The notes beneath the pieces are model-generated. The model searched no databases and was not told where the DNA came from. It saw only the letters and a program-made list of their open reading frames with translations. A stretch of 64,000 nucleotides of DNA. Source: an uncultured Alphaproteobacteria bacterium. GTDB taxonomy: Bacteria > Pseudomonadota > Alphaproteobacteria > HIMB59 > GCA-002718135. A program made the position numbers and the translations under genes. This document shows, in pieces, positions 1-64,000 of the stretch. Position 1 is the stretch's first letter. Each line of letters starts with the position of its first letter. The DNA lies in the NCBI GenBank assembly GCA_902577905.1, contig CACHAQ010000001.1, positions 62,001 through 126,000 on the forward strand, in the 5' to 3' direction.

Positions 1-165
1 GTATGTATAAATAAGAAAAATAAATATTGTTACAATTGGTAAAGCGCTTCTATAAAATATTAAACTAAAATCATCTAAATCTACTAATCTAATTAATAAA
101 CTGTCAGGGCTAAGAATTAAAACTCCAATAAATGATAATATAAGACCTTTATTTCTAGTTTTCAT
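1..165 (-). CDS. EamA/DMT-family transporter, N-terminal fragment cut by window edge
   Basis: Reverse strand from ATG (163-165) reads MKTRNKGLILSFIGVLILSPDSLLIRLVDLDDFSLIFYRSALPIVTIFIFLIYTY; open to the edge. Confidence 0.7.
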   Translation of the reverse strand, partial: MKTRNKGLILSFIGVLILSPDSLLIRLVDLDDFSLIFYRSALPIVTIFIFLIYTY

Positions 166-233
166 AAATATTTGAAAATAAATAGATAAATAATATATCT
201 ATCAGTATCATACTTTAAATCACACTTGTTTTT

Positions 234-641
234 ATGAAAAAACTACTTTTTTTATGTTTAATTTTTGTATCATTAAATACTAAAGCCATAGATTCTAATA
301 AATTAATAAATCTTAATGATTTAAATATCCTTTTTGAATTTCAAAAAAATGATTGGAATGAAAATGTTCTTTTTCTTATAAAAAAAAATTCATTTGCTAA
401 AGTGGATAATGAATCTGATACGTTTAAGTTAAAAGTAATATTTAAAGATGGTGAAATAATTACAATGCCAATATTTTCTAATAACATCGTTAAAAAAATT
501 AGGTTTGAATATATTTATTTTGATCATAAAAAAGAAAATTTAAAAATTATAAAGGATCATTTTAATTCGTTTAAAAATTATTGCTTTGAATATCTCTATA
601 ATGATAAGTCTATACAAGCAGTTATTTCTAAATGTAATTAG
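234..641 (+). CDS. hypothetical secreted protein
   Basis: ORF with N-terminal signal-like hydrophobic segment. Confidence 0.5.
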   Translation: MKKLLFLCLIFVSLNTKAIDSNKLINLNDLNILFEFQKNDWNENVLFLIKKNSFAKVDNESDTFKLKVIFKDGEIITMPIFSNNIVKKIRFEYIYFDHKKENLKIIKDHFNSFKNYCFEYLYNDKSIQAVISKCN

Positions 642-1545
642 TAAAAACTATTGATGTAGCTTTAAAAATTAAACTGTGTCTTTTAGCTAACTCTAATTTA
701 TCATTTGAATATCCGCCACCTATTACTGTTGCAATGGGAATTGACTTATTCTTAAAAAATTCTAGTACTGTAATATCTCTTTTTAATAATCCTGCAGTTG
801 TTATTTTTAAATTTCCTAATTTATCATTCTCATGAATATCAACTCCAGTATCAAATATTACCAAATCTGGATTAAAATTTTTTATACAACTATTAAGAGT
901 TTGATTTAATATTTTCAAATACTCATCATCTTCTAAATTATCATCTAATTCAACATCCATGTCACTTATTGATTTTCTAAACGGAAAATTATTTTTACAA
1001 TGAATAGAACATGTAAAAATTTCATTATTATCTTTAAGGATTGATGCTGTACCATCTCCTTGATGTACATCGGTATCAAAAATTAATATTTTTTTAACTA
1101 GTTGTTCTCTTATCAAGTGTAATGAAGCATAAGCCATATCATTAAAAACGCAATATCCTGATCCAAAATCTCTATGACTATGATGTGTGCCACCAGCTAA
1201 ATGATTTGCTATCCCATTCTTAATTGCTTCTTTGCATGTTAATAAAGTTCCATTAACTGCTAAAAATGAACGATTAGAAAGTGTTTCTGACCATTTAAAA
1301 CCCAATCTTCTTATTTCTTTATCGGATAAACCACCATTTTTAATTTTTAATATGTAATCCAAATCATGGCATATAGAAAGCTCATCAACACTTGCTTTTT
1401 GAGGACTGAGAATGTTTGCACGATGATAAAAATCTAAATTTTTTAACTCATTATACAAATCTGAAAACTTACTGGCAGTAAATTTATGATTTTCTGGCAG
1501 AGAAATGTCATAATCTTCATGTGTTACCCAACTGATTTTTTTCAT
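628..1545 (-). CDS. histone deacetylase family protein (HDAC/AcuC/AphA superfamily)
   Basis: Motifs LAGGTHHSHRDFGSGYCVFNDMAYA, IFDTDVHQGDGTA, FDTGVDIHENDKLG. Confidence 0.9.
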   Translation of the reverse strand: MKKISWVTHEDYDISLPENHKFTASKFSDLYNELKNLDFYHRANILSPQKASVDELSICHDLDYILKIKNGGLSDKEIRRLGFKWSETLSNRSFLAVNGTLLTCKEAIKNGIANHLAGGTHHSHRDFGSGYCVFNDMAYASLHLIREQLVKKILIFDTDVHQGDGTASILKDNNEIFTCSIHCKNNFPFRKSISDMDVELDDNLEDDEYLKILNQTLNSCIKNFNPDLVIFDTGVDIHENDKLGNLKITTAGLLKRDITVLEFFKNKSIPIATVIGGGYSNDKLELAKRHSLIFKATSIVFTNYI

Positions 1546-1776
1546 AAATTTGCCTCTTTTTAACTCAATTTATGCCTAAATTAATATGTACATAGGTTAT
1601 GTGGCACTAATCTACCAATATATATTTAGTGAGTAAATGTATTCTATCCATAAAGTATTAGTGTCACAACCATATGGAATTTATTTTAATATTTGATTTA
1701 TTAATTATTTGTTTAGTTGGTTTTTTAATTGTTAATTTTTATTGAATAAATAACCAATTTTAATAATATTTAAATA

Positions 1777-2556
1777 ATGAAAGATTTTTATGAACGTAAT
1801 GGTTATTTCTCACCATTGAAAATTTATAACGCAAAAGAAGCAAATTTTTTTAGAAGCAAATTAGAAGACACAGAAAAAAAACTAGGTAAACTTCATTATA
1901 TTGTAAAAACTTATACAATAATGAAATGGGTATATGAAATAGCTATTAATAAAATTTTGCTTGATTTTGTTGAAGAAATAATTGGTAAAAATATATTATT
2001 ATATAATGCAACTTTTATAATAAAAGAACCAAATACAAAAACACATGTAAGTTGGCATCAAGATCTTACCTATTGGGGTTTTGATAATAATGAAAAACAA
2101 GTTAGTGCATGGCTTGCTTTATCAAAAACTAATGATCAAAGTGGGTGTATGCAGATGATACCAGGTTCTCATAAAAATGGTTTTTTTGAACATCATTCAA
2201 CTGAAGATAAAAATAATGTTTTATTAAGAGGTCAAACTGTAAAAGATATTGATATTAATAATGCAGTTTCATGCCCCCTAGAACCTGGTGAAGTTTCCTT
2301 TCATCATGGTTTAACATTACACGCATCTCAACCCAATTCTAGTAATGATCGAAGAATAGGATTAAATTTCCAATTTATTTCTACAGATATGAAACAATTA
2401 AAAAGCAAAAATGATAGTGCTATTTGTGTAAGAGGTGAGGATCAATATAAATATTTTAAAACAGATAAAATAGCTAAGGATGATTTTGACCATGATGCTT
2501 ATCAACATCTTCTCGAACTTAATAATCATTATAATAAAATAATTAGAAAAAATTAA
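1777..2556 (+). CDS. phytanoyl-CoA dioxygenase family protein
   Basis: SWHQDLTYWG ... GCMQMIPGSHKNG ... HHGLTLHASQPNSSNDRRIGLNFQFI. Confidence 0.9.
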   Translation: MKDFYERNGYFSPLKIYNAKEANFFRSKLEDTEKKLGKLHYIVKTYTIMKWVYEIAINKILLDFVEEIIGKNILLYNATFIIKEPNTKTHVSWHQDLTYWGFDNNEKQVSAWLALSKTNDQSGCMQMIPGSHKNGFFEHHSTEDKNNVLLRGQTVKDIDINNAVSCPLEPGEVSFHHGLTLHASQPNSSNDRRIGLNFQFISTDMKQLKSKNDSAICVRGEDQYKYFKTDKIAKDDFDHDAYQHLLELNNHYNKIIRKN

Positions 2557-2602
2557 ATTATATTCACAGAAAATTAAAGATAATATATTTATAAAAATTT
2601 AG

Positions 2603-2630
2603 GTGATTGGTTTATTAACAAACCAATCAC
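2603..2630. terminator. bidirectional hairpin between convergent genes
   Basis: GTGATTGGTTT-attaac-AAACCAATCAC inverted repeat between convergent CDSs. Confidence 0.7.
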
Positions 2631-2638
2631 TTATAATA

Positions 2639-3001
2639 TTATTTTTTCCAAGGACCAAAATCTTTTTGATCTGATGTAAACTCATAAGATATAAATTCAT
2701 CATCGCTTACAATCCAACCATCATGACCAGGAGCTAAATAGTAAGCATCACCTGCCTTAAAATAATCTTCTGAACCATCATCATGTTTTACTTTCATCTC
2801 ACCTTGTACCACAACACCAACATGCCCAGCTTGACAACTATCTGTTCCTACAATTGGTTTGATACATGAGCTCCAACTCCAACCAGGCTGTAAAGTTGTT
2901 TTGCTTAATGTTACATTACCTAAAGTTACTGTGGATGAATGAGCTTTATCTGGAGTTTTAATTTCTCCTTCAGAAAATGATTTTCTCATTACATTAGACA
3001 T
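2639..3001 (-). CDS. cupin domain protein
   Basis: GHVGVVVQGEMKVKHDDGSEDYFKAGDAYYLAPGHDGWI cupin motif. Confidence 0.8.
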   Translation of the reverse strand: MSNVMRKSFSEGEIKTPDKAHSSTVTLGNVTLSKTTLQPGWSWSSCIKPIVGTDSCQAGHVGVVVQGEMKVKHDDGSEDYFKAGDAYYLAPGHDGWIVSDDEFISYEFTSDQKDFGPWKK

Positions 3002-3156
3002 TATACATCTCCTATTATTTGTTACTATTAAGATTATATTAACATTATTTTTATAAAAATACCTATATGTAATAAAATAACATAATAATATTAATTGCTA
3101 TTTATAATTAAGTATAAAATTTATTTATAAATTAATTTTTTTTGATGAGATAGTAA

Positions 3157-4311
3157 ATGAAAGAATATTTTATTAATATTTACTTAAGAGGTTTTTTAAG
3201 TGCATGTATAGCAATTTATATGCCTTTGTTTATGTGGGGTAATACAATTGCTCATCTTCCATATTTTATGAATAAAATAGGGATGCCTAGTACATCTTTA
3301 GGTTTCTTTTTTATGATCTTATCTGGTATTCAAATAATATTTAGTCAATTTGCAGGAAGATTAATCATCCCAAAAATTGGTTCTAAAAACACACTATCAA
3401 TAGGCATTTTAATTTTTTCATTGTTTCCAATAATTTTGATTAATTCTCAAAATTCTTTTCATTTCTTACTTGCTTCTGTGCCTTGTGGTTTTGGTGTCGG
3501 TCTTTTTTTTACTACATGTACAGCAATTACAGGAATCGCTGAAAGAGCAACAAATAAAATTTTACAACCTCTTTGGGGAGCATTTTTAAGTTTTGGTTTT
3601 CTGTGCGGTGCAATTTTCTCATCGCTATGGCAATTTATGAATTTCTCTACATATAATTTATTTATTTTATTATCTTTTTTGGGATTGATTGGTTTTTTTC
3701 TAATTCGTCAATATGGATTTCCTAGAGAGAAAGATAGTATTGATAAATCTGAAAAATTTAAATTACCAGAATTAAAAATATTAATTTTTGGTATTTACTT
3801 ATTTATATTTTATGCCTCTGTTGGAATTGTTGGCGATTGGTCTGCAGTTTGGTTTGAGAAAGAATTAAAAACAACATTATTTCTTGCAAGTTTAGCTGTT
3901 GTTGCCTGGGGGTCGGGAGAGTCAATTGGAAGATTTTTAGGATCTTATTTGATAAAATTAGTAAATGAAAAATTTGTTGGAGCTTATTTAGGTTTAATTG
4001 GTTGTTTTTTATTTTTTCTTTCAATATTAACTATGAACCCTTATATAATATTATCTGGTATATTTTTGATAGGATTATGCTCTTCTAATTTTTATCCAGT
4101 TGTAATAAGATTTGCCCTCAGACAATCAACTCAAAACATAAACACTACAGCAGCTAATTTAAGTACTTTAGCAATGGGCGGTTTTTTGATAGGTCCTGCT
4201 TTAGTTGGTTTTTCTGCTGATTATTTTGGATTAACTTTTAATGTTCAAGTTTTATGCTTTATTTGGTTTGTTAATACAAGTTTGTTTCTTTATAGTGTAA
4301 GAAAAAAATAA
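3157..4311 (+). CDS. MFS transporter
   Basis: Polytopic; paralogous to 25544..26698 (GNTIAHLP / GRLIIPKIGSKNTL). Confidence 0.8.
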   Translation: MKEYFINIYLRGFLSACIAIYMPLFMWGNTIAHLPYFMNKIGMPSTSLGFFFMILSGIQIIFSQFAGRLIIPKIGSKNTLSIGILIFSLFPIILINSQNSFHFLLASVPCGFGVGLFFTTCTAITGIAERATNKILQPLWGAFLSFGFLCGAIFSSLWQFMNFSTYNLFILLSFLGLIGFFLIRQYGFPREKDSIDKSEKFKLPELKILIFGIYLFIFYASVGIVGDWSAVWFEKELKTTLFLASLAVVAWGSGESIGRFLGSYLIKLVNEKFVGAYLGLIGCFLFFLSILTMNPYIILSGIFLIGLCSSNFYPVVIRFALRQSTQNINTTAANLSTLAMGGFLIGPALVGFSADYFGLTFNVQVLCFIWFVNTSLFLYSVRKK

Positions 4312-4313
4312 TT

Positions 4314-4733
4314 TTAAATCCCTACAAAACTTATAATTAAATTTCTTTTAAAACTGTTGTACCTATGTTCAATAAGATAAATTCCTTGCCAAGTTCCTAG
4401 TAGGAGATTTTTATTTTGTATAGGTATTGTAAGTGACGTTTGTGTTAACATACTCTTTATATGTGATGGCATATCATCATCTCCTTCATAACCATGTTTG
4501 TATAATGATGCGTCTTCAGGTACAATTTTCTTAAAAAAAGAATTTATATCTTCTAGAACATCAGAACTTGCATTTTCCATTATTGTTAGTGAAGCCGATG
4601 TATGTTGTATAAATAAATTTAATTGCCCTTTATTGATTGTGTTCTTTGTAATCCAATTATTTATTGTATTTGTTATTTCATACATTCCTTGACCTTTTGT
4701 ATGAATAATCAATTCATCTTGTAAATTTATCAT
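4314..4733 (-). CDS. YjbQ/UPF0047 family (secondary thiamine-phosphate synthase-like)
   Basis: NLFIQHTSASLTIMENASSDVLEDI ... GTWQGIYLIEHR signature. Confidence 0.9.
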   Translation of the reverse strand: MINLQDELIIHTKGQGMYEITNTINNWITKNTINKGQLNLFIQHTSASLTIMENASSDVLEDINSFFKKIVPEDASLYKHGYEGDDDMPSHIKSMLTQTSLTIPIQNKNLLLGTWQGIYLIEHRYNSFKRNLIISFVGI

Positions 4734-4926
4734 TATATAATTTTAAAATGAACTTGTGGCACCTACAAGGAGAATTATTATTAATAATAATGAAATGAAA
4801 AAAAGAACTATTCTATAAATAAGTGCCACATTTATTATGTATTTCTGAATATTGTTTTAATATTGATATAAATAAGGAATAAATGTGTTATCTTATATAT
4901 AAATTCTTGTTTATTTTGGGTTTCTT

Positions 4927-5817
4927 TTGTTAAATAAAAATCAATTTGCAATTCTTCTAATAATTATATCAATAATTTTTGGAACATTAATGGGAACTTT
5001 TATTAAACTAGCTCAAGAAGAATTAAACGTTTTTACCACTGGTTTTTTAAGATTTTTTTTTGGTTTTTTAATTATAATACCATACATTCTTAAAACTAAG
5101 TTTAAGGTTTTCAATACTTCAAACTTAAAAATACATATCTTAAGATCAGCATTAAATTTACCTGCGATGCTTTTGGGATTTGCAGCATTAGCTATTCTGC
5201 CTTTAGAAAAAATAACAGCTATACATTTTGTAGTACCTTTATTGGTTACAATTCTTGCAGTAATATTTTTAAAAGAAAAAATATATTTATATAGATCTTT
5301 AGCATTAATTATTGGATTTTTAGGTGTTTTAATCATTTTAAGACCAGGTATCGTAGATATTTCTATTGGCATATATATGGCGCTAACGTCTTCATTAATA
5401 TGGTCTGTAGTAATTATTTTAACAAAAAAAGTATCTAAGGATGACAGTGCTATAACAATATTATCACACCAATATCTTTACATGAGCTTATTTTCATTGC
5501 CATTAGTTATTTATTTTTGGGATCAGCCAAATTTAAAAACTATCATTTTCATTTTGTGTGCAGCAATGTCTGGTACAATCTTGCATATAGCTTTAAATCA
5601 TGCCTATAAATTAGTTGATGTCTCAATGACTCAACCTTATTCATTTTTGGGTTTAGTTGTGTCTTCAGTAATTGGTTATTTCGTTTTTAGTGATAAACCA
5701 AATTTATATACCTGGTTAGGTGCATCGGTTATATTTTGCAGTGTTATCTTAATTTCTTATAGAGAGCTTCAATTAAATAAAGAAATTACAAGAAAGAGAT
5801 TAGATATTAATTCATAA
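4927..5817 (+). CDS. EamA/DMT-family transporter
   Basis: 10-TM pattern with two EamA-like repeats; TTG start. Confidence 0.85.
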   Translation: MLNKNQFAILLIIISIIFGTLMGTFIKLAQEELNVFTTGFLRFFFGFLIIIPYILKTKFKVFNTSNLKIHILRSALNLPAMLLGFAALAILPLEKITAIHFVVPLLVTILAVIFLKEKIYLYRSLALIIGFLGVLIILRPGIVDISIGIYMALTSSLIWSVVIILTKKVSKDDSAITILSHQYLYMSLFSLPLVIYFWDQPNLKTIIFILCAAMSGTILHIALNHAYKLVDVSMTQPYSFLGLVVSSVIGYFVFSDKPNLYTWLGASVIFCSVILISYRELQLNKEITRKRLDINS

Positions 5818-5859
5818 TATAAATATTTAACATAAATAAATTATATGTATTATTAATTT

Positions 5860-7107
5860 GTGCAAAATAATTATTTTTATAAATGGATAGATAGTAAAAA
5901 AGATGATGAGATAAATAGTTTTAAAGAATGTATTGATTCATATATTTATTTTAAAAAAGATGCTTTTCACAAAACAAACAAATTAATTGTAAAAAATCCA
6001 GAATTTAATGCTCCAAAATTACTAAAAATAGTTTTATTGCTTTTCTCTAGAGATATACAAAAAATTTCATTAGCTAGAAAAACTTTAAAATCAATTTCTA
6101 CCGATAAAGTGAATAATTATTTTCACCAATATTTAGAGATAGTAAATCTGTGGATTAAAAATGATTTAAAAAAATTATTAAAAAAATTAGAATTAATTAT
6201 AAAAGATAATCCCAAAGATATTTTTGCAATCAGATTATTTCATTTTAATAATATTTTCTTAGGTATTGATGGTAAATTTTTAGATAAACACGAAGAAATA
6301 CTGAGTAAGTGGTCAAAAAATGATCAACATTACAATTTACTGCTAGGGATGACTAGTTATGCTTATGAAGAAAATAATTTAATCGATAAAGCTAAATTTC
6401 TAGCCTTAAATTCTCTTGAAAAATCAACTAATGATTTATGGAGTTGGCACGCTCTTTTGCATGTACATGATAATGAAAATAACAATTCTATTAATACAAA
6501 TGATAAATTTAATAAGATTGATTGGTCAATTTATGGGCCAATTAAAAGACATATATGGTGGCATCAATCATTAATATTATTTTATAATCAAGAATATGAG
6601 GAAAGCTTAAAATTATTTGATAAATATTTCTCGTCTTCAGAAATTTTTTATTTAGATTTTTGTAATGCTTGTTCTTTTTTATTAAGACTCCATTACAAGG
6701 GGATAGATGTTAAAGATAGAATGGATAAATTAAAAGATTATGCTGAATATTTTAAAAATCAACACATACTTCCTTTTATAGATTATCATCTTATTTTTTA
6801 TTATTCATATTATAATGATCTAGATTATTTTCTGCAACTTGAAGAAAGAATGGAAGAAAATTATTTAGAAAATTCTTTTAAAGAAAATTATATTAATTTC
6901 TTAAAACCAATTATTCTTAGCATGAAAAAAAATAAACTATTAGATAAAAATATAATTAAATCACAATTTAAATACCTTGGGGGTAGTTTTGCTCAAAGAG
7001 AACTTATTTTTTTAAGTTTAATCCAAAATACAAAATATGAAAAAAATAAACTTAATTTAATATCAGAATATTATAATTATAAATCAGTTTCGAAATTATA
7101 TGTATAA
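5860..7107 (+). CDS. TTC38-like tetratricopeptide-type protein
   Basis: DLWSWHALLHVHDNE and IWWHQSLILFYNQEYEESLKLFD resemble TTC38-family repeats; GTG start. Confidence 0.6.
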   Translation: MQNNYFYKWIDSKKDDEINSFKECIDSYIYFKKDAFHKTNKLIVKNPEFNAPKLLKIVLLLFSRDIQKISLARKTLKSISTDKVNNYFHQYLEIVNLWIKNDLKKLLKKLELIIKDNPKDIFAIRLFHFNNIFLGIDGKFLDKHEEILSKWSKNDQHYNLLLGMTSYAYEENNLIDKAKFLALNSLEKSTNDLWSWHALLHVHDNENNNSINTNDKFNKIDWSIYGPIKRHIWWHQSLILFYNQEYEESLKLFDKYFSSSEIFYLDFCNACSFLLRLHYKGIDVKDRMDKLKDYAEYFKNQHILPFIDYHLIFYYSYYNDLDYFLQLEERMEENYLENSFKENYINFLKPIILSMKKNKLLDKNIIKSQFKYLGGSFAQRELIFLSLIQNTKYEKNKLNLISEYYNYKSVSKLYV

Positions 7108-8914
7108 CTCTAAATTATTAGAAGAAAAATTTATAAAAAAATCAAATAATAATTTTACCTTATTAAAAGATAATCTTTTTTTTCGAAATATAACTTTTCA
7201 AAATTTCCAAATATTAAAATTGATATCATTCTTGGTAAGAGACAAAAATTGGAATAACTATGATCCTAAAATTATAAATTATGAAGAGAATTTTGATACA
7301 TCATTAGAATATATATTCGATTTAGAATATGGTATAAAAGAAATTCTTAAAACAACAAATACTATATTATTTTCTGAAAATTCTATAACTTTATCTTCTG
7401 CAGGAGAATTTTTAACTGATTTTTGGACTAATAGAATAGGTTTTAATTTATTAATTCCATTACAAAATCATGTCGGTTCAAACATTATTGTAACAAAAGA
7501 GACTGATGTAAAAGAGGAAAAAAAATTTCCAGAATTTATAAAACCTGACCAACCATTTTTTAAATTTAAAAACCTTTCTTATACTTTAGATGATAGTTTG
7601 TTGGTAAATATTAATTTTGAGGGTATTTTATTTGAAATGGAGGATCAAAGAAACTGGGGTGATGCTTCTTACAAAATATATAGTGGTTCTTTACTAGATC
7701 CTTTTCCATACGTTGAAAAGGAGGGGGGTAATTTCTCTCAAACTGTTAAAATAGATGTGGAAAATAAAAAACAAAGATCATTTCCATCTAAGAATATCAT
7801 AAAAATTGATGATAGTGTCTCTTATAAATTTCCCAAAATTGGTATAAAAATTGATTCTCCAGCACTTCCTGATGATAATTTAATAGATAATTTTGATTAT
7901 TATTACTATCTTATTGATTTTACTGAAGATTTTAAAAGTGTAGCTTCAAAATCTCTAAACAAGGTTTTTCTTGTAGCCTTGGTTGACCATATTAAAGATC
8001 CTGAAAAAGAGTTAACTAAAATTCATAATTTTATAACTGAAAATACTATTAACTTAGATAAAATTTTAATTTGTCCAAAAATATATTTGAATAGTTTTCA
8101 ACCTGCTGGTGAATGGCCTAAAGTTCCAGAATTAAATGCATACTATAAAATTGCGAAAAAGATGTTTTCTGATAGTCAAATTGTTTCAGGAATGGTCACT
8201 AATTTTACAGAATTAAATAGAAAGAGACCAAAAATGTTTTATGACTTGGTTAGTTTTTCCTTCACTCCAATTGTGCACGATTCTAGTGATTTTGGTGTGT
8301 TGAATACACCTGAAACTATACCTTATATCCTTAAAACTCTAAAAAATTTTTCTAATAGCTCAGATGTTCATATTGGCCCAATTTCTATTGGAATGCATTT
8401 CAATCCTTATGGTGAAAGTCTTGTAGATAATAAAAAGAAGATAAGATTAGAAATGGCTGATAGCGATCCAAGACATGATCAATTATTTTCACTGACTTGG
8501 ACACTGGCAATTTTTATTCAATCAATAAATAAAGAGTCAAAATTTTTTACTTTTAATTCTATTTATGGGCATCATGGAATATTAAATAAAGATAATACCA
8601 AAAGACCATTGTATCATTTAAATAATTTTCTTATTTCATTATCAAATTCAAAAATTTTTAAATTTAATTCAATTAATGAAGTGTATGGATTAAAAATTGT
8701 ATTAAATGATAAAAAATATTATTTATTTGTAAATTCTTCAAAACAAAAAAAGGAAATTGATATTTCTGAGTTAAATTTTAGTTATCAATATAAACTTAAT
8801 TTAAAAAATTTTACTGATATTTTTAAGAATGATTTCTCTTTTTTTAATTTTAAAAAAGATATAAATCCATATACGTTTGAACCATTAGAAATTAAATTTA
8901 TAGAAGATAAATGA
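7100..8914 (+). CDS. probable D-apionate lactonase (ApnL-like)
   Basis: NFEGILFEMEDQRNWGDASYKIYSGSLLDPFPYVEKEGGNFSQTVKI resembles the ApnL family; next to an ApsD-like dehydrogenase. Confidence 0.65.
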   Translation: MYNSKLLEEKFIKKSNNNFTLLKDNLFFRNITFQNFQILKLISFLVRDKNWNNYDPKIINYEENFDTSLEYIFDLEYGIKEILKTTNTILFSENSITLSSAGEFLTDFWTNRIGFNLLIPLQNHVGSNIIVTKETDVKEEKKFPEFIKPDQPFFKFKNLSYTLDDSLLVNINFEGILFEMEDQRNWGDASYKIYSGSLLDPFPYVEKEGGNFSQTVKIDVENKKQRSFPSKNIIKIDDSVSYKFPKIGIKIDSPALPDDNLIDNFDYYYYLIDFTEDFKSVASKSLNKVFLVALVDHIKDPEKELTKIHNFITENTINLDKILICPKIYLNSFQPAGEWPKVPELNAYYKIAKKMFSDSQIVSGMVTNFTELNRKRPKMFYDLVSFSFTPIVHDSSDFGVLNTPETIPYILKTLKNFSNSSDVHIGPISIGMHFNPYGESLVDNKKKIRLEMADSDPRHDQLFSLTWTLAIFIQSINKESKFFTFNSIYGHHGILNKDNTKRPLYHLNNFLISLSNSKIFKFNSINEVYGLKIVLNDKKYYLFVNSSKQKKEIDISELNFSYQYKLNLKNFTDIFKNDFSFFNFKKDINPYTFEPLEIKFIEDK

Positions 8915-9933
8915 AAAAATTAAAAGGAGCATTAATCGGTTGTGGTTTCTTTGCAGAAAATCATATTTTAGCTTGGAAAGAATTAACAAATATAGAAATA
9001 ATATGTGTTTGTGATTTAGATATAAAAAAAGCTAATAAATTTAAATCTAAATTTAATATTTTACATTCTTATTCATCAATAGATTTAATGTTAAAAAAAC
9101 ATAAAATTGACTTTGTTGATGTTGTAACAACAATGGAGACACACTTAGATATTTGTAAAATTTTATCTAAATATAAAATTCCAACTTCTATACAAAAGCC
9201 ATTTGCTGAAAATTTATTGAATGCGAAAAAAATTGTTTCTTTATATAAAAAAAACAAAACTCCACTTATGGTTCATGAAAATTTTAGATGGCAAAGTCCT
9301 CTATTAAAATTAAAAGAAATTATAAATAAAGAGAAATTAACTAAACCACATTATGCCAAGATATCTTTTAGACATGCAAATCCTGTTGGATATACCAATC
9401 AAACATATTTATATGATTTAAAAGAGTATTTAACCTTAGACGTAGGAATTCATTTATTTGATTTAAGCAGATTTTTTATGGGAGAAGCTAAAAGTATTTA
9501 TACCGTAAATCAAAATACAAATAGTAAATTTAAAGGTGAAACTGATTTTATATCACTTATACGAAATAAAAATAAAAGTATTACTATTGTTGATGCTTCT
9601 ATTTCTTCAATAAAAAAACCTGATAGATTTGCTCAAACATTAGTTAATTTAGAATTCTCTAATGGCTCAATAGATTTAGACTATAATTATAAAATTACAT
9701 TACACAAAAATAAAAAGAAGAAGATTTATGATGGAAAACCAAAGAAATATAATTGGATTTCAAAACCTTGGGATCAAATTCAAGAAAGTGTAATTAATAC
9801 ACACAAGCATTTCATTGATTCATTAATTAATAGAGTTGAACATGACACCAGTGGTGAAGATAACATAAAGAGTTTATCATTAGTCTTCAATTCATACAAA
9901 TCTAATAAACTAAGAAAAGAAATTAAAATTTAA
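8911..9933 (+). CDS. Gfo/Idh/MocA oxidoreductase, probable D-apiose dehydrogenase-like
   Basis: GALIGCGFFAENHILAWKEL, QKPFAENLLNAK, MVHENFRWQSPL, SWISKPWDQIQESV-like C-term; overlaps the lactonase gene by 4 nt. Confidence 0.75.
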   Translation: MKKLKGALIGCGFFAENHILAWKELTNIEIICVCDLDIKKANKFKSKFNILHSYSSIDLMLKKHKIDFVDVVTTMETHLDICKILSKYKIPTSIQKPFAENLLNAKKIVSLYKKNKTPLMVHENFRWQSPLLKLKEIINKEKLTKPHYAKISFRHANPVGYTNQTYLYDLKEYLTLDVGIHLFDLSRFFMGEAKSIYTVNQNTNSKFKGETDFISLIRNKNKSITIVDASISSIKKPDRFAQTLVNLEFSNGSIDLDYNYKITLHKNKKKKIYDGKPKKYNWISKPWDQIQESVINTHKHFIDSLINRVEHDTSGEDNIKSLSLVFNSYKSNKLRKEIKI

Positions 9934-9946
9934 TTTTATTTAAAGT

Positions 9947-12559
9947 TTAAATTATAAATTTTGATATTTCATCTCTTATTAACTTACTTAAGAGACTGTA
10001 ACCAAGTACATTCATGTGTAAAGGATCTTCTGAATAAAATTTTTCAAATCCAGCATCAAGCATAGGAGAACAAAGATCAATATAGCGCCATTGACTAAAA
10101 TTTTCAATTTTATTTTTAATCCGTTCATTTGCTTCTAGAATTGTATTTAAATAATTATTCCTGAATACACTTGGTTTAATAGATACAAAAAAACATAATG
10201 TATGCGGTAACTTTTCATTAACCTCAGAAGCAAATAATAAAAATTCATTTTCTAAATCTTCAGCACTCATTCCACTACCTATATCATTATCCCCAGCGTA
10301 AAAAATCATCTTATCAGGGTTGTTAGGGACTACTATTCTGTTAAAATATGTACGGCATGATACTAATGTGGAACCTCCAAATCCTAAATTTAATAAACTA
10401 TCAAATGACAAATCAGTTTTTGCATTTTCCCAATCTTTAAAAGTTGAGCTTCCAAATAGAACTATTTTGTTATTTTTATATTGATCTGAATATAATTTAA
10501 TTTCTAATTCTCTCACGTCTGCTTCAAATTCTTCTTCAATAGGGCTAACTAAATTTAAGTTACTTACTACATCCTCATTATTAATTTTATTTTTTGATGC
10601 TGATTTTGCTAATTCAACTGCTTCTTCAACATAGGATCTAAATGTTTTTCTATATTTAGATAGGAAATTTTCTAACTCTTTTTTATTTTTCATATCATTT
10701 ACAAAATCTTTTATTTTGATTGGTTTTTTAATAACTGCAGAATAAATAGTATTAGAAATTGAATAATCAAAATTAGCTAATGCTATTGGAACAAGTAATG
10801 GTTCAGGCTTTAATTGATCTGCTAATAAAAATGCCCCTGGTTTTAATGAGCCTGGAGAATTTGGAGTTAAATTATCTTCAGTTTCTGATGTCCCCTCTGG
10901 CGCAATAACTAAAGGCCTGTTTTGATCAAAAATATTTTGAGTTTCGATAAATAATTTATTTTTTCTTTTCTTTTTTTGTTCTTGAGTTTCATTTAAATAG
11001 TCTGACTCTGGTGTATGAACGAAAATATAATCTAAATTCTCATAATAATTATATCTCCAAAATTCAGTATTTCTAGAATATCGAGCTATTCTTTGACCGC
11101 CATCACCATATTTTGGAAACAAAATTTTTGCACTAATAAAATGACTATCTATACTAAATTGATGTCCATTAGCTAAACCATTTTCTTCAATACTTGCTAG
11201 ATGATTATAAAAAAATATGTTTGTAGGCTCATCAGGTAAATTCTCCATACCTTTAATAACATAAGGTACTTGATCAAATGCTTTTATAAAATCTGAATTT
11301 GTTAATTTTTGTAAAGCTTGTTTATTTATTGAATCATACGAAGTTGCTACTCTGTTGTATATTTTATTTAGTTGTTTGAAAAATCTATTTTTTCTTTCTA
11401 TACCACTCAATGTATCAATCATTAAACTAGCTATAGATTTTTCATCATCGTTACCTGTAATTATTAAATCATAAATTGTATCGAATGCTAAAGAATGAGT
11501 TAAATGATTTTCTAATAAATGAGGTATTGTATAAAGTTTTGAATTACTAGGTATTGTTGCAGAATTATCATCTAATAAATATTGAAAAAACTCCTTTTCA
11601 TTTTTAGCTGGATACGTTGTTAAGCCTGTTGAGCTTTGAATATATCGACCTAACTGCCATAATTGTCTTTTAAAAAATTTGATTGCCAATTCTGAATTTG
11701 TTTTAATTAAATTGTCAATAAACTCATTTGAAAATTTTAAAATTGTTGTATCTCTTGTTGATCTCAATGAATAAGGCGACTCAATATCATGCAAACCTGC
11801 GGATAAGGATAATGCTACTCCCGGTCTAGCTATTGATCTTGAGTTATTTTCTATCTGATCATCTTTTAAATTTGTAAAAGAAGCTTCAACTTTACCTTTT
11901 AATAAAATATTTATTCCATCTGATTTAGTGCCTTCTAACGTTATATATTCACCCGTAGAAAATAGCCTAACGTTTGCATAGTTTATTAATTCATCTAAAT
12001 CGTTATCATCAAGAAATGCTAAAAATGCAGAATTTTTAATTCTTTTTGTATTTACAATATCTCCACTAGTTTTAACACCATCTGCTAAATTAATATTTTT
12101 TTGTTCAATGGGTTTTTCTAAATTACGTGATGACCAAATTAAATTAATAGATTCAAATAATAAATAAGAATAAAAAAAACTTGCATAGCCTGGATCTATC
12201 TCTTCTAATTCTTTTAATTTTTCTATTTTTAAAGAGATATACTCTGAATTACCTTTAATAAATATATCTGACATATATCTACCTGGTGCATTTAAGCCTG
12301 AAATGCCAAGAGGTGATCCAGAATTTTTTAGTGTTGCTAGATTATAAAAAACATTATTATGATATTTTACGAATTCTGCCTCACCTTTCAAAAGAATAAA
12401 AATTTGATCTGCAATACCATGCTGTTCAGCAATTTTGATATCTTCATTATTTTTATGTAATTCTGCACCAGAATTGATTAAATCTTCAGTATTTTTTTTT
12501 GGAGATAAAGAAAAACCTTTATCTACTAGTATTAAAGATATTTTTTCACTTAAATTCAT
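9947..12559 (-). CDS. multidomain protein: two cyclic-nucleotide-binding-like domains, PlsC-like acyltransferase, SGNH/GDSL hydrolase
   Basis: cNMP-like LLKGEAEFVKY and LLKGKVEASF; FFYNHLASIEENG...PLVIAPEGTSE; FGSSTFKDW...NLGFGGS...YAGDND...DPLHMN. Confidence 0.75.
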   Translation of the reverse strand: MNLSEKISLILVDKGFSLSPKKNTEDLINSGAELHKNNEDIKIAEQHGIADQIFILLKGEAEFVKYHNNVFYNLATLKNSGSPLGISGLNAPGRYMSDIFIKGNSEYISLKIEKLKELEEIDPGYASFFYSYLLFESINLIWSSRNLEKPIEQKNINLADGVKTSGDIVNTKRIKNSAFLAFLDDNDLDELINYANVRLFSTGEYITLEGTKSDGINILLKGKVEASFTNLKDDQIENNSRSIARPGVALSLSAGLHDIESPYSLRSTRDTTILKFSNEFIDNLIKTNSELAIKFFKRQLWQLGRYIQSSTGLTTYPAKNEKEFFQYLLDDNSATIPSNSKLYTIPHLLENHLTHSLAFDTIYDLIITGNDDEKSIASLMIDTLSGIERKNRFFKQLNKIYNRVATSYDSINKQALQKLTNSDFIKAFDQVPYVIKGMENLPDEPTNIFFYNHLASIEENGLANGHQFSIDSHFISAKILFPKYGDGGQRIARYSRNTEFWRYNYYENLDYIFVHTPESDYLNETQEQKKKRKNKLFIETQNIFDQNRPLVIAPEGTSETEDNLTPNSPGSLKPGAFLLADQLKPEPLLVPIALANFDYSISNTIYSAVIKKPIKIKDFVNDMKNKKELENFLSKYRKTFRSYVEEAVELAKSASKNKINNEDVVSNLNLVSPIEEEFEADVRELEIKLYSDQYKNNKIVLFGSSTFKDWENAKTDLSFDSLLNLGFGGSTLVSCRTYFNRIVVPNNPDKMIFYAGDNDIGSGMSAEDLENEFLLFASEVNEKLPHTLCFFVSIKPSVFRNNYLNTILEANERIKNKIENFSQWRYIDLCSPMLDAGFEKFYSEDPLHMNVLGYSLLSKLIRDEISKFII

Positions 12560-12607
12560 TTATTATCTAATTTAATAAATTTCCTATTTTATTTAAAGAG
12601 AAAAATA

Positions 12608-13312
12608 TTATCTTCTTATAATTGACTTAAAAATATTAATAAAAGATAACAATATTATTTTTAATCTAAATATACTTACAATGGATTGAGCTAAATATGT
12701 CAATGCAGCAGCTCTTAAAACAGATTTACATTGGTACATATTCTCCTCAGGAACATATCTTTTAAGTATTGGTAAAGCTCTTTTAAAACTTGCATCAAAT
12801 TCTACAGGAAGAGTAATCAAATGGATTAACACATTTGTAGATAAACATCCCATTATTATTATTGCAGCAATAAGAGTAATAAATGGACTTTTAGTAAAGG
12901 CAAATATTGATGGAAGTCCAATAATTAACAAAAATGATCCAATTCTCTGAAATAGCATTGTTTTTTCAATTAATGATTGTCTGAGTATAAGAGGCTTATA
13001 TTTTTCTTTATCTTGAATTGCATGACCAATTTCGTGAGCAACAACCGCAATGCTTGTAATACTTTTTTTATCAAGTTTATCTGTAGCGATATGTATTTTT
13101 TTATCTTTAGGATTGTAATGATCTAATTGTTTAATAGGATTAATTGATACATTGGTAATTTCTTCTTCTTCAAGTATTTTTTTTCCAAGTTCTCTTCCTG
13201 TAAAGGGCATATCAGGTAAAATTTTATTATATTTTTTTAAAATATAATTTACCCATAAACTTGGTAGAAAGAGTGCCATAAATGGTAAAAAATAGTAAAA
13301 TAATTTAATCAC
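12608..13312 (-). CDS. zinc metallopeptidase, YugP family
   Basis: VVAHEIGHAIQD; polytopic membrane protein. Confidence 0.85.
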   Translation of the reverse strand: MIKLFYYFLPFMALFLPSLWVNYILKKYNKILPDMPFTGRELGKKILEEEEITNVSINPIKQLDHYNPKDKKIHIATDKLDKKSITSIAVVAHEIGHAIQDKEKYKPLILRQSLIEKTMLFQRIGSFLLIIGLPSIFAFTKSPFITLIAAIIIMGCLSTNVLIHLITLPVEFDASFKRALPILKRYVPEENMYQCKSVLRAAALTYLAQSIVSIFRLKIILLSFINIFKSIIRR

Positions 13313-13395
13313 AATATAAAAATAGGAATAATATTATTAAAAATCAATTTTATTTAATCTGGTATTATTAACAATAATTAATTATTGTTTTAAAA

Positions 13396-14586
13396 GTGAA
13401 ATCTAAATTTGAAAGAATTAATAGACTCCCTCCATATATATTTGGGGAGATAAATTCATTAAAAATGAAACTGAGAACTGAGGGTAGGGATATTATTGAT
13501 TTTGGTATGGGTAACCCTGATATGCCAACGCCACTTCACATAAGACAGAAATTGAAAGAAGTTATAGATAAGCCTGGTGTTGGACGTTATTCAGTTTCTA
13601 AAGGCATTAATGGATTAAGAAAAGCTCAAGCTAAATATTATAAAAAACGATTTAATGTTGATTTAAATCCATCAAGTGAAATTATAGTTACAATTGGTTC
13701 AAAAGAAGGTTTAGCAAATTTAGCACAAGCTATAACTTCAAGAGGAGATAGAATATTATGTCCTGATCCATCATATCCTGTTCATCCATATGGTTTTATG
13801 ATTGCCGGAGCTAAACTAACACCTATGCAAACATTTTTTAATGGACAGTTCGATAAAAATAAATTTTTATTAAATATAGTTAATAATTTAAAAAAATATT
13901 CTTCAATAAAAGTTATTATCGTTTCTTTTCCATCAAATCCAACAGCTCAGATAGTTGATTTAGATTTTTATAAAGAATTAGTAAAAATTGCAAAAAAATA
14001 TCAAGTTTATATTCTATCCGATTTAGCTTATTCTGAAATTTACTTTGGTAATAATCCGCCTCCATCAATATTAGAAGTTAATGGAGCAAAGAGTATAGCA
14101 GTTGAGTTTACAACCTTATCCAAAACTTATGCTATGGCTGGATGGAGAATAGGTTTTGCGGTTGGAAACAAAACTTTAATTGAAGCATTAACAAAAATTA
14201 AATCATATGTTGACTATGGTGCTTTTACACCTGTTCAAGTAGCAGCTACTGCTGCTCTAAATGGATCTCAAAAATGTGTAGAAGAAATAAGGGAGACTTA
14301 TAAAAAAAGAAGAGATGTTTTAATAGAATCTTTTGAAAGGGCTGGTTGGGATAAAATTCCAGAGCCTGAGGCATCAATGTTTGTATGGGCTCCTTTACCT
14401 AAAAAATATAAAAAAATGGGTTCTATGAAGTTTGCCAAAAATTTAATGATAAACGCCGATGTTGCAGTAGCTCCTGGTTTGGCTTTTGGAAAAGGAGGGG
14501 AAGGTTTTGTTCGTATTGGTCTAGTAGAAAATACTCAAAGAATAAGACAAGCAGCTAAAAATATTAAAAGATATTTTAATACTTAA
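13396..14586 (+). CDS. PLP-dependent class I/II aminotransferase (AlaC/DapL-like)
   Basis: DFGMGNPDMPTP, SFPSNPTAQ, SKTYAMAGWRIGF; GTG start. Confidence 0.9.
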   Translation: MKSKFERINRLPPYIFGEINSLKMKLRTEGRDIIDFGMGNPDMPTPLHIRQKLKEVIDKPGVGRYSVSKGINGLRKAQAKYYKKRFNVDLNPSSEIIVTIGSKEGLANLAQAITSRGDRILCPDPSYPVHPYGFMIAGAKLTPMQTFFNGQFDKNKFLLNIVNNLKKYSSIKVIIVSFPSNPTAQIVDLDFYKELVKIAKKYQVYILSDLAYSEIYFGNNPPPSILEVNGAKSIAVEFTTLSKTYAMAGWRIGFAVGNKTLIEALTKIKSYVDYGAFTPVQVAATAALNGSQKCVEEIRETYKKRRDVLIESFERAGWDKIPEPEASMFVWAPLPKKYKKMGSMKFAKNLMINADVAVAPGLAFGKGGEGFVRIGLVENTQRIRQAAKNIKRYFNT

Positions 14587-14588
14587 TA

Positions 14589-15566
14589 TTAAACTGATAA
14601 AATCTTAATATAATGTGATAATTTTTCACCTGCATCCCAAGCATCGCTTAGACTTTTTCCTAAAACCCAGTCCCCACTTAAAAATATTTTATTATCCTTA
14701 GAATTAATCCAATTTTTTTTTGAGATAGTATTATAACTCAATTTTGTTTGCGCATATAACCACCTGTGTGATTTAATAAAACTTATTTCATTCTTTATAT
14801 CAAATGTTTCTTCAAATATTGATTGGGCATATTTTTCTAGTTCAGTCTTGTCTATATCGATATTATTTTTTGTATATTCAGAACTCATATTTAATACCCA
14901 ACAATCATTGGATAATTCATTAAATTTTATATTTTGATTCATAAAGAAACTAATATCTTTATGAAGATTTAATCCAGCTTTAATTTTAATATTATTATTA
15001 TCTTTATAGCTTAACATTACAGTATGTATTGGATCATAAGATGGCTCCCTAACAATCTGAGTAAAATCAATTAATTCTTTTGAAAGTTCTTTTGATTGTA
15101 AATAAGGTATACAAATTAAAATATAATCAAAATCTTTAAATTCTTCTTTTTCAGAAAATAGCGAGAAGAGATCATTGCTTGTTTTTGAAATTTTAATTAT
15201 TTTTGAATTTAAATGACTTTTTACTTCAATATTATCAAAAATAGAATTTGGAATAGAATTCATTCCATTTTGACCAATAATAATTTTTTTTCTAGTCTTT
15301 TTATTTTTTAAATAATCTGTTGCAAAATCTATTTCTATTTCTTGTCCCAAGTTATACCTACTTATTACTTCATTTAATTGAACTACAGAGTGATTTGTTG
15401 ATAGATAATGTGCTCCATGATCAAAAAGGTAATTATCATGCTTTCTAGTAGAGACTCTTCCCCCTGGTCTCCATGATTTATCAAAAATTGTAATATTATA
15501 TTCTTGAAGATTATAAGCAAGAGACAAACCAGCCATCCCAGCTCCAATTATTGCAATATTTTTCAC
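14589..15566 (-). CDS. FAD/NAD(P)-dependent renalase-like amine oxidase
   Basis: IAIIGAGMAGLSLAYNL, DKSWRPGGRVSTR, LSGDWVLGKSLSDAWDAG. Confidence 0.8.
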   Translation of the reverse strand: MKNIAIIGAGMAGLSLAYNLQEYNITIFDKSWRPGGRVSTRKHDNYLFDHGAHYLSTNHSVVQLNEVISRYNLGQEIEIDFATDYLKNKKTRKKIIIGQNGMNSIPNSIFDNIEVKSHLNSKIIKISKTSNDLFSLFSEKEEFKDFDYILICIPYLQSKELSKELIDFTQIVREPSYDPIHTVMLSYKDNNNIKIKAGLNLHKDISFFMNQNIKFNELSNDCWVLNMSSEYTKNNIDIDKTELEKYAQSIFEETFDIKNEISFIKSHRWLYAQTKLSYNTISKKNWINSKDNKIFLSGDWVLGKSLSDAWDAGEKLSHYIKILSV

Positions 15567-15567
15567 A

Positions 15568-15771
15568 TTAATTAATATTAATTATTTGAAAAATTTTTTT
15601 GCCTGAAGATTTAATTTTTTTTAAACCAAATTTACTGCATAGATTTTTGTATCTCTGTTTTTCTGGTAAGTTAATTGTTTTAAAATGTATATTATCGTGA
15701 CCGAACATCATTTTCTGACCATTAATTTCATATAATTTTTTATAAATACTAGATTTTCTTCTGATAACCAT
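15568..15771 (-). CDS. small basic hypothetical protein
   Basis: 67-aa ORF in tight array upstream of renalase-like gene. Confidence 0.4.
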   Translation of the reverse strand: MVIRRKSSIYKKLYEINGQKMMFGHDNIHFKTINLPEKQRYKNLCSKFGLKKIKSSGKKIFQIININ

Positions 15772-15774
15772 AAT

Positions 15775-15858
15775 TTAGTAGAAAAAATATATAGTTAAAT
15801 TTAAAGCAGCAAAAATAAATACTATTGCAATAGCTGCGTATAAATTTCTTTTGTTCAT
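15775..15858 (-). CDS. candidate 27-aa single-TM small protein
   Basis: ATG...TAA reads MNKRNLYAAIAIVFIFAALNLTIYFFY; 3 nt upstream of next CDS. Confidence 0.35.
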   Translation of the reverse strand: MNKRNLYAAIAIVFIFAALNLTIYFFY

Positions 15859-15902
15859 ATCTATTTATAATTAAAATTATACTTAAAAGTCAAGATACTA
15901 AA

Positions 15903-16760
15903 TTAATTTAACATTAATGATTTTAGGAAATCTAAGTTTTCAATTAATCGTCTTAATTCTTCTGGATCTAGTCCTTTTAAATTTTCTTTAAATAAATTTT
16001 GATAGTCTAATGTATCAATACGATCCGTATAAATTTCTTTTAAAGAAATTGTATTTGAATTATCATAATCATAATTCCCAATTAATATTTTTGATAATGC
16101 AGGAAATATTAGTGATGTAGTTGTATAAGTTGCAAATCCTATTTCTCTGTCTTCGTCTTGTCTTTTGTCAATAAAGGTAAAATAAATAGCTATTCTTGCT
16201 GCACGTGTTAATTCTGCTACAGATAATTCATCATCTTGTGATACATCTAAAAATGAAAATGTTTCATTAATACAATTTGCGGGATTGCTATCATTATTAC
16301 ATGTTTCAATTAATTGAGAATTCATTAAGTTAATAATTTCTCCATAAATAATTTGAAAGACACTAGGGATTGATTCACATTTTTCATATACAGAATACTC
16401 TGATGAATTTAAAAAAGAATAATCTATACCATCCCAACTATCGGGAGCAGTAACTTCAAGTAAATTATCACCATCTTTTTTTAAAAAATAATAATAATTT
16501 CCATCTAATTCACCCCATTTATAAGCTGACCAATCTTGTACCTTTGATGTTTTGGACACATTAAAGCCAACATATGTCTCGTCAATCCACATACTTGTAT
16601 TATTTGATATTATAAATACTTGATATTCTGCGTCACAATCATCACTCCAAATACCTTGCATATCTTTTGGAAAATTATCTTCAAATATTAATTCTGCATT
16701 CAGGTGAAATGGTAATAATAAAAAAATACTAAAAATGAATTTTAATAAATTATTCTTCAT
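15903..16760 (-). CDS. secreted hypothetical protein with EF-hand-like segments
   Basis: Signal peptide; DVSQDDELSVAEL and DYDNSNTISLKEI calcium-loop-like. Confidence 0.6.
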   Translation of the reverse strand: MKNNLLKFIFSIFLLLPFHLNAELIFEDNFPKDMQGIWSDDCDAEYQVFIISNNTSMWIDETYVGFNVSKTSKVQDWSAYKWGELDGNYYYFLKKDGDNLLEVTAPDSWDGIDYSFLNSSEYSVYEKCESIPSVFQIIYGEIINLMNSQLIETCNNDSNPANCINETFSFLDVSQDDELSVAELTRAARIAIYFTFIDKRQDEDREIGFATYTTTSLIFPALSKILIGNYDYDNSNTISLKEIYTDRIDTLDYQNLFKENLKGLDPEELRRLIENLDFLKSLMLN

Positions 16761-17259
16761 AAGGCATAACTCTTATTACATCTCCGTAAATAATTACAAC
16801 TCTTTGTCCATTCGGAAGGGCATTATTATCTCCTTGTACAAAAGCCTTTTCTTGATCATTTTGGCAATTAGAAGTGTTATTACCACATTCATCAATATTC
16901 ACTATATATTGGAAGCCATCATGATTGCCAATTTTAGCTTGAATTACTGAGCCCATAGCGGCTCCTCCAATAGTTCCATATACTATAGCAATATCTTGAC
17001 ACTTAGTTCCTAATATTTCTTCTTCTCCGCATATTTGAGAAGCTAAAAGACCTCCTATCATTGCTCCAGCAGTTGCTCCAATCCAATCACTTTCACCTTC
17101 AATTTTTACTGGAAGAGAGGTTTTAATTGTTCCATATTCAATATTAGTTACTTTTTGTGCATCAGATTTTTTTACCTTATTTGGAGATGTTGTATTACAA
17201 GAGATTAGCGCAAAACTAATTATCAGGGGAATTACCAATAATTTTACTAATTTGGTCAT
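16750..17259 (-). CDS. lipoprotein with glycine-zipper region
   Basis: Lipobox-like ALISCN; GATAGAMIGGLLASQ ... GTIGGAAMGSVI. Confidence 0.65.
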   Translation of the reverse strand: MTKLVKLLVIPLIISFALISCNTTSPNKVKKSDAQKVTNIEYGTIKTSLPVKIEGESDWIGATAGAMIGGLLASQICGEEEILGTKCQDIAIVYGTIGGAAMGSVIQAKIGNHDGFQYIVNIDECGNNTSNCQNDQEKAFVQGDNNALPNGQRVVIIYGDVIRVMPYEE

Positions 17260-17352
17260 TAATTTATAAATTACTATAGTTAAAAATTGTCTAAAATAAG
17301 TAATTAATTTTAATAAATCATATAAATTTTCTAATAACTTACTATTTAGATA

Positions 17353-18834
17353 TTGATGAAAAGTGTATTTTTAATTCTTGGAAATCAATTATTCCCACAT
17401 AAACACCTAAGAAAATATAAAGACTCAACTATTTTTATGTGTGAAAGTTTTGATCTTTGTACTTTTCAAAAACATCATAAATTAAAACTCATTCTTTTTC
17501 TGTCCTCAATGAGATCTTATGCTGATGAACTAAAAAAAAATAAATTTAAAGTTAAATATATTGATTTAAAAAAGGATTTTAAAATATCCTACGAAAATAA
17601 ATTAGAAAATTTTATAAAAAAAAATAAATTCGAAGAATTAATTTCTTTTGAAATTGAAGATAAATTTTTTGAAAAAAAGATAAGCACCCTATGTAAAAAA
17701 AATAAGATTAAATTAACTTTTATACAATCACCCATGTTTTTAAATTCAAGAGATGAATTTAAAAATTATTTAAGTAAAACAAAAAAACCTTTTATGGCAA
17801 ATTTTTATAAAATTGCCCGTGCAAAAATAGATATTTTGATGGAAAATAATAAGCCCAAAGGTGGAAAATGGAGTTTTGATGAAGATAACAGAAAAAAACT
17901 ACCTAAAGATATTAAAATACCAGAAATGATTACTGCAAAAGAAACAAAGCATACAAAAGTTTTAAAACAACAAATAAACACAATTTTTAAAAATCACCCA
18001 GGCCAAGTTGATAATTTTTGGCTACCTACAACTTATGATGATGCTGTTAAATGGTTAGATCATTTTATTATTAAAAAATTTAATTTATTTGGTGATTACG
18101 AAGATGCAGTTGATACTAATAATAACTTTCTATTTCATAGTGTTCTAAGTCCCATGATTAATTTAGGTTTATTAACACCAGAACTAATAATTGAGAGAGT
18201 AAGAAAAGTTGAAAATAAAATTAAAATTAATTCTTATGAAGGTTATATTAGGCAAATTATTGGATGGAGAGAATTCATTAGGGGAATTTACCAAAATTAT
18301 GATCAACAATTAGAAGAAAATAATTTCTTTCAACATCAAAATTCTCTCACTAAAAAATGGTATGACGGCACAACTGGACTAGATCCTTTAGATCACTCAA
18401 TTAAAAATGCTCAAAAATATGGTTACACCCATCATATTGAGAGACTAATGGTTTTATGTAACATTATGAACTTGTGTGAAATTAAACCTAATGAAGTTTA
18501 TAATTGGTTTATGGAAATGTTTGTAGATAGCTCTGATTGGGTAATGTCACCTAATGTTTATGGTATGGGATTGTTTAGTGACGGAGGTATATTTAGTACT
18601 AAACCTTATATATGTGGTTCAAGTTATTTTATGAAAATGATGAATTTTAAAAGAGGTGATTGGAATGATATTATGGATGGGTTGTATTGGCGTTTTATAA
18701 ATAAAAATAGAAAATTTTTTCAATCTAATCCACGTTTAAATATGATGGTTAATATCTATGATAAAATGAATACTGAAAGGAAAAATCAAATAATAAAGAA
18801 AGCAAATCAGTTTATTCGTGATAATACCAATTAA
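17353..18834 (+). CDS. cryptochrome/photolyase family (prokaryotic (6-4) / PhrB-type)
   Basis: N-term LILGNQLFPHKHL; YEGYIRQIIGWREFIRGIY; WVMSPNVYGMGLFSDGG. Confidence 0.85.
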   Translation: MMKSVFLILGNQLFPHKHLRKYKDSTIFMCESFDLCTFQKHHKLKLILFLSSMRSYADELKKNKFKVKYIDLKKDFKISYENKLENFIKKNKFEELISFEIEDKFFEKKISTLCKKNKIKLTFIQSPMFLNSRDEFKNYLSKTKKPFMANFYKIARAKIDILMENNKPKGGKWSFDEDNRKKLPKDIKIPEMITAKETKHTKVLKQQINTIFKNHPGQVDNFWLPTTYDDAVKWLDHFIIKKFNLFGDYEDAVDTNNNFLFHSVLSPMINLGLLTPELIIERVRKVENKIKINSYEGYIRQIIGWREFIRGIYQNYDQQLEENNFFQHQNSLTKKWYDGTTGLDPLDHSIKNAQKYGYTHHIERLMVLCNIMNLCEIKPNEVYNWFMEMFVDSSDWVMSPNVYGMGLFSDGGIFSTKPYICGSSYFMKMMNFKRGDWNDIMDGLYWRFINKNRKFFQSNPRLNMMVNIYDKMNTERKNQIIKKANQFIRDNTN

Positions 18835-19211
18835 TGGATAAATTTGATGTTGTTGCAGCAATAATAATAAAAAATGATAAATATTTTATTGCGCAAAGAA
18901 ATAGAAATAAACATATGGGATTAAGTTGGGAATTTCCAGGTGGAAAAGTGGAAGAAGGGGAATCTTTTGAAATTGCACTTAAAAGAGAGATAGAAGAAGA
19001 ACTTAATATAGAAATAGATATTAAACATAAATTAGGTGAAGAAAATTATCAAGATGACAAAATAAATGTGAAATTACATTATTTTATATGCTCTCATTCT
19101 AATGGTGAAATTATTTTGAGTGAACACGAAGACTCGGCTTGGATTACAAAAAATGAATTTAAAAATTATAATTTTGCTGAAGGAGATAGTGATATTATAA
19201 ATTTATTATAA
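18834..19211 (+). CDS. NUDIX hydrolase, MutT-like
   Basis: GGKVEEGESFEIALKREIEEELNI Nudix box. Confidence 0.9.
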   Translation: MDKFDVVAAIIIKNDKYFIAQRNRNKHMGLSWEFPGGKVEEGESFEIALKREIEEELNIEIDIKHKLGEENYQDDKINVKLHYFICSHSNGEIILSEHEDSAWITKNEFKNYNFAEGDSDIINLL

Positions 19212-19306
19212 GTCTAATTTTAAAATCGTTTAAAACCTTAATTTTTGTACTTTTTTTTCAAAAATTTTATTTTCTTTTATTTTAATGATAAAGACCAACA
19301 TCATTT

Positions 19307-20014
19307 ATGAAAGTTGATAAAGATCAAATATCCGCATGGGGTGTGCATGCCTTCACTGGTTCTGGAGCAATACTTGGGTTTCTTGCCTTAGTATCAATAT
19401 TAAATAATGATCAAGTTGGAAGTTTTTTATGGCTTGGTATGGCCTTACTTGTAGATGGAGTTGATGGAACATTAGCTAGGAAGGTTGGAGTTGAAGAAAA
19501 AGCACCAAATCTAGATGGGATTATTTTAGATTCCATTATTGATTACCTAAATTACGTTATTAACCCAGCTTTAATGATTTACTGGTTTCAGATGGTACCA
19601 TCAGGTTTTGAAATGATTATGCCTGCTCTTATATTTGGAGTTTCTTTGTACACTTTTATCAACGTAAATATGAAAACGGATGATTATTATTTCAAAGGTT
19701 TTCCTGCAGTCTGGAATGTTGTGGTTTTATATTTCTTTATATTAAATACGAATGAATGGATAAACTTAATTGTTATAGTTGTTCTATCAGTATTGACATT
19801 TGTACCATGGAAGTTTGTTCATCCACTAAGAGTAAAATCATTTAGAAATTTAACGATTTTTTTTACTGTTGTTTGGGCAGCAACAACACTGCGATTAGTA
19901 ACAAAATCAGAAATAAACTTAATTATAAATGATACAATTGTTCTTTTAATATGGTTAATTTGTACGGGCTATTTTATTTATATTTGTTTTCTTAGATCGA
20001 TAAAAGACTATTAA
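19307..20014 (+). CDS. pcs: CDP-alcohol phosphatidyltransferase, probable phosphatidylcholine synthase
   Basis: DGVDGTLARKVGVEEKAPNLDGIILDSIIDYLNYVINP. Confidence 0.85.
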   Translation: MKVDKDQISAWGVHAFTGSGAILGFLALVSILNNDQVGSFLWLGMALLVDGVDGTLARKVGVEEKAPNLDGIILDSIIDYLNYVINPALMIYWFQMVPSGFEMIMPALIFGVSLYTFINVNMKTDDYYFKGFPAVWNVVVLYFFILNTNEWINLIVIVVLSVLTFVPWKFVHPLRVKSFRNLTIFFTVVWAATTLRLVTKSEINLIINDTIVLLIWLICTGYFIYICFLRSIKDY

Positions 20015-20115
20015 AACCGTAAGTAATTCAATATTATTTTGTATATGCAAAAAATGCATATCAAATAAGTATGAAATTCATTTTTAAAAATAAATAAATT
20101 TTATTATTAAAATTT

Positions 20116-20172
20116 CATCGTTCATTTTGAATAATTCAAAACGGAAGTAAACGAAAGTTGAAGGAACGCATG
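20116..20172 (+). promoter_or_regulatory. glnA-type glutamine riboswitch aptamer 1
   Basis: catCGTTCatTTTGAATaATTCAAAacGGAAGTAaacgaaagttGAAGGAACGcatg; P1 CGTTC/GAACG, perfect TTTTGAAT/ATTCAAAA stem. Confidence 0.8.
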
Positions 20173-20182
20173 CAAGTTATTA

Positions 20183-20238
20183 AATCGTTCAATCTGTATT
20201 AACAGATCGGAAGTAGGCTAAAGCTGAAGGAACGCGGA
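20183..20238 (+). promoter_or_regulatory. glnA-type glutamine riboswitch aptamer 2
   Basis: aatCGTTCaATCTGTattaACAGATCGGAAGTAGGCtaaaGCTGAAGGAACGCgg matches the recalled glnA motif core. Confidence 0.85.
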
Positions 20239-20253
20239 TCTTATTATTAATTT

Positions 20254-20305
20254 CCATAGCTAAGCATGAATTATAACGGATAAGAAAGGTTTGTTATAAC
20301 TATGG
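20254..20305 (+). promoter_or_regulatory. candidate expression-platform hairpin with start codon in the 3' arm
   Basis: CCATAG-11nt-TTATAAC ... GTTATAACTATGG. Confidence 0.5.
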
Positions 20306-20364
20306 TTAAAAAGTTAGATAATAAAAAGATATTCTATTCAAATCTCAAGAGGTTTACTCCTTGA
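20302..20364 (+). CDS. candidate 20-aa leader peptide
   Basis: ATG...TGA reads MVKKLDNKKIFYSNLKRFTP; stop overlaps an ATG of the next gene. Confidence 0.35.
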   Translation: MVKKLDNKKIFYSNLKRFTP

Positions 20365-21770
20365 TGTTTAATGAAATGTATCAATCTGAATCAGTTATAA
20401 GAAATCATTATAACAATATTAATGATTGGTTAGATCAAATGACTTCAAAAGTTATTCTTGAAAAAAATGCTGAAGCTGAAACTCATTTTAGAAATATTGG
20501 AATTACATTTTCTACAAATAACGAAACTGCAAGAGAAAGAATTATTCCGTTTGATTTAATTCCAAGGATATTTACCTATACTGAATGGTTAAGATTAGAA
20601 AGAGGAGTAATCCAAAGAGCTAAAGCACTTAATGCGTTTCTTGCTGATATTTATAATCAAGGTGAAATAATAAAAGCTAATATAATTCCTAAAGAAATTA
20701 TTTACAAAAAAAAATCTTTTGAACCTTCAATGTTTGGTTTTTCTCCTCCTAGAGATATCTATAGTCCTATAATCGGTATTGATTTAGTAAGAACAGGTCC
20801 CAATGATTATTTTGTTTTAGAAGATAATTGTCGAACACCAAGTGGTGTTTCATACATGCTAGAAAATAGAGAAATAATGATGCGGATGTTTCCTGATTTA
20901 TTTCATAACAACAGAGTAACACCAATAGATGACTACCCAACAAGACTTTTGCAAACTTTGATGAGTTTAGCTCCTATTAAATGTGAAAATCCAGAACCAG
21001 TATGTGTATTACTTACACCTGGTCCTTTAAATAGCGCTTATTACGAACATAGTTTTTTATCAGATCAAATGGGTATTGAAATGGTTGAATCAACAGATTT
21101 ATTTGTTGAAGGAAAATATCTTTACATGAAAACAGTTGATGGTCCAAAAAGAGTAGATGTTGTTTATAGAAGAATAGATGACGATTTTTTAGATCCTCTA
21201 TGTTTTAATCCTCAATCTGTAATTGGTATTCCAGGTATTATGGATGTTTATAGAACAGGTGGTGTCAATATCTGTTCAGCTCCTGGAGCAGGCATAGCTG
21301 ATGACAAGGCAATTTATATTTATGTACCTGAGATGATCAAATTTTATTTAGGTGAACAACCAATCTTAGATAATGTTGAAACGTGGAATTGCGAAAAGGA
21401 ACAAGAATTAAAATATGTTTTAGATAATATAAATGAACTTGTCGTAAAAGAGGTTGATGGATCTGGAGGTTATGGGATGTTAATAGGTCCAAAATCTTCT
21501 AAATCCTCTATAGATGAATTTAAAACTAAACTCTCAACAAATCCAAAAGGATATATAGCTCAACCTTTACTTGATCTTTCATTTTCACCAACACTAATCA
21601 AAAATCAAGTTGAGGGAAGAAGAGTAGATTTACGTCCATTTTGTTTAATTGGAGAGCAAGCTCAATTAAGTTCTGGTGGTTTAACTAGAGTTGCAATGAA
21701 TGAAGGTTCGTTTGTTGTAAATTCTAGCCAAGGAGGCGGTGTGAAAGACACATGGGTTTTGGCTGAATGA
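20361..21770 (+). CDS. circularly permuted type 2 ATP-grasp protein
   Basis: DYFVLEDNCRTPSGVSYMLENR, DVVYRRIDDDFLDPL, VVKEVDGSGGYGM, DLRPFCLIG. Confidence 0.95.
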   Translation: MMFNEMYQSESVIRNHYNNINDWLDQMTSKVILEKNAEAETHFRNIGITFSTNNETARERIIPFDLIPRIFTYTEWLRLERGVIQRAKALNAFLADIYNQGEIIKANIIPKEIIYKKKSFEPSMFGFSPPRDIYSPIIGIDLVRTGPNDYFVLEDNCRTPSGVSYMLENREIMMRMFPDLFHNNRVTPIDDYPTRLLQTLMSLAPIKCENPEPVCVLLTPGPLNSAYYEHSFLSDQMGIEMVESTDLFVEGKYLYMKTVDGPKRVDVVYRRIDDDFLDPLCFNPQSVIGIPGIMDVYRTGGVNICSAPGAGIADDKAIYIYVPEMIKFYLGEQPILDNVETWNCEKEQELKYVLDNINELVVKEVDGSGGYGMLIGPKSSKSSIDEFKTKLSTNPKGYIAQPLLDLSFSPTLIKNQVEGRRVDLRPFCLIGEQAQLSSGGLTRVAMNEGSFVVNSSQGGGVKDTWVLAE

Positions 21771-21779
21771 GGAATAAAA

Positions 21780-22715
21780 ATGTTAAGTAGAACTGCTGAA
21801 TATCTATATTGGATAAGCCGCTATATGGAGCGAGCAGAAACGACAGCCAGGCTTTTGGATGTTGGTTATAGAATGTCTCTTTTTCCAAATCCAAGTGGTT
21901 ATAATAATGAATGGGAATCAGTTTTATCCGCTGCTGGCGCAATTGAAGGATATAAAAATAAATATGATACAATTGAACAAAGAAATGTTGAAGATTATTT
22001 ATTTTTTGATGAAAGTAATCCTTCATCTGTTTACAATTGCATTCTTAATGCAAGAAATAACGCATTAGTTGTCAGAACTTCCTTTACCCCTGAGTCTTGG
22101 TTAGCAATTAATAAAACTTATCAAGAGATATTAAACTTAAAAGAAAAAAAATTTTCTAAATCTGATTTACCTGATCTTACAGAGTGGACCATAGAACAAG
22201 TAAACTTATTTAGAGGATCGTTAAGTTCATTACTTAGAAATGATGGTTATAATTTTCTTTTTCTTGGTTTATTTATTGAAAGGGCTGATAATTCTGCCAG
22301 ATTATTAGATGTAAAGTATTTTGTTTTATTACCTAAGCCTCAATATGTAGGTGGTAATATCGATAATATGCAATGGAGTATATTGCTTCGCTCTTTATCT
22401 TCTTTTAGAGCTTTTAGATGGGCATACGATGGTAATATTACCGCAACTAAAATTGCTGACTTTTTAGTTTTAAATAATAATTGCCCTAGATCTTTAAGTT
22501 TTTGTATTCAGAATATTGTTAAACATTTAACTAACCTAACATGCAGTCCAGAAAAAGTTGGAAGAATTTATAATAATTTAAAAGATCTAAATACCAAAAT
22601 TCAAGAAGAAAAAATAGAAACTATTGTTGAATATGGACTTCATCAATTTGTAACACAATTTATTAGAAAAATATCTAGTGTTGATAACGAAATACATAAG
22701 GAGTTTTTTAATTAA
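21780..22715 (+). CDS. alpha-E domain protein
   Basis: MLSRTAEYLYWISRYMERAETTARLLDV. Confidence 0.95.
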   Translation: MLSRTAEYLYWISRYMERAETTARLLDVGYRMSLFPNPSGYNNEWESVLSAAGAIEGYKNKYDTIEQRNVEDYLFFDESNPSSVYNCILNARNNALVVRTSFTPESWLAINKTYQEILNLKEKKFSKSDLPDLTEWTIEQVNLFRGSLSSLLRNDGYNFLFLGLFIERADNSARLLDVKYFVLLPKPQYVGGNIDNMQWSILLRSLSSFRAFRWAYDGNITATKIADFLVLNNNCPRSLSFCIQNIVKHLTNLTCSPEKVGRIYNNLKDLNTKIQEEKIETIVEYGLHQFVTQFIRKISSVDNEIHKEFFN

Positions 22716-22716
22716 T

Positions 22717-23556
22717 ATGGAACTAATAATCGAACACACAACTAAATATGAATATAAAAATCCAGTTGCGGGATTAATTCAAACCACTAAACTGCATCCT
22801 TCAGAATATAATGGTCTTAAAATTCTAGAGTGGAATGTCCATAACGACTCAGCCAAAAAATCAAAAATTTATCAGGATGGTGAAGCTAATAATATTCAAA
22901 GTTTTACAAATACAAACAAAGTGAAAAAAATACAATTTACAGTTCTTGGAAAAGTTGAAACATTTGATACAAAAGGAATTTACCAGAGCGCTTCTGATAA
23001 AATAGATCCATTAGTCTACTTAAGAGAATCAAATTTAACAAAAGCAAATGTAGATATAAAAAATTTAGCTATTGAAGCTAAAAATGGTTTTAATGAAAAC
23101 GAAAATCTAGAAACATCTCATAATTTGATGAATCTAGTAGCTGAAAAAATTGAATACAAACCTTTAACGACAAATAATCAAACAACAGCTATTGAAGCAT
23201 TTAATCAGAAAAAAGGAGTCTGCCAGGATCAAGCTCATATTATGATTGCCGCAGCAAAAACTTTAGGAATACCTGCTAGATACGTTAATGGTTATATGCA
23301 TAACAATTCCCATTCTTCAGAATTTCAATCTACACATGCGTGGGCAGAATTTTATATAAATGATTTAGGTTGGGTCGGATTTGATCCCACAAATAAGTGC
23401 AGTCCAGATGAAAGATACGTACGTGTTTCTTGTGGACTTGATGCAAGTTATGCATCGCCTATTAAAGGTGTTTTTTATGGGAATATTAATAATGATTCTG
23501 TGATAGAAAATTTAGATATTCATGTACAAACATTAGAAAATAATTCTCAACAATAA
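22717..23556 (+). CDS. transglutaminase-like cysteine protease family protein
   Basis: KKGVCQDQAHIMIAAAKTLGIPARYVNGY, HAWAEFYINDLGWVGFDPTN; start revised from 22678 to ATG 22717 (MELIIEHTTKYEY). Confidence 0.95.
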   Translation: MELIIEHTTKYEYKNPVAGLIQTTKLHPSEYNGLKILEWNVHNDSAKKSKIYQDGEANNIQSFTNTNKVKKIQFTVLGKVETFDTKGIYQSASDKIDPLVYLRESNLTKANVDIKNLAIEAKNGFNENENLETSHNLMNLVAEKIEYKPLTTNNQTTAIEAFNQKKGVCQDQAHIMIAAAKTLGIPARYVNGYMHNNSHSSEFQSTHAWAEFYINDLGWVGFDPTNKCSPDERYVRVSCGLDASYASPIKGVFYGNINNDSVIENLDIHVQTLENNSQQ

Positions 23557-23611
23557 TTTGTTTGAAATTTATTCTTAACTTACTAGTATTATTTTAAAAA
23601 AAGGAGGACAC

Positions 23612-23971
23612 ATGTTTCAAAATAAAAAACAACTTCAGTATTTATGGATTTTTAAACCTGAACTAAATGATATTGCAAAAAGAATTGCAGAAGATCATAC
23701 AAAATGGATGAATGAAACACATACAAAAGAGGGTGATAAAGCACTTCTAATGTTAAATTGGTCTATAGGTCCCGAATTCAAAGATGGAAATAAAACAGGT
23801 AATTTGTCTCTAATCTTAACTGAGGTTTATGAAAATCAAGCAGGAATAGATAATCATTTTGATCTAGCAAAAAACAATGGTGCTACTTTTAGAGATGATT
23901 TTAATGATTTTGAAAGCAAATGTGAAAATTTAGTAAAAATCAATAGTTCTGATATTATCCATTCAATGTAG
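23612..23971 (+). CDS. small uncharacterised protein
   Basis: 119-aa ORF with strong aaaggagga ribosome-binding site. Confidence 0.55.
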   Translation: MFQNKKQLQYLWIFKPELNDIAKRIAEDHTKWMNETHTKEGDKALLMLNWSIGPEFKDGNKTGNLSLILTEVYENQAGIDNHFDLAKNNGATFRDDFNDFESKCENLVKINSSDIIHSM

Positions 23972-24079
23972 TAAAGATAATTTCCAAACTCTAATTTCTT
24001 TTAAATAGATTAACATAATTTATTGTAATATTCATAATACCTATCTAAGTTAGATCCCATATTATAATTAATAGTTTTT

Positions 24080-24475
24080 ATGGAAATTGAAAAAATTTTT
24101 AAAAATTTAATTTTAGCAGACTTCATTGTTATAATTCTAATGGTTATATCATCTATGTATCAACCATCCGAAATTTCTAATCTTAATGAAAATTTAGATG
24201 ACGGATTATTATCTAATTTTGAAAATTTTTCTCGAATAGTATCGATTAGTTTATTCTTTTTATATCTATTTACTTTAAATTTACTTTATCGATTTATCTC
24301 TTATGGCAAACCACTTTATTTATTTTTAGTAGTAGCTGGCATAGTTCTAAATTATTTTAGTGGTTCTGTAATCTTTACTGCTTTTAGTGGAATGCTTGAT
24401 CAAATAGGTGGTTTGATTAGCGGTGCAATTTTAATACTTTTGTATTTTTCACCAGTTAAAGATAATTTTAGATAA
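24080..24475 (+). CDS. hypothetical membrane protein
   Basis: Multiple predicted TM segments. Confidence 0.55.
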   Translation: MEIEKIFKNLILADFIVIILMVISSMYQPSEISNLNENLDDGLLSNFENFSRIVSISLFFLYLFTLNLLYRFISYGKPLYLFLVVAGIVLNYFSGSVIFTAFSGMLDQIGGLISGAILILLYFSPVKDNFR

Positions 24476-24589
24476 AAAAACTTTGATTTCTGCTAACAAT
24501 ATGAAATTTATATATTTTTCTTGAATCTTTAGATAAAATATTATTATAGGTCGGTCTAAACCCTATTAAAAAAAAGGCCATTTTAAAAT

Positions 24590-24982
24590 ATGGCAAGAAC
24601 ATTAGCTAAAATAATAATAGGCATATTAAGTTTATGGGCATTAGGATTTATAATTGCAGAGATTATGGGTGTAACAATCTATTTTCCATTCACTATAGTT
24701 GAGAAACAAGAAATACCATATCACAGAATTACCTCAGTTAGATTAGCAGTTTTTCTAACTTTTGCTTACTTTGGTTTTAGATATATTTTTCTTCAATCAG
24801 AAAAGTTGTATCCTATTCAGTTTTTAGAAATTTATATCAAATCATTTACAGTTTGTTGTTTATTTGTTTTTTATACTAGTCAAGTTGAATTTAGAGAATA
24901 TTACTTTGTGTTATTCTTATTTATAGTTTCTTTGATATTACATTTTGCATCAAGAAATAAAATAAGAAGTTATTTTAATTAA
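24590..24982 (+). CDS. hypothetical membrane protein
   Basis: Multiple predicted TM segments. Confidence 0.55.
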   Translation: MARTLAKIIIGILSLWALGFIIAEIMGVTIYFPFTIVEKQEIPYHRITSVRLAVFLTFAYFGFRYIFLQSEKLYPIQFLEIYIKSFTVCCLFVFYTSQVEFREYYFVLFLFIVSLILHFASRNKIRSYFN

Positions 24983-24983
24983 A

Positions 24984-25007
24984 ACAAGCGGTTATTAAAC
25001 CGCTTGT
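24984..25007. terminator. bidirectional intrinsic terminator
   Basis: ACAAGCGGTTtattAAACCGCTTGT followed by ATTTTT, convergent genes. Confidence 0.85.
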
Positions 25008-25011
25008 ATTT

Positions 25012-25443
25012 TTAGTAACCCTCAAAAATAGTTCTTAGAATTATTAAAACTAGCCCAACTAATGGAAACATTACTCCTCTTATATTTGGAGTAATTCCAT
25101 AATTATTTACTAGATTAAAATATCTAACTACAGAGCTAATTAAAGCTATGGCCATGAGCATAAATAAAAATGAATACCAGAATTTATATTGTACAACATT
25201 CTCTTCATAGGTATTTCCGGTTACATCAAATGTTAACAATATAGACATTAACATCATTGTTAAAAAAACCGCACCCAGAGGACCTCTAAAAACTAATTTA
25301 GGTTCCTCATTTGAAAATCCTAATTCATTAAAAAATTTATCATTGAAATAAAATTGATAAATAATAAACAAATTAAAAAGCATAAACAAAACATGGAATG
25401 TGAATGCCATTGTTCCACCAGCTTCTAAAATGATTTGTTCCAT
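25012..25443 (-). CDS. hypothetical membrane protein
   Basis: Four hydrophobic segments; RBS aaggagat. Confidence 0.55.
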   Translation of the reverse strand: MEQIILEAGGTMAFTFHVLFMLFNLFIIYQFYFNDKFFNELGFSNEEPKLVFRGPLGAVFLTMMLMSILLTFDVTGNTYEENVVQYKFWYSFLFMLMAIALISSVVRYFNLVNNYGITPNIRGVMFPLVGLVLIILRTIFEGY

Positions 25444-25543
25444 AATATCTCCTTATTCTAATTTAATATCAAAAATTGTATGATTCTGTAAAAATTATTG
25501 TTTTTAAATATTTTAAAGTTAATTATTTAAGTTAAAAAAAATT

Positions 25544-26698
25544 ATGGAAAAACAATTATATTTAAATAGTTTTTTTTCTGCATCTATATCAATTTTTGTT
25601 CCAGTTTTTATTTGGGGCAATACAGTTTCACATTTTCCATGGATTATTGAGAAATTAGATTTCTCAAATAGAACTATTGGATTCCTGCTGATGTATTTTT
25701 CTATAGTCCAGTTAATTGCATCACAAATGGCTGGAAGAATTATCGTTCCAAAAATAGGAACAAGAAATACACTTGTAATAGGTACATTAATTTTTTCATT
25801 TTCACCAATTACCTTTGGTTTATCAAATAATGAATTAATTTTTTTGATGAGTTGTTTTCCAACAGGTATAGGTTTTGGATTTATCTATACTACAGCAACA
25901 ATCGCTACAAATAATGCGGAAATTAAAACAAAATATATTTTGCAGACATATCTAAGTGCATTTTTAAGCTTAGGCTTCTTATGCGGAGGGTTATGTTCGG
26001 GTTTTTATAGGAATTATAATTTTGATTCACATTATCTTTTTTTTACACTTATTTTTGTTTCAATATTGTCTTCATTATTAATTTATAAATTAGGATTAAA
26101 TAGAGATGAAGAAAATATAGAAAAAATGGAAAAATTAAAAATCCCTGAAAAAAATATACTAATTTTTAGTTTATATTTATTTATTTTTTTGGGTACAGTA
26201 ATGGCGTTAGTTGATTGGGCACCACTCTGGTTTGAAAGAGAGTTATTAACAACAAGTTTAATTGCTAGTTTAACTATAGTTTGTTGGGGTGCGGGTGAAA
26301 CAACAGGAAAGTTTTTAGGTGCTACGATGATAAAATTTACATCAGAAAAAATTGTGGGTGGTTATATGCCCTTGATTGGCTCAGTTATTTACTTAATAAT
26401 TATAATGTATGGTAACATATATTTTATTTTACTTGGATTACTAATTTTAGGATTTGCTTCTGCTAATTTTTTTCCAATAGTAATAAGAGTAGCTCTAAAT
26501 AATACTAAAGATAATTTAAATACTGCTGCAGCAAATCTTTCAACTATTGGCTTTCTTGGATTTTTAGTTGGACCAGCCATAGTAGGATATACTTCTGAAA
26601 TTTATAGCATATCTGCAAATACAAAAATTATATCTTTTATTTGGGTATTTTTGTTTATATCTTTTTTAATAACTCTTAATCTGAGAAAAATTAAATAA
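25544..26698 (+). CDS. MFS transporter
   Basis: Paralog of 3157..4311. Confidence 0.8.
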   Translation: MEKQLYLNSFFSASISIFVPVFIWGNTVSHFPWIIEKLDFSNRTIGFLLMYFSIVQLIASQMAGRIIVPKIGTRNTLVIGTLIFSFSPITFGLSNNELIFLMSCFPTGIGFGFIYTTATIATNNAEIKTKYILQTYLSAFLSLGFLCGGLCSGFYRNYNFDSHYLFFTLIFVSILSSLLIYKLGLNRDEENIEKMEKLKIPEKNILIFSLYLFIFLGTVMALVDWAPLWFERELLTTSLIASLTIVCWGAGETTGKFLGATMIKFTSEKIVGGYMPLIGSVIYLIIIMYGNIYFILLGLLILGFASANFFPIVIRVALNNTKDNLNTAAANLSTIGFLGFLVGPAIVGYTSEIYSISANTKIISFIWVFLFISFLITLNLRKIK

Positions 26699-26706
26699 TA
26701 TTTTTT

Positions 26707-27735
26707 TTAATCTTTACTTGATTTTGCCCAAAGATTGATTTTTTCTTCTTTTGCATATTTATCTATTTCTTTTAATTCTTCTGAAGAAAATATTAAATTA
26801 TTTTGACTATCCAAGCATTCATCTAATTGCTCCACAGTTCTTGCTCCAATAAGAGCTGAAGTCATATTTTTATGTCTAAGTACCCATGATAAAGCCATTT
26901 GAGGTAACGATTGATTTCTTTTTTTAGCTACTTTTGTTAATTGTTTTATTTTAATTAAATAACTTTCAGTAATCATTTTTTTATCTAGTGATGATTTATC
27001 TGAAATTCTAGAAATTTTAGGAATAGATTTTAAATATTTACCTGATAACATTCCTTGGGCAAGAGGAGAAAAAGCAATACACCCAATACCTAATTTTTGT
27101 AATGTAGATAATAAATCTTTTTCTATCCATCTATTGATCATTGAATAAGAAGGTTGATGAATAAGACAACTAACTCCTCTTTCTTTTAAAAGTTTATTCA
27201 TTTTAATTGTTTGCTTTGAACTATAAGAAGAAATACCAACATATAAAGCCTTACCACTTCTAATTGATTGAGTTAAAGCATCAGCTGTTTCTTCTAGTGG
27301 AGTTAATGGATCAAAGCGATGTGAATAAAATATATCGACATATTCTAAATTCATTCTTTTTAAACTTTGATCAAGACTTGCTGTAAGATATTTTTTTGAA
27401 CTCCATTCACCGTATGGCCCAGGCCACATATCGTATCCAGCTTTAGTTGAAATAATTAATTCATCTCTATATTTATGTAGATCTGAATTCATTACTTTAC
27501 CAAAATTAGCTTCAGCTGAACCGTAAGGTGGTCCATAATTATTAGCTAAATCAAAGTGAGTAACACCTCTGTCAAAAGCCCTAAAAATCATTTTTTTAGA
27601 TTCATTAGGCATGGATTTTTTACCACCAAAATTATGCCAAAGACCCAGTGTAATAGGAGGTAAAAGCAATCCACTTTTACCACATCTTCTGTAGATTAAT
27701 TTTTGATATCTTTTTGTGTTAGCTTTGTAAGGCAT
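26707..27735 (-). CDS. aldo/keto reductase (YghZ / L-glyceraldehyde-3-phosphate reductase-like)
   Basis: RRCGKSGLLLPPITLGLWHNFG, DLANNYGPPYGSAE, STKAGYDMWPGPYG, SALIGARTVEQL. Confidence 0.9.
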   Translation of the reverse strand: MPYKANTKRYQKLIYRRCGKSGLLLPPITLGLWHNFGGKKSMPNESKKMIFRAFDRGVTHFDLANNYGPPYGSAEANFGKVMNSDLHKYRDELIISTKAGYDMWPGPYGEWSSKKYLTASLDQSLKRMNLEYVDIFYSHRFDPLTPLEETADALTQSIRSGKALYVGISSYSSKQTIKMNKLLKERGVSCLIHQPSYSMINRWIEKDLLSTLQKLGIGCIAFSPLAQGMLSGKYLKSIPKISRISDKSSLDKKMITESYLIKIKQLTKVAKKRNQSLPQMALSWVLRHKNMTSALIGARTVEQLDECLDSQNNLIFSSEELKEIDKYAKEEKINLWAKSSKD

Positions 27736-27784
27736 TATTAAAAAAAATTATAATTTTTTATATAATAATATATAAATTAAATAA

Positions 27785-27964
27785 ATGACTGAGTTACAAT
27801 GGTATGCTTATCTTGGAGGATTTGTAGCTTTTGCAATTGGATGCTATTTATATTATCTTTCAAGAAATAAAGAATTAAATGATCAGCAGATCAAAAATAG
27901 AAAAAGATTTATGAATTTTTTTCTAATTATTGCTTTAGTATGTGTTGGTTACTCATGGTTGTAA
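27785..27964 (+). CDS. 59-aa small membrane protein
   Basis: Reads MTELQWYAYLGGFVAFAIGCYLYYLSRNKELNDQQIKNRKRFMNFFLIIALVCVGYSWL; below the ORF-track length cut. Confidence 0.5.
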   Translation: MTELQWYAYLGGFVAFAIGCYLYYLSRNKELNDQQIKNRKRFMNFFLIIALVCVGYSWL

Positions 27965-27980
27965 ATATAAGAGATAATTT

Positions 27981-29468
27981 TTGAAATATTATATTGCAAT
28001 TGACGCTGGGACTTCAGTTATTAAGACTGTAATATTCAATACAAATTTCAAACAAATAAATTCTTATAGTTTAAAAAATCCTTTAGTAACTGATAAATTT
28101 GGTAAATCTGAAATTGAAATGGAAAATTTTTGGTTGCTTACCGCAAAGTGTATTAAGATTTTAATAAAAAAATCTAAAATTCAATCACAATCAATTGTTG
28201 GTTTAGGAATAACCGGAAATATGGTTGGATTTTGGTCTATTAATGATAAAAATAAACCAGTAAGGAATGCAATCTTGTGGAATGACACAAGAAGTCAAAA
28301 AATTTTCACTAATAAAAAAATATTTGATCAGATTTATAAAATTACAGGCTCTATCGCGCAATACGGCTGTACTATACCTATTCTAAAATGGATGACTAAA
28401 TTTGAAAAAGATAATTTAAATAAAATTAAATACATCTTAACTTGTAAAGATTGGTTAAGATTTAAATTAACAGGAAATATAAATAATGATGAAACAGAAG
28501 TTTCAGTATTTCCAGGAGATATAAAAAATAAAAAATTATCAAAAAAAATTTTTAAAATTTTTAAACTAAATACTAAATATTTTAAATTGTTCCCAGAAAT
28601 AAAAAAATCAAATGAATTAGGTGGATATGTTACTAAAAGTGCATCAAAATTAACTAATTTAAAAATTGGTACGCCAGTGATTGTAGGATGTGGTGACGTA
28701 ATAGCTTCTATTTTAGGAGCTGGAGGAATTAGCCATAATAAAAAAATAAGTATAATTGGAACCACATGTCACAATATTATAGTCAAAAATAATTCAAAAA
28801 TATCTAAAGATGGTTCAGGGTTATTTTTTGCTTCTTTAAATAATACTTGGTTAGAAACTAAAATAAACGTTGCAGGAACAACTAATATTGATTGGGTTAT
28901 TAATAATTTCTACAAAAATTCAAAAAAGTATTCAAATAAAATTAAAATAATTAATAATTTTGAAAAAAAATATTTAACTTTCAATTATCCTGAAAATTCA
29001 TTGATATTTCTTCCATATATAAATTATGGAGGATCGATATCCCCATTTGTAAATTTAAATTCTAAAGCAGAAATTTTTGGAATTTTACCACATCATAATA
29101 ATTTTGATATTATGACTGCTTGTTATGAAGGTTTAGCATTATCTATTAAGGATTGTTTTGCTAATAAAATTAAATCTAAAGAAAGTCTTTATCTTGCAGG
29201 AGGTGCATCAAATAGTAAAATATTACCTCAATTAATTTCAAGTATATTAAATATTAAAGTTAAAATTTTAACTAATTCAGAATTGGGTGCGCTAGGTATT
29301 GCATTCTTAATTGACAGTTACTTGCATCAAAAAGATTTAAAAATATTAATTAACGATCATCAAAATATTGGTCATATTTACACACCCCAAAGAAAACAAT
29401 CTAAATATCTTAATAATAAATATCAAAAATATAAAAAATTAAGAGAGTCATTGAATAATATTTGGTGA
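27981..29468 (+). CDS. FGGY-family carbohydrate kinase (xylulokinase-like)
   Basis: YIAIDAGTSVIKTVIF, AILWNDTRSQ, LYLAGGASNSKILPQLISSI; TTG start. Confidence 0.85.
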   Translation: MKYYIAIDAGTSVIKTVIFNTNFKQINSYSLKNPLVTDKFGKSEIEMENFWLLTAKCIKILIKKSKIQSQSIVGLGITGNMVGFWSINDKNKPVRNAILWNDTRSQKIFTNKKIFDQIYKITGSIAQYGCTIPILKWMTKFEKDNLNKIKYILTCKDWLRFKLTGNINNDETEVSVFPGDIKNKKLSKKIFKIFKLNTKYFKLFPEIKKSNELGGYVTKSASKLTNLKIGTPVIVGCGDVIASILGAGGISHNKKISIIGTTCHNIIVKNNSKISKDGSGLFFASLNNTWLETKINVAGTTNIDWVINNFYKNSKKYSNKIKIINNFEKKYLTFNYPENSLIFLPYINYGGSISPFVNLNSKAEIFGILPHHNNFDIMTACYEGLALSIKDCFANKIKSKESLYLAGGASNSKILPQLISSILNIKVKILTNSELGALGIAFLIDSYLHQKDLKILINDHQNIGHIYTPQRKQSKYLNNKYQKYKKLRESLNNIW

Positions 29469-29539
29469 AAGTCTCTAATTTAGTTGATAATGTTAGTATA
29501 TTTGTATTAAAATATTAATCATAATTTAAGTGAGGAAAA

Positions 29540-30811
29540 ATGAATAAAATATTATTATTTTTTATTACAATTCTATTTTCTTTAAATGCTTATGCTGTAA
29601 CAAATGTTACTTTTTGGCATATGGAAGGTGTTCCACATAGAGTTGATAGAATTCAAACATTAATAGATGAGTTTAATTCTGCAAATCCAGATATTAATGT
29701 AACACAGGAAGTTCAAAACTGGGGTGAAATTTATGCGAAAGCACCTGCCTCAGTTGCTGCTGGAACTGCTCCAGAAATATTAGTTGGTATTCCAGATTTT
29801 ACTCCTATACTTGCTGATATGGGTGCAGCACAACCTGTAGAGGATTTTGTTGCAGAACTAGATTCAAAATATGGTTTTTATCAAAAAGCACTTGATCAAT
29901 ATACTTATAATGGTCACACTTGGGCTGTTCCTCTATGGAACATGGGTTTATCACTTTGGTATAGAAAAAGTGATTTTGAGGCTGCTGGAATTGAACCTCC
30001 AAAAACTTGGTCTGATCTAAAAAAAGCTGCTAAGGCTTTAACTAAAGATGGTGTTTATGGAATAGGTCTTCCAGGAAATAAACAACTTTATACAGATCAA
30101 ACAATTTATAGTTTTATGGTTAATTCAGGTGCAGAAGAAATTTATAATTCTGATGGCACTTTAAGATTTGATAACCCTCAAACTGTAGCAGCTTATGATG
30201 TTTATAAAGAATTATATCAATATTCAGCTCCAGATGCTGCAAACTGGACTTGGGGAGAAGCAGAAGCCTGTTTTGCAAGTAAAGGTTGTGCAATGATATT
30301 GCAGTTTACTGTAATTTCTACTTATGATTCACAAGCTGGTGGCGATGCAAGTGACTTAGGTGTTATTCAAATCCCTTATGCAAATGGTAAAGCTCATAGA
30401 GCTGGAACTGTTTCATATGTGAACTCTGCAATGATTATGACCGCTGATGAAGCGAAAATGGAAGCTTCTAAGAAGTTTTTAAGTTTTTTAATGGAACCAG
30501 GAAACTATGGAAGATTTATTAACATGGAACCAGGATTATTTTTACCAATAACTGAAGCTGGAAGTCAAGATTCAACTTATTGGGATGATCCAGTTGTTGT
30601 AAAATATAAATCACAAGTAGAAACAATGTTAGACAACTCTACAAGAGGAAGTCTATTTGGATTTACTAATGGAAATACTTTTACAAGTATATCATCTATC
30701 TCAGCTCAGAATTTATTAGCTCAAACTCTTCAATTAACTTTAATCGATGGCAAAAGTGCAAAAGATGCGGTTAGTGAAGGTATGGAAATAATGACTGAAG
30801 CTATTGAATAA
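29540..30811 (+). CDS. sugar ABC transporter substrate-binding protein
   Basis: Signal peptide; VTFWHMEGVPHRVDRIQTLIDEFNSANPDINV; next to two permeases. Confidence 0.9.
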   Translation: MNKILLFFITILFSLNAYAVTNVTFWHMEGVPHRVDRIQTLIDEFNSANPDINVTQEVQNWGEIYAKAPASVAAGTAPEILVGIPDFTPILADMGAAQPVEDFVAELDSKYGFYQKALDQYTYNGHTWAVPLWNMGLSLWYRKSDFEAAGIEPPKTWSDLKKAAKALTKDGVYGIGLPGNKQLYTDQTIYSFMVNSGAEEIYNSDGTLRFDNPQTVAAYDVYKELYQYSAPDAANWTWGEAEACFASKGCAMILQFTVISTYDSQAGGDASDLGVIQIPYANGKAHRAGTVSYVNSAMIMTADEAKMEASKKFLSFLMEPGNYGRFINMEPGLFLPITEAGSQDSTYWDDPVVVKYKSQVETMLDNSTRGSLFGFTNGNTFTSISSISAQNLLAQTLQLTLIDGKSAKDAVSEGMEIMTEAIE

Positions 30812-30824
30812 ATTAAAATCTTTT

Positions 30825-30849
30825 CAGCACCCCTATACAAGGGGTGCTG
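30825..30849 (+). terminator. intercistronic stem-loop between SBP and permease
   Basis: CAGCACCCC-TATACAA-GGGGTGCTG, 9 bp; no U-tract, so attenuator/3'-stabiliser more likely than full terminator. Confidence 0.75.
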
Positions 30850-30857
30850 TAAATTCT

Positions 30858-31730
30858 GTGAAAAAAAATAATATTGAAGGTTGGCTGTTTGTATCTCCAT
30901 TAGTTATTTGGATATGTCTTATTATTTTAGTTCCAATTTATATAGCATTTGAATTAAGTTTATTTAACGTTAAGATAATTGGCACTTCAGGGAAATTTGT
31001 TGGAATTGACAACTATATAAAATTACTTGGTAAATCAAAATTTTTAAATGCTTCATTAAATAGTTTGTATTGGATAATTGGCAATGCAATCTGCCAGACA
31101 TTTTTTGCATTCACTATAGCCTTAACAATTAATTATAAATTCCCTGGCAAAAAAATTATGGCTAATTGGATTATTTTATCATTTATAATTCCAACAGTAG
31201 TAGTTGTTGTAATTTGGAAATTAATGCTAAGTAGTAGTAGTGGTGTAATAAATTCAGTTTTAATTGATATTGGTTTATTTGATGAAGCTACGGGTTTTTT
31301 TAGCTCACCAAACAAAGCTTTCATAAGTTTAGTTCTAATTAATTCATGGAGATGGAGTCCTTTTTTAGCATTAATTATTCTATCTGGACTAAATTCCATA
31401 AATAGAGAAATGTATGATGCATCTAAGGTTGATGGAGCTAATTTTATTCAACAATTTTTTTTCATCACATTTCCAAATCTTAAAAGTGTTCTATTTGTAT
31501 TAGGATTAGTTGGTACATTACTATCATTCAATATATTTGACATTATATGGTTAATTACAAAAGGTGGGCCATCAAGTGCTACTACAACATTACCATTATT
31601 AATTTATGAAACAGCGTTTACCAAATTTAGAATCAGTCAGGCTGCAACCTTATCAATAATTACCAGTTTCTTATTATTACTATTTTCAATAATCTTTATT
31701 AAATTAATGGCACCTAAAGAAGATGATTAA
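30858..31730 (+). CDS. sugar ABC transporter permease 1
   Basis: EAA-loop region DASKVDGANFIQQFFFITFPNL; start revised to in-frame GTG 30858 so the hairpin is intergenic. Confidence 0.85.
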   Translation: MKKNNIEGWLFVSPLVIWICLIILVPIYIAFELSLFNVKIIGTSGKFVGIDNYIKLLGKSKFLNASLNSLYWIIGNAICQTFFAFTIALTINYKFPGKKIMANWIILSFIIPTVVVVVIWKLMLSSSSGVINSVLIDIGLFDEATGFFSSPNKAFISLVLINSWRWSPFLALIILSGLNSINREMYDASKVDGANFIQQFFFITFPNLKSVLFVLGLVGTLLSFNIFDIIWLITKGGPSSATTTLPLLIYETAFTKFRISQAATLSIITSFLLLLFSIIFIKLMAPKEDD

Positions 31731-32553
31731 AGAAAATAATATAAAATTTATATTCTTAAGTTTATCTCTATTGTTGATAATACTAATTTTTTTCTTTCCT
31801 TTTTTTTGGATAATTACATCATCATTTAAAAGTCCTGAAGAAATAATTGCAACATCTACAACCATTATTCCCAGATCTTTTACTTTAGAACATTATAATA
31901 AAATATTATTTAACTCAGATTTTTTTATATATTTAAAAAATAGTTTAATAGTCTCATTTTCCTCTATGATAATTTCGATCATTTTATCTGTATCTGCTGC
32001 ATATGGTCTACACAAACTTAAATTTTATGGAAATAAATTTGTAGAATATTCATTGCTTGTTACTTATGCTTTTCCAGGAGTAATTTTATTAGTACCAATT
32101 TATTTATTGTTTGCAAAAGTAAATCTACTCAACAGTTATTTTGCATTAATTATTGTTAATGTTTTATTTGCCACTCCATTTGCAGTTTGGATGTTAAAAG
32201 CTTTTTTTAAGCTAATTCCTAATGAAATAGAGGAGGCGGCATATATTGATGGGGCATCACGATATATTGTAATTTCTAGAATTATTATTCCTTTAGCTGC
32301 TCCAGGTATTGCAAGTGTATCAATTTTTTGTTTTATTATTTCATGGACTGAATATCTTTTTGCTTCAATCTTAATAAGTGGTGATAATTTAAAAACTTTA
32401 CCTGTTGGTTTAGCGGGAATAGTTGGTCAATACCAAATTGATTGGGGTTTTTTATTATCTGGGGCGGTTCTTGCTAGTCTACCTGTTATCTTATTATTTG
32501 TTTTTATTGGTAAATACTTTGTATCTGGATTAACAGAAGGAGCTGTTAAGTAA
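31723..32553 (+). CDS. sugar ABC transporter permease 2
   Basis: EEAAYIDGASRYIVISRIIIPLAAPG. Confidence 0.9.
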   Translation: MIKENNIKFIFLSLSLLLIILIFFFPFFWIITSSFKSPEEIIATSTTIIPRSFTLEHYNKILFNSDFFIYLKNSLIVSFSSMIISIILSVSAAYGLHKLKFYGNKFVEYSLLVTYAFPGVILLVPIYLLFAKVNLLNSYFALIIVNVLFATPFAVWMLKAFFKLIPNEIEEAAYIDGASRYIVISRIIIPLAAPGIASVSIFCFIISWTEYLFASILISGDNLKTLPVGLAGIVGQYQIDWGFLLSGAVLASLPVILLFVFIGKYFVSGLTEGAVK

Positions 32554-32571
32554 AATTAATAGTATAATCAA

Positions 32572-33399
32572 TTAATCAAATTTAACTCCAGAGAATTTTT
32601 GTAAATTAACTAATTTAGATGTAATCAACATAGAAGTTATTACCAGCGCTATTGCAAATATTCCAGCAGCAGCAGCAGTAGGCTCAAAAGTATATCTTAA
32701 AGACCAATACAGAGCTATTGGTAGAGGAGTATTGTTTGGCGTTGCCATAAACAAAGAGACATCAAATTGACCAAAAGAAACAATGAAAGCAAAGACTGAG
32801 CCTGCCATAACCCCGTTACTAATGTTAGGAAGTGTGACTTTTCTAAAAGCTGTAAGAGGTGATGCGCCTAAACTTCTTGCCGCTTGCTCTAAATTTAAAT
32901 CAAAATTAAATAGAGAGGCGGAAACAGTCCCTATCACATATGGCATTGTAACTAACATATGAGCTATTACCATACCTGGATACGATCGAGCTAAACCGAT
33001 ATCAGTTGAAACATAAAAAATATATAGAGCTAGACCTAAAACTATTCCTGGTAAAATTAATGGTGAAAGAAATAAAGCTCTTAAAAGTTGGGATCCTGGA
33101 AAGCTAAATCTTGTTATAAAAATTGCAGCCAGAGTCCCAAAAATAGTTGATAAAGTCATCGTTATTAATGCCAAACCAAAGCTAAAAAGAAAAGCAGATA
33201 GAAATTCCTCACTTCTAAAAAAAGCAAATATCCATCTTAGTGAAATTCCTTCAGGAGGAAATGTTAAATGATCTCCTGAATTGAGACCTGTTAAAACAAC
33301 AATAAAAACTGGTATTAATAGAATTGCTAAAGCAATTCCTGATCCAATTTTAACTAATGTTCCTAATTCATTAACTTCTCTAATCTTTGCTTTACTCAT
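32572..33399 (-). CDS. polyamine/Fe-type ABC transporter permease (PotC-like)
   Basis: EQAARSLGASPLTAFRKVTLPNI. Confidence 0.9.
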   Translation of the reverse strand: MSKAKIREVNELGTLVKIGSGIALAILLIPVFIVVLTGLNSGDHLTFPPEGISLRWIFAFFRSEEFLSAFLFSFGLALITMTLSTIFGTLAAIFITRFSFPGSQLLRALFLSPLILPGIVLGLALYIFYVSTDIGLARSYPGMVIAHMLVTMPYVIGTVSASLFNFDLNLEQAARSLGASPLTAFRKVTLPNISNGVMAGSVFAFIVSFGQFDVSLFMATPNNTPLPIALYWSLRYTFEPTAAAAGIFAIALVITSMLITSKLVNLQKFSGVKFD

Positions 33400-34289
33400 G
33401 CTCTTCCACCGCCAATTCTAATTGCAACTCTTTGATAAACAATAACTGATAATAAACTTGTACAAAACAATACAACTGCAATTGCAGAACCAAATTGCCA
33501 TTTGCCCATTTCTGCAATTTGTTGATATACATGAAGTGGCATAACCATAACTTTCCAACCACCCATTAGAGCAGGAACGATATAAGAACTTATGGAAATA
33601 GCAAATACAAGCAATGTACCAGCCAAAATTCCAGGCATAGATAAAGGAATAATAATTTTCCAAAATGCTTGGTTTGGTGAAGCTCCTAAACTTCTACTAG
33701 CTTCAACTACTGCCGGTGAAATTCCTCTTATAATTCCAATTAACGAAAGAACCATAAATGGCAAAGAGAATTGAATAAGACCAACTAAAACACCAAGTTT
33801 ATTATACATAAGACCAATAGGTTTTTCGATTATATTAAAGTACATTAATGCACCGTTAATTAAACCATTGTCTCCCATTAAAACCATAAGTCCGAAAAGA
33901 CGAATAACCATATCTAGTTGCATTGCACATAATACTAAAATCATTAAGAATGTATTTCTCGCAACATTTTCTGTTTTAGCAATTAAATATGCAAGAGGAT
34001 AACCAATAATAAGAGTTATAAGAGATGCTAACGCTGCCAATGAAACAGATGTTACAGCTGCATCAAAATATAAAGAACGATTATAAATTCTAAGAAAACT
34101 TTTTAACGTCCATTTTCCTTGTAAATCTAGTACGCCCGTTACAGGCTTATCAAAAGCTAGTACAAACATACTTAAAACTGGAATTATAAAAAAAATAATA
34201 AATAATATTAAGGCCGGTAGTACAAGTAGAATTGGTCTATATGTATAGAAAATTCTTAGAAAGTTATTTTTGTCTTTTGTATCTTCCAT
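33396..34289 (-). CDS. polyamine-type ABC transporter permease (PotB-like)
   Basis: VEASRSLGASPNQAFWKIIIPLSMPG. Confidence 0.9.
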   Translation of the reverse strand: MEDTKDKNNFLRIFYTYRPILLVLPALILFIIFFIIPVLSMFVLAFDKPVTGVLDLQGKWTLKSFLRIYNRSLYFDAAVTSVSLAALASLITLIIGYPLAYLIAKTENVARNTFLMILVLCAMQLDMVIRLFGLMVLMGDNGLINGALMYFNIIEKPIGLMYNKLGVLVGLIQFSLPFMVLSLIGIIRGISPAVVEASRSLGASPNQAFWKIIIPLSMPGILAGTLLVFAISISSYIVPALMGGWKVMVMPLHVYQQIAEMGKWQFGSAIAVVLFCTSLLSVIVYQRVAIRIGGGRA

Positions 34290-35383
34290 TAGCTAATATC
34301 CTCAAGAGGAGTATAATCAAATGGTAGTCCAAATGCTCGTGGTCCAAATAATTTTAATGCTTTTTCTGATCTCATTATTGGTGGAACTGAAACTGCCACT
34401 ATTTTTATTCTTTGTCCATATCTTAAACTATCAGTAGTAATCGGCTCTCCAGTTTCACTATCAAGAGCACAAATTAAATCTGGTACCATTGCTAACACCT
34501 TATTATCATTAAGTTTAGCATAAGAAAATTCATTTTGAAACTCGACTAATAAAGTATCTTTATCATTTAAACTTTTCAAATACATTTTTCCTCTAGTCCA
34601 CCCATTTACTGTCTCTCTTAAAAGATCATCAATTTTGCCTGTGAAGAGAAGTTTACCAACTCGAGGAGGATTACTTTTTCCCATATATTTTATAATTTCT
34701 TCAACCGGATCATTTTTATCATCTCTTGCTTTCTGTATTAAAGATCCAATTTCAAAAGAAAGTTTTATAGTATTATGAACCGAAGTTTCTCTAATTTGTT
34801 TTGCATTCATTGGATAACAAGCTACTTGACAAATACCACCCATTCTTACACAAACAGCTCTCGATAACCATTCACCTGAACTACTATTTCTAGAATTAAA
34901 AATTCCAGTTTCATAAAAATCATTAATTACAACTAATGGATTAATACTTACATCGCCAACATTATAAGTGACCATTTGTAATTCAGGAAAAGCTCTTCCC
35001 ATACCATCTGCATCTATTACTGGTAAACCTGACAATGCTCCAACAACAAGTGGTAATGTTGCATTAACACCACCTGCTTCAATAGGCATTATGGCATTAA
35101 ATTTTTTCCCTATTATCTCTTCAACTTTTTTCATTGCTTCATATGAAGTTAAACCATTTGGAGCTTTTTCCCCAAACACAGTTGGTGCCCCCATAGTTAA
35201 TACGTTGCAGGCAAATGTATCATCATCAATTTCATCTGGACTAATTATTTTTACTTTTTTTCCTTGTTCTAGTTGATGTTTTAACATTAACTTTCCAATA
35301 TAGGGATCTCCACCACCGCCTGTAGCTAAGAATGCTGTACCTCTGGCAAGATCCTCCAAGTTTGTTAAGTTTAATTCAATCAT
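34289..35383 (-). CDS. DUF917 (S-methyl-thiohydantoin desulfurase-like) protein, copy 1
   Basis: LARGTAFLATGGGGDPYIGKLM; homologous to 40940..42034. Confidence 0.85.
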   Translation of the reverse strand: MIELNLTNLEDLARGTAFLATGGGGDPYIGKLMLKHQLEQGKKVKIISPDEIDDDTFACNVLTMGAPTVFGEKAPNGLTSYEAMKKVEEIIGKKFNAIMPIEAGGVNATLPLVVGALSGLPVIDADGMGRAFPELQMVTYNVGDVSINPLVVINDFYETGIFNSRNSSSGEWLSRAVCVRMGGICQVACYPMNAKQIRETSVHNTIKLSFEIGSLIQKARDDKNDPVEEIIKYMGKSNPPRVGKLLFTGKIDDLLRETVNGWTRGKMYLKSLNDKDTLLVEFQNEFSYAKLNDNKVLAMVPDLICALDSETGEPITTDSLRYGQRIKIVAVSVPPIMRSEKALKLFGPRAFGLPFDYTPLEDIS

Positions 35384-36927
35384 TAAAATATGTCTCCAAC
35401 TGCCTTAGCATGTATTCTAACTGAACCAGAAGGTAGATAGCTCAAAGGTATTTCTTCTAATTCTATAATTTTAATTGTATCTTTAATTGCTCCAGCTTGA
35501 AGCGCTCTACTTATCGCATCGTTTTTAGCATTTTCAATTGATTTTTCTCTACCCATTTCAGAATATGAATAAATTTTATCAATTTCACCACCAGCTTGTG
35601 CGAGCGAAGCACCTATGGCATTAGCAACATCTGAATGATCAGGTATTAAAACTTCACTAGCACCTTTTAATTTACCATTTACTAATATACTTCCACCACC
35701 AACCAATATTACTGGTACATCATCTTTATTTAGTTTTACTCTATCAATTCCTTCTTCTATCATATTTTTAATTTTATTTTGAGATTTAGTTATTAAGTCA
35801 TTGCTTATGTGTTCTACTTTACTTTTATCTCCAAAATTAGCATCACCTGAAGCAACAGTAATATCAGAAGTTGTTAAAGTTTTACCTCCAAAAATTAAAG
35901 CTTCTTTATCTAATTTATAGCCAACTGAATCCGGTCCTACTGAAACTTGATTATTATTTTCTCTAATTATACTTCCACCTCCAAGTCCTATAGAGATTAA
36001 ATCCGGCATTCTAAAATTAGTTCTAACGCCGCCAATGTCTACAGGTATTGCAGACTCTCTAGGAAAACCCTCTTTTATAACTCCAAAATCAGTTGTTGTT
36101 CCGCCAATATCAACAACAATTGCGTTATTTTTTTTTGATAAAAAACCTGCTCCTCTCATACTATTTGTGGGACCTGAAGCAAAAGTTAGTACTGGATAGT
36201 TTTTAACTATATCGGCTGACATTAGAGTGCCATCATTCTGACTAATGTAAAATGGACTTTTAATTTTTAATTCTTTTAATGCATCTTTAAAAGATGAAAT
36301 AACTTTATCGGCAAGTTTTCCTAAAGAAGAATTCATAATAGTTGCATTTTCTCTTTCTACAAATCCTACTCTTCCTATTCTATGAGACATTGTAATAATT
36401 GCATCCGGATTATGTTCTTTAATAATTTTAGTTGTATCTATTTCTTGTTGCTCATTAATTGGAGAGAAAACACAAGAAATTGAAATATACTTTAGGTTTT
36501 TATTTTTAATATCTTTTGCAACTTTAGTTATTTCTTCAGCTGTCCAATCACCAAGTAATCTTCCATCAAATTCATATCCCCCATTTACAATCCAAAAATT
36601 TTCTCCAATTATTTTTCTTAAATTATCTGAAAAATCTATACAGGGTGGAACACTCACTGTGGCTGGATAACCCAATCTTACTACAGCTACTTGTTCTAAT
36701 CTTTTGTTTTCAACAAATGCATTTGTGAATTGAGTAGTGCCAATCATCACTGACTCAATATTTTTTGTATCAATATTATTTCTATTTAATATTGTTGAAA
36801 CTGCATTAATTATACCTAAACCAGGTTCTTCTGTTGTTGCAGATTTATAACCATCAACAACTTCTTTACCTTGCATTAATACAGCATCAGTATTAGTACC
36901 ACCTACATCAACCCCAATACGAAACAT
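35383..36927 (-). CDS. hydantoinase/oxoprolinase (HyuA) family, copy 1
   Basis: IGVDVGGTNTDAVLM, MIGTTQFTNAFVE, IVDIGGTTTDFG; homologous to 39397..40938. Confidence 0.9.
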   Translation of the reverse strand: MFRIGVDVGGTNTDAVLMQGKEVVDGYKSATTEEPGLGIINAVSTILNRNNIDTKNIESVMIGTTQFTNAFVENKRLEQVAVVRLGYPATVSVPPCIDFSDNLRKIIGENFWIVNGGYEFDGRLLGDWTAEEITKVAKDIKNKNLKYISISCVFSPINEQQEIDTTKIIKEHNPDAIITMSHRIGRVGFVERENATIMNSSLGKLADKVISSFKDALKELKIKSPFYISQNDGTLMSADIVKNYPVLTFASGPTNSMRGAGFLSKKNNAIVVDIGGTTTDFGVIKEGFPRESAIPVDIGGVRTNFRMPDLISIGLGGGSIIRENNNQVSVGPDSVGYKLDKEALIFGGKTLTTSDITVASGDANFGDKSKVEHISNDLITKSQNKIKNMIEEGIDRVKLNKDDVPVILVGGGSILVNGKLKGASEVLIPDHSDVANAIGASLAQAGGEIDKIYSYSEMGREKSIENAKNDAISRALQAGAIKDTIKIIELEEIPLSYLPSGSVRIHAKAVGDIF

Positions 36928-37048
36928 ATATTTTTACATTATTTAAAAATTTTAAAGTATCAATCAATAAATTTTTTAGAATTTATGGATAACTTACTTA
37001 TGTAATTAAAACATAATAAATATCTGTTTTAGTACTTTATCCATTTTG

Positions 37049-37091
37049 CAATTTGTTATTAAAAAATGATGATTTATTTAATAACAATTTG
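37049..37091. promoter_or_regulatory. candidate operator: 14-bp inverted repeat between divergent operons
   Basis: CAATTTGTTATTAA ... TTAATAACAATTTG, 13/14 complementary. Confidence 0.35.
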
Positions 37092-37173
37092 AAAATTTCT
37101 TTTAAATTAGCATTATTTAGTTGCAATTTATTGTTGTTGTATTAGGTTTTATCAAAACTTATTAGGAGGCATT

Positions 37174-38292
37174 ATGTCAAAAAAAAATAAGGTAAATAAT
37201 AGCAGAAGAAAATTTATTAAAGATACTGCTATTTTGACTGCTGCTGCCTCTACTTTACCATTATTTAATATTAATCATGCATGGTCTCAAGATGTTGTTT
37301 TTGATGGAGAACCTTTTGATGCTGGTGGTGCTGAATTAAAACTTGGTGAATGGGGTGGTTTCTGGGAAGAATTCATGCGTGAAGCATTTATCAATGATTT
37401 TGAAAAAAGATACAATTGTAAAATATCTTACGATGGTGCTTGGCCTTGGTTCCCTAAATTTATAGCTAGTGGTGATAAAAATCCAGCTTACGATATATGT
37501 AACTGGAATATTCCCGAAATGGTTAAAACTGCAAGAGCTGGTGATTTCTTTATGTCGCCAGATGAAATTGCATCAGCAATTCCTAACGGAGCGAATGTAT
37601 GGGATTTTGCTAAAGATACTGGTGTTGGTCTAACTTGGGCATTTGGACAATATGCTTATGTATACAGAAGTGACCTAGTTGATCCACCAATTACAGATTT
37701 TAAACAGTTCTGGGATAAAAAATTTGATGGAATGAGAGGTACTTACATAACTTCAAATACTCTTCAAATGGTATTTTTCCTTGCTTCATGTCAAGCATTT
37801 GGAAAAGATGCATATGATCTTGAAGCTGGATATCAGGCAATGAGAGATGCTATGCCAGCTAAAATTTCTGATTTTACTGGAAATATGCAAACTCTTGTAG
37901 AAAGAGGAGAGGTTCAAATTGGTGTTCAATGGGAAGGAGAATGTTATCTTCAAATGGATAAAGGTATTCCAGTAGATAACTTTATCTGGCAACACCAGAA
38001 ACCATTATTAACTCAAACTCATACAGTAAGTAAATATTCTGATCCTGTTCAAAAGAAATTAGCTTTAGCTTATGTTAATGAAAAGCTAGATCCTAAATTT
38101 ATGAATAAAGCAGGAGAGACGTTTTATTTACGTCCAACAATTAAGAATGCAGAACTTCCAGAGCTTCTAACTTCTAAAGGTGTAAAAAATGATGCTAATG
38201 CATTAGATGGTTTACATACACCTGATTGGAATTTCTATTTAGAAAATGAAGATGATATTGTTGAAACTGTAAATGAAATATTTACTAGTTAA
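37174..38292 (+). CDS. polyamine-type ABC transporter substrate-binding protein, Tat-like signal
   Basis: SRRKFIKDTAILTAAASTLPLF; LKLGEWGGFWEEFMREAFINDFEKRYNCKISY. Confidence 0.9.
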   Translation: MSKKNKVNNSRRKFIKDTAILTAAASTLPLFNINHAWSQDVVFDGEPFDAGGAELKLGEWGGFWEEFMREAFINDFEKRYNCKISYDGAWPWFPKFIASGDKNPAYDICNWNIPEMVKTARAGDFFMSPDEIASAIPNGANVWDFAKDTGVGLTWAFGQYAYVYRSDLVDPPITDFKQFWDKKFDGMRGTYITSNTLQMVFFLASCQAFGKDAYDLEAGYQAMRDAMPAKISDFTGNMQTLVERGEVQIGVQWEGECYLQMDKGIPVDNFIWQHQKPLLTQTHTVSKYSDPVQKKLALAYVNEKLDPKFMNKAGETFYLRPTIKNAELPELLTSKGVKNDANALDGLHTPDWNFYLENEDDIVETVNEIFTS

Positions 38293-38303
38293 TTAATATA
38301 TTT

Positions 38304-38330
38304 AACCAGCTACTTAATAAGTAGCTGGTT
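38304..38330 (+). terminator. intercistronic terminator/attenuator between SBP and ATPase
   Basis: AACCAGCTACTT-aat-AAGTAGCTGGTT then tattttat. Confidence 0.85.
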
Positions 38331-38338
38331 TATTTTAT

Positions 38339-39394
38339 ATGTTTGATGTTCAAATAAATAAACTAACAAAAAAGTTTGAAGATAATGTAGCTGTTAACGG
38401 CATTGATTTTAAAATTAATTCTGGAGAGTTTTTTTCAATTTTAGGCCCATCTGGTTGTGGTAAAACAACAACATTAAGAATGATTGCTGGCTTTGTAATG
38501 CCGACAGCTGGTGAAATTTTCATAGGTAATAATGACATTACATTCCAAGCTCCAGAAAAAAGAAATATTGGTTTTGTTTTTCAAAATTATGCAATTTTTC
38601 CTCATATGAATGTTTTTGAAAATATTTCTTTTGGATTAAAAATGAGAAATATCGATCAGAAACAAATTAATGAGAAGGTTAAAATAGCTTTAGAACAAGT
38701 AAATTTAATTGGATACGAAACTAGATATCAGAGAGAATTATCTGGTGGTGAGCAACAAAGGGTAGCATTAGCCAGGGTCCTTGTCACTGAACCTCAAATA
38801 TTATTATTAGATGAACCTTTAAGTGCTTTAGATAAGAAGCTTAGAGAAGAAATGAAGATTTGGATTAAAGAACTTCAGAAAAAATTAAAAATTACTACGG
38901 TATATGTAACACATGATCAATCAGAAGCTTTAACTATGTCAGATAGAATAGCAATTATGAATAAAGGTAATATTTCACAAATTGGAACTCCTGACGATAT
39001 TTATGAAAAACCTCAAAATACTTTTGTTGCAGACTTTATTGGAACTTCAAACTTTATTAATTTAAAACTTATAAATAGTTCAAGTGGTAAATCAAAAGTG
39101 TCTTTTTCAGATATAGAATTTGAAATTGATGGTGACTTTAATGATAATTTTAAATGCATATTAAGACCTGAACATTTATTTATAAATCCGACAAATAAGA
39201 GTGAATTAGTTTCAGTAAATGCTAGAATAAAAATAATTTCTTATCAAGGATCTTTAATCAAATATATAGTTGAGGTTAATGAACAAACCTTAACAGCTGA
39301 ATTTTCAAATAGTATGAATTTAAATAGATTAAAAGAAGGTGACAATGTAACAGTTGGGTTTAAACCAAATAGCCTTGTAATAATAAAGGATTAA
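38339..39394 (+). CDS. ABC transporter ATP-binding protein (PotA-like)
   Basis: LGPSGCGKTTTLRMIAG, ELSGGEQQRVALARVLVTEPQILLLDEPLSALD. Confidence 0.95.
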   Translation: MFDVQINKLTKKFEDNVAVNGIDFKINSGEFFSILGPSGCGKTTTLRMIAGFVMPTAGEIFIGNNDITFQAPEKRNIGFVFQNYAIFPHMNVFENISFGLKMRNIDQKQINEKVKIALEQVNLIGYETRYQRELSGGEQQRVALARVLVTEPQILLLDEPLSALDKKLREEMKIWIKELQKKLKITTVYVTHDQSEALTMSDRIAIMNKGNISQIGTPDDIYEKPQNTFVADFIGTSNFINLKLINSSSGKSKVSFSDIEFEIDGDFNDNFKCILRPEHLFINPTNKSELVSVNARIKIISYQGSLIKYIVEVNEQTLTAEFSNSMNLNRLKEGDNVTVGFKPNSLVIIKD

Positions 39395-39396
39395 AT

Positions 39397-40938
39397 ATGC
39401 AAATTGGAGTTGATGTAGGAGGAACAAATACAGATGGAGTTATCTTATCTGAAGGCAAAGTTTTAGTATCTGAAAAAACGACAACTACAGAAGATGTAGG
39501 TGATGGTGTCTTTAATATTATTAAAACTGTTTTAACTAAAGGCAATATTTCTCCAGATAAAATTTCTAGTGTAATGATAGGCACTACTCATTTTACAAAT
39601 GCTCTTGTTGAAAGAAAAAAATTACAAAAAATAGCAGCTATAAGATTATCATTACCCGCCGCAGATAGTCTTGAACAAATGATAGGATGGCCATCAGATT
39701 TGATTGATAATATTAATCCCATAAAATACTTCGCTAAAGGTGGTTATGAGGTGGATGGTAGGGAAATATCTAAGTTAGATAAAGATGAGATAAAAAAAAT
39801 TACTGAAGAAATAGCAAATAAAAATTATAAAAATATTGCAATTAATTCTGTGTATTCGCCTCTAAATTCTGAAATGGAACTAGAAGCAAATGAAATTATT
39901 AAAAATATTATTCCAGATGCTAATATATCTTTATCCCATTCAATTGGTAAGGTTGGTTTAATTGAAAGAGAAAACGCAACTATTATTAATGCAGCATTAG
40001 CAAATTTAGCAGTTGAGATTGTTGAATCTTTTAAAAATGCTCTTAAAAAACTTAATATTGATGCACCACTTTATATCAGTCAAAACGATGGCACACTTAT
40101 GAGACCGGATAAAGTTAAACAGTATCCAGTTTTAACATTTGCATGTGGACCGACAAATAGTATGCGTGGAGCAGCTTATTTATCAGGAATTCAGGACTCA
40201 ATTATTGTAGATATTGGTGGTACTACATCAGATGTTGGATACATTAAAGCTGGTTTTCCAAGACAGTCTGCAATAGCTACGGATGTTGGTGGTGTTAGAA
40301 CAAACTTTAGAATGCCGGATATAATTTCTATAGGTCTTGGAGGAGGGTCATTAATCAGAGACAATGGTAACAAGGTTGGTCCTGATAGTGTTGGATATAG
40401 ATTAACAGAAAAGGCATTAGTTTTTGGAGGAGATACATTAACAGCAACTGACATAGCGGTTAAACATTATGATTTAGATATTGGTGATAAATCTCTTTTA
40501 AATAAACTTGATGATAGTACAGTCAAAAACGCAAAACAAGAAATTACAAGATTATTAGAGGAGGCAGTAGATAAAATGAAAACTAGTGCTGAAAATGTAC
40601 CTGCAGTTTTTGTTGGAGGTGGTACAATTCTTAATAAAGAAAATCTTAATGGAATATCTGAATTGGTTATTCCTGATAATTTTGCTGTTGCGAATGCAGT
40701 AGGTGCAGCACTTGGACAAGTAAGTGGAGAAGTTGATCGAGTTTTTCATTATGAAAAATTAGGTAGAGAAAAAACTATTGAACAAGCATCTAATGAAGCT
40801 AAACAACTTGCAAAAGAAGCTGGTGCGAAAGAGAGTTCAATTGAGATAAATGAAATAAATGAAAACCCTCTAGCTTATTTACCTGGTAAATCTGTTAGAC
40901 TGCAAATTAAAGCAATTGGCGATTTGGAGAATTATTAA
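39397..40938 (+). CDS. hydantoinase/oxoprolinase (HyuA) family, copy 2
   Basis: IGVDVGGTNTDGVIL, MIGTTHFTNALVE, IVDIGGTTSDVG. Confidence 0.9.
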   Translation: MQIGVDVGGTNTDGVILSEGKVLVSEKTTTTEDVGDGVFNIIKTVLTKGNISPDKISSVMIGTTHFTNALVERKKLQKIAAIRLSLPAADSLEQMIGWPSDLIDNINPIKYFAKGGYEVDGREISKLDKDEIKKITEEIANKNYKNIAINSVYSPLNSEMELEANEIIKNIIPDANISLSHSIGKVGLIERENATIINAALANLAVEIVESFKNALKKLNIDAPLYISQNDGTLMRPDKVKQYPVLTFACGPTNSMRGAAYLSGIQDSIIVDIGGTTSDVGYIKAGFPRQSAIATDVGGVRTNFRMPDIISIGLGGGSLIRDNGNKVGPDSVGYRLTEKALVFGGDTLTATDIAVKHYDLDIGDKSLLNKLDDSTVKNAKQEITRLLEEAVDKMKTSAENVPAVFVGGGTILNKENLNGISELVIPDNFAVANAVGAALGQVSGEVDRVFHYEKLGREKTIEQASNEAKQLAKEAGAKESSIEINEINENPLAYLPGKSVRLQIKAIGDLENY

Positions 40939-40939
40939 T

Positions 40940-42034
40940 ATGGATAAATTAACTTTAGATAAAATAGATGATTTTTTAAGAGGAACTGCTTTTTTAGGTA
41001 CTGGTGGAGGAGGTAATCCATACGTTGGTGGTTTAATGCTGCGACAAGAACTTGAAAAAGGTTTTGAACCTAAATTAATTAAAGGTGATGAAGTGGGTGA
41101 TGATGATTTGATTTTGCCTATTGCAAACATGGGCGCACCTACTGTTTTAGTTGAAAAACTTCCAAATGCAAAATCAGCTGTGAAAGCTCTAAGAAAAATG
41201 GAAGAGCTAATGGGTAAAAAAGCTACAGCCTTAATTGCAGCTGAAGCTGGCGGTATAAATGGAACTTTACCATTTATAGTAAGTGCTTACACTGGATTAC
41301 CTGTTATTGATGCTGATGGCATGGGAAGAGCTTTTCCTGAGTTGCAGATGTGTACATTTGGAGTTTATGGAGTAAATTGCTCTCCTGTAATTGTAAGAGA
41401 TGAAAAAGATAATGAAATGGTTGTTGATGCAGAAAATAACCATGCTTCTGAAATGTTTGCTAGAGTTATATGTATGCAAATGGGAACAAAATCAGAAATT
41501 TGTTTGTATCCAATGACTGGAAAACAAATGAAAGAAACATCTGTTCATCATACTGTTACATTAGCTTATGAAATTGGTAAATCTATTGGGGATGCAAGAG
41601 TTAAAGGAACTGATCCTTTAGAAGGAATAGTGGATTATTTTAAAAATAGTTTTGATAAAAGATTTTGTAAGTTACTCTTTCAAGGAAAAGTTACGGATTT
41701 ACTTAGAGAAACTACAGATGGCTGGGCACGAGGTGAAGTAAAGATTACTTCTTTAACTGATCCAAATGACAGTATTCTGGTTAAATTGCAAAATGAATTT
41801 CTTATTGCCTTAAAAGATGGTAAGCCATTAGCAATGGTACCTGACTTGATTTGCTTAGTAGATTTAGAAAATGCTGAACCAATAACTGCAGAAGATGTTA
41901 GATATGGACAAAGAGTAAATGTAATAGGCGTAAGTACACCACCTAATATGAGAACGAAGGCAGCACTTGATACATTTGGCCCTGTTCCATTTAAAGTTTA
42001 TGATAAATTTATTCCTATAGAGGAAATAAAATGA
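40940..42034 (+). CDS. DUF917 (S-methyl-thiohydantoin desulfurase-like) protein, copy 2
   Basis: FLRGTAFLGTGGGGNPYVGGLM; start revised to ATG 40940. Confidence 0.85.
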   Translation: MDKLTLDKIDDFLRGTAFLGTGGGGNPYVGGLMLRQELEKGFEPKLIKGDEVGDDDLILPIANMGAPTVLVEKLPNAKSAVKALRKMEELMGKKATALIAAEAGGINGTLPFIVSAYTGLPVIDADGMGRAFPELQMCTFGVYGVNCSPVIVRDEKDNEMVVDAENNHASEMFARVICMQMGTKSEICLYPMTGKQMKETSVHHTVTLAYEIGKSIGDARVKGTDPLEGIVDYFKNSFDKRFCKLLFQGKVTDLLRETTDGWARGEVKITSLTDPNDSILVKLQNEFLIALKDGKPLAMVPDLICLVDLENAEPITAEDVRYGQRVNVIGVSTPPNMRTKAALDTFGPVPFKVYDKFIPIEEIK

Positions 42035-42789
42035 GAAATGCAATTAATGTTAGGGTTGTGTCACCTATAACCACTAAAGGTTTTAGAAAAGATAGTGATT
42101 TTGATACAATAAGAAATTCAGATTTAAATATTAGTCATTCTCAAATTGAAATTGGTCCTGCGTCAATAGAAACTGAATTTGATGAAGCTATGTGCCAACC
42201 TGATACAATATTAAAAATTATTGATGCAGAAAATGAAGGTTGTGATGCAGCGGTTATAGATTGTATGGGAGATCCTGGGCTTAAAGGTGCTAGAGAATGT
42301 GTATCTATTCCTGTTGTAGGTCCTTGTGAAACAGCTATGCATTATGCAAGCATGTTAGGTCATAAATTTACAGTATTGACTGTTTTAGAAAGAACAAAAC
42401 CATTAATTGAAAATTTATCAAAAATTTATGGTGTTTCATCAAAACTAGCTTCTGCAACTTCTGTTGATATACCTGTCTTAGAACTTGAAAAAGATTTAAA
42501 TTACACACTTAAGCAAATGACAAATAAAGCAATTCAAACAATAGAAAAAGATAATGCAGATGTAATAATCTTTGGTTGTACTGGTATGCTAGGTTGTGCA
42601 GATACAATTGAAAATAACTTAAAAGAAAAAGGTTACAATGTTCCTGTTATTGATCCAATACCGTTAGCAGTTAATTCAGCTTATGTATTGGCTAAATTGA
42701 AACTATCACAAAGTAAAAAATGTTATCCATACCCACCAGAAAAAGGAATGGTTGGTTTTGAAAAACCAAAATTAAAAGCTGTTAATTAA
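42031..42789 (+). CDS. Asp/Glu/hydantoin racemase family protein, copy 1
   Basis: AAVIDCMGDPGLKGARE, ADVIIFGCTGMLGCAD, VPVIDPIPLAV. Confidence 0.9.
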   Translation: MRNAINVRVVSPITTKGFRKDSDFDTIRNSDLNISHSQIEIGPASIETEFDEAMCQPDTILKIIDAENEGCDAAVIDCMGDPGLKGARECVSIPVVGPCETAMHYASMLGHKFTVLTVLERTKPLIENLSKIYGVSSKLASATSVDIPVLELEKDLNYTLKQMTNKAIQTIEKDNADVIIFGCTGMLGCADTIENNLKEKGYNVPVIDPIPLAVNSAYVLAKLKLSQSKKCYPYPPEKGMVGFEKPKLKAVN

Positions 42790-42803
42790 AGAGAGGTAAT
42801 ACA

Positions 42804-43556
42804 ATGACTATTCATGTTAAACTTATTCAACCAATTACAACACATGGGATTAGAAAAGATGATCATCTCAGCTCAATGAAATTAGATGATTTAAAAGTTA
42901 CTGCAAAAGGAATTGATATTGGACCAAACTCAATTGAATGTGAGTATGAAGAAGCAATGTCTCAACCTGATACAATATTAAAAATTATTGATGCAGAAAA
43001 TGAAGGTTGTGATGCAGCGGTTATAGATTGTATGGGAGATCCTGGGCTTAAAGGTGCTAGAGAATGTGTATCTATTCCTGTTGTAGGTCCTTGTGAAACA
43101 GCTATGCATTATGCAAGCATGTTAGGTCATAAATTTACAGTAGTAACGGTATTAGAAAGATTAATACCACAGTTTGAAAACCAATCTTTGTTATATGGCG
43201 TTCCATCTAAGCTTGCTAGTGTTAAAGCAGTTGATATACCTGTCTTAGAACTAGAAAATGATTTAAACGAAACTGTGAATCAATTAAAAATTAAATCTGT
43301 TGAGGCTATTAAAGAAAATAATGCAGATGTAATAATCTTTGGTTGTACTGGTCTTTTTGGTTGCGCTGAAGCATTACAAAATAAACTTAAAGAAGATGGA
43401 TACAATGTTCCTGTTATTGATCCAATACCGTTAGCAGTTAATTCAGCTTATGTATTGGCTAAATTGAAACTATCACAAAGTAAAAAATGTTATCCATACC
43501 CACCAGAAAAAGGAATGGTTGGTTTTGAAAAACCAAAATTAAAAATAGCAAATTAA
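42804..43556 (+). CDS. Asp/Glu/hydantoin racemase family protein, copy 2
   Basis: Same motifs; tandem paralog with identical DNA blocks. Confidence 0.9.
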   Translation: MTIHVKLIQPITTHGIRKDDHLSSMKLDDLKVTAKGIDIGPNSIECEYEEAMSQPDTILKIIDAENEGCDAAVIDCMGDPGLKGARECVSIPVVGPCETAMHYASMLGHKFTVVTVLERLIPQFENQSLLYGVPSKLASVKAVDIPVLELENDLNETVNQLKIKSVEAIKENNADVIIFGCTGLFGCAEALQNKLKEDGYNVPVIDPIPLAVNSAYVLAKLKLSQSKKCYPYPPEKGMVGFEKPKLKIAN

Positions 43557-43560
43557 CTTT

Positions 43561-44586
43561 GTGACTAATAGAATTGTAAGATTTGCAAAGTTTGGTGGAC
43601 CTGAAGTTCTTTCTATAAAGGATGAACCTTTAAAATCACCTGGTAAAGGTGATGTAAGAATTAAAGTAAAAGCAATTGGATTAAATCAAGCTGAAGTAAT
43701 GTTGAGGGAAGGTAGATATGTTGGTAAACCTGATCTTCCATCTAGAATTGGTATTGAAGCATCAGGTATTGTTGATGAAGTAGGAGAGGGTGTATCAAAA
43801 TATAAACAAGGAGATGAAGTTTGTGCTATTCCTTTTTTATCTTGGAATAATAATGATTTTTGGACAAATGATTCTATCAATAAATATGGAACTTATGGTG
43901 ATACTGCTATTATTCCAGAATGGACAATTACAAGAAAAATTGATCATCAGTCTTTTGAAGAAGCTGCAGCTGCATGGTGCCAATACTTAACAGCCTGGGG
44001 AGGATTAGTTTATAATTCTGATATTGGAAGTAGGAAATGTTGTCTAATAACTGGAGCATCGAGTAGTGCTGCAATAGGAGCAATGCAAATAGCAAAAGTA
44101 TTTGGATTAAAAACTATTGGTGTTAGTCGCACTTTAAAAAAGGAAGAAAAACTAAAAGAAATTGGTTATGATGAAGTATTATCATTGACTGATGAAAATT
44201 TTGAAAAAAATATTTTAGATGTAACAGATGGAATAGGATTTGATTTATCATATGATTGTGTGGGTGGTTCACATTTTTACAAATTAGTTAATACAGTAAA
44301 AGCAAGAGGTTTAATTGTTAATTATGGAAATCTTGATTTAGATTTTTCTAAAATTTATACCTTACCTCTATTAAGTAAAAGAGTTCATATAAAATTTCAT
44401 AGTATTTTTGACACAATGAGATTTGAAAAACAAAGAATTGAAGGTGTTGACTGGATTAATTCTCATATGCAAGATAAAAAACTAAAACCAATTATTTCAA
44501 AAGTATTTAATTTAGATCAAATTGTTGATGCACATAAATATATTGGAGAAGGTAATCAATTAGGTAAAACAATAGTTACGACATAA
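43561..44586 (+). CDS. zinc-type alcohol dehydrogenase / quinone oxidoreductase-like MDR
   Basis: IGIEASGIVDEVGEGVSKYKQGDEV; GTG start. Confidence 0.85.
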   Translation: MTNRIVRFAKFGGPEVLSIKDEPLKSPGKGDVRIKVKAIGLNQAEVMLREGRYVGKPDLPSRIGIEASGIVDEVGEGVSKYKQGDEVCAIPFLSWNNNDFWTNDSINKYGTYGDTAIIPEWTITRKIDHQSFEEAAAAWCQYLTAWGGLVYNSDIGSRKCCLITGASSSAAIGAMQIAKVFGLKTIGVSRTLKKEEKLKEIGYDEVLSLTDENFEKNILDVTDGIGFDLSYDCVGGSHFYKLVNTVKARGLIVNYGNLDLDFSKIYTLPLLSKRVHIKFHSIFDTMRFEKQRIEGVDWINSHMQDKKLKPIISKVFNLDQIVDAHKYIGEGNQLGKTIVTT

Positions 44587-44602
44587 ACTATTAAAAATTT
44601 AA

Positions 44603-45343
44603 ATGACATTATCTATTGTAGCAAGAGATACAAAAACTGGCGATTTTGGGGTTTGTGGATATACAGATATTGCTGGGTATGGGAGTCTTGTTCCCCATGT
44701 AAGCTTAAAATGCGCAGTTGCAACTCAAGCTTATGTTAATGTTGATAATGGAATTGAGATGCTTGAATTAGTAGATAAGAAATATAGCGTAAAAAAATCA
44801 GGAGAAAAAATTATTGGTAAAGATAAAAATAAGGATATGAGGCAGATGATTGCAATTGGTGTTAATAATTCAAAATTTGTATGGTCTGGAAAAAATACTT
44901 TAGATTATAAATCTTCTATTGTTGGTAATGATTATATTGTAGCTGGTAATTGTCTATCTTCTATTAACGTTTTAAAAAAAACAGCATTATATTTTGAAAA
45001 TAATAGATCAATAGATTTTCCATTTAGACTTATTAATTCAATTATTGCTGGTGATAAAGCTGGAGGACACACAAAAAAAATTTCATATTATTCTCAAAAA
45101 TTAAAAAGAAATATTTCAAAATCTACAAAATCTGTTTTTGGTAATTCTTGGTCTTCAGCTCTAATTATTGCATCCAATAAACCTAAAATTTGGCATAATT
45201 TACGAGTTGATGCACATTCTGAACCACTTAAAGAGTTAAAAAAAATTCTTAATTCAACTATTAGTTCTGCTGAAAAGTTAAATAAATTTTATAATGGAGC
45301 TATTGAAGTAAAACCTAGTTATTGGAGAAAGGTAATTAAATAA
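44603..45343 (+). CDS. DUF1028 domain protein
   Basis: MTLSIVARDTKTGDFGVCGYT ... VPHVSLKCAVATQAYVNVDNG. Confidence 0.85.
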   Translation: MTLSIVARDTKTGDFGVCGYTDIAGYGSLVPHVSLKCAVATQAYVNVDNGIEMLELVDKKYSVKKSGEKIIGKDKNKDMRQMIAIGVNNSKFVWSGKNTLDYKSSIVGNDYIVAGNCLSSINVLKKTALYFENNRSIDFPFRLINSIIAGDKAGGHTKKISYYSQKLKRNISKSTKSVFGNSWSSALIIASNKPKIWHNLRVDAHSEPLKELKKILNSTISSAEKLNKFYNGAIEVKPSYWRKVIK

Positions 45344-46385
45344 GATTTTTTTGTAAAAAATTATTCCAATTTTTATAAAATATTTTTTCAGTTAAAGTAT
45401 TTGAATAACCTTTTCCAATAAAATATTTGTATAAATTTTCAATTTTTGAAAGATCTGATATTTCATTAGGTACAACTGCACCATCATAATCAGATCCAAT
45501 TGCTACGTGATCTTCACCTAAAAACTTAAGTAAATGATCACAATGTTCAACTATTGCATCTAAAGATGTTTCTGGAATCATTCTACCATCTCTTCTTAAA
45601 AATGCTGTTGCAAAATTAATCCCAACAATTCCTTGGCTATTTTTTATAGTAGTTAACTGTTCATCAGTTAAATTTCTTGAGTGATTTGTTATAAAATGAG
45701 CATTGGAATGAGTTGCCATTAGAGGCTGTTTACTAATTTTTGCTACATCATAGAATCCTTTTTGATTTAAATGAGATAAATCAATTAAAATATGTTTTTC
45801 GTCACATATTTTTACTAAATCTTTACCTAAATCAGTAAGGCCCTCACCTCTATCTGGACTACTTGGATAACTAAATGGCACACCATTTGCAAAGATATTA
45901 TTTCTACTCCATACTAAACCAATTGATCTCAATCCTTTGTTATAAAGTTCGTATAAATTTTTAAAATCTTTATCTATAGCTTCAGCGCCTTCAATATGTA
46001 AAATTATTGCTATGTTATTATCAAGTATACATTCATTAATTTCTTTTCCAGAAGTGCATAATTTTATTTTATTATTAGACTGTAAAATTATGTTATTTAA
46101 AATAGAAATCATTTCATTTGTTGCATTTTTTGCATAAGTTTGATCAATTTTATTTGGTAAAGGAAAATCATATTTTTCATTGATCATTCTTTTAAAAAAA
46201 TCATCATCTGGCTCTTCATTTGGAACGAATATTGCAAAAAAACCACCGCAGAAGTTAGATTTTAAAATTTTTGGAAAATCTATGTGACAAAAATCATTAC
46301 CATTGAAAAATTCTTTAGCTGAGTCTTTATTTTTTTCAAAATAAAATTTCAGTAAAACATCATTATGTCCGTCAAAGTATTTCAT
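45336..46385 (-). CDS. membrane-type dipeptidase (M19 family)
   Basis: FDGHNDVLLKF, IEGAEAI, LVWSRNNIFANG, DLSHLNQKGFYDV, THSNAHFI, IGSDYDGAV. Confidence 0.9.
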   Translation of the reverse strand: MKYFDGHNDVLLKFYFEKNKDSAKEFFNGNDFCHIDFPKILKSNFCGGFFAIFVPNEEPDDDFFKRMINEKYDFPLPNKIDQTYAKNATNEMISILNNIILQSNNKIKLCTSGKEINECILDNNIAIILHIEGAEAIDKDFKNLYELYNKGLRSIGLVWSRNNIFANGVPFSYPSSPDRGEGLTDLGKDLVKICDEKHILIDLSHLNQKGFYDVAKISKQPLMATHSNAHFITNHSRNLTDEQLTTIKNSQGIVGINFATAFLRRDGRMIPETSLDAIVEHCDHLLKFLGEDHVAIGSDYDGAVVPNEISDLSKIENLYKYFIGKGYSNTLTEKIFYKNWNNFLQKNLI

Positions 46386-47475
46386 TTCTTATTCGTTTTA
46401 TACTAATATTATTAAGTGTTGAATTATCAATTAAAAAATCATTTTTTTTATTTAAAATAATATTAGCCGATATTTCTGCTAGTGCTGGAGATGTTTGTAT
46501 TCCATAACCACCTTGTGCAACAAGCCAAAAAAAATTTTTATTTGAATTTTCATATCCTATAACTGGTGATTTATCTTTAACAAAAGTTCTTAATCCTGAC
46601 CATTTGTTATCAATATGATTAAACTTAAATTTAGTTGCTTTTTGTATACGATCTATACCTATAGCTATATCTAAATCATCAGGATGACAATCATGAGGGT
46701 AACTAGGTGTTTCATCAGCTGGTGAAGCATAAATTTGATCATTTTGATCTTTAAAATAAAATTTCTCTTCTATGTCAGCTACTAGAGGACAGTTGTTATC
46801 TATTTGTATATTTTGTGGTTTAAAAACAAATACTGTTCTTATTTTAGGAACTACATTAACTGGTTTGATATTAAATAACTTTGCAACTTCATCAGCCCAA
46901 GCACCAGAAGCATTTACAATAATATCAGATGATATTTCATCATTTAATATCCATTTATTATTTTTATATTCGACTAGATTAATATTAAAGTCAGTGAATA
47001 TAAATCCATCATTTTTATTATATTGCTTCCTATAATATTCATATAAATTATTAACATCAATCTCAGATGCATTAATATCAATTACAGAATTATTAACATA
47101 ATCTTCATTTAAGCAACTAGCTAATTTAATTGATTCATTTTTGCTGAATAATTCTAATTTTACTTTGTGTTTATGTTCATTATAAAAATCTTCTACAATA
47201 GTTTTTTGTTTATTATTCCCAATAAACATTACGCCTTTTTTCTTTAAAAAAAGATTAAAATTGTCATAAAAAAATTTTTTTGAAATTTTTGTTAATTCTA
47301 TAATTGCATTATTGCCGTAACTCTCAATAAAAAATGCAAATGATCTGCCAGTTGAATGATAACTTAGTTGTTTTTCCTTTTCAATTATTGCTACTTTTCT
47401 TTCTTTGCTAATTATAGAACCAAGTGAAATACCAGCTATTCCAGAACCAATAATTATTATATCGTAGTGTTTCAT
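46372..47475 (-). CDS. FAD-dependent oxidoreductase (DAO family)
   Basis: YDIIIIGSGIAGISLGS, NASGAWADEVAKLF, WLVAQGGYGIQTSPALAE. Confidence 0.9.
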   Translation of the reverse strand: MKHYDIIIIGSGIAGISLGSIISKERKVAIIEKEKQLSYHSTGRSFAFFIESYGNNAIIELTKISKKFFYDNFNLFLKKKGVMFIGNNKQKTIVEDFYNEHKHKVKLELFSKNESIKLASCLNEDYVNNSVIDINASEIDVNNLYEYYRKQYNKNDGFIFTDFNINLVEYKNNKWILNDEISSDIIVNASGAWADEVAKLFNIKPVNVVPKIRTVFVFKPQNIQIDNNCPLVADIEEKFYFKDQNDQIYASPADETPSYPHDCHPDDLDIAIGIDRIQKATKFKFNHIDNKWSGLRTFVKDKSPVIGYENSNKNFFWLVAQGGYGIQTSPALAEISANIILNKKNDFLIDNSTLNNISIKRIRNEIL

Positions 47476-47520
47476 ATAATTTTATTTCAAATATAATTAA
47501 TTTATTCTATTAATATTATT

Positions 47521-48459
47521 ATGAAATTAGATATAAAGTCAATTCACTCAGAACACCATCATTATGGTTGGAGTAATAAAAATGAACCAAAAGCAATAAT
47601 AAAAAATGATCAACTTATAGAATTAGAAACAATTGACTCATCAGGTGGTCAATTAAATAATTTATCAACTATTGAAGACATTAAAAATTTAGATTTTTCA
47701 AAAGTAAATCCTGTAACTGGACCTCTGTATATTGAAAATTCAGAACCAGGAGACACTGTGGAAATTTCAATAGAGAAATTTGAAACATCTGGATGGGGTT
47801 GGACTGCTAATATACCAGGCTTTGGTTTATTAAGTGATCAATTTGAAGATCCCGCAATCAATATTTGGAAATACGATAAAAGCAATCCTGTTGATAGTTT
47901 ATTTTCAAATTTTGCTTCAATACCATTGAAACCATTTGTTGGAACAATAGGTTTAGCACCTAAAGAAGAGGGTGTATTAAGCGTTGTTCCACCAAGAAAT
48001 TTTGGTGGTAATCTTGATATCAAAGAGGTGTATGAAGGTACAAAACTTTACTTACCTGTGCAAGTAAGTGGAAGTTTACTTTCTCTTGGAGACACGCATG
48101 CCGCTCAAGGAGATGGTGAAGTTTGCGGAACAGCAATTGAAAGTCCTATGAAAGTCTTAATAAAAACTAAATTACACAAAAATAAAAAAATTGATTCACC
48201 ATTTTTAGAAACCAATCATACACCTTTGCTAAAAAAAAATATTGGATCATTTATAACTACTGGAATTGGTGAAGATTTATATGTTGCATCTAAAGAAGCT
48301 GTTTCACGAATGATAGATTATTTAACTAAAAATATAAAAATAAAAGATATAGATGCATATATGCTTTGTAGTGTAGCTGGTAATTTAAAAATAAGTGAAA
48401 TAGTAGATGTGCCTAACTGGGTAGTTAGTTTTGAGATTTCTAAATCAATTTTTGATTGA
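47521..48459 (+). CDS. acetamidase/formamidase family protein
   Basis: VTGPLYIENSEPGDTVEISI, LGDTHAAQGDGEVCGTAIE. Confidence 0.9.
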   Translation: MKLDIKSIHSEHHHYGWSNKNEPKAIIKNDQLIELETIDSSGGQLNNLSTIEDIKNLDFSKVNPVTGPLYIENSEPGDTVEISIEKFETSGWGWTANIPGFGLLSDQFEDPAINIWKYDKSNPVDSLFSNFASIPLKPFVGTIGLAPKEEGVLSVVPPRNFGGNLDIKEVYEGTKLYLPVQVSGSLLSLGDTHAAQGDGEVCGTAIESPMKVLIKTKLHKNKKIDSPFLETNHTPLLKKNIGSFITTGIGEDLYVASKEAVSRMIDYLTKNIKIKDIDAYMLCSVAGNLKISEIVDVPNWVVSFEISKSIFD

Positions 48460-49680
48460 TTATTCTTTTAGTAATTCTTTTGTAACATTATAAAGTAAAT
48501 TTAATCCTTTTTTTATATCACTTTTTTTTGTATTTTCTTTACTATCATGACTTATTCCTTTTTCACTTGGCACAAAGATCATTGAAGTAGGGCATATATT
48601 TGCTAACATTTGAGCGTCATGACCTGCACCACTAAATAATTCAAGATATGTATATTTCATTTTTTTTGATTTATTTATTATTACTTTGTTAATTTTTTTA
48701 TCAAATTTAACAGAAGGAAAATTAACTAATTTATCTATTTTATATTTTATATTGTTAGCAAAACACAATTCTTTTATTTTTTTATTTAAATTATTTTCAA
48801 ATTGAACTAGTTTTTTATCATTTGGATTTCGTATATCTAAAGTAAATTCAATTTTATTAGCAATAACATTTACTTGATTAGGTTCAATATTTAATGATCC
48901 TATTGTTATCATTTGCTGATTTCTATCACTTTTAAAAGAATTTATATAACTACTTACTTCTCCAAAAACTTTAATTGGATCTCTTCTATTACTCATAGGA
49001 GTAGTCCCTGCATGATTCGATTTTCCAAATAAGACAACTTTTAACCAAGTAATAGCCTGAACTCCTTTGACTATACCAATATTTTTTTTCTCGATATCTA
49101 AAATTGGACCTTGCTCAATATGTAATTCTAAAAACATTCTAGGTTTAAAAAATAATTGTTTTTCTTTTCCTAAATATTTAATTTTTTTTAATGCATCTTT
49201 GATAGTTATATTATTATTGTCTTTAATTTTATAAATTTTATTTATATTTTCTCTTTTAGTAAAGGACCAACTTCCCATCATATCTGGAGTAAACCTAACT
49301 CCTTCTTCATTAGTGAATATCGCTATACCAATTGGTTTATTGGTTACATTATTCTTAATTAATGTTTCTAATACTTCTAATGCGCCAATTACACCTAATG
49401 ATCCATCAAATCTTCCTGCATTTCTAACAGTATCAATGTGTGAGCCAAGTAAAAGAGGTTTAGTATTTTTATTAAAATTATAAAAACCAAAAATATTACC
49501 TATATTATCAATTTTGATTGTAAGTTTAAGATTTTTCATCCATTTAATTATCTTATCCCTAGCTATTTTATCTTCTAGTGTAAGCGCTATTCTATTAATA
49601 TCTATTTTTTCAAAAGATGTATTTTTCAAATTATTAATATCCTCTAAGCGTTTAAAAAATCTTTTAAAATTTATAGCCAT
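48460..49680 (-). CDS. Zn-dependent N-carbamoyl-L-amino-acid / allantoate amidohydrolase
   Basis: LLGSHIDTVRNAGRFDGSLGVIGALEVLE, FTNEEGVRF, LELHIEQGPILD, SGAGHDAQMLA. Confidence 0.9.
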   Translation of the reverse strand: MAINFKRFFKRLEDINNLKNTSFEKIDINRIALTLEDKIARDKIIKWMKNLKLTIKIDNIGNIFGFYNFNKNTKPLLLGSHIDTVRNAGRFDGSLGVIGALEVLETLIKNNVTNKPIGIAIFTNEEGVRFTPDMMGSWSFTKRENINKIYKIKDNNNITIKDALKKIKYLGKEKQLFFKPRMFLELHIEQGPILDIEKKNIGIVKGVQAITWLKVVLFGKSNHAGTTPMSNRRDPIKVFGEVSSYINSFKSDRNQQMITIGSLNIEPNQVNVIANKIEFTLDIRNPNDKKLVQFENNLNKKIKELCFANNIKYKIDKLVNFPSVKFDKKINKVIINKSKKMKYTYLELFSGAGHDAQMLANICPTSMIFVPSEKGISHDSKENTKKSDIKKGLNLLYNVTKELLKE

Positions 49681-49791
49681 CTTTTCTTATAAACTTGTTA
49701 GTTATTGTATAATAATTATTTAATGGTAATTATTTTTATCAGGTTTAATTAAAGGAGCAATTAAATAAATTTAAGTTGAAAGGAGATAAAA

Positions 49792-50076
49792 ATGACCGTA
49801 GCAAGAATAACAACTATTAATTTCAAATCTAAAGAAGATGCCGATGAGTCTATTAAAGATTATTCAGAAAAAGCACCAAGTGAATTTCCAGAAGCACATC
49901 AATTATTACAAATTCGTGCAAGTGATACAACTGTAATGGCAGTTTCTTTATATGCTGATAATGATGCAATGGAGCGAGCTTCAGCTGCTAGAGCTAAAAG
50001 AATGAGTAATAATGAAAAAACATTTGATGTTGTAGATACAAAGACTGGTGAAGTAACATTGAATCATAAAAATTAA
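49792..50076 (+). CDS. small protein, ABM-like ferredoxin fold suspected
   Basis: 94-aa ORF with aaaggagat RBS. Confidence 0.5.
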   Translation: MTVARITTINFKSKEDADESIKDYSEKAPSEFPEAHQLLQIRASDTTVMAVSLYADNDAMERASAARAKRMSNNEKTFDVVDTKTGEVTLNHKN

Positions 50077-50083
50077 ATTAGGA

Positions 50084-50160
50084 GTGCCCGTAGCTCAGTA
50101 GGATAGAGCACCAGATTCCTAATCTGGGGGCCGCATGTTCGAATCATGCCGGGCACGCCA
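50084..50160 (+). tRNA. tRNA-Arg (anticodon CCT)
   Basis: GTGCCCG/CGGGCAC acceptor, D arm GCTC/GAGC, anticodon arm CCAGA-TTCCTAA-TCTGG, T arm GCATG-TTCGAAT-CATGC, encoded CCA. Confidence 0.97.
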
Positions 50161-50163
50161 TAG

Positions 50164-50931
50164 ATGACATATAAATTTACAAATGCAATTGTTAGAAAAC
50201 CGAATAAGAGTATTCATAATGCATTGAGTTCGCAGTATTTACATCCAAGTTATGAAAAAATATTAGAGATACATAAAAATTATATAACTGCCATTAAAAA
50301 AGCAGGATTAAATACAATTTTATTAGATAGCTTAGAAAAATATCCGGACAGTATTTTTGTTGAAGATCCTGCTCTTATCTTCAAAAATAATATTATTATA
50401 TTAAAACCAAGTGAATTTACACGAAAGGATGAGGAAATAATAATTAAAAAAGAAATAAGTAAATACTTTGAAAAAATATTTGTTGTTGAAAAGGGAACAA
50501 TAGAAGGTGGAGATATATTAAATATTAATAATCATTTTATTATAGGTTTATCAAATAGAACTGATAAATTAGGGGCAGAAAATTTATCTAATATACTTAT
50601 CTCACTTGGTGCTACTGTGGAAGTATGTCAAACACCAAAAGATATTCTTCATTTTAAGTCTGAATGCAGTTTATTGGATGATGATATAATTTTAGTAAGT
50701 AATAGAATGTCTAAATTAGATTATTTAAAAAAAAATTATAATTTAATTGAATTACCTTTAGGTGAAGAAAATGCAGCTAACTGTATTAGAATTAATAATA
50801 AATTATTAATTCCAGATGGTTTTAATAAAACTGAGGAAATTTTATCTAAAAATTTTAATATCATTAAAATTAATATTGATGAAATATCAATGGTTGATGC
50901 GGGTTTAAGCTGTATGAGTCTTAGATGGTAA
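50164..50931 (+). CDS. dimethylarginine dimethylaminohydrolase (DDAH)-like amidinohydrolase
   Basis: NAIVRKPNKS, PDSIFVEDPALIF, GTIEGGDILNI, NCIRINNKLLIPDGF, SMVDAGLSCMSLRW. Confidence 0.88.
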   Translation: MTYKFTNAIVRKPNKSIHNALSSQYLHPSYEKILEIHKNYITAIKKAGLNTILLDSLEKYPDSIFVEDPALIFKNNIIILKPSEFTRKDEEIIIKKEISKYFEKIFVVEKGTIEGGDILNINNHFIIGLSNRTDKLGAENLSNILISLGATVEVCQTPKDILHFKSECSLLDDDIILVSNRMSKLDYLKKNYNLIELPLGEENAANCIRINNKLLIPDGFNKTEEILSKNFNIIKINIDEISMVDAGLSCMSLRW

Positions 50932-51596
50932 AAAACTTTATATACATATTAAAACTTAAAAAAATCCCCAAGTTATACTGGAGCTCTCCTTATGAATATA
51001 ATCTTAAACCAAAAAAAATAACAATTTTTTATTTGATTTTAGGACTTATACTCTTCGGCTTTGGTGAAGCGTTATTAATCACTGCAAATTTAGGAGTTTC
51101 ACCTTGGTTTGTGTTACATCAGGGATTAGCGTTTAAAACTGGTTACACAATAGGTATTACAACATTTTTTGTAAGTATTGCATTATTATTGATTTGGTTT
51201 CCACTAAAACAAAAACCGGGTATTGGAACAATATTAAATGCTATTTTAATTTCTGTAATTTTGGATCTTTCACTAATCTATCTTCCTTATCCAAAGGATT
51301 TCATATTTCAATTTTTACAGGTATTAATTGGTATTTTAATAATAGGTATTGGAAGTGGTTTTTATTTAGCTGCAAATTTAGGACCTGGTCCAAGAGATGG
51401 ACTGATGACTGGCTTAAATAAACAAACTAATTTTTCAATTTCATTTATTAGAACATTACTTGAACTATCTGCAGTAGGTATAGGATTTTTTTTAGGTGGA
51501 AAAGTTGGAATAGGAACGCTGATATACGCAATAGGAATAGGTTTTTCAGTATCTTTAGGTTTATTTTTTGTTGGTAAAATTTATAGGAAAAATTAA
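50925..51596 (+). CDS. YczE/YitT-like integral membrane protein
   Basis: FGFGEALLITANLGVSPWFVLHQGLA; GSGFYLAANLGPGPRDGLMTGL. Confidence 0.8.
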   Translation: MVKNFIYILKLKKIPKLYWSSPYEYNLKPKKITIFYLILGLILFGFGEALLITANLGVSPWFVLHQGLAFKTGYTIGITTFFVSIALLLIWFPLKQKPGIGTILNAILISVILDLSLIYLPYPKDFIFQFLQVLIGILIIGIGSGFYLAANLGPGPRDGLMTGLNKQTNFSISFIRTLLELSAVGIGFFLGGKVGIGTLIYAIGIGFSVSLGLFFVGKIYRKN

Positions 51597-51689
51597 ATTT
51601 AACTATTATTTATTAATAATTTTTAATCTTAAACCATTAAGTATTTTATTTTCATAAATTTTGTTTCGATTATACTTAATTGAACAATA

Positions 51690-52484
51690 ATGGACAAGCT
51701 ACTGCAAAGATCAAATGGAAAAATAGATATAGAATTACTAGATAATGATATTTCAAAATTTTTTCAAAGTGGTTGTTGTAAAATCTTAAATCCAAAAAAT
51801 TATAATGAATTTAAAGAATTAGTTTTAGTTAATACGGCAGGAGGCATTACTTGTAATGACAATATTGATATTAACGCTAATATCAATAATTCTAAACTAA
51901 GTATTTGCACACAAGCTGCAGAAAAAATTTATGCAGGAATTGGTGACCCTGCTAGAGTAGAAATAAATATCAATTTAAATAATTCTACTATGTATTGGTT
52001 ACCAAAAGAATTAATTTTATTTGATAATTCAAAATTAAGAAGAAATATCAATATTAATCTATCAGATAATTCTAATTTGATTTTTTGTGAAACAACAATT
52101 TTTGGAAGAAAAGCAATGTCTGAAAAAATTAAAAATATTTCTTTTTCTGATCAATGGAAAATTTATTCAAATTCTTCCATAAAGCATTTTGAAGCAATTA
52201 ATATTAAAGGATCAACGATTGATAATTTCAAAAACAATTACACTTTTTCTAATCAATCATCTTTATCAACAATTTTAATTTTTGGTGATATTGTTCATCA
52301 ACTAGAATCTGTATTAAGAAAAGTTAAAAAAAACTTAGGAAATCACTTTTGTGAAATGACAAAATTTGATGATAAAATTATCATTAGATGTTTAGCAGAT
52401 GATAATTATGATTTAAAAAAAACACTAAATATTATTATGAAAAATGTAATAAATGATAAAATGCCAAAAAGTTGGGATCTATAA
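51690..52484 (+). CDS. ureD: urease accessory protein UreD
   Basis: LVNTAGGITCNDNI; first gene of the urease operon. Confidence 0.92.
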   Translation: MDKLLQRSNGKIDIELLDNDISKFFQSGCCKILNPKNYNEFKELVLVNTAGGITCNDNIDINANINNSKLSICTQAAEKIYAGIGDPARVEININLNNSTMYWLPKELILFDNSKLRRNININLSDNSNLIFCETTIFGRKAMSEKIKNISFSDQWKIYSNSSIKHFEAINIKGSTIDNFKNNYTFSNQSSLSTILIFGDIVHQLESVLRKVKKNLGNHFCEMTKFDDKIIIRCLADDNYDLKKTLNIIMKNVINDKMPKSWDL

Positions 52485-52787
52485 ATGAAATTAACACCAA
52501 GAGAAAAAGATAAGTTGATGGTCAGTATGGCAGCTAATGTTGCTAGAAAACGTCTAGAAAGAGGTGTTAAACTTAACTACCCAGAAGCTATAGCCTTGAT
52601 AACAGATTTTGTAATAGAGGGCGCAAGAGATGGAAAAATGGTATCAGAATTAATGGAAACAGGAGCTCACGTAGTAAAAAAAGAAGATTGTATGGATGGT
52701 ATTCCAGATATGATTCCAGAAGTACAAGTTGAAGCTACATTTCCAGATGGAACAAAATTAGTAACAGTACATAAACCGATTAGATAA
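52485..52787 (+). CDS. ureA: urease gamma subunit
   Basis: [39 protein letters not shown]. Confidence 0.98.
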
Positions 52788-53095
52788 TGAAACCTGGAGA
52801 AATAATAACAAAGCAAAATAGTGATATTAATTTGAATGATGAAAGACAATCAATAACTTTAAAAGTTTCAAATAGCGGAGATCGACCAATTCAAGTTGGT
52901 AGTCATTATCATTTTGCCGAAACAAATGAATATTTAAAATTTGATAGAGAAAAATCAAATGGTATGCGTTTAGATATACCATCTGGCACAGCTGTTCGGT
53001 TTGAACCTGGTCAATCAAAAGATGTAGAATTAATTCCAATAACGGGAAATAGAAAGATATTTGGTTTTAATAAAAAAGTTATGGGTCAATTGTAA
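52787..53095 (+). CDS. ureB: urease beta subunit
   Basis: [17 protein letters not shown] ... [16 protein letters not shown]. Confidence 0.98.
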
Positions 53096-54801
53096 TGAAA
53101 AAAATAAAGAGAGAAGCTTATGCCGATATGTATGGGCCAACAACTGGTGATAAAGTTAGACTTGCTGATACTGAATTATTTATTGAAGTGGAAAAAGATT
53201 TAACAACTTATGGAGAAGAAGTAAAATTTGGTGGTGGAAAAGTTATTCGAGATGGAATGGGACAATCTCAAGTATCTCGTAAAGATGGTGCTGTTGATAC
53301 AGTTATAACAAACGCCTTAATAGTAGATGTAAATGGAATTTATAAAGCTGATATTGGTCTTAAGGATGGATTAATTTATGAAATTGGAAAAGCAGGTAAT
53401 CCAGATACACAACCCAATGTAAATATTATTATTGGACCTGGAACAGAAATAATTGCTGGTGAAGGCAAAATTATAACAGCTGGTGGATTTGACAGTCATA
53501 TACATTTTATTTGTCCTCAGCAAATAGATGATGCACTTCATTCAGGTATTACAACTATGTTGGGAGGTGGAACTGGTCCTGCACACGGCACTTTAGCGAC
53601 TACAGTTACACCTGGGCCATGGCATATAGAAAAAATGATACAATCAGCTGATGCATTTTCTATGAACTTAGCTTTTGCAGGAAAAGGAAATAGTTCTTTA
53701 CCTAAAGCTCTTGAAGAACAAGTAATAGCCGGTGCATCTTCACTAAAATTACATGAAGATTGGGGTACAACTCCCGCAGCAATAGATAATTGTTTAAATG
53801 TAGCAGATGATCATGACATTCAAGTAATGATTCATACGGATACATTAAATGAAAGTGGATTTGTTGAGAGTACTATTAAAGCGATTAATGGAAGAACAAT
53901 TCACGCTTTTCATACTGAAGGAGCTGGTGGAGGTCATGCACCTGATATTATAAAAGTTTGTGGTGAACAATATGTTATTCCTTCTTCTACTAACCCAACA
54001 AGACCCTATACAGTTAATACAGTTGAAGAACATTTAGATATGTTAATGGTTTGCCATCACTTGGATAAATCAATACCTGAAGATGTTGCTTTTGCTGAAA
54101 GTCGTATTCGAAAAGAAACAATTGCAGCAGAAGATATACTGCATGACATGGGTGCTTTTTCAATTATTGCTTCTGATAGTCAAGCCATGGGTCGTGTTGG
54201 TGAGGTTATTATTAGAACATGGCAAACAGCACATAAAATGAAAGTTCAACGTGGACAATTAAATGAAGAGCAGGGTGATAACGACAATGTAAGAGTTAAA
54301 AGATACATCGCTAAATATACAATTAATCCAGCAATAGCTCATGGTATTTCAGATCATATTGGAAGTATCGAAAAAAATAAACGTGCTGATATTGTTATTT
54401 GGGACACTCCTTTTTTTGGTGTTAAACCTGAAATGGTATTACAAGGAGGAAGTATAGCTTGTGCACAAATGGGTGATCCTAATGCATCTATACCAACACC
54501 ACAACCAGTGTACTCAAGGCCAATGTTTTCTTCTTTTGGAAAATCATTAGAAAAATCTACTGTCACTTTTGTAAGTAAAGTTTCATTAGATAAAGATTCA
54601 TTTAAAAATTCTGGAGTAAATAAATCTCTATTACCTGTTAAAAATATTAGAAAAATTTCTAAAAAAGATATGATATTAAATGATTATTGTCCAAAAATAG
54701 AAGTTAATCCAGAAACCTATGAAGTTTTAGCAGATGGTGAGTTAATAACTTGTGAACCAGCTAAAACATTACCTTTGGCTCAACGTTATTTCATGTATTA
54801 A
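53095..54801 (+). CDS. ureC: urease alpha subunit
   Basis: [53 protein letters not shown]. Confidence 0.99.
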
Positions 54802-54802
54802 A

Positions 54803-55249
54803 ATGCAAACTTCTTTAAAAATAATTCATCACAATCATAATAATAAAGAATTATTAGATGAAATTTCACTATCTTATGAAGAAAGATTTATTCGTAGAAA
54901 AAAACTTATAGCAAATAATGGTACTGAATTTTTAGTTAATCTTGAAGAAACCGTCAGTGTTGATGAAAATTTTTTTTTTGAATTAGATAATGGTGATTTA
55001 ATTAAAGTCATATCTAAAGAAGAAAATTTAATTGAAATAACAGGTGACAATTTAAAGCAAATCATATGGCACATAGGAAACAGACATCTGCCATGTCAAA
55101 TTGAAGAAAATAGAATTCTTATTCAAGATGATGCTGTAATTCTTGATATGGTTTTAAAGTTACATGGAAATGTAAAAAAAGTTTTTGAAAAATTTAAACC
55201 AGAGGGCGGTGCATATGGTATTGGTAGAACACATAGTCACAAACACTAA
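54803..55249 (+). CDS. ureE: urease accessory protein UreE
   Basis: WHIGNRHLPCQIE; GRTHSHKH; start revised to ATG 54803. Confidence 0.93.
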   Translation: MQTSLKIIHHNHNNKELLDEISLSYEERFIRRKKLIANNGTEFLVNLEETVSVDENFFFELDNGDLIKVISKEENLIEITGDNLKQIIWHIGNRHLPCQIEENRILIQDDAVILDMVLKLHGNVKKVFEKFKPEGGAYGIGRTHSHKH

Positions 55250-55250
55250 C

Positions 55251-55886
55251 ATGAAAAAATTTAAAGATACTCATCAAATATTACAAATATGGTTTTCATC
55301 CTCTTTTCCTATTGGTTCTTACGCATATTCTCATGGTTTAGAAGCACTGATAGATGATAAAAAAATTAAAAATAAAGATAACGTTAAAGAATTTTTAGAA
55401 GCTCTTTTATTTTATGGAACATTAAGAAATGATTATATTTTTATGAAATCTATTTACAAAGGTGAGGAAATAAACGAATTAATCTTAGCAAGTGCTTCTT
55501 CTAAAGAAAGGAAAATAGAAATGATAGATATGGGAAATTCTTTTCGTAAAATCATGAAAGATAGTTGGGAATTATCTCTACCTGAAAATACATCATTTAT
55601 ATATTGTTTAGCGAAAGCTGGATTACATTTTGATATTAAGTTTGATGATTTAATTAAGTTTTATCTACAATCATTTATTTCTAATTTAATTAATACATGT
55701 GTAAAACATATACCAATGTCTCAAAAAGATGGGCAGAATCTTAATTTTATTTTTATTAATCAAATTCAAGAATTTTTAACTCATTCAGATAAACTAACTC
55801 TCAATCATATAGGTACAACTTTTTTTATTGGTGATATTTATGCCATTAAGCATGAAAACTTAGACTCAAGGATTTATTTAACATGA
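55251..55886 (+). CDS. ureF: urease accessory protein UreF
   Basis: [24 protein letters not shown]; start revised to ATG 55251. Confidence 0.93.
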
Positions 55887-56494
55887 ATAATATAAATGGA
55901 CCTTTAAAAGTTGGTATTGGTGGTGGAATAGGGACTGGCAAAACGAGTTTAACTGAAGCTTTATGTCGTTATTTATCAAAAAAAGTATCTATGGCAGTTA
56001 TTTCAAATGATATTTATACAACTGAAGATGCAGAATACTTAATGAAAGCACAAGTTCTACCTATAGAGAGAATTAAAGGTGTTGAAACTGGCGGATGTCC
56101 ACATACAGCTATTAGGGAAGATTGCAGTATTAATTTACTTGCAGTAGATGAGATGAAAAAGAAATTTCCAGATTTAGAGTTAATACTTATTGAATCAGGT
56201 GGCGATAATTTAGCAGCAACTTTCAGTCCTGAATTAGTTGATTTAACAATTTATATGATTGATGTGGCACAAGGTGCAGATATACCAAGAAAAAAAGCAC
56301 CAGCTATTAAAAAATCTGATTTACTAGTAATTAATAAAGTTGACCTTGCTCCCTATGTTAATGTTGATTTAGAGCAAATGAAAGAGGATGTAAATGAAGC
56401 CAGAAATGGTTTACCTTATATTTTTGGTGAAATGAAAAATAATAACGGAATTGAAAAAATTTCTGACTTCTTAACTTCTCATGGTGGATTATAA
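55883..56494 (+). CDS. ureG: urease accessory GTPase UreG
   Basis: [54 protein letters not shown]. Confidence 0.98.
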
Positions 56495-56752
56495 CTATTC
56501 TACTTTTTGCAAAGAATACACTGTATCTGTACTATTAAATTTTGAATCAAATTCTTTTGATTTTGGGTCATCAAATAAAGCGTAAAATTTCTCTTCATCA
56601 GTTACATTACACATAATCATCACGTGGCCATCTTTTACAAAAGCCATATCAAACGCATCTGTATATTTGGCAATATCATCTTTAAAAAAATTATATAATT
56701 CCATGTAATCTTCTTTAGTAAAAGATCCTTTGGAAACAACACATAAATTCAT
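56495..56752 (-). CDS. uncharacterised 85-aa protein
   Basis: ORF downstream of riboswitch-like leader with AGGAG SD. Confidence 0.6.
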   Translation of the reverse strand: MNLCVVSKGSFTKEDYMELYNFFKDDIAKYTDAFDMAFVKDGHVMIMCNVTDEEKFYALFDDPKSKEFDSKFNSTDTVYSLQKVE

Positions 56753-56763
56753 AATTATCTCCT

Positions 56764-56802
56764 AAAAAAAATATCCTCACCATTTTTCTTAATGGGAGGA
56801 TA
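56764..56802 (-). terminator. intrinsic terminator in leader of 56495..56752
   Basis: Minus strand TATCCTCCCATT-aagaaa-AATGGTGAGGATA then TTTTTTT. Confidence 0.85.
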
Positions 56803-56810
56803 AATTTATA

Positions 56811-56861
56811 CGTATCTCATTTTAGCTGCTTTTGAACCGCAATAGAGTCAAATCGTTCTAT
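56811..56861 (-). promoter_or_regulatory. SAM-II/SAM-V-like riboswitch aptamer
   Basis: Minus strand tagaacGATTTGACTCtATTGCggttcaaaAGCAGCTAAAAtgagatacg; GATTT.AC..ATTGC ... GCTAAAA core. Confidence 0.7.
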
Positions 56862-56932
56862 TAAATAGATAATACATAATTATTACAATTCAATGAATGT
56901 AAAGGTAGAGAATTAGAGATAATTTATTACAA

Positions 56933-57337
56933 TTATTCATATTTATCAGAATACAAGTAAGGTATTCCAATAACTAGAATGATATAAAAAACCATAAAGC
57001 CTGCAATGAGAGGTAATACTTCTCCAGCTGGTACTGTGCTAAACGGACCAATAACAAATCCATAAATTACAAAAAGAATATTTAAACCTACTAAATAATA
57101 TCCACCACTTCTTTTCATACTGTACAACATGTAAATTGTGTAAGCGATTGCTAACTGAAATACGATACTTACAATAAAGTCTAAAGTGGAAAGTTGAACA
57201 TTAAAATCTCCTACAGGTGGTTGTACACCTTGACCAGAAAAATACCCATATGTAATTCGATAAGATGTATCAATAAAATCAAGAGAGATAAGGATTAACA
57301 TAATCCAATGTAATGGTTTAAATAATGTTTCTTTCAT
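56933..57337 (-). CDS. hypothetical membrane protein
   Basis: Four hydrophobic segments. Confidence 0.55.
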   Translation of the reverse strand: MKETLFKPLHWIMLILISLDFIDTSYRITYGYFSGQGVQPPVGDFNVQLSTLDFIVSIVFQLAIAYTIYMLYSMKRSGGYYLVGLNILFVIYGFVIGPFSTVPAGEVLPLIAGFMVFYIILVIGIPYLYSDKYE

Positions 57338-57370
57338 ACTTTTTTTTAATATTTTTTTTGCGATTCTCTA

Positions 57371-58072
57371 CTAATTTTTTTTCTCATTATCATGCTGATG
57401 ATTAACAACATCAACAAGAATTGCTATAACAAGGTTTAAAATTGTTATTGAACAAATAGAGATAAAGGAAAAAAAATAAATCCAGGACCACCAGTAAATT
57501 GCTTGCATTGGTAACATAACGTTTTCCCAACTAGATAAAGTCAAAACTTGAAATAAAGTTATAAGAGATATTCCTAAATCTGCCCATCTTTCTGGATCAT
57601 CTTCCCCAAATAAAATTGAACCCATAGTGGCATAAATATAGAGAATAATAAAAAGCAAAAGGCTAACAAAAAAAACTCTTTTTATAGATGCAAGGATGGC
57701 TTCAATAATTTTTTTTAATTCAGGTATTACAGATATCAGTCGTAATACTCTAAAAATACGAAGAAGACGTAAAACTAAGAAGCTAGAGTTATTTGGTATT
57801 GGTATGAGAGAAATAGCAACAATAATTGTATCAAAAACATTCCAACCATCTTTGAAAAAATTTTTCTTTTCTTTTTCACCAATAAAACGAATAAGTATTT
57901 CAATTACAAAGAAAATTGTAATGGCATAATCTAGTAAGTGGATAGTATTTAAAAAAATTGGATCTAATTGATATGTCGTTGCACCAATAAGTATTGCATT
58001 AAGAATAATTATGATGACAACTGAAAATTGAAAAATTCGATTATCTTTTAATTTTGAAAAAAAATTAATCAT
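57371..58072 (-). CDS. voltage-gated ion channel, bacterial NaChBac-like family
   Basis: S4 VLRLLRIFRVLRLISVIPELKKIIEAI; pore LFQVLTLSSWENVMLPM; six-TM layout. Confidence 0.85.
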   Translation of the reverse strand: MINFFSKLKDNRIFQFSVVIIIILNAILIGATTYQLDPIFLNTIHLLDYAITIFFVIEILIRFIGEKEKKNFFKDGWNVFDTIIVAISLIPIPNNSSFLVLRLLRIFRVLRLISVIPELKKIIEAILASIKRVFFVSLLLFIILYIYATMGSILFGEDDPERWADLGISLITLFQVLTLSSWENVMLPMQAIYWWSWIYFFSFISICSITILNLVIAILVDVVNHQHDNEKKN

Positions 58073-59574
58073 TTTAAATTAACAAATGCTAAAGATGCTG
58101 TATCTTCTAAAAATAAAACTAGGCCATTTTCTATTTTAATCATATCTCTAATTCTTTCACCTATATTTATTCTTTCTAAATTATCAATTTTATTATCATT
58201 TATTAAATCAAAAAAATAAATTGCATTATCTTTTAATGATGCAACAACATATTTATTTTTTTTATCTAAACCTATAATCTGAGAGATACCTATTGATGGA
58301 TTAAAATATTTTATGGGTTCTATAAAACCATATTCTGAATGTGATTTATGTAAGGGATATTTTTCATATTTTTTTTTATTTCGTTCTGCTTTTTTTCCAC
58401 CGTAATGTTCACCATAAGAAGAAATAGCCCATCCATAATTTGGAGTGGTATTCTCGTTAAGTTGAATTAAGTTAATTTCATCTCCACCTTCTGGACCATG
58501 TTCAGCTTCTATTAAAAAATTATTTGCCTTATCATAAAATAAACCTTGAGGATTTCGATGCCCCATACTGATTATTGAATAATCTTTATTGTTTTTACTA
58601 ATTTTAATTATTTTACCAAATATACTTTTCTTATTTTGAACTCTATGTCGACTTCTAAAATCTCCAGTAGATAACAAAACAGTATCTTTATTAAGGTTAG
58701 TAATTCGACCTCCAGATTGATGAGCATTAAATTCTTTATCTATATTTTTATCTACATGCACACATTCATCAGAGGTAAATAAAATATCAAATTTAATGAA
58801 ATTATAATTCATTTTTCCTTCGAGAAGACTTGTGTTCCAGCAATTTGAAGTAACTTCTCTTGTGTAGGAGACATAAATGTCATCTTCATATATTTGTATA
58901 TCTTTTGTAGAATACCAGCCACCTTCAAGCCAATCAAAATTATGTTGTCTCGATTTCTTAAATTGATCCTCGTTTATAAATTCATGAATATTTGTGTTTA
59001 TTTGTTTTAATATTAACTCTTTATCTAGCTTATTAATGCGACTTGTAGAGTAGGCTAATATACCACTTGCTGAAAGTAAAATGAGTTTATTCTTATGTTC
59101 ATCAATATATCCGCTAGCAGGAAATTGATTTGCTATCCCATACATTAAAATATTTTTTTCTGGATTATAAATATCAACATCTAAAATATTTGATGTAAAA
59201 CTGTGAGAAGAATTATAGATGTATTCTAAGTTACTATTCTTTGATTTGATATGCATATCAAATTCATAAGGATCAACTTGTGATAATAATTTTTCAAAAA
59301 TTTCTTCTATTGGCTGCAAATACTCAATATCTTCAAGCATATCTTGAAAAGCTCTTTCTAATAACCTTTTTTGCCCTTTAAATAGATTGCTTTCTTTTTG
59401 AATGGTTTCAATTTCTTTTTCAAGTTCGTCTATATTTTTTTGAGAAAAAACATATTTATTAATTAATTGTTGTTGATTTTTATTTAAAAGATTTCTGAAA
59501 ATTTGAAAATCATAAAAAAAATTAAGTAAAAGAAAAGTAAAGATTAATAAAAATAAAGAGTAAAGTATTTTCAT
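58069..59574 (-). CDS. PQQ-type sugar dehydrogenase / sorbosone dehydrogenase-like beta-propeller
   Basis: GKIIKISKNN ... SMGHRNPQGLFYD ... EAEHGPEGGDEINLIQ ... NYGWAISSYGEHYGG. Confidence 0.75.
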   Translation of the reverse strand: MKILYSLFLLIFTFLLLNFFYDFQIFRNLLNKNQQQLINKYVFSQKNIDELEKEIETIQKESNLFKGQKRLLERAFQDMLEDIEYLQPIEEIFEKLLSQVDPYEFDMHIKSKNSNLEYIYNSSHSFTSNILDVDIYNPEKNILMYGIANQFPASGYIDEHKNKLILLSASGILAYSTSRINKLDKELILKQINTNIHEFINEDQFKKSRQHNFDWLEGGWYSTKDIQIYEDDIYVSYTREVTSNCWNTSLLEGKMNYNFIKFDILFTSDECVHVDKNIDKEFNAHQSGGRITNLNKDTVLLSTGDFRSRHRVQNKKSIFGKIIKISKNNKDYSIISMGHRNPQGLFYDKANNFLIEAEHGPEGGDEINLIQLNENTTPNYGWAISSYGEHYGGKKAERNKKKYEKYPLHKSHSEYGFIEPIKYFNPSIGISQIIGLDKKNKYVVASLKDNAIYFFDLINDNKIDNLERINIGERIRDMIKIENGLVLFLEDTASLAFVNLK

Positions 59575-59596
59575 TATAAAATATTATAAAACTTGT

Positions 59597-60595
59597 TCAA
59601 AGACCTGTTTCTATTACAACTTTACCATGTTTATCTCGTGGCTCCTTTAAATATTCCCATGCATTACGATACTCTTCCATTGGATATGTACGATCAATAT
59701 TAGGTTTTAACTTTCCTTCTTTTAATGATTTATAAACAAAATCAGTTCCTCTATTTTTCATTTCAGCATTTTCAACATAATTAAAAAGTGAATAAGGATG
59801 AAATTTAGCGTTTGCTTGAAACATATCTACTATTGGTAATTGAGGAAATACTCCATCTAATGTTCCATAAAAATAAATAGTAGCATCACGTGCAAGGGCA
59901 GGGCTATACTTTGATATCATGCCCTGACCAACAGGATCAAATGCAGCATCAATGCCTCTGCCATTTGTTACTTCTTTTATAGTGGTTGCTAAATCATTTT
60001 TTTCAGGAATAATTACGTGCGAAGCGCCTGATTCAATTAAATAATCAGTATTTTTTTCAAACCTTGTAGTTGTAATCATATTGGCGCCATATAACTTTCC
60101 AATATTTAATGCTGCATTTCCAGCTGTACTTGTACCAGCGGTTACAAGAATATTTTTTTCTGGTGACGCTTTGCAAAGTTCAACTATGGGATAATATGCT
60201 GTCATAAATTGCATCCATACCGAAGAACTTTCTGCAGCACTCAATCCCTCTGGGGCAGGAGTAATATATCTTGCATCTATCGTGACATAATCAGCGCTTG
60301 CACCTTTATTATAATAAAAATAGGGTAGAGTGCAGTATCGTTGACCAATCTCTATATTATTAACACCCTCACCAATTTGATCAACTATTCCAGCAGCTTC
60401 CATTCCTATTCGTGCAGGAAATTTTTCAAAACTAAAAGAATATCGATCTAGCATTAAATCCATATCACCCCAATTAAGAGCAAAAGCTTCTATACGAAGA
60501 CGTACTTCACCTGGACCTGCATTTTGTATTTCGCAATCTTGTAATGTTAAACCTTGATAACCCGAATAATCTTTAATTACCCATTCACGTGCCAT
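59597..60595 (-). CDS. zinc-type MDR dehydrogenase / quinone oxidoreductase-like
   Basis: IGMEAAGIVDQIGEGVNNIEIGQR; NILVTAGTSTAGNAALNIGKLYGA. Confidence 0.88.
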   Translation of the reverse strand: MAREWVIKDYSGYQGLTLQDCEIQNAGPGEVRLRIEAFALNWGDMDLMLDRYSFSFEKFPARIGMEAAGIVDQIGEGVNNIEIGQRYCTLPYFYYNKGASADYVTIDARYITPAPEGLSAAESSSVWMQFMTAYYPIVELCKASPEKNILVTAGTSTAGNAALNIGKLYGANMITTTRFEKNTDYLIESGASHVIIPEKNDLATTIKEVTNGRGIDAAFDPVGQGMISKYSPALARDATIYFYGTLDGVFPQLPIVDMFQANAKFHPYSLFNYVENAEMKNRGTDFVYKSLKEGKLKPNIDRTYPMEEYRNAWEYLKEPRDKHGKVVIETGL

Positions 60596-60630
60596 AATTT
60601 TTACTCACTTCTATTATTAAAATTGTAATA

Positions 60631-61650
60631 CTAAATTGTCTTTAAATTATCAATTTTTCTATCCATGATAAAGAACCATAATGGAGGAATTAACGCCATA
60701 ATTAACATGACAGAATAATTAGCAGGCATTTCAATAGCTTTTTCTTCCTGAGATAGAAGAGGGTAAGGCTTGGATGCACTCTGATGATGCTCTGCATGAA
60801 GACCTAAATTAAACGTCGACCAATTAGCAGAGATGTGACGACTGTTCCAAGAATGGAGATCTGTGAATCTTTCATATCTACCGTTCTCTTTTTTTCTCTC
60901 TAGCCCATAATGCTGTATATAATTTACGAGTTCCAATAAGATTATGGAAACAAAAGAATGAAAGATAACAAAAACTAAACCATTCATTCCAGCTATTAAA
61001 TAGGCACATACTAAAAATAAAAATTCTAAGACAAAATAATGGATTATTCTGTTATGAAAACTAAAAGTATTTAATTTTTTTCTATCAAGAATATTTTTTT
61101 CAATATTCCATGCTGAGTGAACGCTATTTAAAACGCATCGAATAAAATAAAAATAAAAATTTTCACCTCTTCTTGCGGTAGCAGGATCTTCTTTTGTGGC
61201 GACATTTAAATGATGACCATAAATATGTTCAATACGAAAATGTCCATAACAACATAAAACTAGAAGCAATACTCCAATACCTCGCATAAATTTATTTTTT
61301 CGATGAATAAGTTCATGAGCTGTAGTAATTCCTATTGAGCCACCAGACATGCCAACAGCTGCTCCTAACGCTGCAGCAGCAAGTATTGTAATATTTGGAT
61401 TTGAAACAATGTATAACCCAAAGATGATCAAGAATAATATACAAGGAAGTACTATTAAAATTGAGAAATTGTGAAAGACATTTTCTTTTAACTCAAGATC
61501 ATCCTTATTTAAATAAGGTAAGAGTAGATCAATAATTGGAACTAATACAAAAACCCAAATAAATGGAGATATCGACCAGGAAGGATTTATTATTAATCCT
61601 AGAGAACTAGAAAATATTAATATTAGCGGTGTTACTAAATAAAAAATCAT
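60631..61650 (-). CDS. AlkB-like alkane 1-monooxygenase / membrane di-iron hydroxylase
   Basis: HELIHRKNKFMRG, EHIYGHHLNVATKEDPATARRGENFY, NLGLHAEHHQSASKPYPLL. Confidence 0.88.
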   Translation of the reverse strand: MIFYLVTPLILIFSSSLGLIINPSWSISPFIWVFVLVPIIDLLLPYLNKDDLELKENVFHNFSILIVLPCILFLIIFGLYIVSNPNITILAAAALGAAVGMSGGSIGITTAHELIHRKNKFMRGIGVLLLVLCCYGHFRIEHIYGHHLNVATKEDPATARRGENFYFYFIRCVLNSVHSAWNIEKNILDRKKLNTFSFHNRIIHYFVLEFLFLVCAYLIAGMNGLVFVIFHSFVSIILLELVNYIQHYGLERKKENGRYERFTDLHSWNSRHISANWSTFNLGLHAEHHQSASKPYPLLSQEEKAIEMPANYSVMLIMALIPPLWFFIMDRKIDNLKTI

Positions 61651-61713
61651 TGAAATAATTATATATTATTTTTTTTTCTAAACTAATACCTAAATTACAA
61701 TAAGGATAATTTA

Positions 61714-62649
61714 ATGAATAATAATATAAAAGGCCTGATTTTAATTATTATCGGGATGTTATTTATGATTACGCAGGACGTTTTAATTAAATATATTATT
61801 CAAGATGCCTCTCTCATGCAAATTCTTGTATTCAGAAGTGGGATAGGTCTTATATTGTTATGTATATATTTTATATATTCAAAACAGCCAATTTATTTTG
61901 GTACAGCACATCCTTATATTGCTATTTTTAGAGCCTCAACATTCTTTTTTGGTTTTACGCTGTTCTTTATTTCGTTAAGTCAAATTACTTTAGCTGAAGC
62001 AACAAGTTTATATTTTGTTAGTCCATTTTTTATAACAATTTATTCTTATTTTATTTTGAATATTAAAATTGGGTTAAATAGGATCTTCTCAATTTTTGTT
62101 GGCTTTTCTGGAACACTTTTAATTATCAAACCAGAATTTAATGACATAAATATTTATATGCTATTTCCAATTATTGCAGCTGCTACATATGCATTATCAA
62201 TGACCTTGGCGAAAAAAACTTCAAAAAACGATAATTTATTTCAGCAAACCTCTCACATTTATATAGGTGCTTTTATTGGAGGCAGTGCGATTAGTATTTT
62301 GCTACATAATTCGGATTTAAACTTATCAATTTTTTCAATTCTCAGTAATCCATGGGTACTAAATGATGTGCAAACAATTGGATTAATTCTATTTATTTCT
62401 ACAACTGGGTGTATTGGAATATTTTGTTTAATTGCAGCCTACAGAGTTGGCTCACCATTAGTAAATAGTATAGCAGAGTACGTACATCTTATCTTTGCTA
62501 TAATTATAGGTATTATAATTTTTTCAGAAATACCTGATATAAATTCATTTATTGGAATTTTTCTTATAATTGCAAGCGGTATATTTGTTGTATTTAGAGA
62601 AAATAAACGTGAAGAATTAGTTGTTGCTGAAACTACGCTTAGAACTTAA
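61714..62649 (+). CDS. EamA/DMT-family transporter
   Basis: 10-TM, ATSLYFVSPFFITIYSYFIL EamA-like repeat. Confidence 0.85.
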   Translation: MNNNIKGLILIIIGMLFMITQDVLIKYIIQDASLMQILVFRSGIGLILLCIYFIYSKQPIYFGTAHPYIAIFRASTFFFGFTLFFISLSQITLAEATSLYFVSPFFITIYSYFILNIKIGLNRIFSIFVGFSGTLLIIKPEFNDINIYMLFPIIAAATYALSMTLAKKTSKNDNLFQQTSHIYIGAFIGGSAISILLHNSDLNLSIFSILSNPWVLNDVQTIGLILFISTTGCIGIFCLIAAYRVGSPLVNSIAEYVHLIFAIIIGIIIFSEIPDINSFIGIFLIIASGIFVVFRENKREELVVAETTLRT

Positions 62650-62729
62650 TTTAAATAAGTGGGGCAAAACTCCCTCAGTGGAGAGGGCTTTATACCCCTA
62701 AACAATATAGTGTATTATTTGTTTTTAAT

Positions 62730-62999
62730 CTACTCGACTAAGAAAACTAATTCTTGGCTGTCTAGATCGACACCTGCATCAGTTCTCAGTTTTGCTAATT
62801 CTGGATCTTGCATAGCTTCTTGCATTTTTTCCATCGATTCAATCTCTAAAACTTGATAAATTTTAGTTTCATCATCTTTAGGGTGGCCATATGCTAAAAC
62901 TTTTATTCCATATTTTTCTCTATGAGTATCAACACTGAGAAAAAGATTTTTCCATTTTTCATAACCTTCTTTTAATTTAACATTCATAATAATTTTCAT
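62730..62999 (-). CDS. small protein, DUF/ABM-like
   Basis: MKIIMNVKLKEGYEKWKNLFLSVDTHREKYGIKVLAYG; 89 aa. Confidence 0.6.
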   Translation of the reverse strand: MKIIMNVKLKEGYEKWKNLFLSVDTHREKYGIKVLAYGHPKDDETKIYQVLEIESMEKMQEAMQDPELAKLRTDAGVDLDSQELVFLVE

Positions 63000-63026
63000 A
63001 ATTCCCCTTTATAAATTAAAATTTAT

Positions 63027-63347
63027 TTACATTTCAGTTGCACCAGTCTCAGTTCTCCATATTAATCCATCTTTTTTTAATGAAACCATCATTAATGCCT
63101 CTTTATCTCCAGATGCATAAGTATTAAAACGATGTGTGACTAAAATTTCATCATTTTCATAAATACAACGAACTTTATCTTGAGTAATATTATTGAACAT
63201 TTCTAATGTTTGTTCTTCACTTCCTTCACTTGTTTTAAAAACTTTACTTTGCTTATGGCTAATAAATTCATGATCTTCATGGAAAAGAGCTCTGTGAGCT
63301 TTTGCATCTTTTTCTTCAAATGCTTTTTGTAATTTTTCAAATAACAT
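63027..63347 (-). CDS. SnoaL/NTF2-like small protein
   Basis: FEEKDAKAHRALFHEDHEFISHKQ ... IYENDEILVTHRFNTYASGDKEALMMVSLKKDGLIWRTE. Confidence 0.65.
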   Translation of the reverse strand: MLFEKLQKAFEEKDAKAHRALFHEDHEFISHKQSKVFKTSEGSEEQTLEMFNNITQDKVRCIYENDEILVTHRFNTYASGDKEALMMVSLKKDGLIWRTETGATEM

Positions 63348-63485
63348 AAATCTCCTTTTGTTTGGTAAAATCTAAAATTATAATTTTACAAATTTATGAA
63401 GATTGTATTATTCAGTTAAATTAAATTTAAGTAAAAAAATTATTACCAATAAAAAATATTAAATAATAATATAAATTATTTAAAG

Positions 63486-63830
63486 TTATATTTTTGCAAT
63501 AATATTATAATAAACTGGTTTGAAATCTACAAGTAGTTCCTTGACTTGATCATTTACTTTGCCATAAACATTGAATTGTTCAATTTCAAAATGATTAAAA
63601 AAATCTTCGGCAATATTTGTACCAAAGTATTCAATATGCTTTATCCAAGACTCATTATTATGAAATCTTTCATGAAGATCTATAATATTTTCTCTAACAT
63701 AATACTCGTACAGAGAGAGAGTACCTAAATCATTAACTTTACTTACAATTGATTTAATAAATTCACTCCATCCACTATCAATATTTTTTATTTTCAACTT
63801 TACATAAACACCTATAACTTCATCATTCAT
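63486..63830 (-). CDS. small uncharacterised protein, ABM-like
   Basis: 114-aa ORF; YVKLKIKNIDSGWSEFIKSI. Confidence 0.5.
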   Translation of the reverse strand: MNDEVIGVYVKLKIKNIDSGWSEFIKSIVSKVNDLGTLSLYEYYVRENIIDLHERFHNNESWIKHIEYFGTNIAEDFFNHFEIEQFNVYGKVNDQVKELLVDFKPVYYNIIAKI

Positions 63831-63835
63831 ATTTA

Positions 63836-64000
63836 TTAATCCTTAAATACTTCGTTTCTAATATAACCAACTTCAGTTGTTTTAAAGTGTCTGAAGGGGA
63901 CATTGAGAGCTTCAATTGCTTTAATAGTCTCATCTGTAATATTACCGTAAACTTCTATTTCAAATTTATCGGCTAACTCTTGGTGTTTTTCTACATAAGC
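63836..64000 (-). CDS. partial CDS, C-terminus of small uncharacterised protein
   Basis: Reverse strand from edge reads AYVEKHQELADKFEIEVYGNITDETIKAIEALNVPFRHFKTTEVGYIRNEVFKD then stop. Confidence 0.55.
   Translation of the reverse strand, partial: AYVEKHQELADKFEIEVYGNITDETIKAIEALNVPFRHFKTTEVGYIRNEVFKD

Follow-up and report, generated by a model that had tools for sequence, protein, structure and literature searches.

The window, i.e., the whole 64,000-nucleotide stretch of DNA analyzed here, contains on its forward strand an operon of three enzyme genes, whose assignment in a preliminary description of this DNA was borne out by Pfam searches. The first enzyme gene (positions 20364 to 21770) encodes a circularly permuted ATP-grasp protein (CP_ATPgrasp_2, 4.4e-153), the second (21780 to 22715) an Alpha-E protein (9.5e-87), and the third (22717 to 23556) a transglutaminase-like protein featuring Transglut_core and Bact_transglu_N domains (1.2e-24 and 3.4e-12, respectively), whose core Cys, His, and Asp are visible in the GVCQD, HAWAE, and DPT motifs of the translation. 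A 119-residue open reading frame (ORF) located past the operon (23612 to 23971) has no Pfam or NCBIfam match; it is present at loci L143 and L220 and unmatched at L145 and L221. Elsewhere in the window, an Rfam match to 5_ureB_sRNA (reverse strand, 53248 to 53527, 90.4 bits) lies antisense inside a 568-residue plus-strand ORF that reads as a urease alpha subunit, and it is probably conserved coding sequence rather than a small RNA.

Upstream of the three genes, cmscan identified two matches to the glutamine riboswitch family RF01739 on the forward strand, aptamer 1 at 20117 to 20172 (66.0 bits, E = 2.1e-12) and aptamer 2 at 20184 to 20238 (64.2 bits, E = 6.8e-12). Both are full-length and exceed the gathering score of 35 bits, and the three-stem junction of the family, with conserved CGGAAGUA and GAAGGAACG segments, is present. 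The two complete aptamers lie in one leader on the same strand, separated by a short linker of 11 nt, and thus form a tandem; among 51 doublets, the linkers between the RF01739 matches measure 10 to 13 nt. In 34 representative doublets, the pairs of stems P2 and P3 of aptamer 1 are kept despite two-sided changes (7 to 20 sequences per pair), and P1 is invariant according to RNAalifold. P2 and P3 of aptamer 2 covary as well; its P1 was not picked by RNAalifold, yet it is part of the Rfam match. The tandem glnA-type glutamine riboswitches of the preliminary description, which had proposed an Infernal scan with RF01739 as a check, were thus recovered at the same place and on the same strand, and its observation that the variable stems differ between the copies yet keep pairing applies to both copies. 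Class membership by covariance model confirms the window element as a tandem glutamine-I riboswitch.

The inter-aptamer linker (20169 to 20180, forward strand) comprises the segments CATGC (20169 to 20173) and AGTTAT (20175 to 20180), and a downstream element, CATAGCTAAGCATG (20255 to 20268, forward strand), is common to all glutamine doublets of the host family. In the 93 of 93 doublets having both, the consensus reads GCRTGC-A(1-3)-AGTTAT for the linker and CATARCTA..GCATG for the element following aptamer 2. The linker is conserved in 95 of 95 doublets examined, the element in 93 of 93 with sequence present, and each of them in none of eight singlets. The two segments can form an 11-bp helix, termed P0, with the linker as its 5′ side and the element as its 3′ side. 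In 78 distinct leaders, 853 of 858 base-pair cells of P0 are paired, 62 of them as G-U. Internal loops measure 3x3 in 19 of 20 glnA leaders and 2x2 in amt leaders, and ATP-grasp leaders have loops of either 1x2 or 2x2, the loop sizes of the two strands matching by gene class. RNAalifold, executed without a supplied structure, predicted five P0 pairs, with the GCATG half of the element paired; it also let the element's pyrimidines pair with the GGA in aptamer 2, a predicted contact that is possibly an alternative state. Double compensatory changes in P0 are absent from the 78 leaders, in which changes are one-sided (G-U) and accompanied by matching loop sizes. Given the common descent of the doublets and the lack of any two-sided change, the support for P0 is good but short of covariation proof. 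At the level of sequence, P0 is a new detail, a conserved helix predicted to link the inter-aptamer linker to the element following aptamer 2. On average, the element has little tendency to pair with the start region downstream (z from about -0.5 to -2.3, depending on gene class), for which reason we only infer such a contact.

In ATP-grasp leaders, the element is followed by a hairpin whose loop holds a Shine-Dalgarno-like motif and by the ATG of a leader ORF. In the window, this hairpin (20271 to 20299, forward strand) carries the Shine-Dalgarno sequence of the leader ORF (GAAAGG, 20284 to 20289) in its loop; the stem differs by clade yet can pair (TTATAAC/GTTATAA in the window, AATAACAAA/TTTGTTATT in L053). 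The leader ORF itself (20302 to 20364, forward strand) has 20 codons (MVKKLDNKKIFYSNLKRFTP), and its stop codon overlaps the ATP-grasp start (TGATG). Such an ORF is found in 52 of 52 leaders, with 16 to 25 codons and an end between -6 and +8 nt relative to the ATP-grasp start. Unlike the ATP-grasp gene (variation of 0.010, 0.004, and 0.098 at the three codon positions), the leader ORF varies equally at all three (0.165, 0.145, and 0.181), indicating that the frame is conserved and the peptide is not; a conserved leader peptide was ruled out by this lack of codon-position bias. A Shine-Dalgarno-like motif precedes the leader ORF in all 52 leaders and the ATP-grasp start in 30 of them. The simplest reading is that the leader ORF is translationally coupled to the ATP-grasp gene, i.e., ribosomes would enter at the short leader ORF and then move on to the ATP-grasp start. 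A terminator that could serve as expression platform was not found in the window leader; terminator-like hairpins occur in some glnA leaders (e.g., L183). The switch would be expected to act mainly on translation.

The genome harboring the window (1.45 Mb, 87% complete) contains eight RF01739 matches, which constitute four doublets and no singlets. Its closest named relatives are single-cell genomes of uncultured Alphaproteobacteria, perhaps marine bacteria of the HIMB59/AEGEAN-169 type. Besides the one described, a doublet is located between glnB and glnA (L010) and another before the marine-type ammonium transporter gene amtB1 (L009); the fourth lies 2 kb beyond at a contig end, with amtB2 past that end, as read in the relative L067. 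RF01739 is present in 108 of 111 genomes of the family and the ATP-grasp gene in 58, all of the host genus. ATP-grasp loci were examined in the window and in 55 of the 57 other cases, the remaining two genes running off contig starts. Upstream of the operon, the doublet is complete in 52 loci, represented by one copy before the contig end in three, and cut off before the leader in one; hence it is present at every operon of the genus with upstream DNA available. The earlier claim that the riboswitch precedes this operon, together with the suggested survey of other marine genomes, thereby gained broad support, extended by a second family (see below). Judged from their leaders, the operon, glnA, and the two amtB genes would share one glutamine-sensing regulon. 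Singlet aptamers of the host family (L149, L157, L179, L181, L182, L188, L190, and L193), which have neither linker nor element, precede another ORF (MTLEELN... or similar), apparently a further ammonium transporter.

A palindrome, ATGCA-N5-TGCAT (20045 to 20059), is positioned 72 to 75 nt upstream of aptamer 1 and represents a candidate protein-binding site. It occurs at the same distance in 48 of 52 ATP-grasp leaders and 12 of 12 amtB1 leaders, and is absent from glnA (0 of 20), amtB2 (0 of 6), and singlet (0 of 8) leaders. The median identity of ATP-grasp leaders is 0.82 to 0.84 to amt leaders versus 0.78 to most glnA leaders. The closer relationship to amt leaders and the palindrome in common with amtB1 suggest that the ATP-grasp operon acquired its control region as a copy from an amtB locus. 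A phage origin of the doublet was also considered and set aside; the exact linker pattern had no match in viral contigs.

Across 395 evenly sampled alphaproteobacterial genomes, RF01739 matches were confined to the host genus and to four members of one further family, where a single aptamer lies directly upstream of the ATP-grasp gene. Among 32 genomes of this second family, 23 have RF01739 and the identical 23 have the ATP-grasp gene, the two being adjacent in 23 of 23 and the aptamer in single copy; the probability of this coincidence by chance is 3.6e-8 if the genomes are independent. This co-occurrence makes the link between riboswitch and operon a recurrent one and argues more strongly than any other result for a functional association. 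Additional RF01739 matches occur in two of the 23 genomes, in one case before an amtB-like gene. In the other (G558), matches of 50 bits on three contigs (L254, L255, and L256) precede the same ORF (MAIGRISGSVLKSNLTRNGV...), which is unrelated to nitrogen genes; phage DNA may account for these contigs of the assembly. A sister family was considered as a control for the operon, but its ATP-grasp protein is 48% identical and encoded divergently to Anbu, with Alpha-E and transglutaminase genes absent nearby, so that this locus is not the orthologous operon. At L218 and L219 of this sister family, the ATP-grasp gene and an Anbu-like gene of the proteasome fold are arranged divergently, and RF01739 was not found in 40 genomes. 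SAR11 bacteria possess the same three genes (ATP-grasp 73 to 77% identical), and no glutamine riboswitch was found at the leader of their operon. In SAR11 loci L118 to L146, TGTCARWTTGGCAA is present upstream of the ATP-grasp start in 24 of 27 loci, some 50 to 60 nt before it in the upstream sequences inspected, and it is possibly a protein-binding site replacing the riboswitch. Searches of the SAR11 and alphaproteobacterial literature yielded nothing specific.

The order of the ATP-grasp, Alpha-E, and transglutaminase-like genes is that of the first three genes of the Anbu operon (PMC6376114, PMC5666114, PMC7801951), and in the Rhodobacterales loci L147 and L148 all four Anbu-operon genes are present in order. 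In the host genus, the sole PF00227 match is HslV-sized and located away from the operon (genomes up to 96% complete), and no Anbu match was found at the L220 or L221 operons. By its gene content, the window operon is therefore an Anbu-type operon without Anbu. In Pseudomonas putida, the operon is induced by nitrogen limitation, probably under control of NtrB/NtrC (PMC7801951). A sigma-54 gene was found in none of 17 genomes of the host order, which rules out NtrC/sigma-54 control there. A regulator found here resembles NtrX, with a score below the curated cut-off; a search for literature on NtrX motifs returned nothing. The operon of the literature has Anbu, whereas that of the window lacks it, is preceded by an RNA control element, and belongs to a lineage devoid of sigma-54, and we infer that the RNA switch does here the job that NtrC and sigma-54 may do elsewhere. 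Most likely, the operon is a peptide-ligating and amide-cleaving module aiding nitrogen recovery or rearrangement in starvation.

From the riboswitch, the preliminary description had derived a "glutamine-linked amide/peptide-bond system." According to such a reading, the operon makes or breaks glutamine amides and the riboswitch provides product or substrate feedback, in keeping with amide bonds being the target of transglutaminase-like and ATP-grasp proteins and with glutamine being the ligand. However, glnA and amtB carry the same sensor, so that glutamine serves here as a nitrogen signal; moreover, transglutaminase-like folds include proteases. We regard this explanation as very improbable. 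The same doublets on glnA and amtB, together with the induction in P. putida (PMC7801951), lead us to conclude that the riboswitch reports nitrogen status and is silent on the substrate, and the earlier claim is not supported.

Regarding the direction of the switch, the second family is the more explicit. Its aptamers lie close to the ATG; at L246 and L251, the 3′ strand of the aptamer, GAAGGA, itself serves as the Shine-Dalgarno sequence, with 3 nt between aptamer and ATG. Structure sampling gave a less accessible start region with P1 formed in 10 of 10 leaders showing both states, and several leaders feature a Shine-Dalgarno hairpin. We read this arrangement as an OFF switch acting on translation. 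For the doublet leaders, equilibrium sampling, which leaves out ligand, tertiary structure, and co-transcriptional folding, gave a less accessible start with both aptamers formed in only 2 of 40 ATP-grasp leaders, a more accessible start with P0 in 74 of 82 doublet leaders, and a P0 frequency in ATP-grasp leaders of 0.96 with both aptamers folded versus 0.39. Taken alone, the opening of the start with P0 points to an ON switch, in which glutamine binding would favor P0 and free the start, so that high glutamine would raise expression of the operon, glnA, and amtB; the glutamine riboswitches proven in cyanobacteria, among them those of gifB and of Prochlorococcus, are ON switches (PMC6316151). 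Yet low glutamine is when glnA and amtB are needed, the same operon is wired OFF in the second family and starvation-induced in P. putida (PMC7801951), and the folding has the blind spots just named. We therefore consider an ON switch improbable and prefer OFF, with good confidence, for the doublets. With plentiful glutamine, both aptamers would bind and expression would fall; when nitrogen is short, the RNA would refold and the operon would be made. Probably, judging from the sequence comparisons, the tandem glutamine-I riboswitch thus places a nitrogen-starvation operon in the glnA/amtB regulon, turned off when glutamine is plentiful.

If the linker pairs with the element and thereby encloses aptamer 2, both aptamers and the expression platform could switch together; the element would then alternate among three pairing partners, namely the linker, the start region, and the 3′ strand of aptamer 2. 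A tentative, possible rather than probable, reading is that the doublet constitutes one composite sensor, a module copied from an ammonium-transporter leader and replacing NtrC/sigma-54 control. Alternatively, each doublet may represent two independent one-ligand switches in series, with P0 being incidental; the 157 doublets and four triplets of tandem glutamine riboswitches covered by PMC9481103 are classed there as pseudo-cooperative, and covariation in P0 is scarce. This alternative appears doubtful given the fixed linker length, the confinement of linker and element to doublets, and the agreement of the loop sizes of the two P0 strands by gene class (3x3 in glnA, 2x2 in amt leaders). A conserved inter-aptamer helix, as assumed for the composite sensor, would offer doublets a way to act as one unit.

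The function of the operon is a long-standing question, and a glutamine sensor in two families, which in one of them is also found on glnA and amtB, tells when the operon comes into play and lends itself to a simple test. The doublets before the operon, glnA, and ammonium transporter genes in these tiny marine bacteria suggest that it is on when nitrogen is short. As for known systems, the glutamine-I riboswitch (glnA RNA) is located upstream of nitrogen-assimilation genes (PMC2864571); the window aptamers resemble it in sequence and structure, with nitrogen-assimilation genes downstream in both. The window differs by its target, as the ATP-grasp/Alpha-E/transglutaminase operon is not among the published targets in the available parts of these sources and was not found as a target in the literature examined, an earlier mention being possible. 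Unlike the cyanobacterial ON switches of PMC6316151, the doublets described here are preferably read as OFF switches. According to the same source, it was environmental samples of uncultured strains that linked glutamine riboswitches to GS, PII, and ammonium transporters; tandem glutamine riboswitches in glnA and amtB leaders, till now seen mainly in environmental DNA, are here assigned to single-cell genomes of one group. The tandem riboswitches of PMC9481103 share with the window two successive aptamers per leader; a fixed linker pairing with an element after aptamer 2, as predicted for the present doublets, is not described in the available part of that source. Overall, the riboswitch class and its tandem form are known, and what is new are the predicted inter-aptamer helix and the leader ORF, alongside a recurrent link to this operon in two families.
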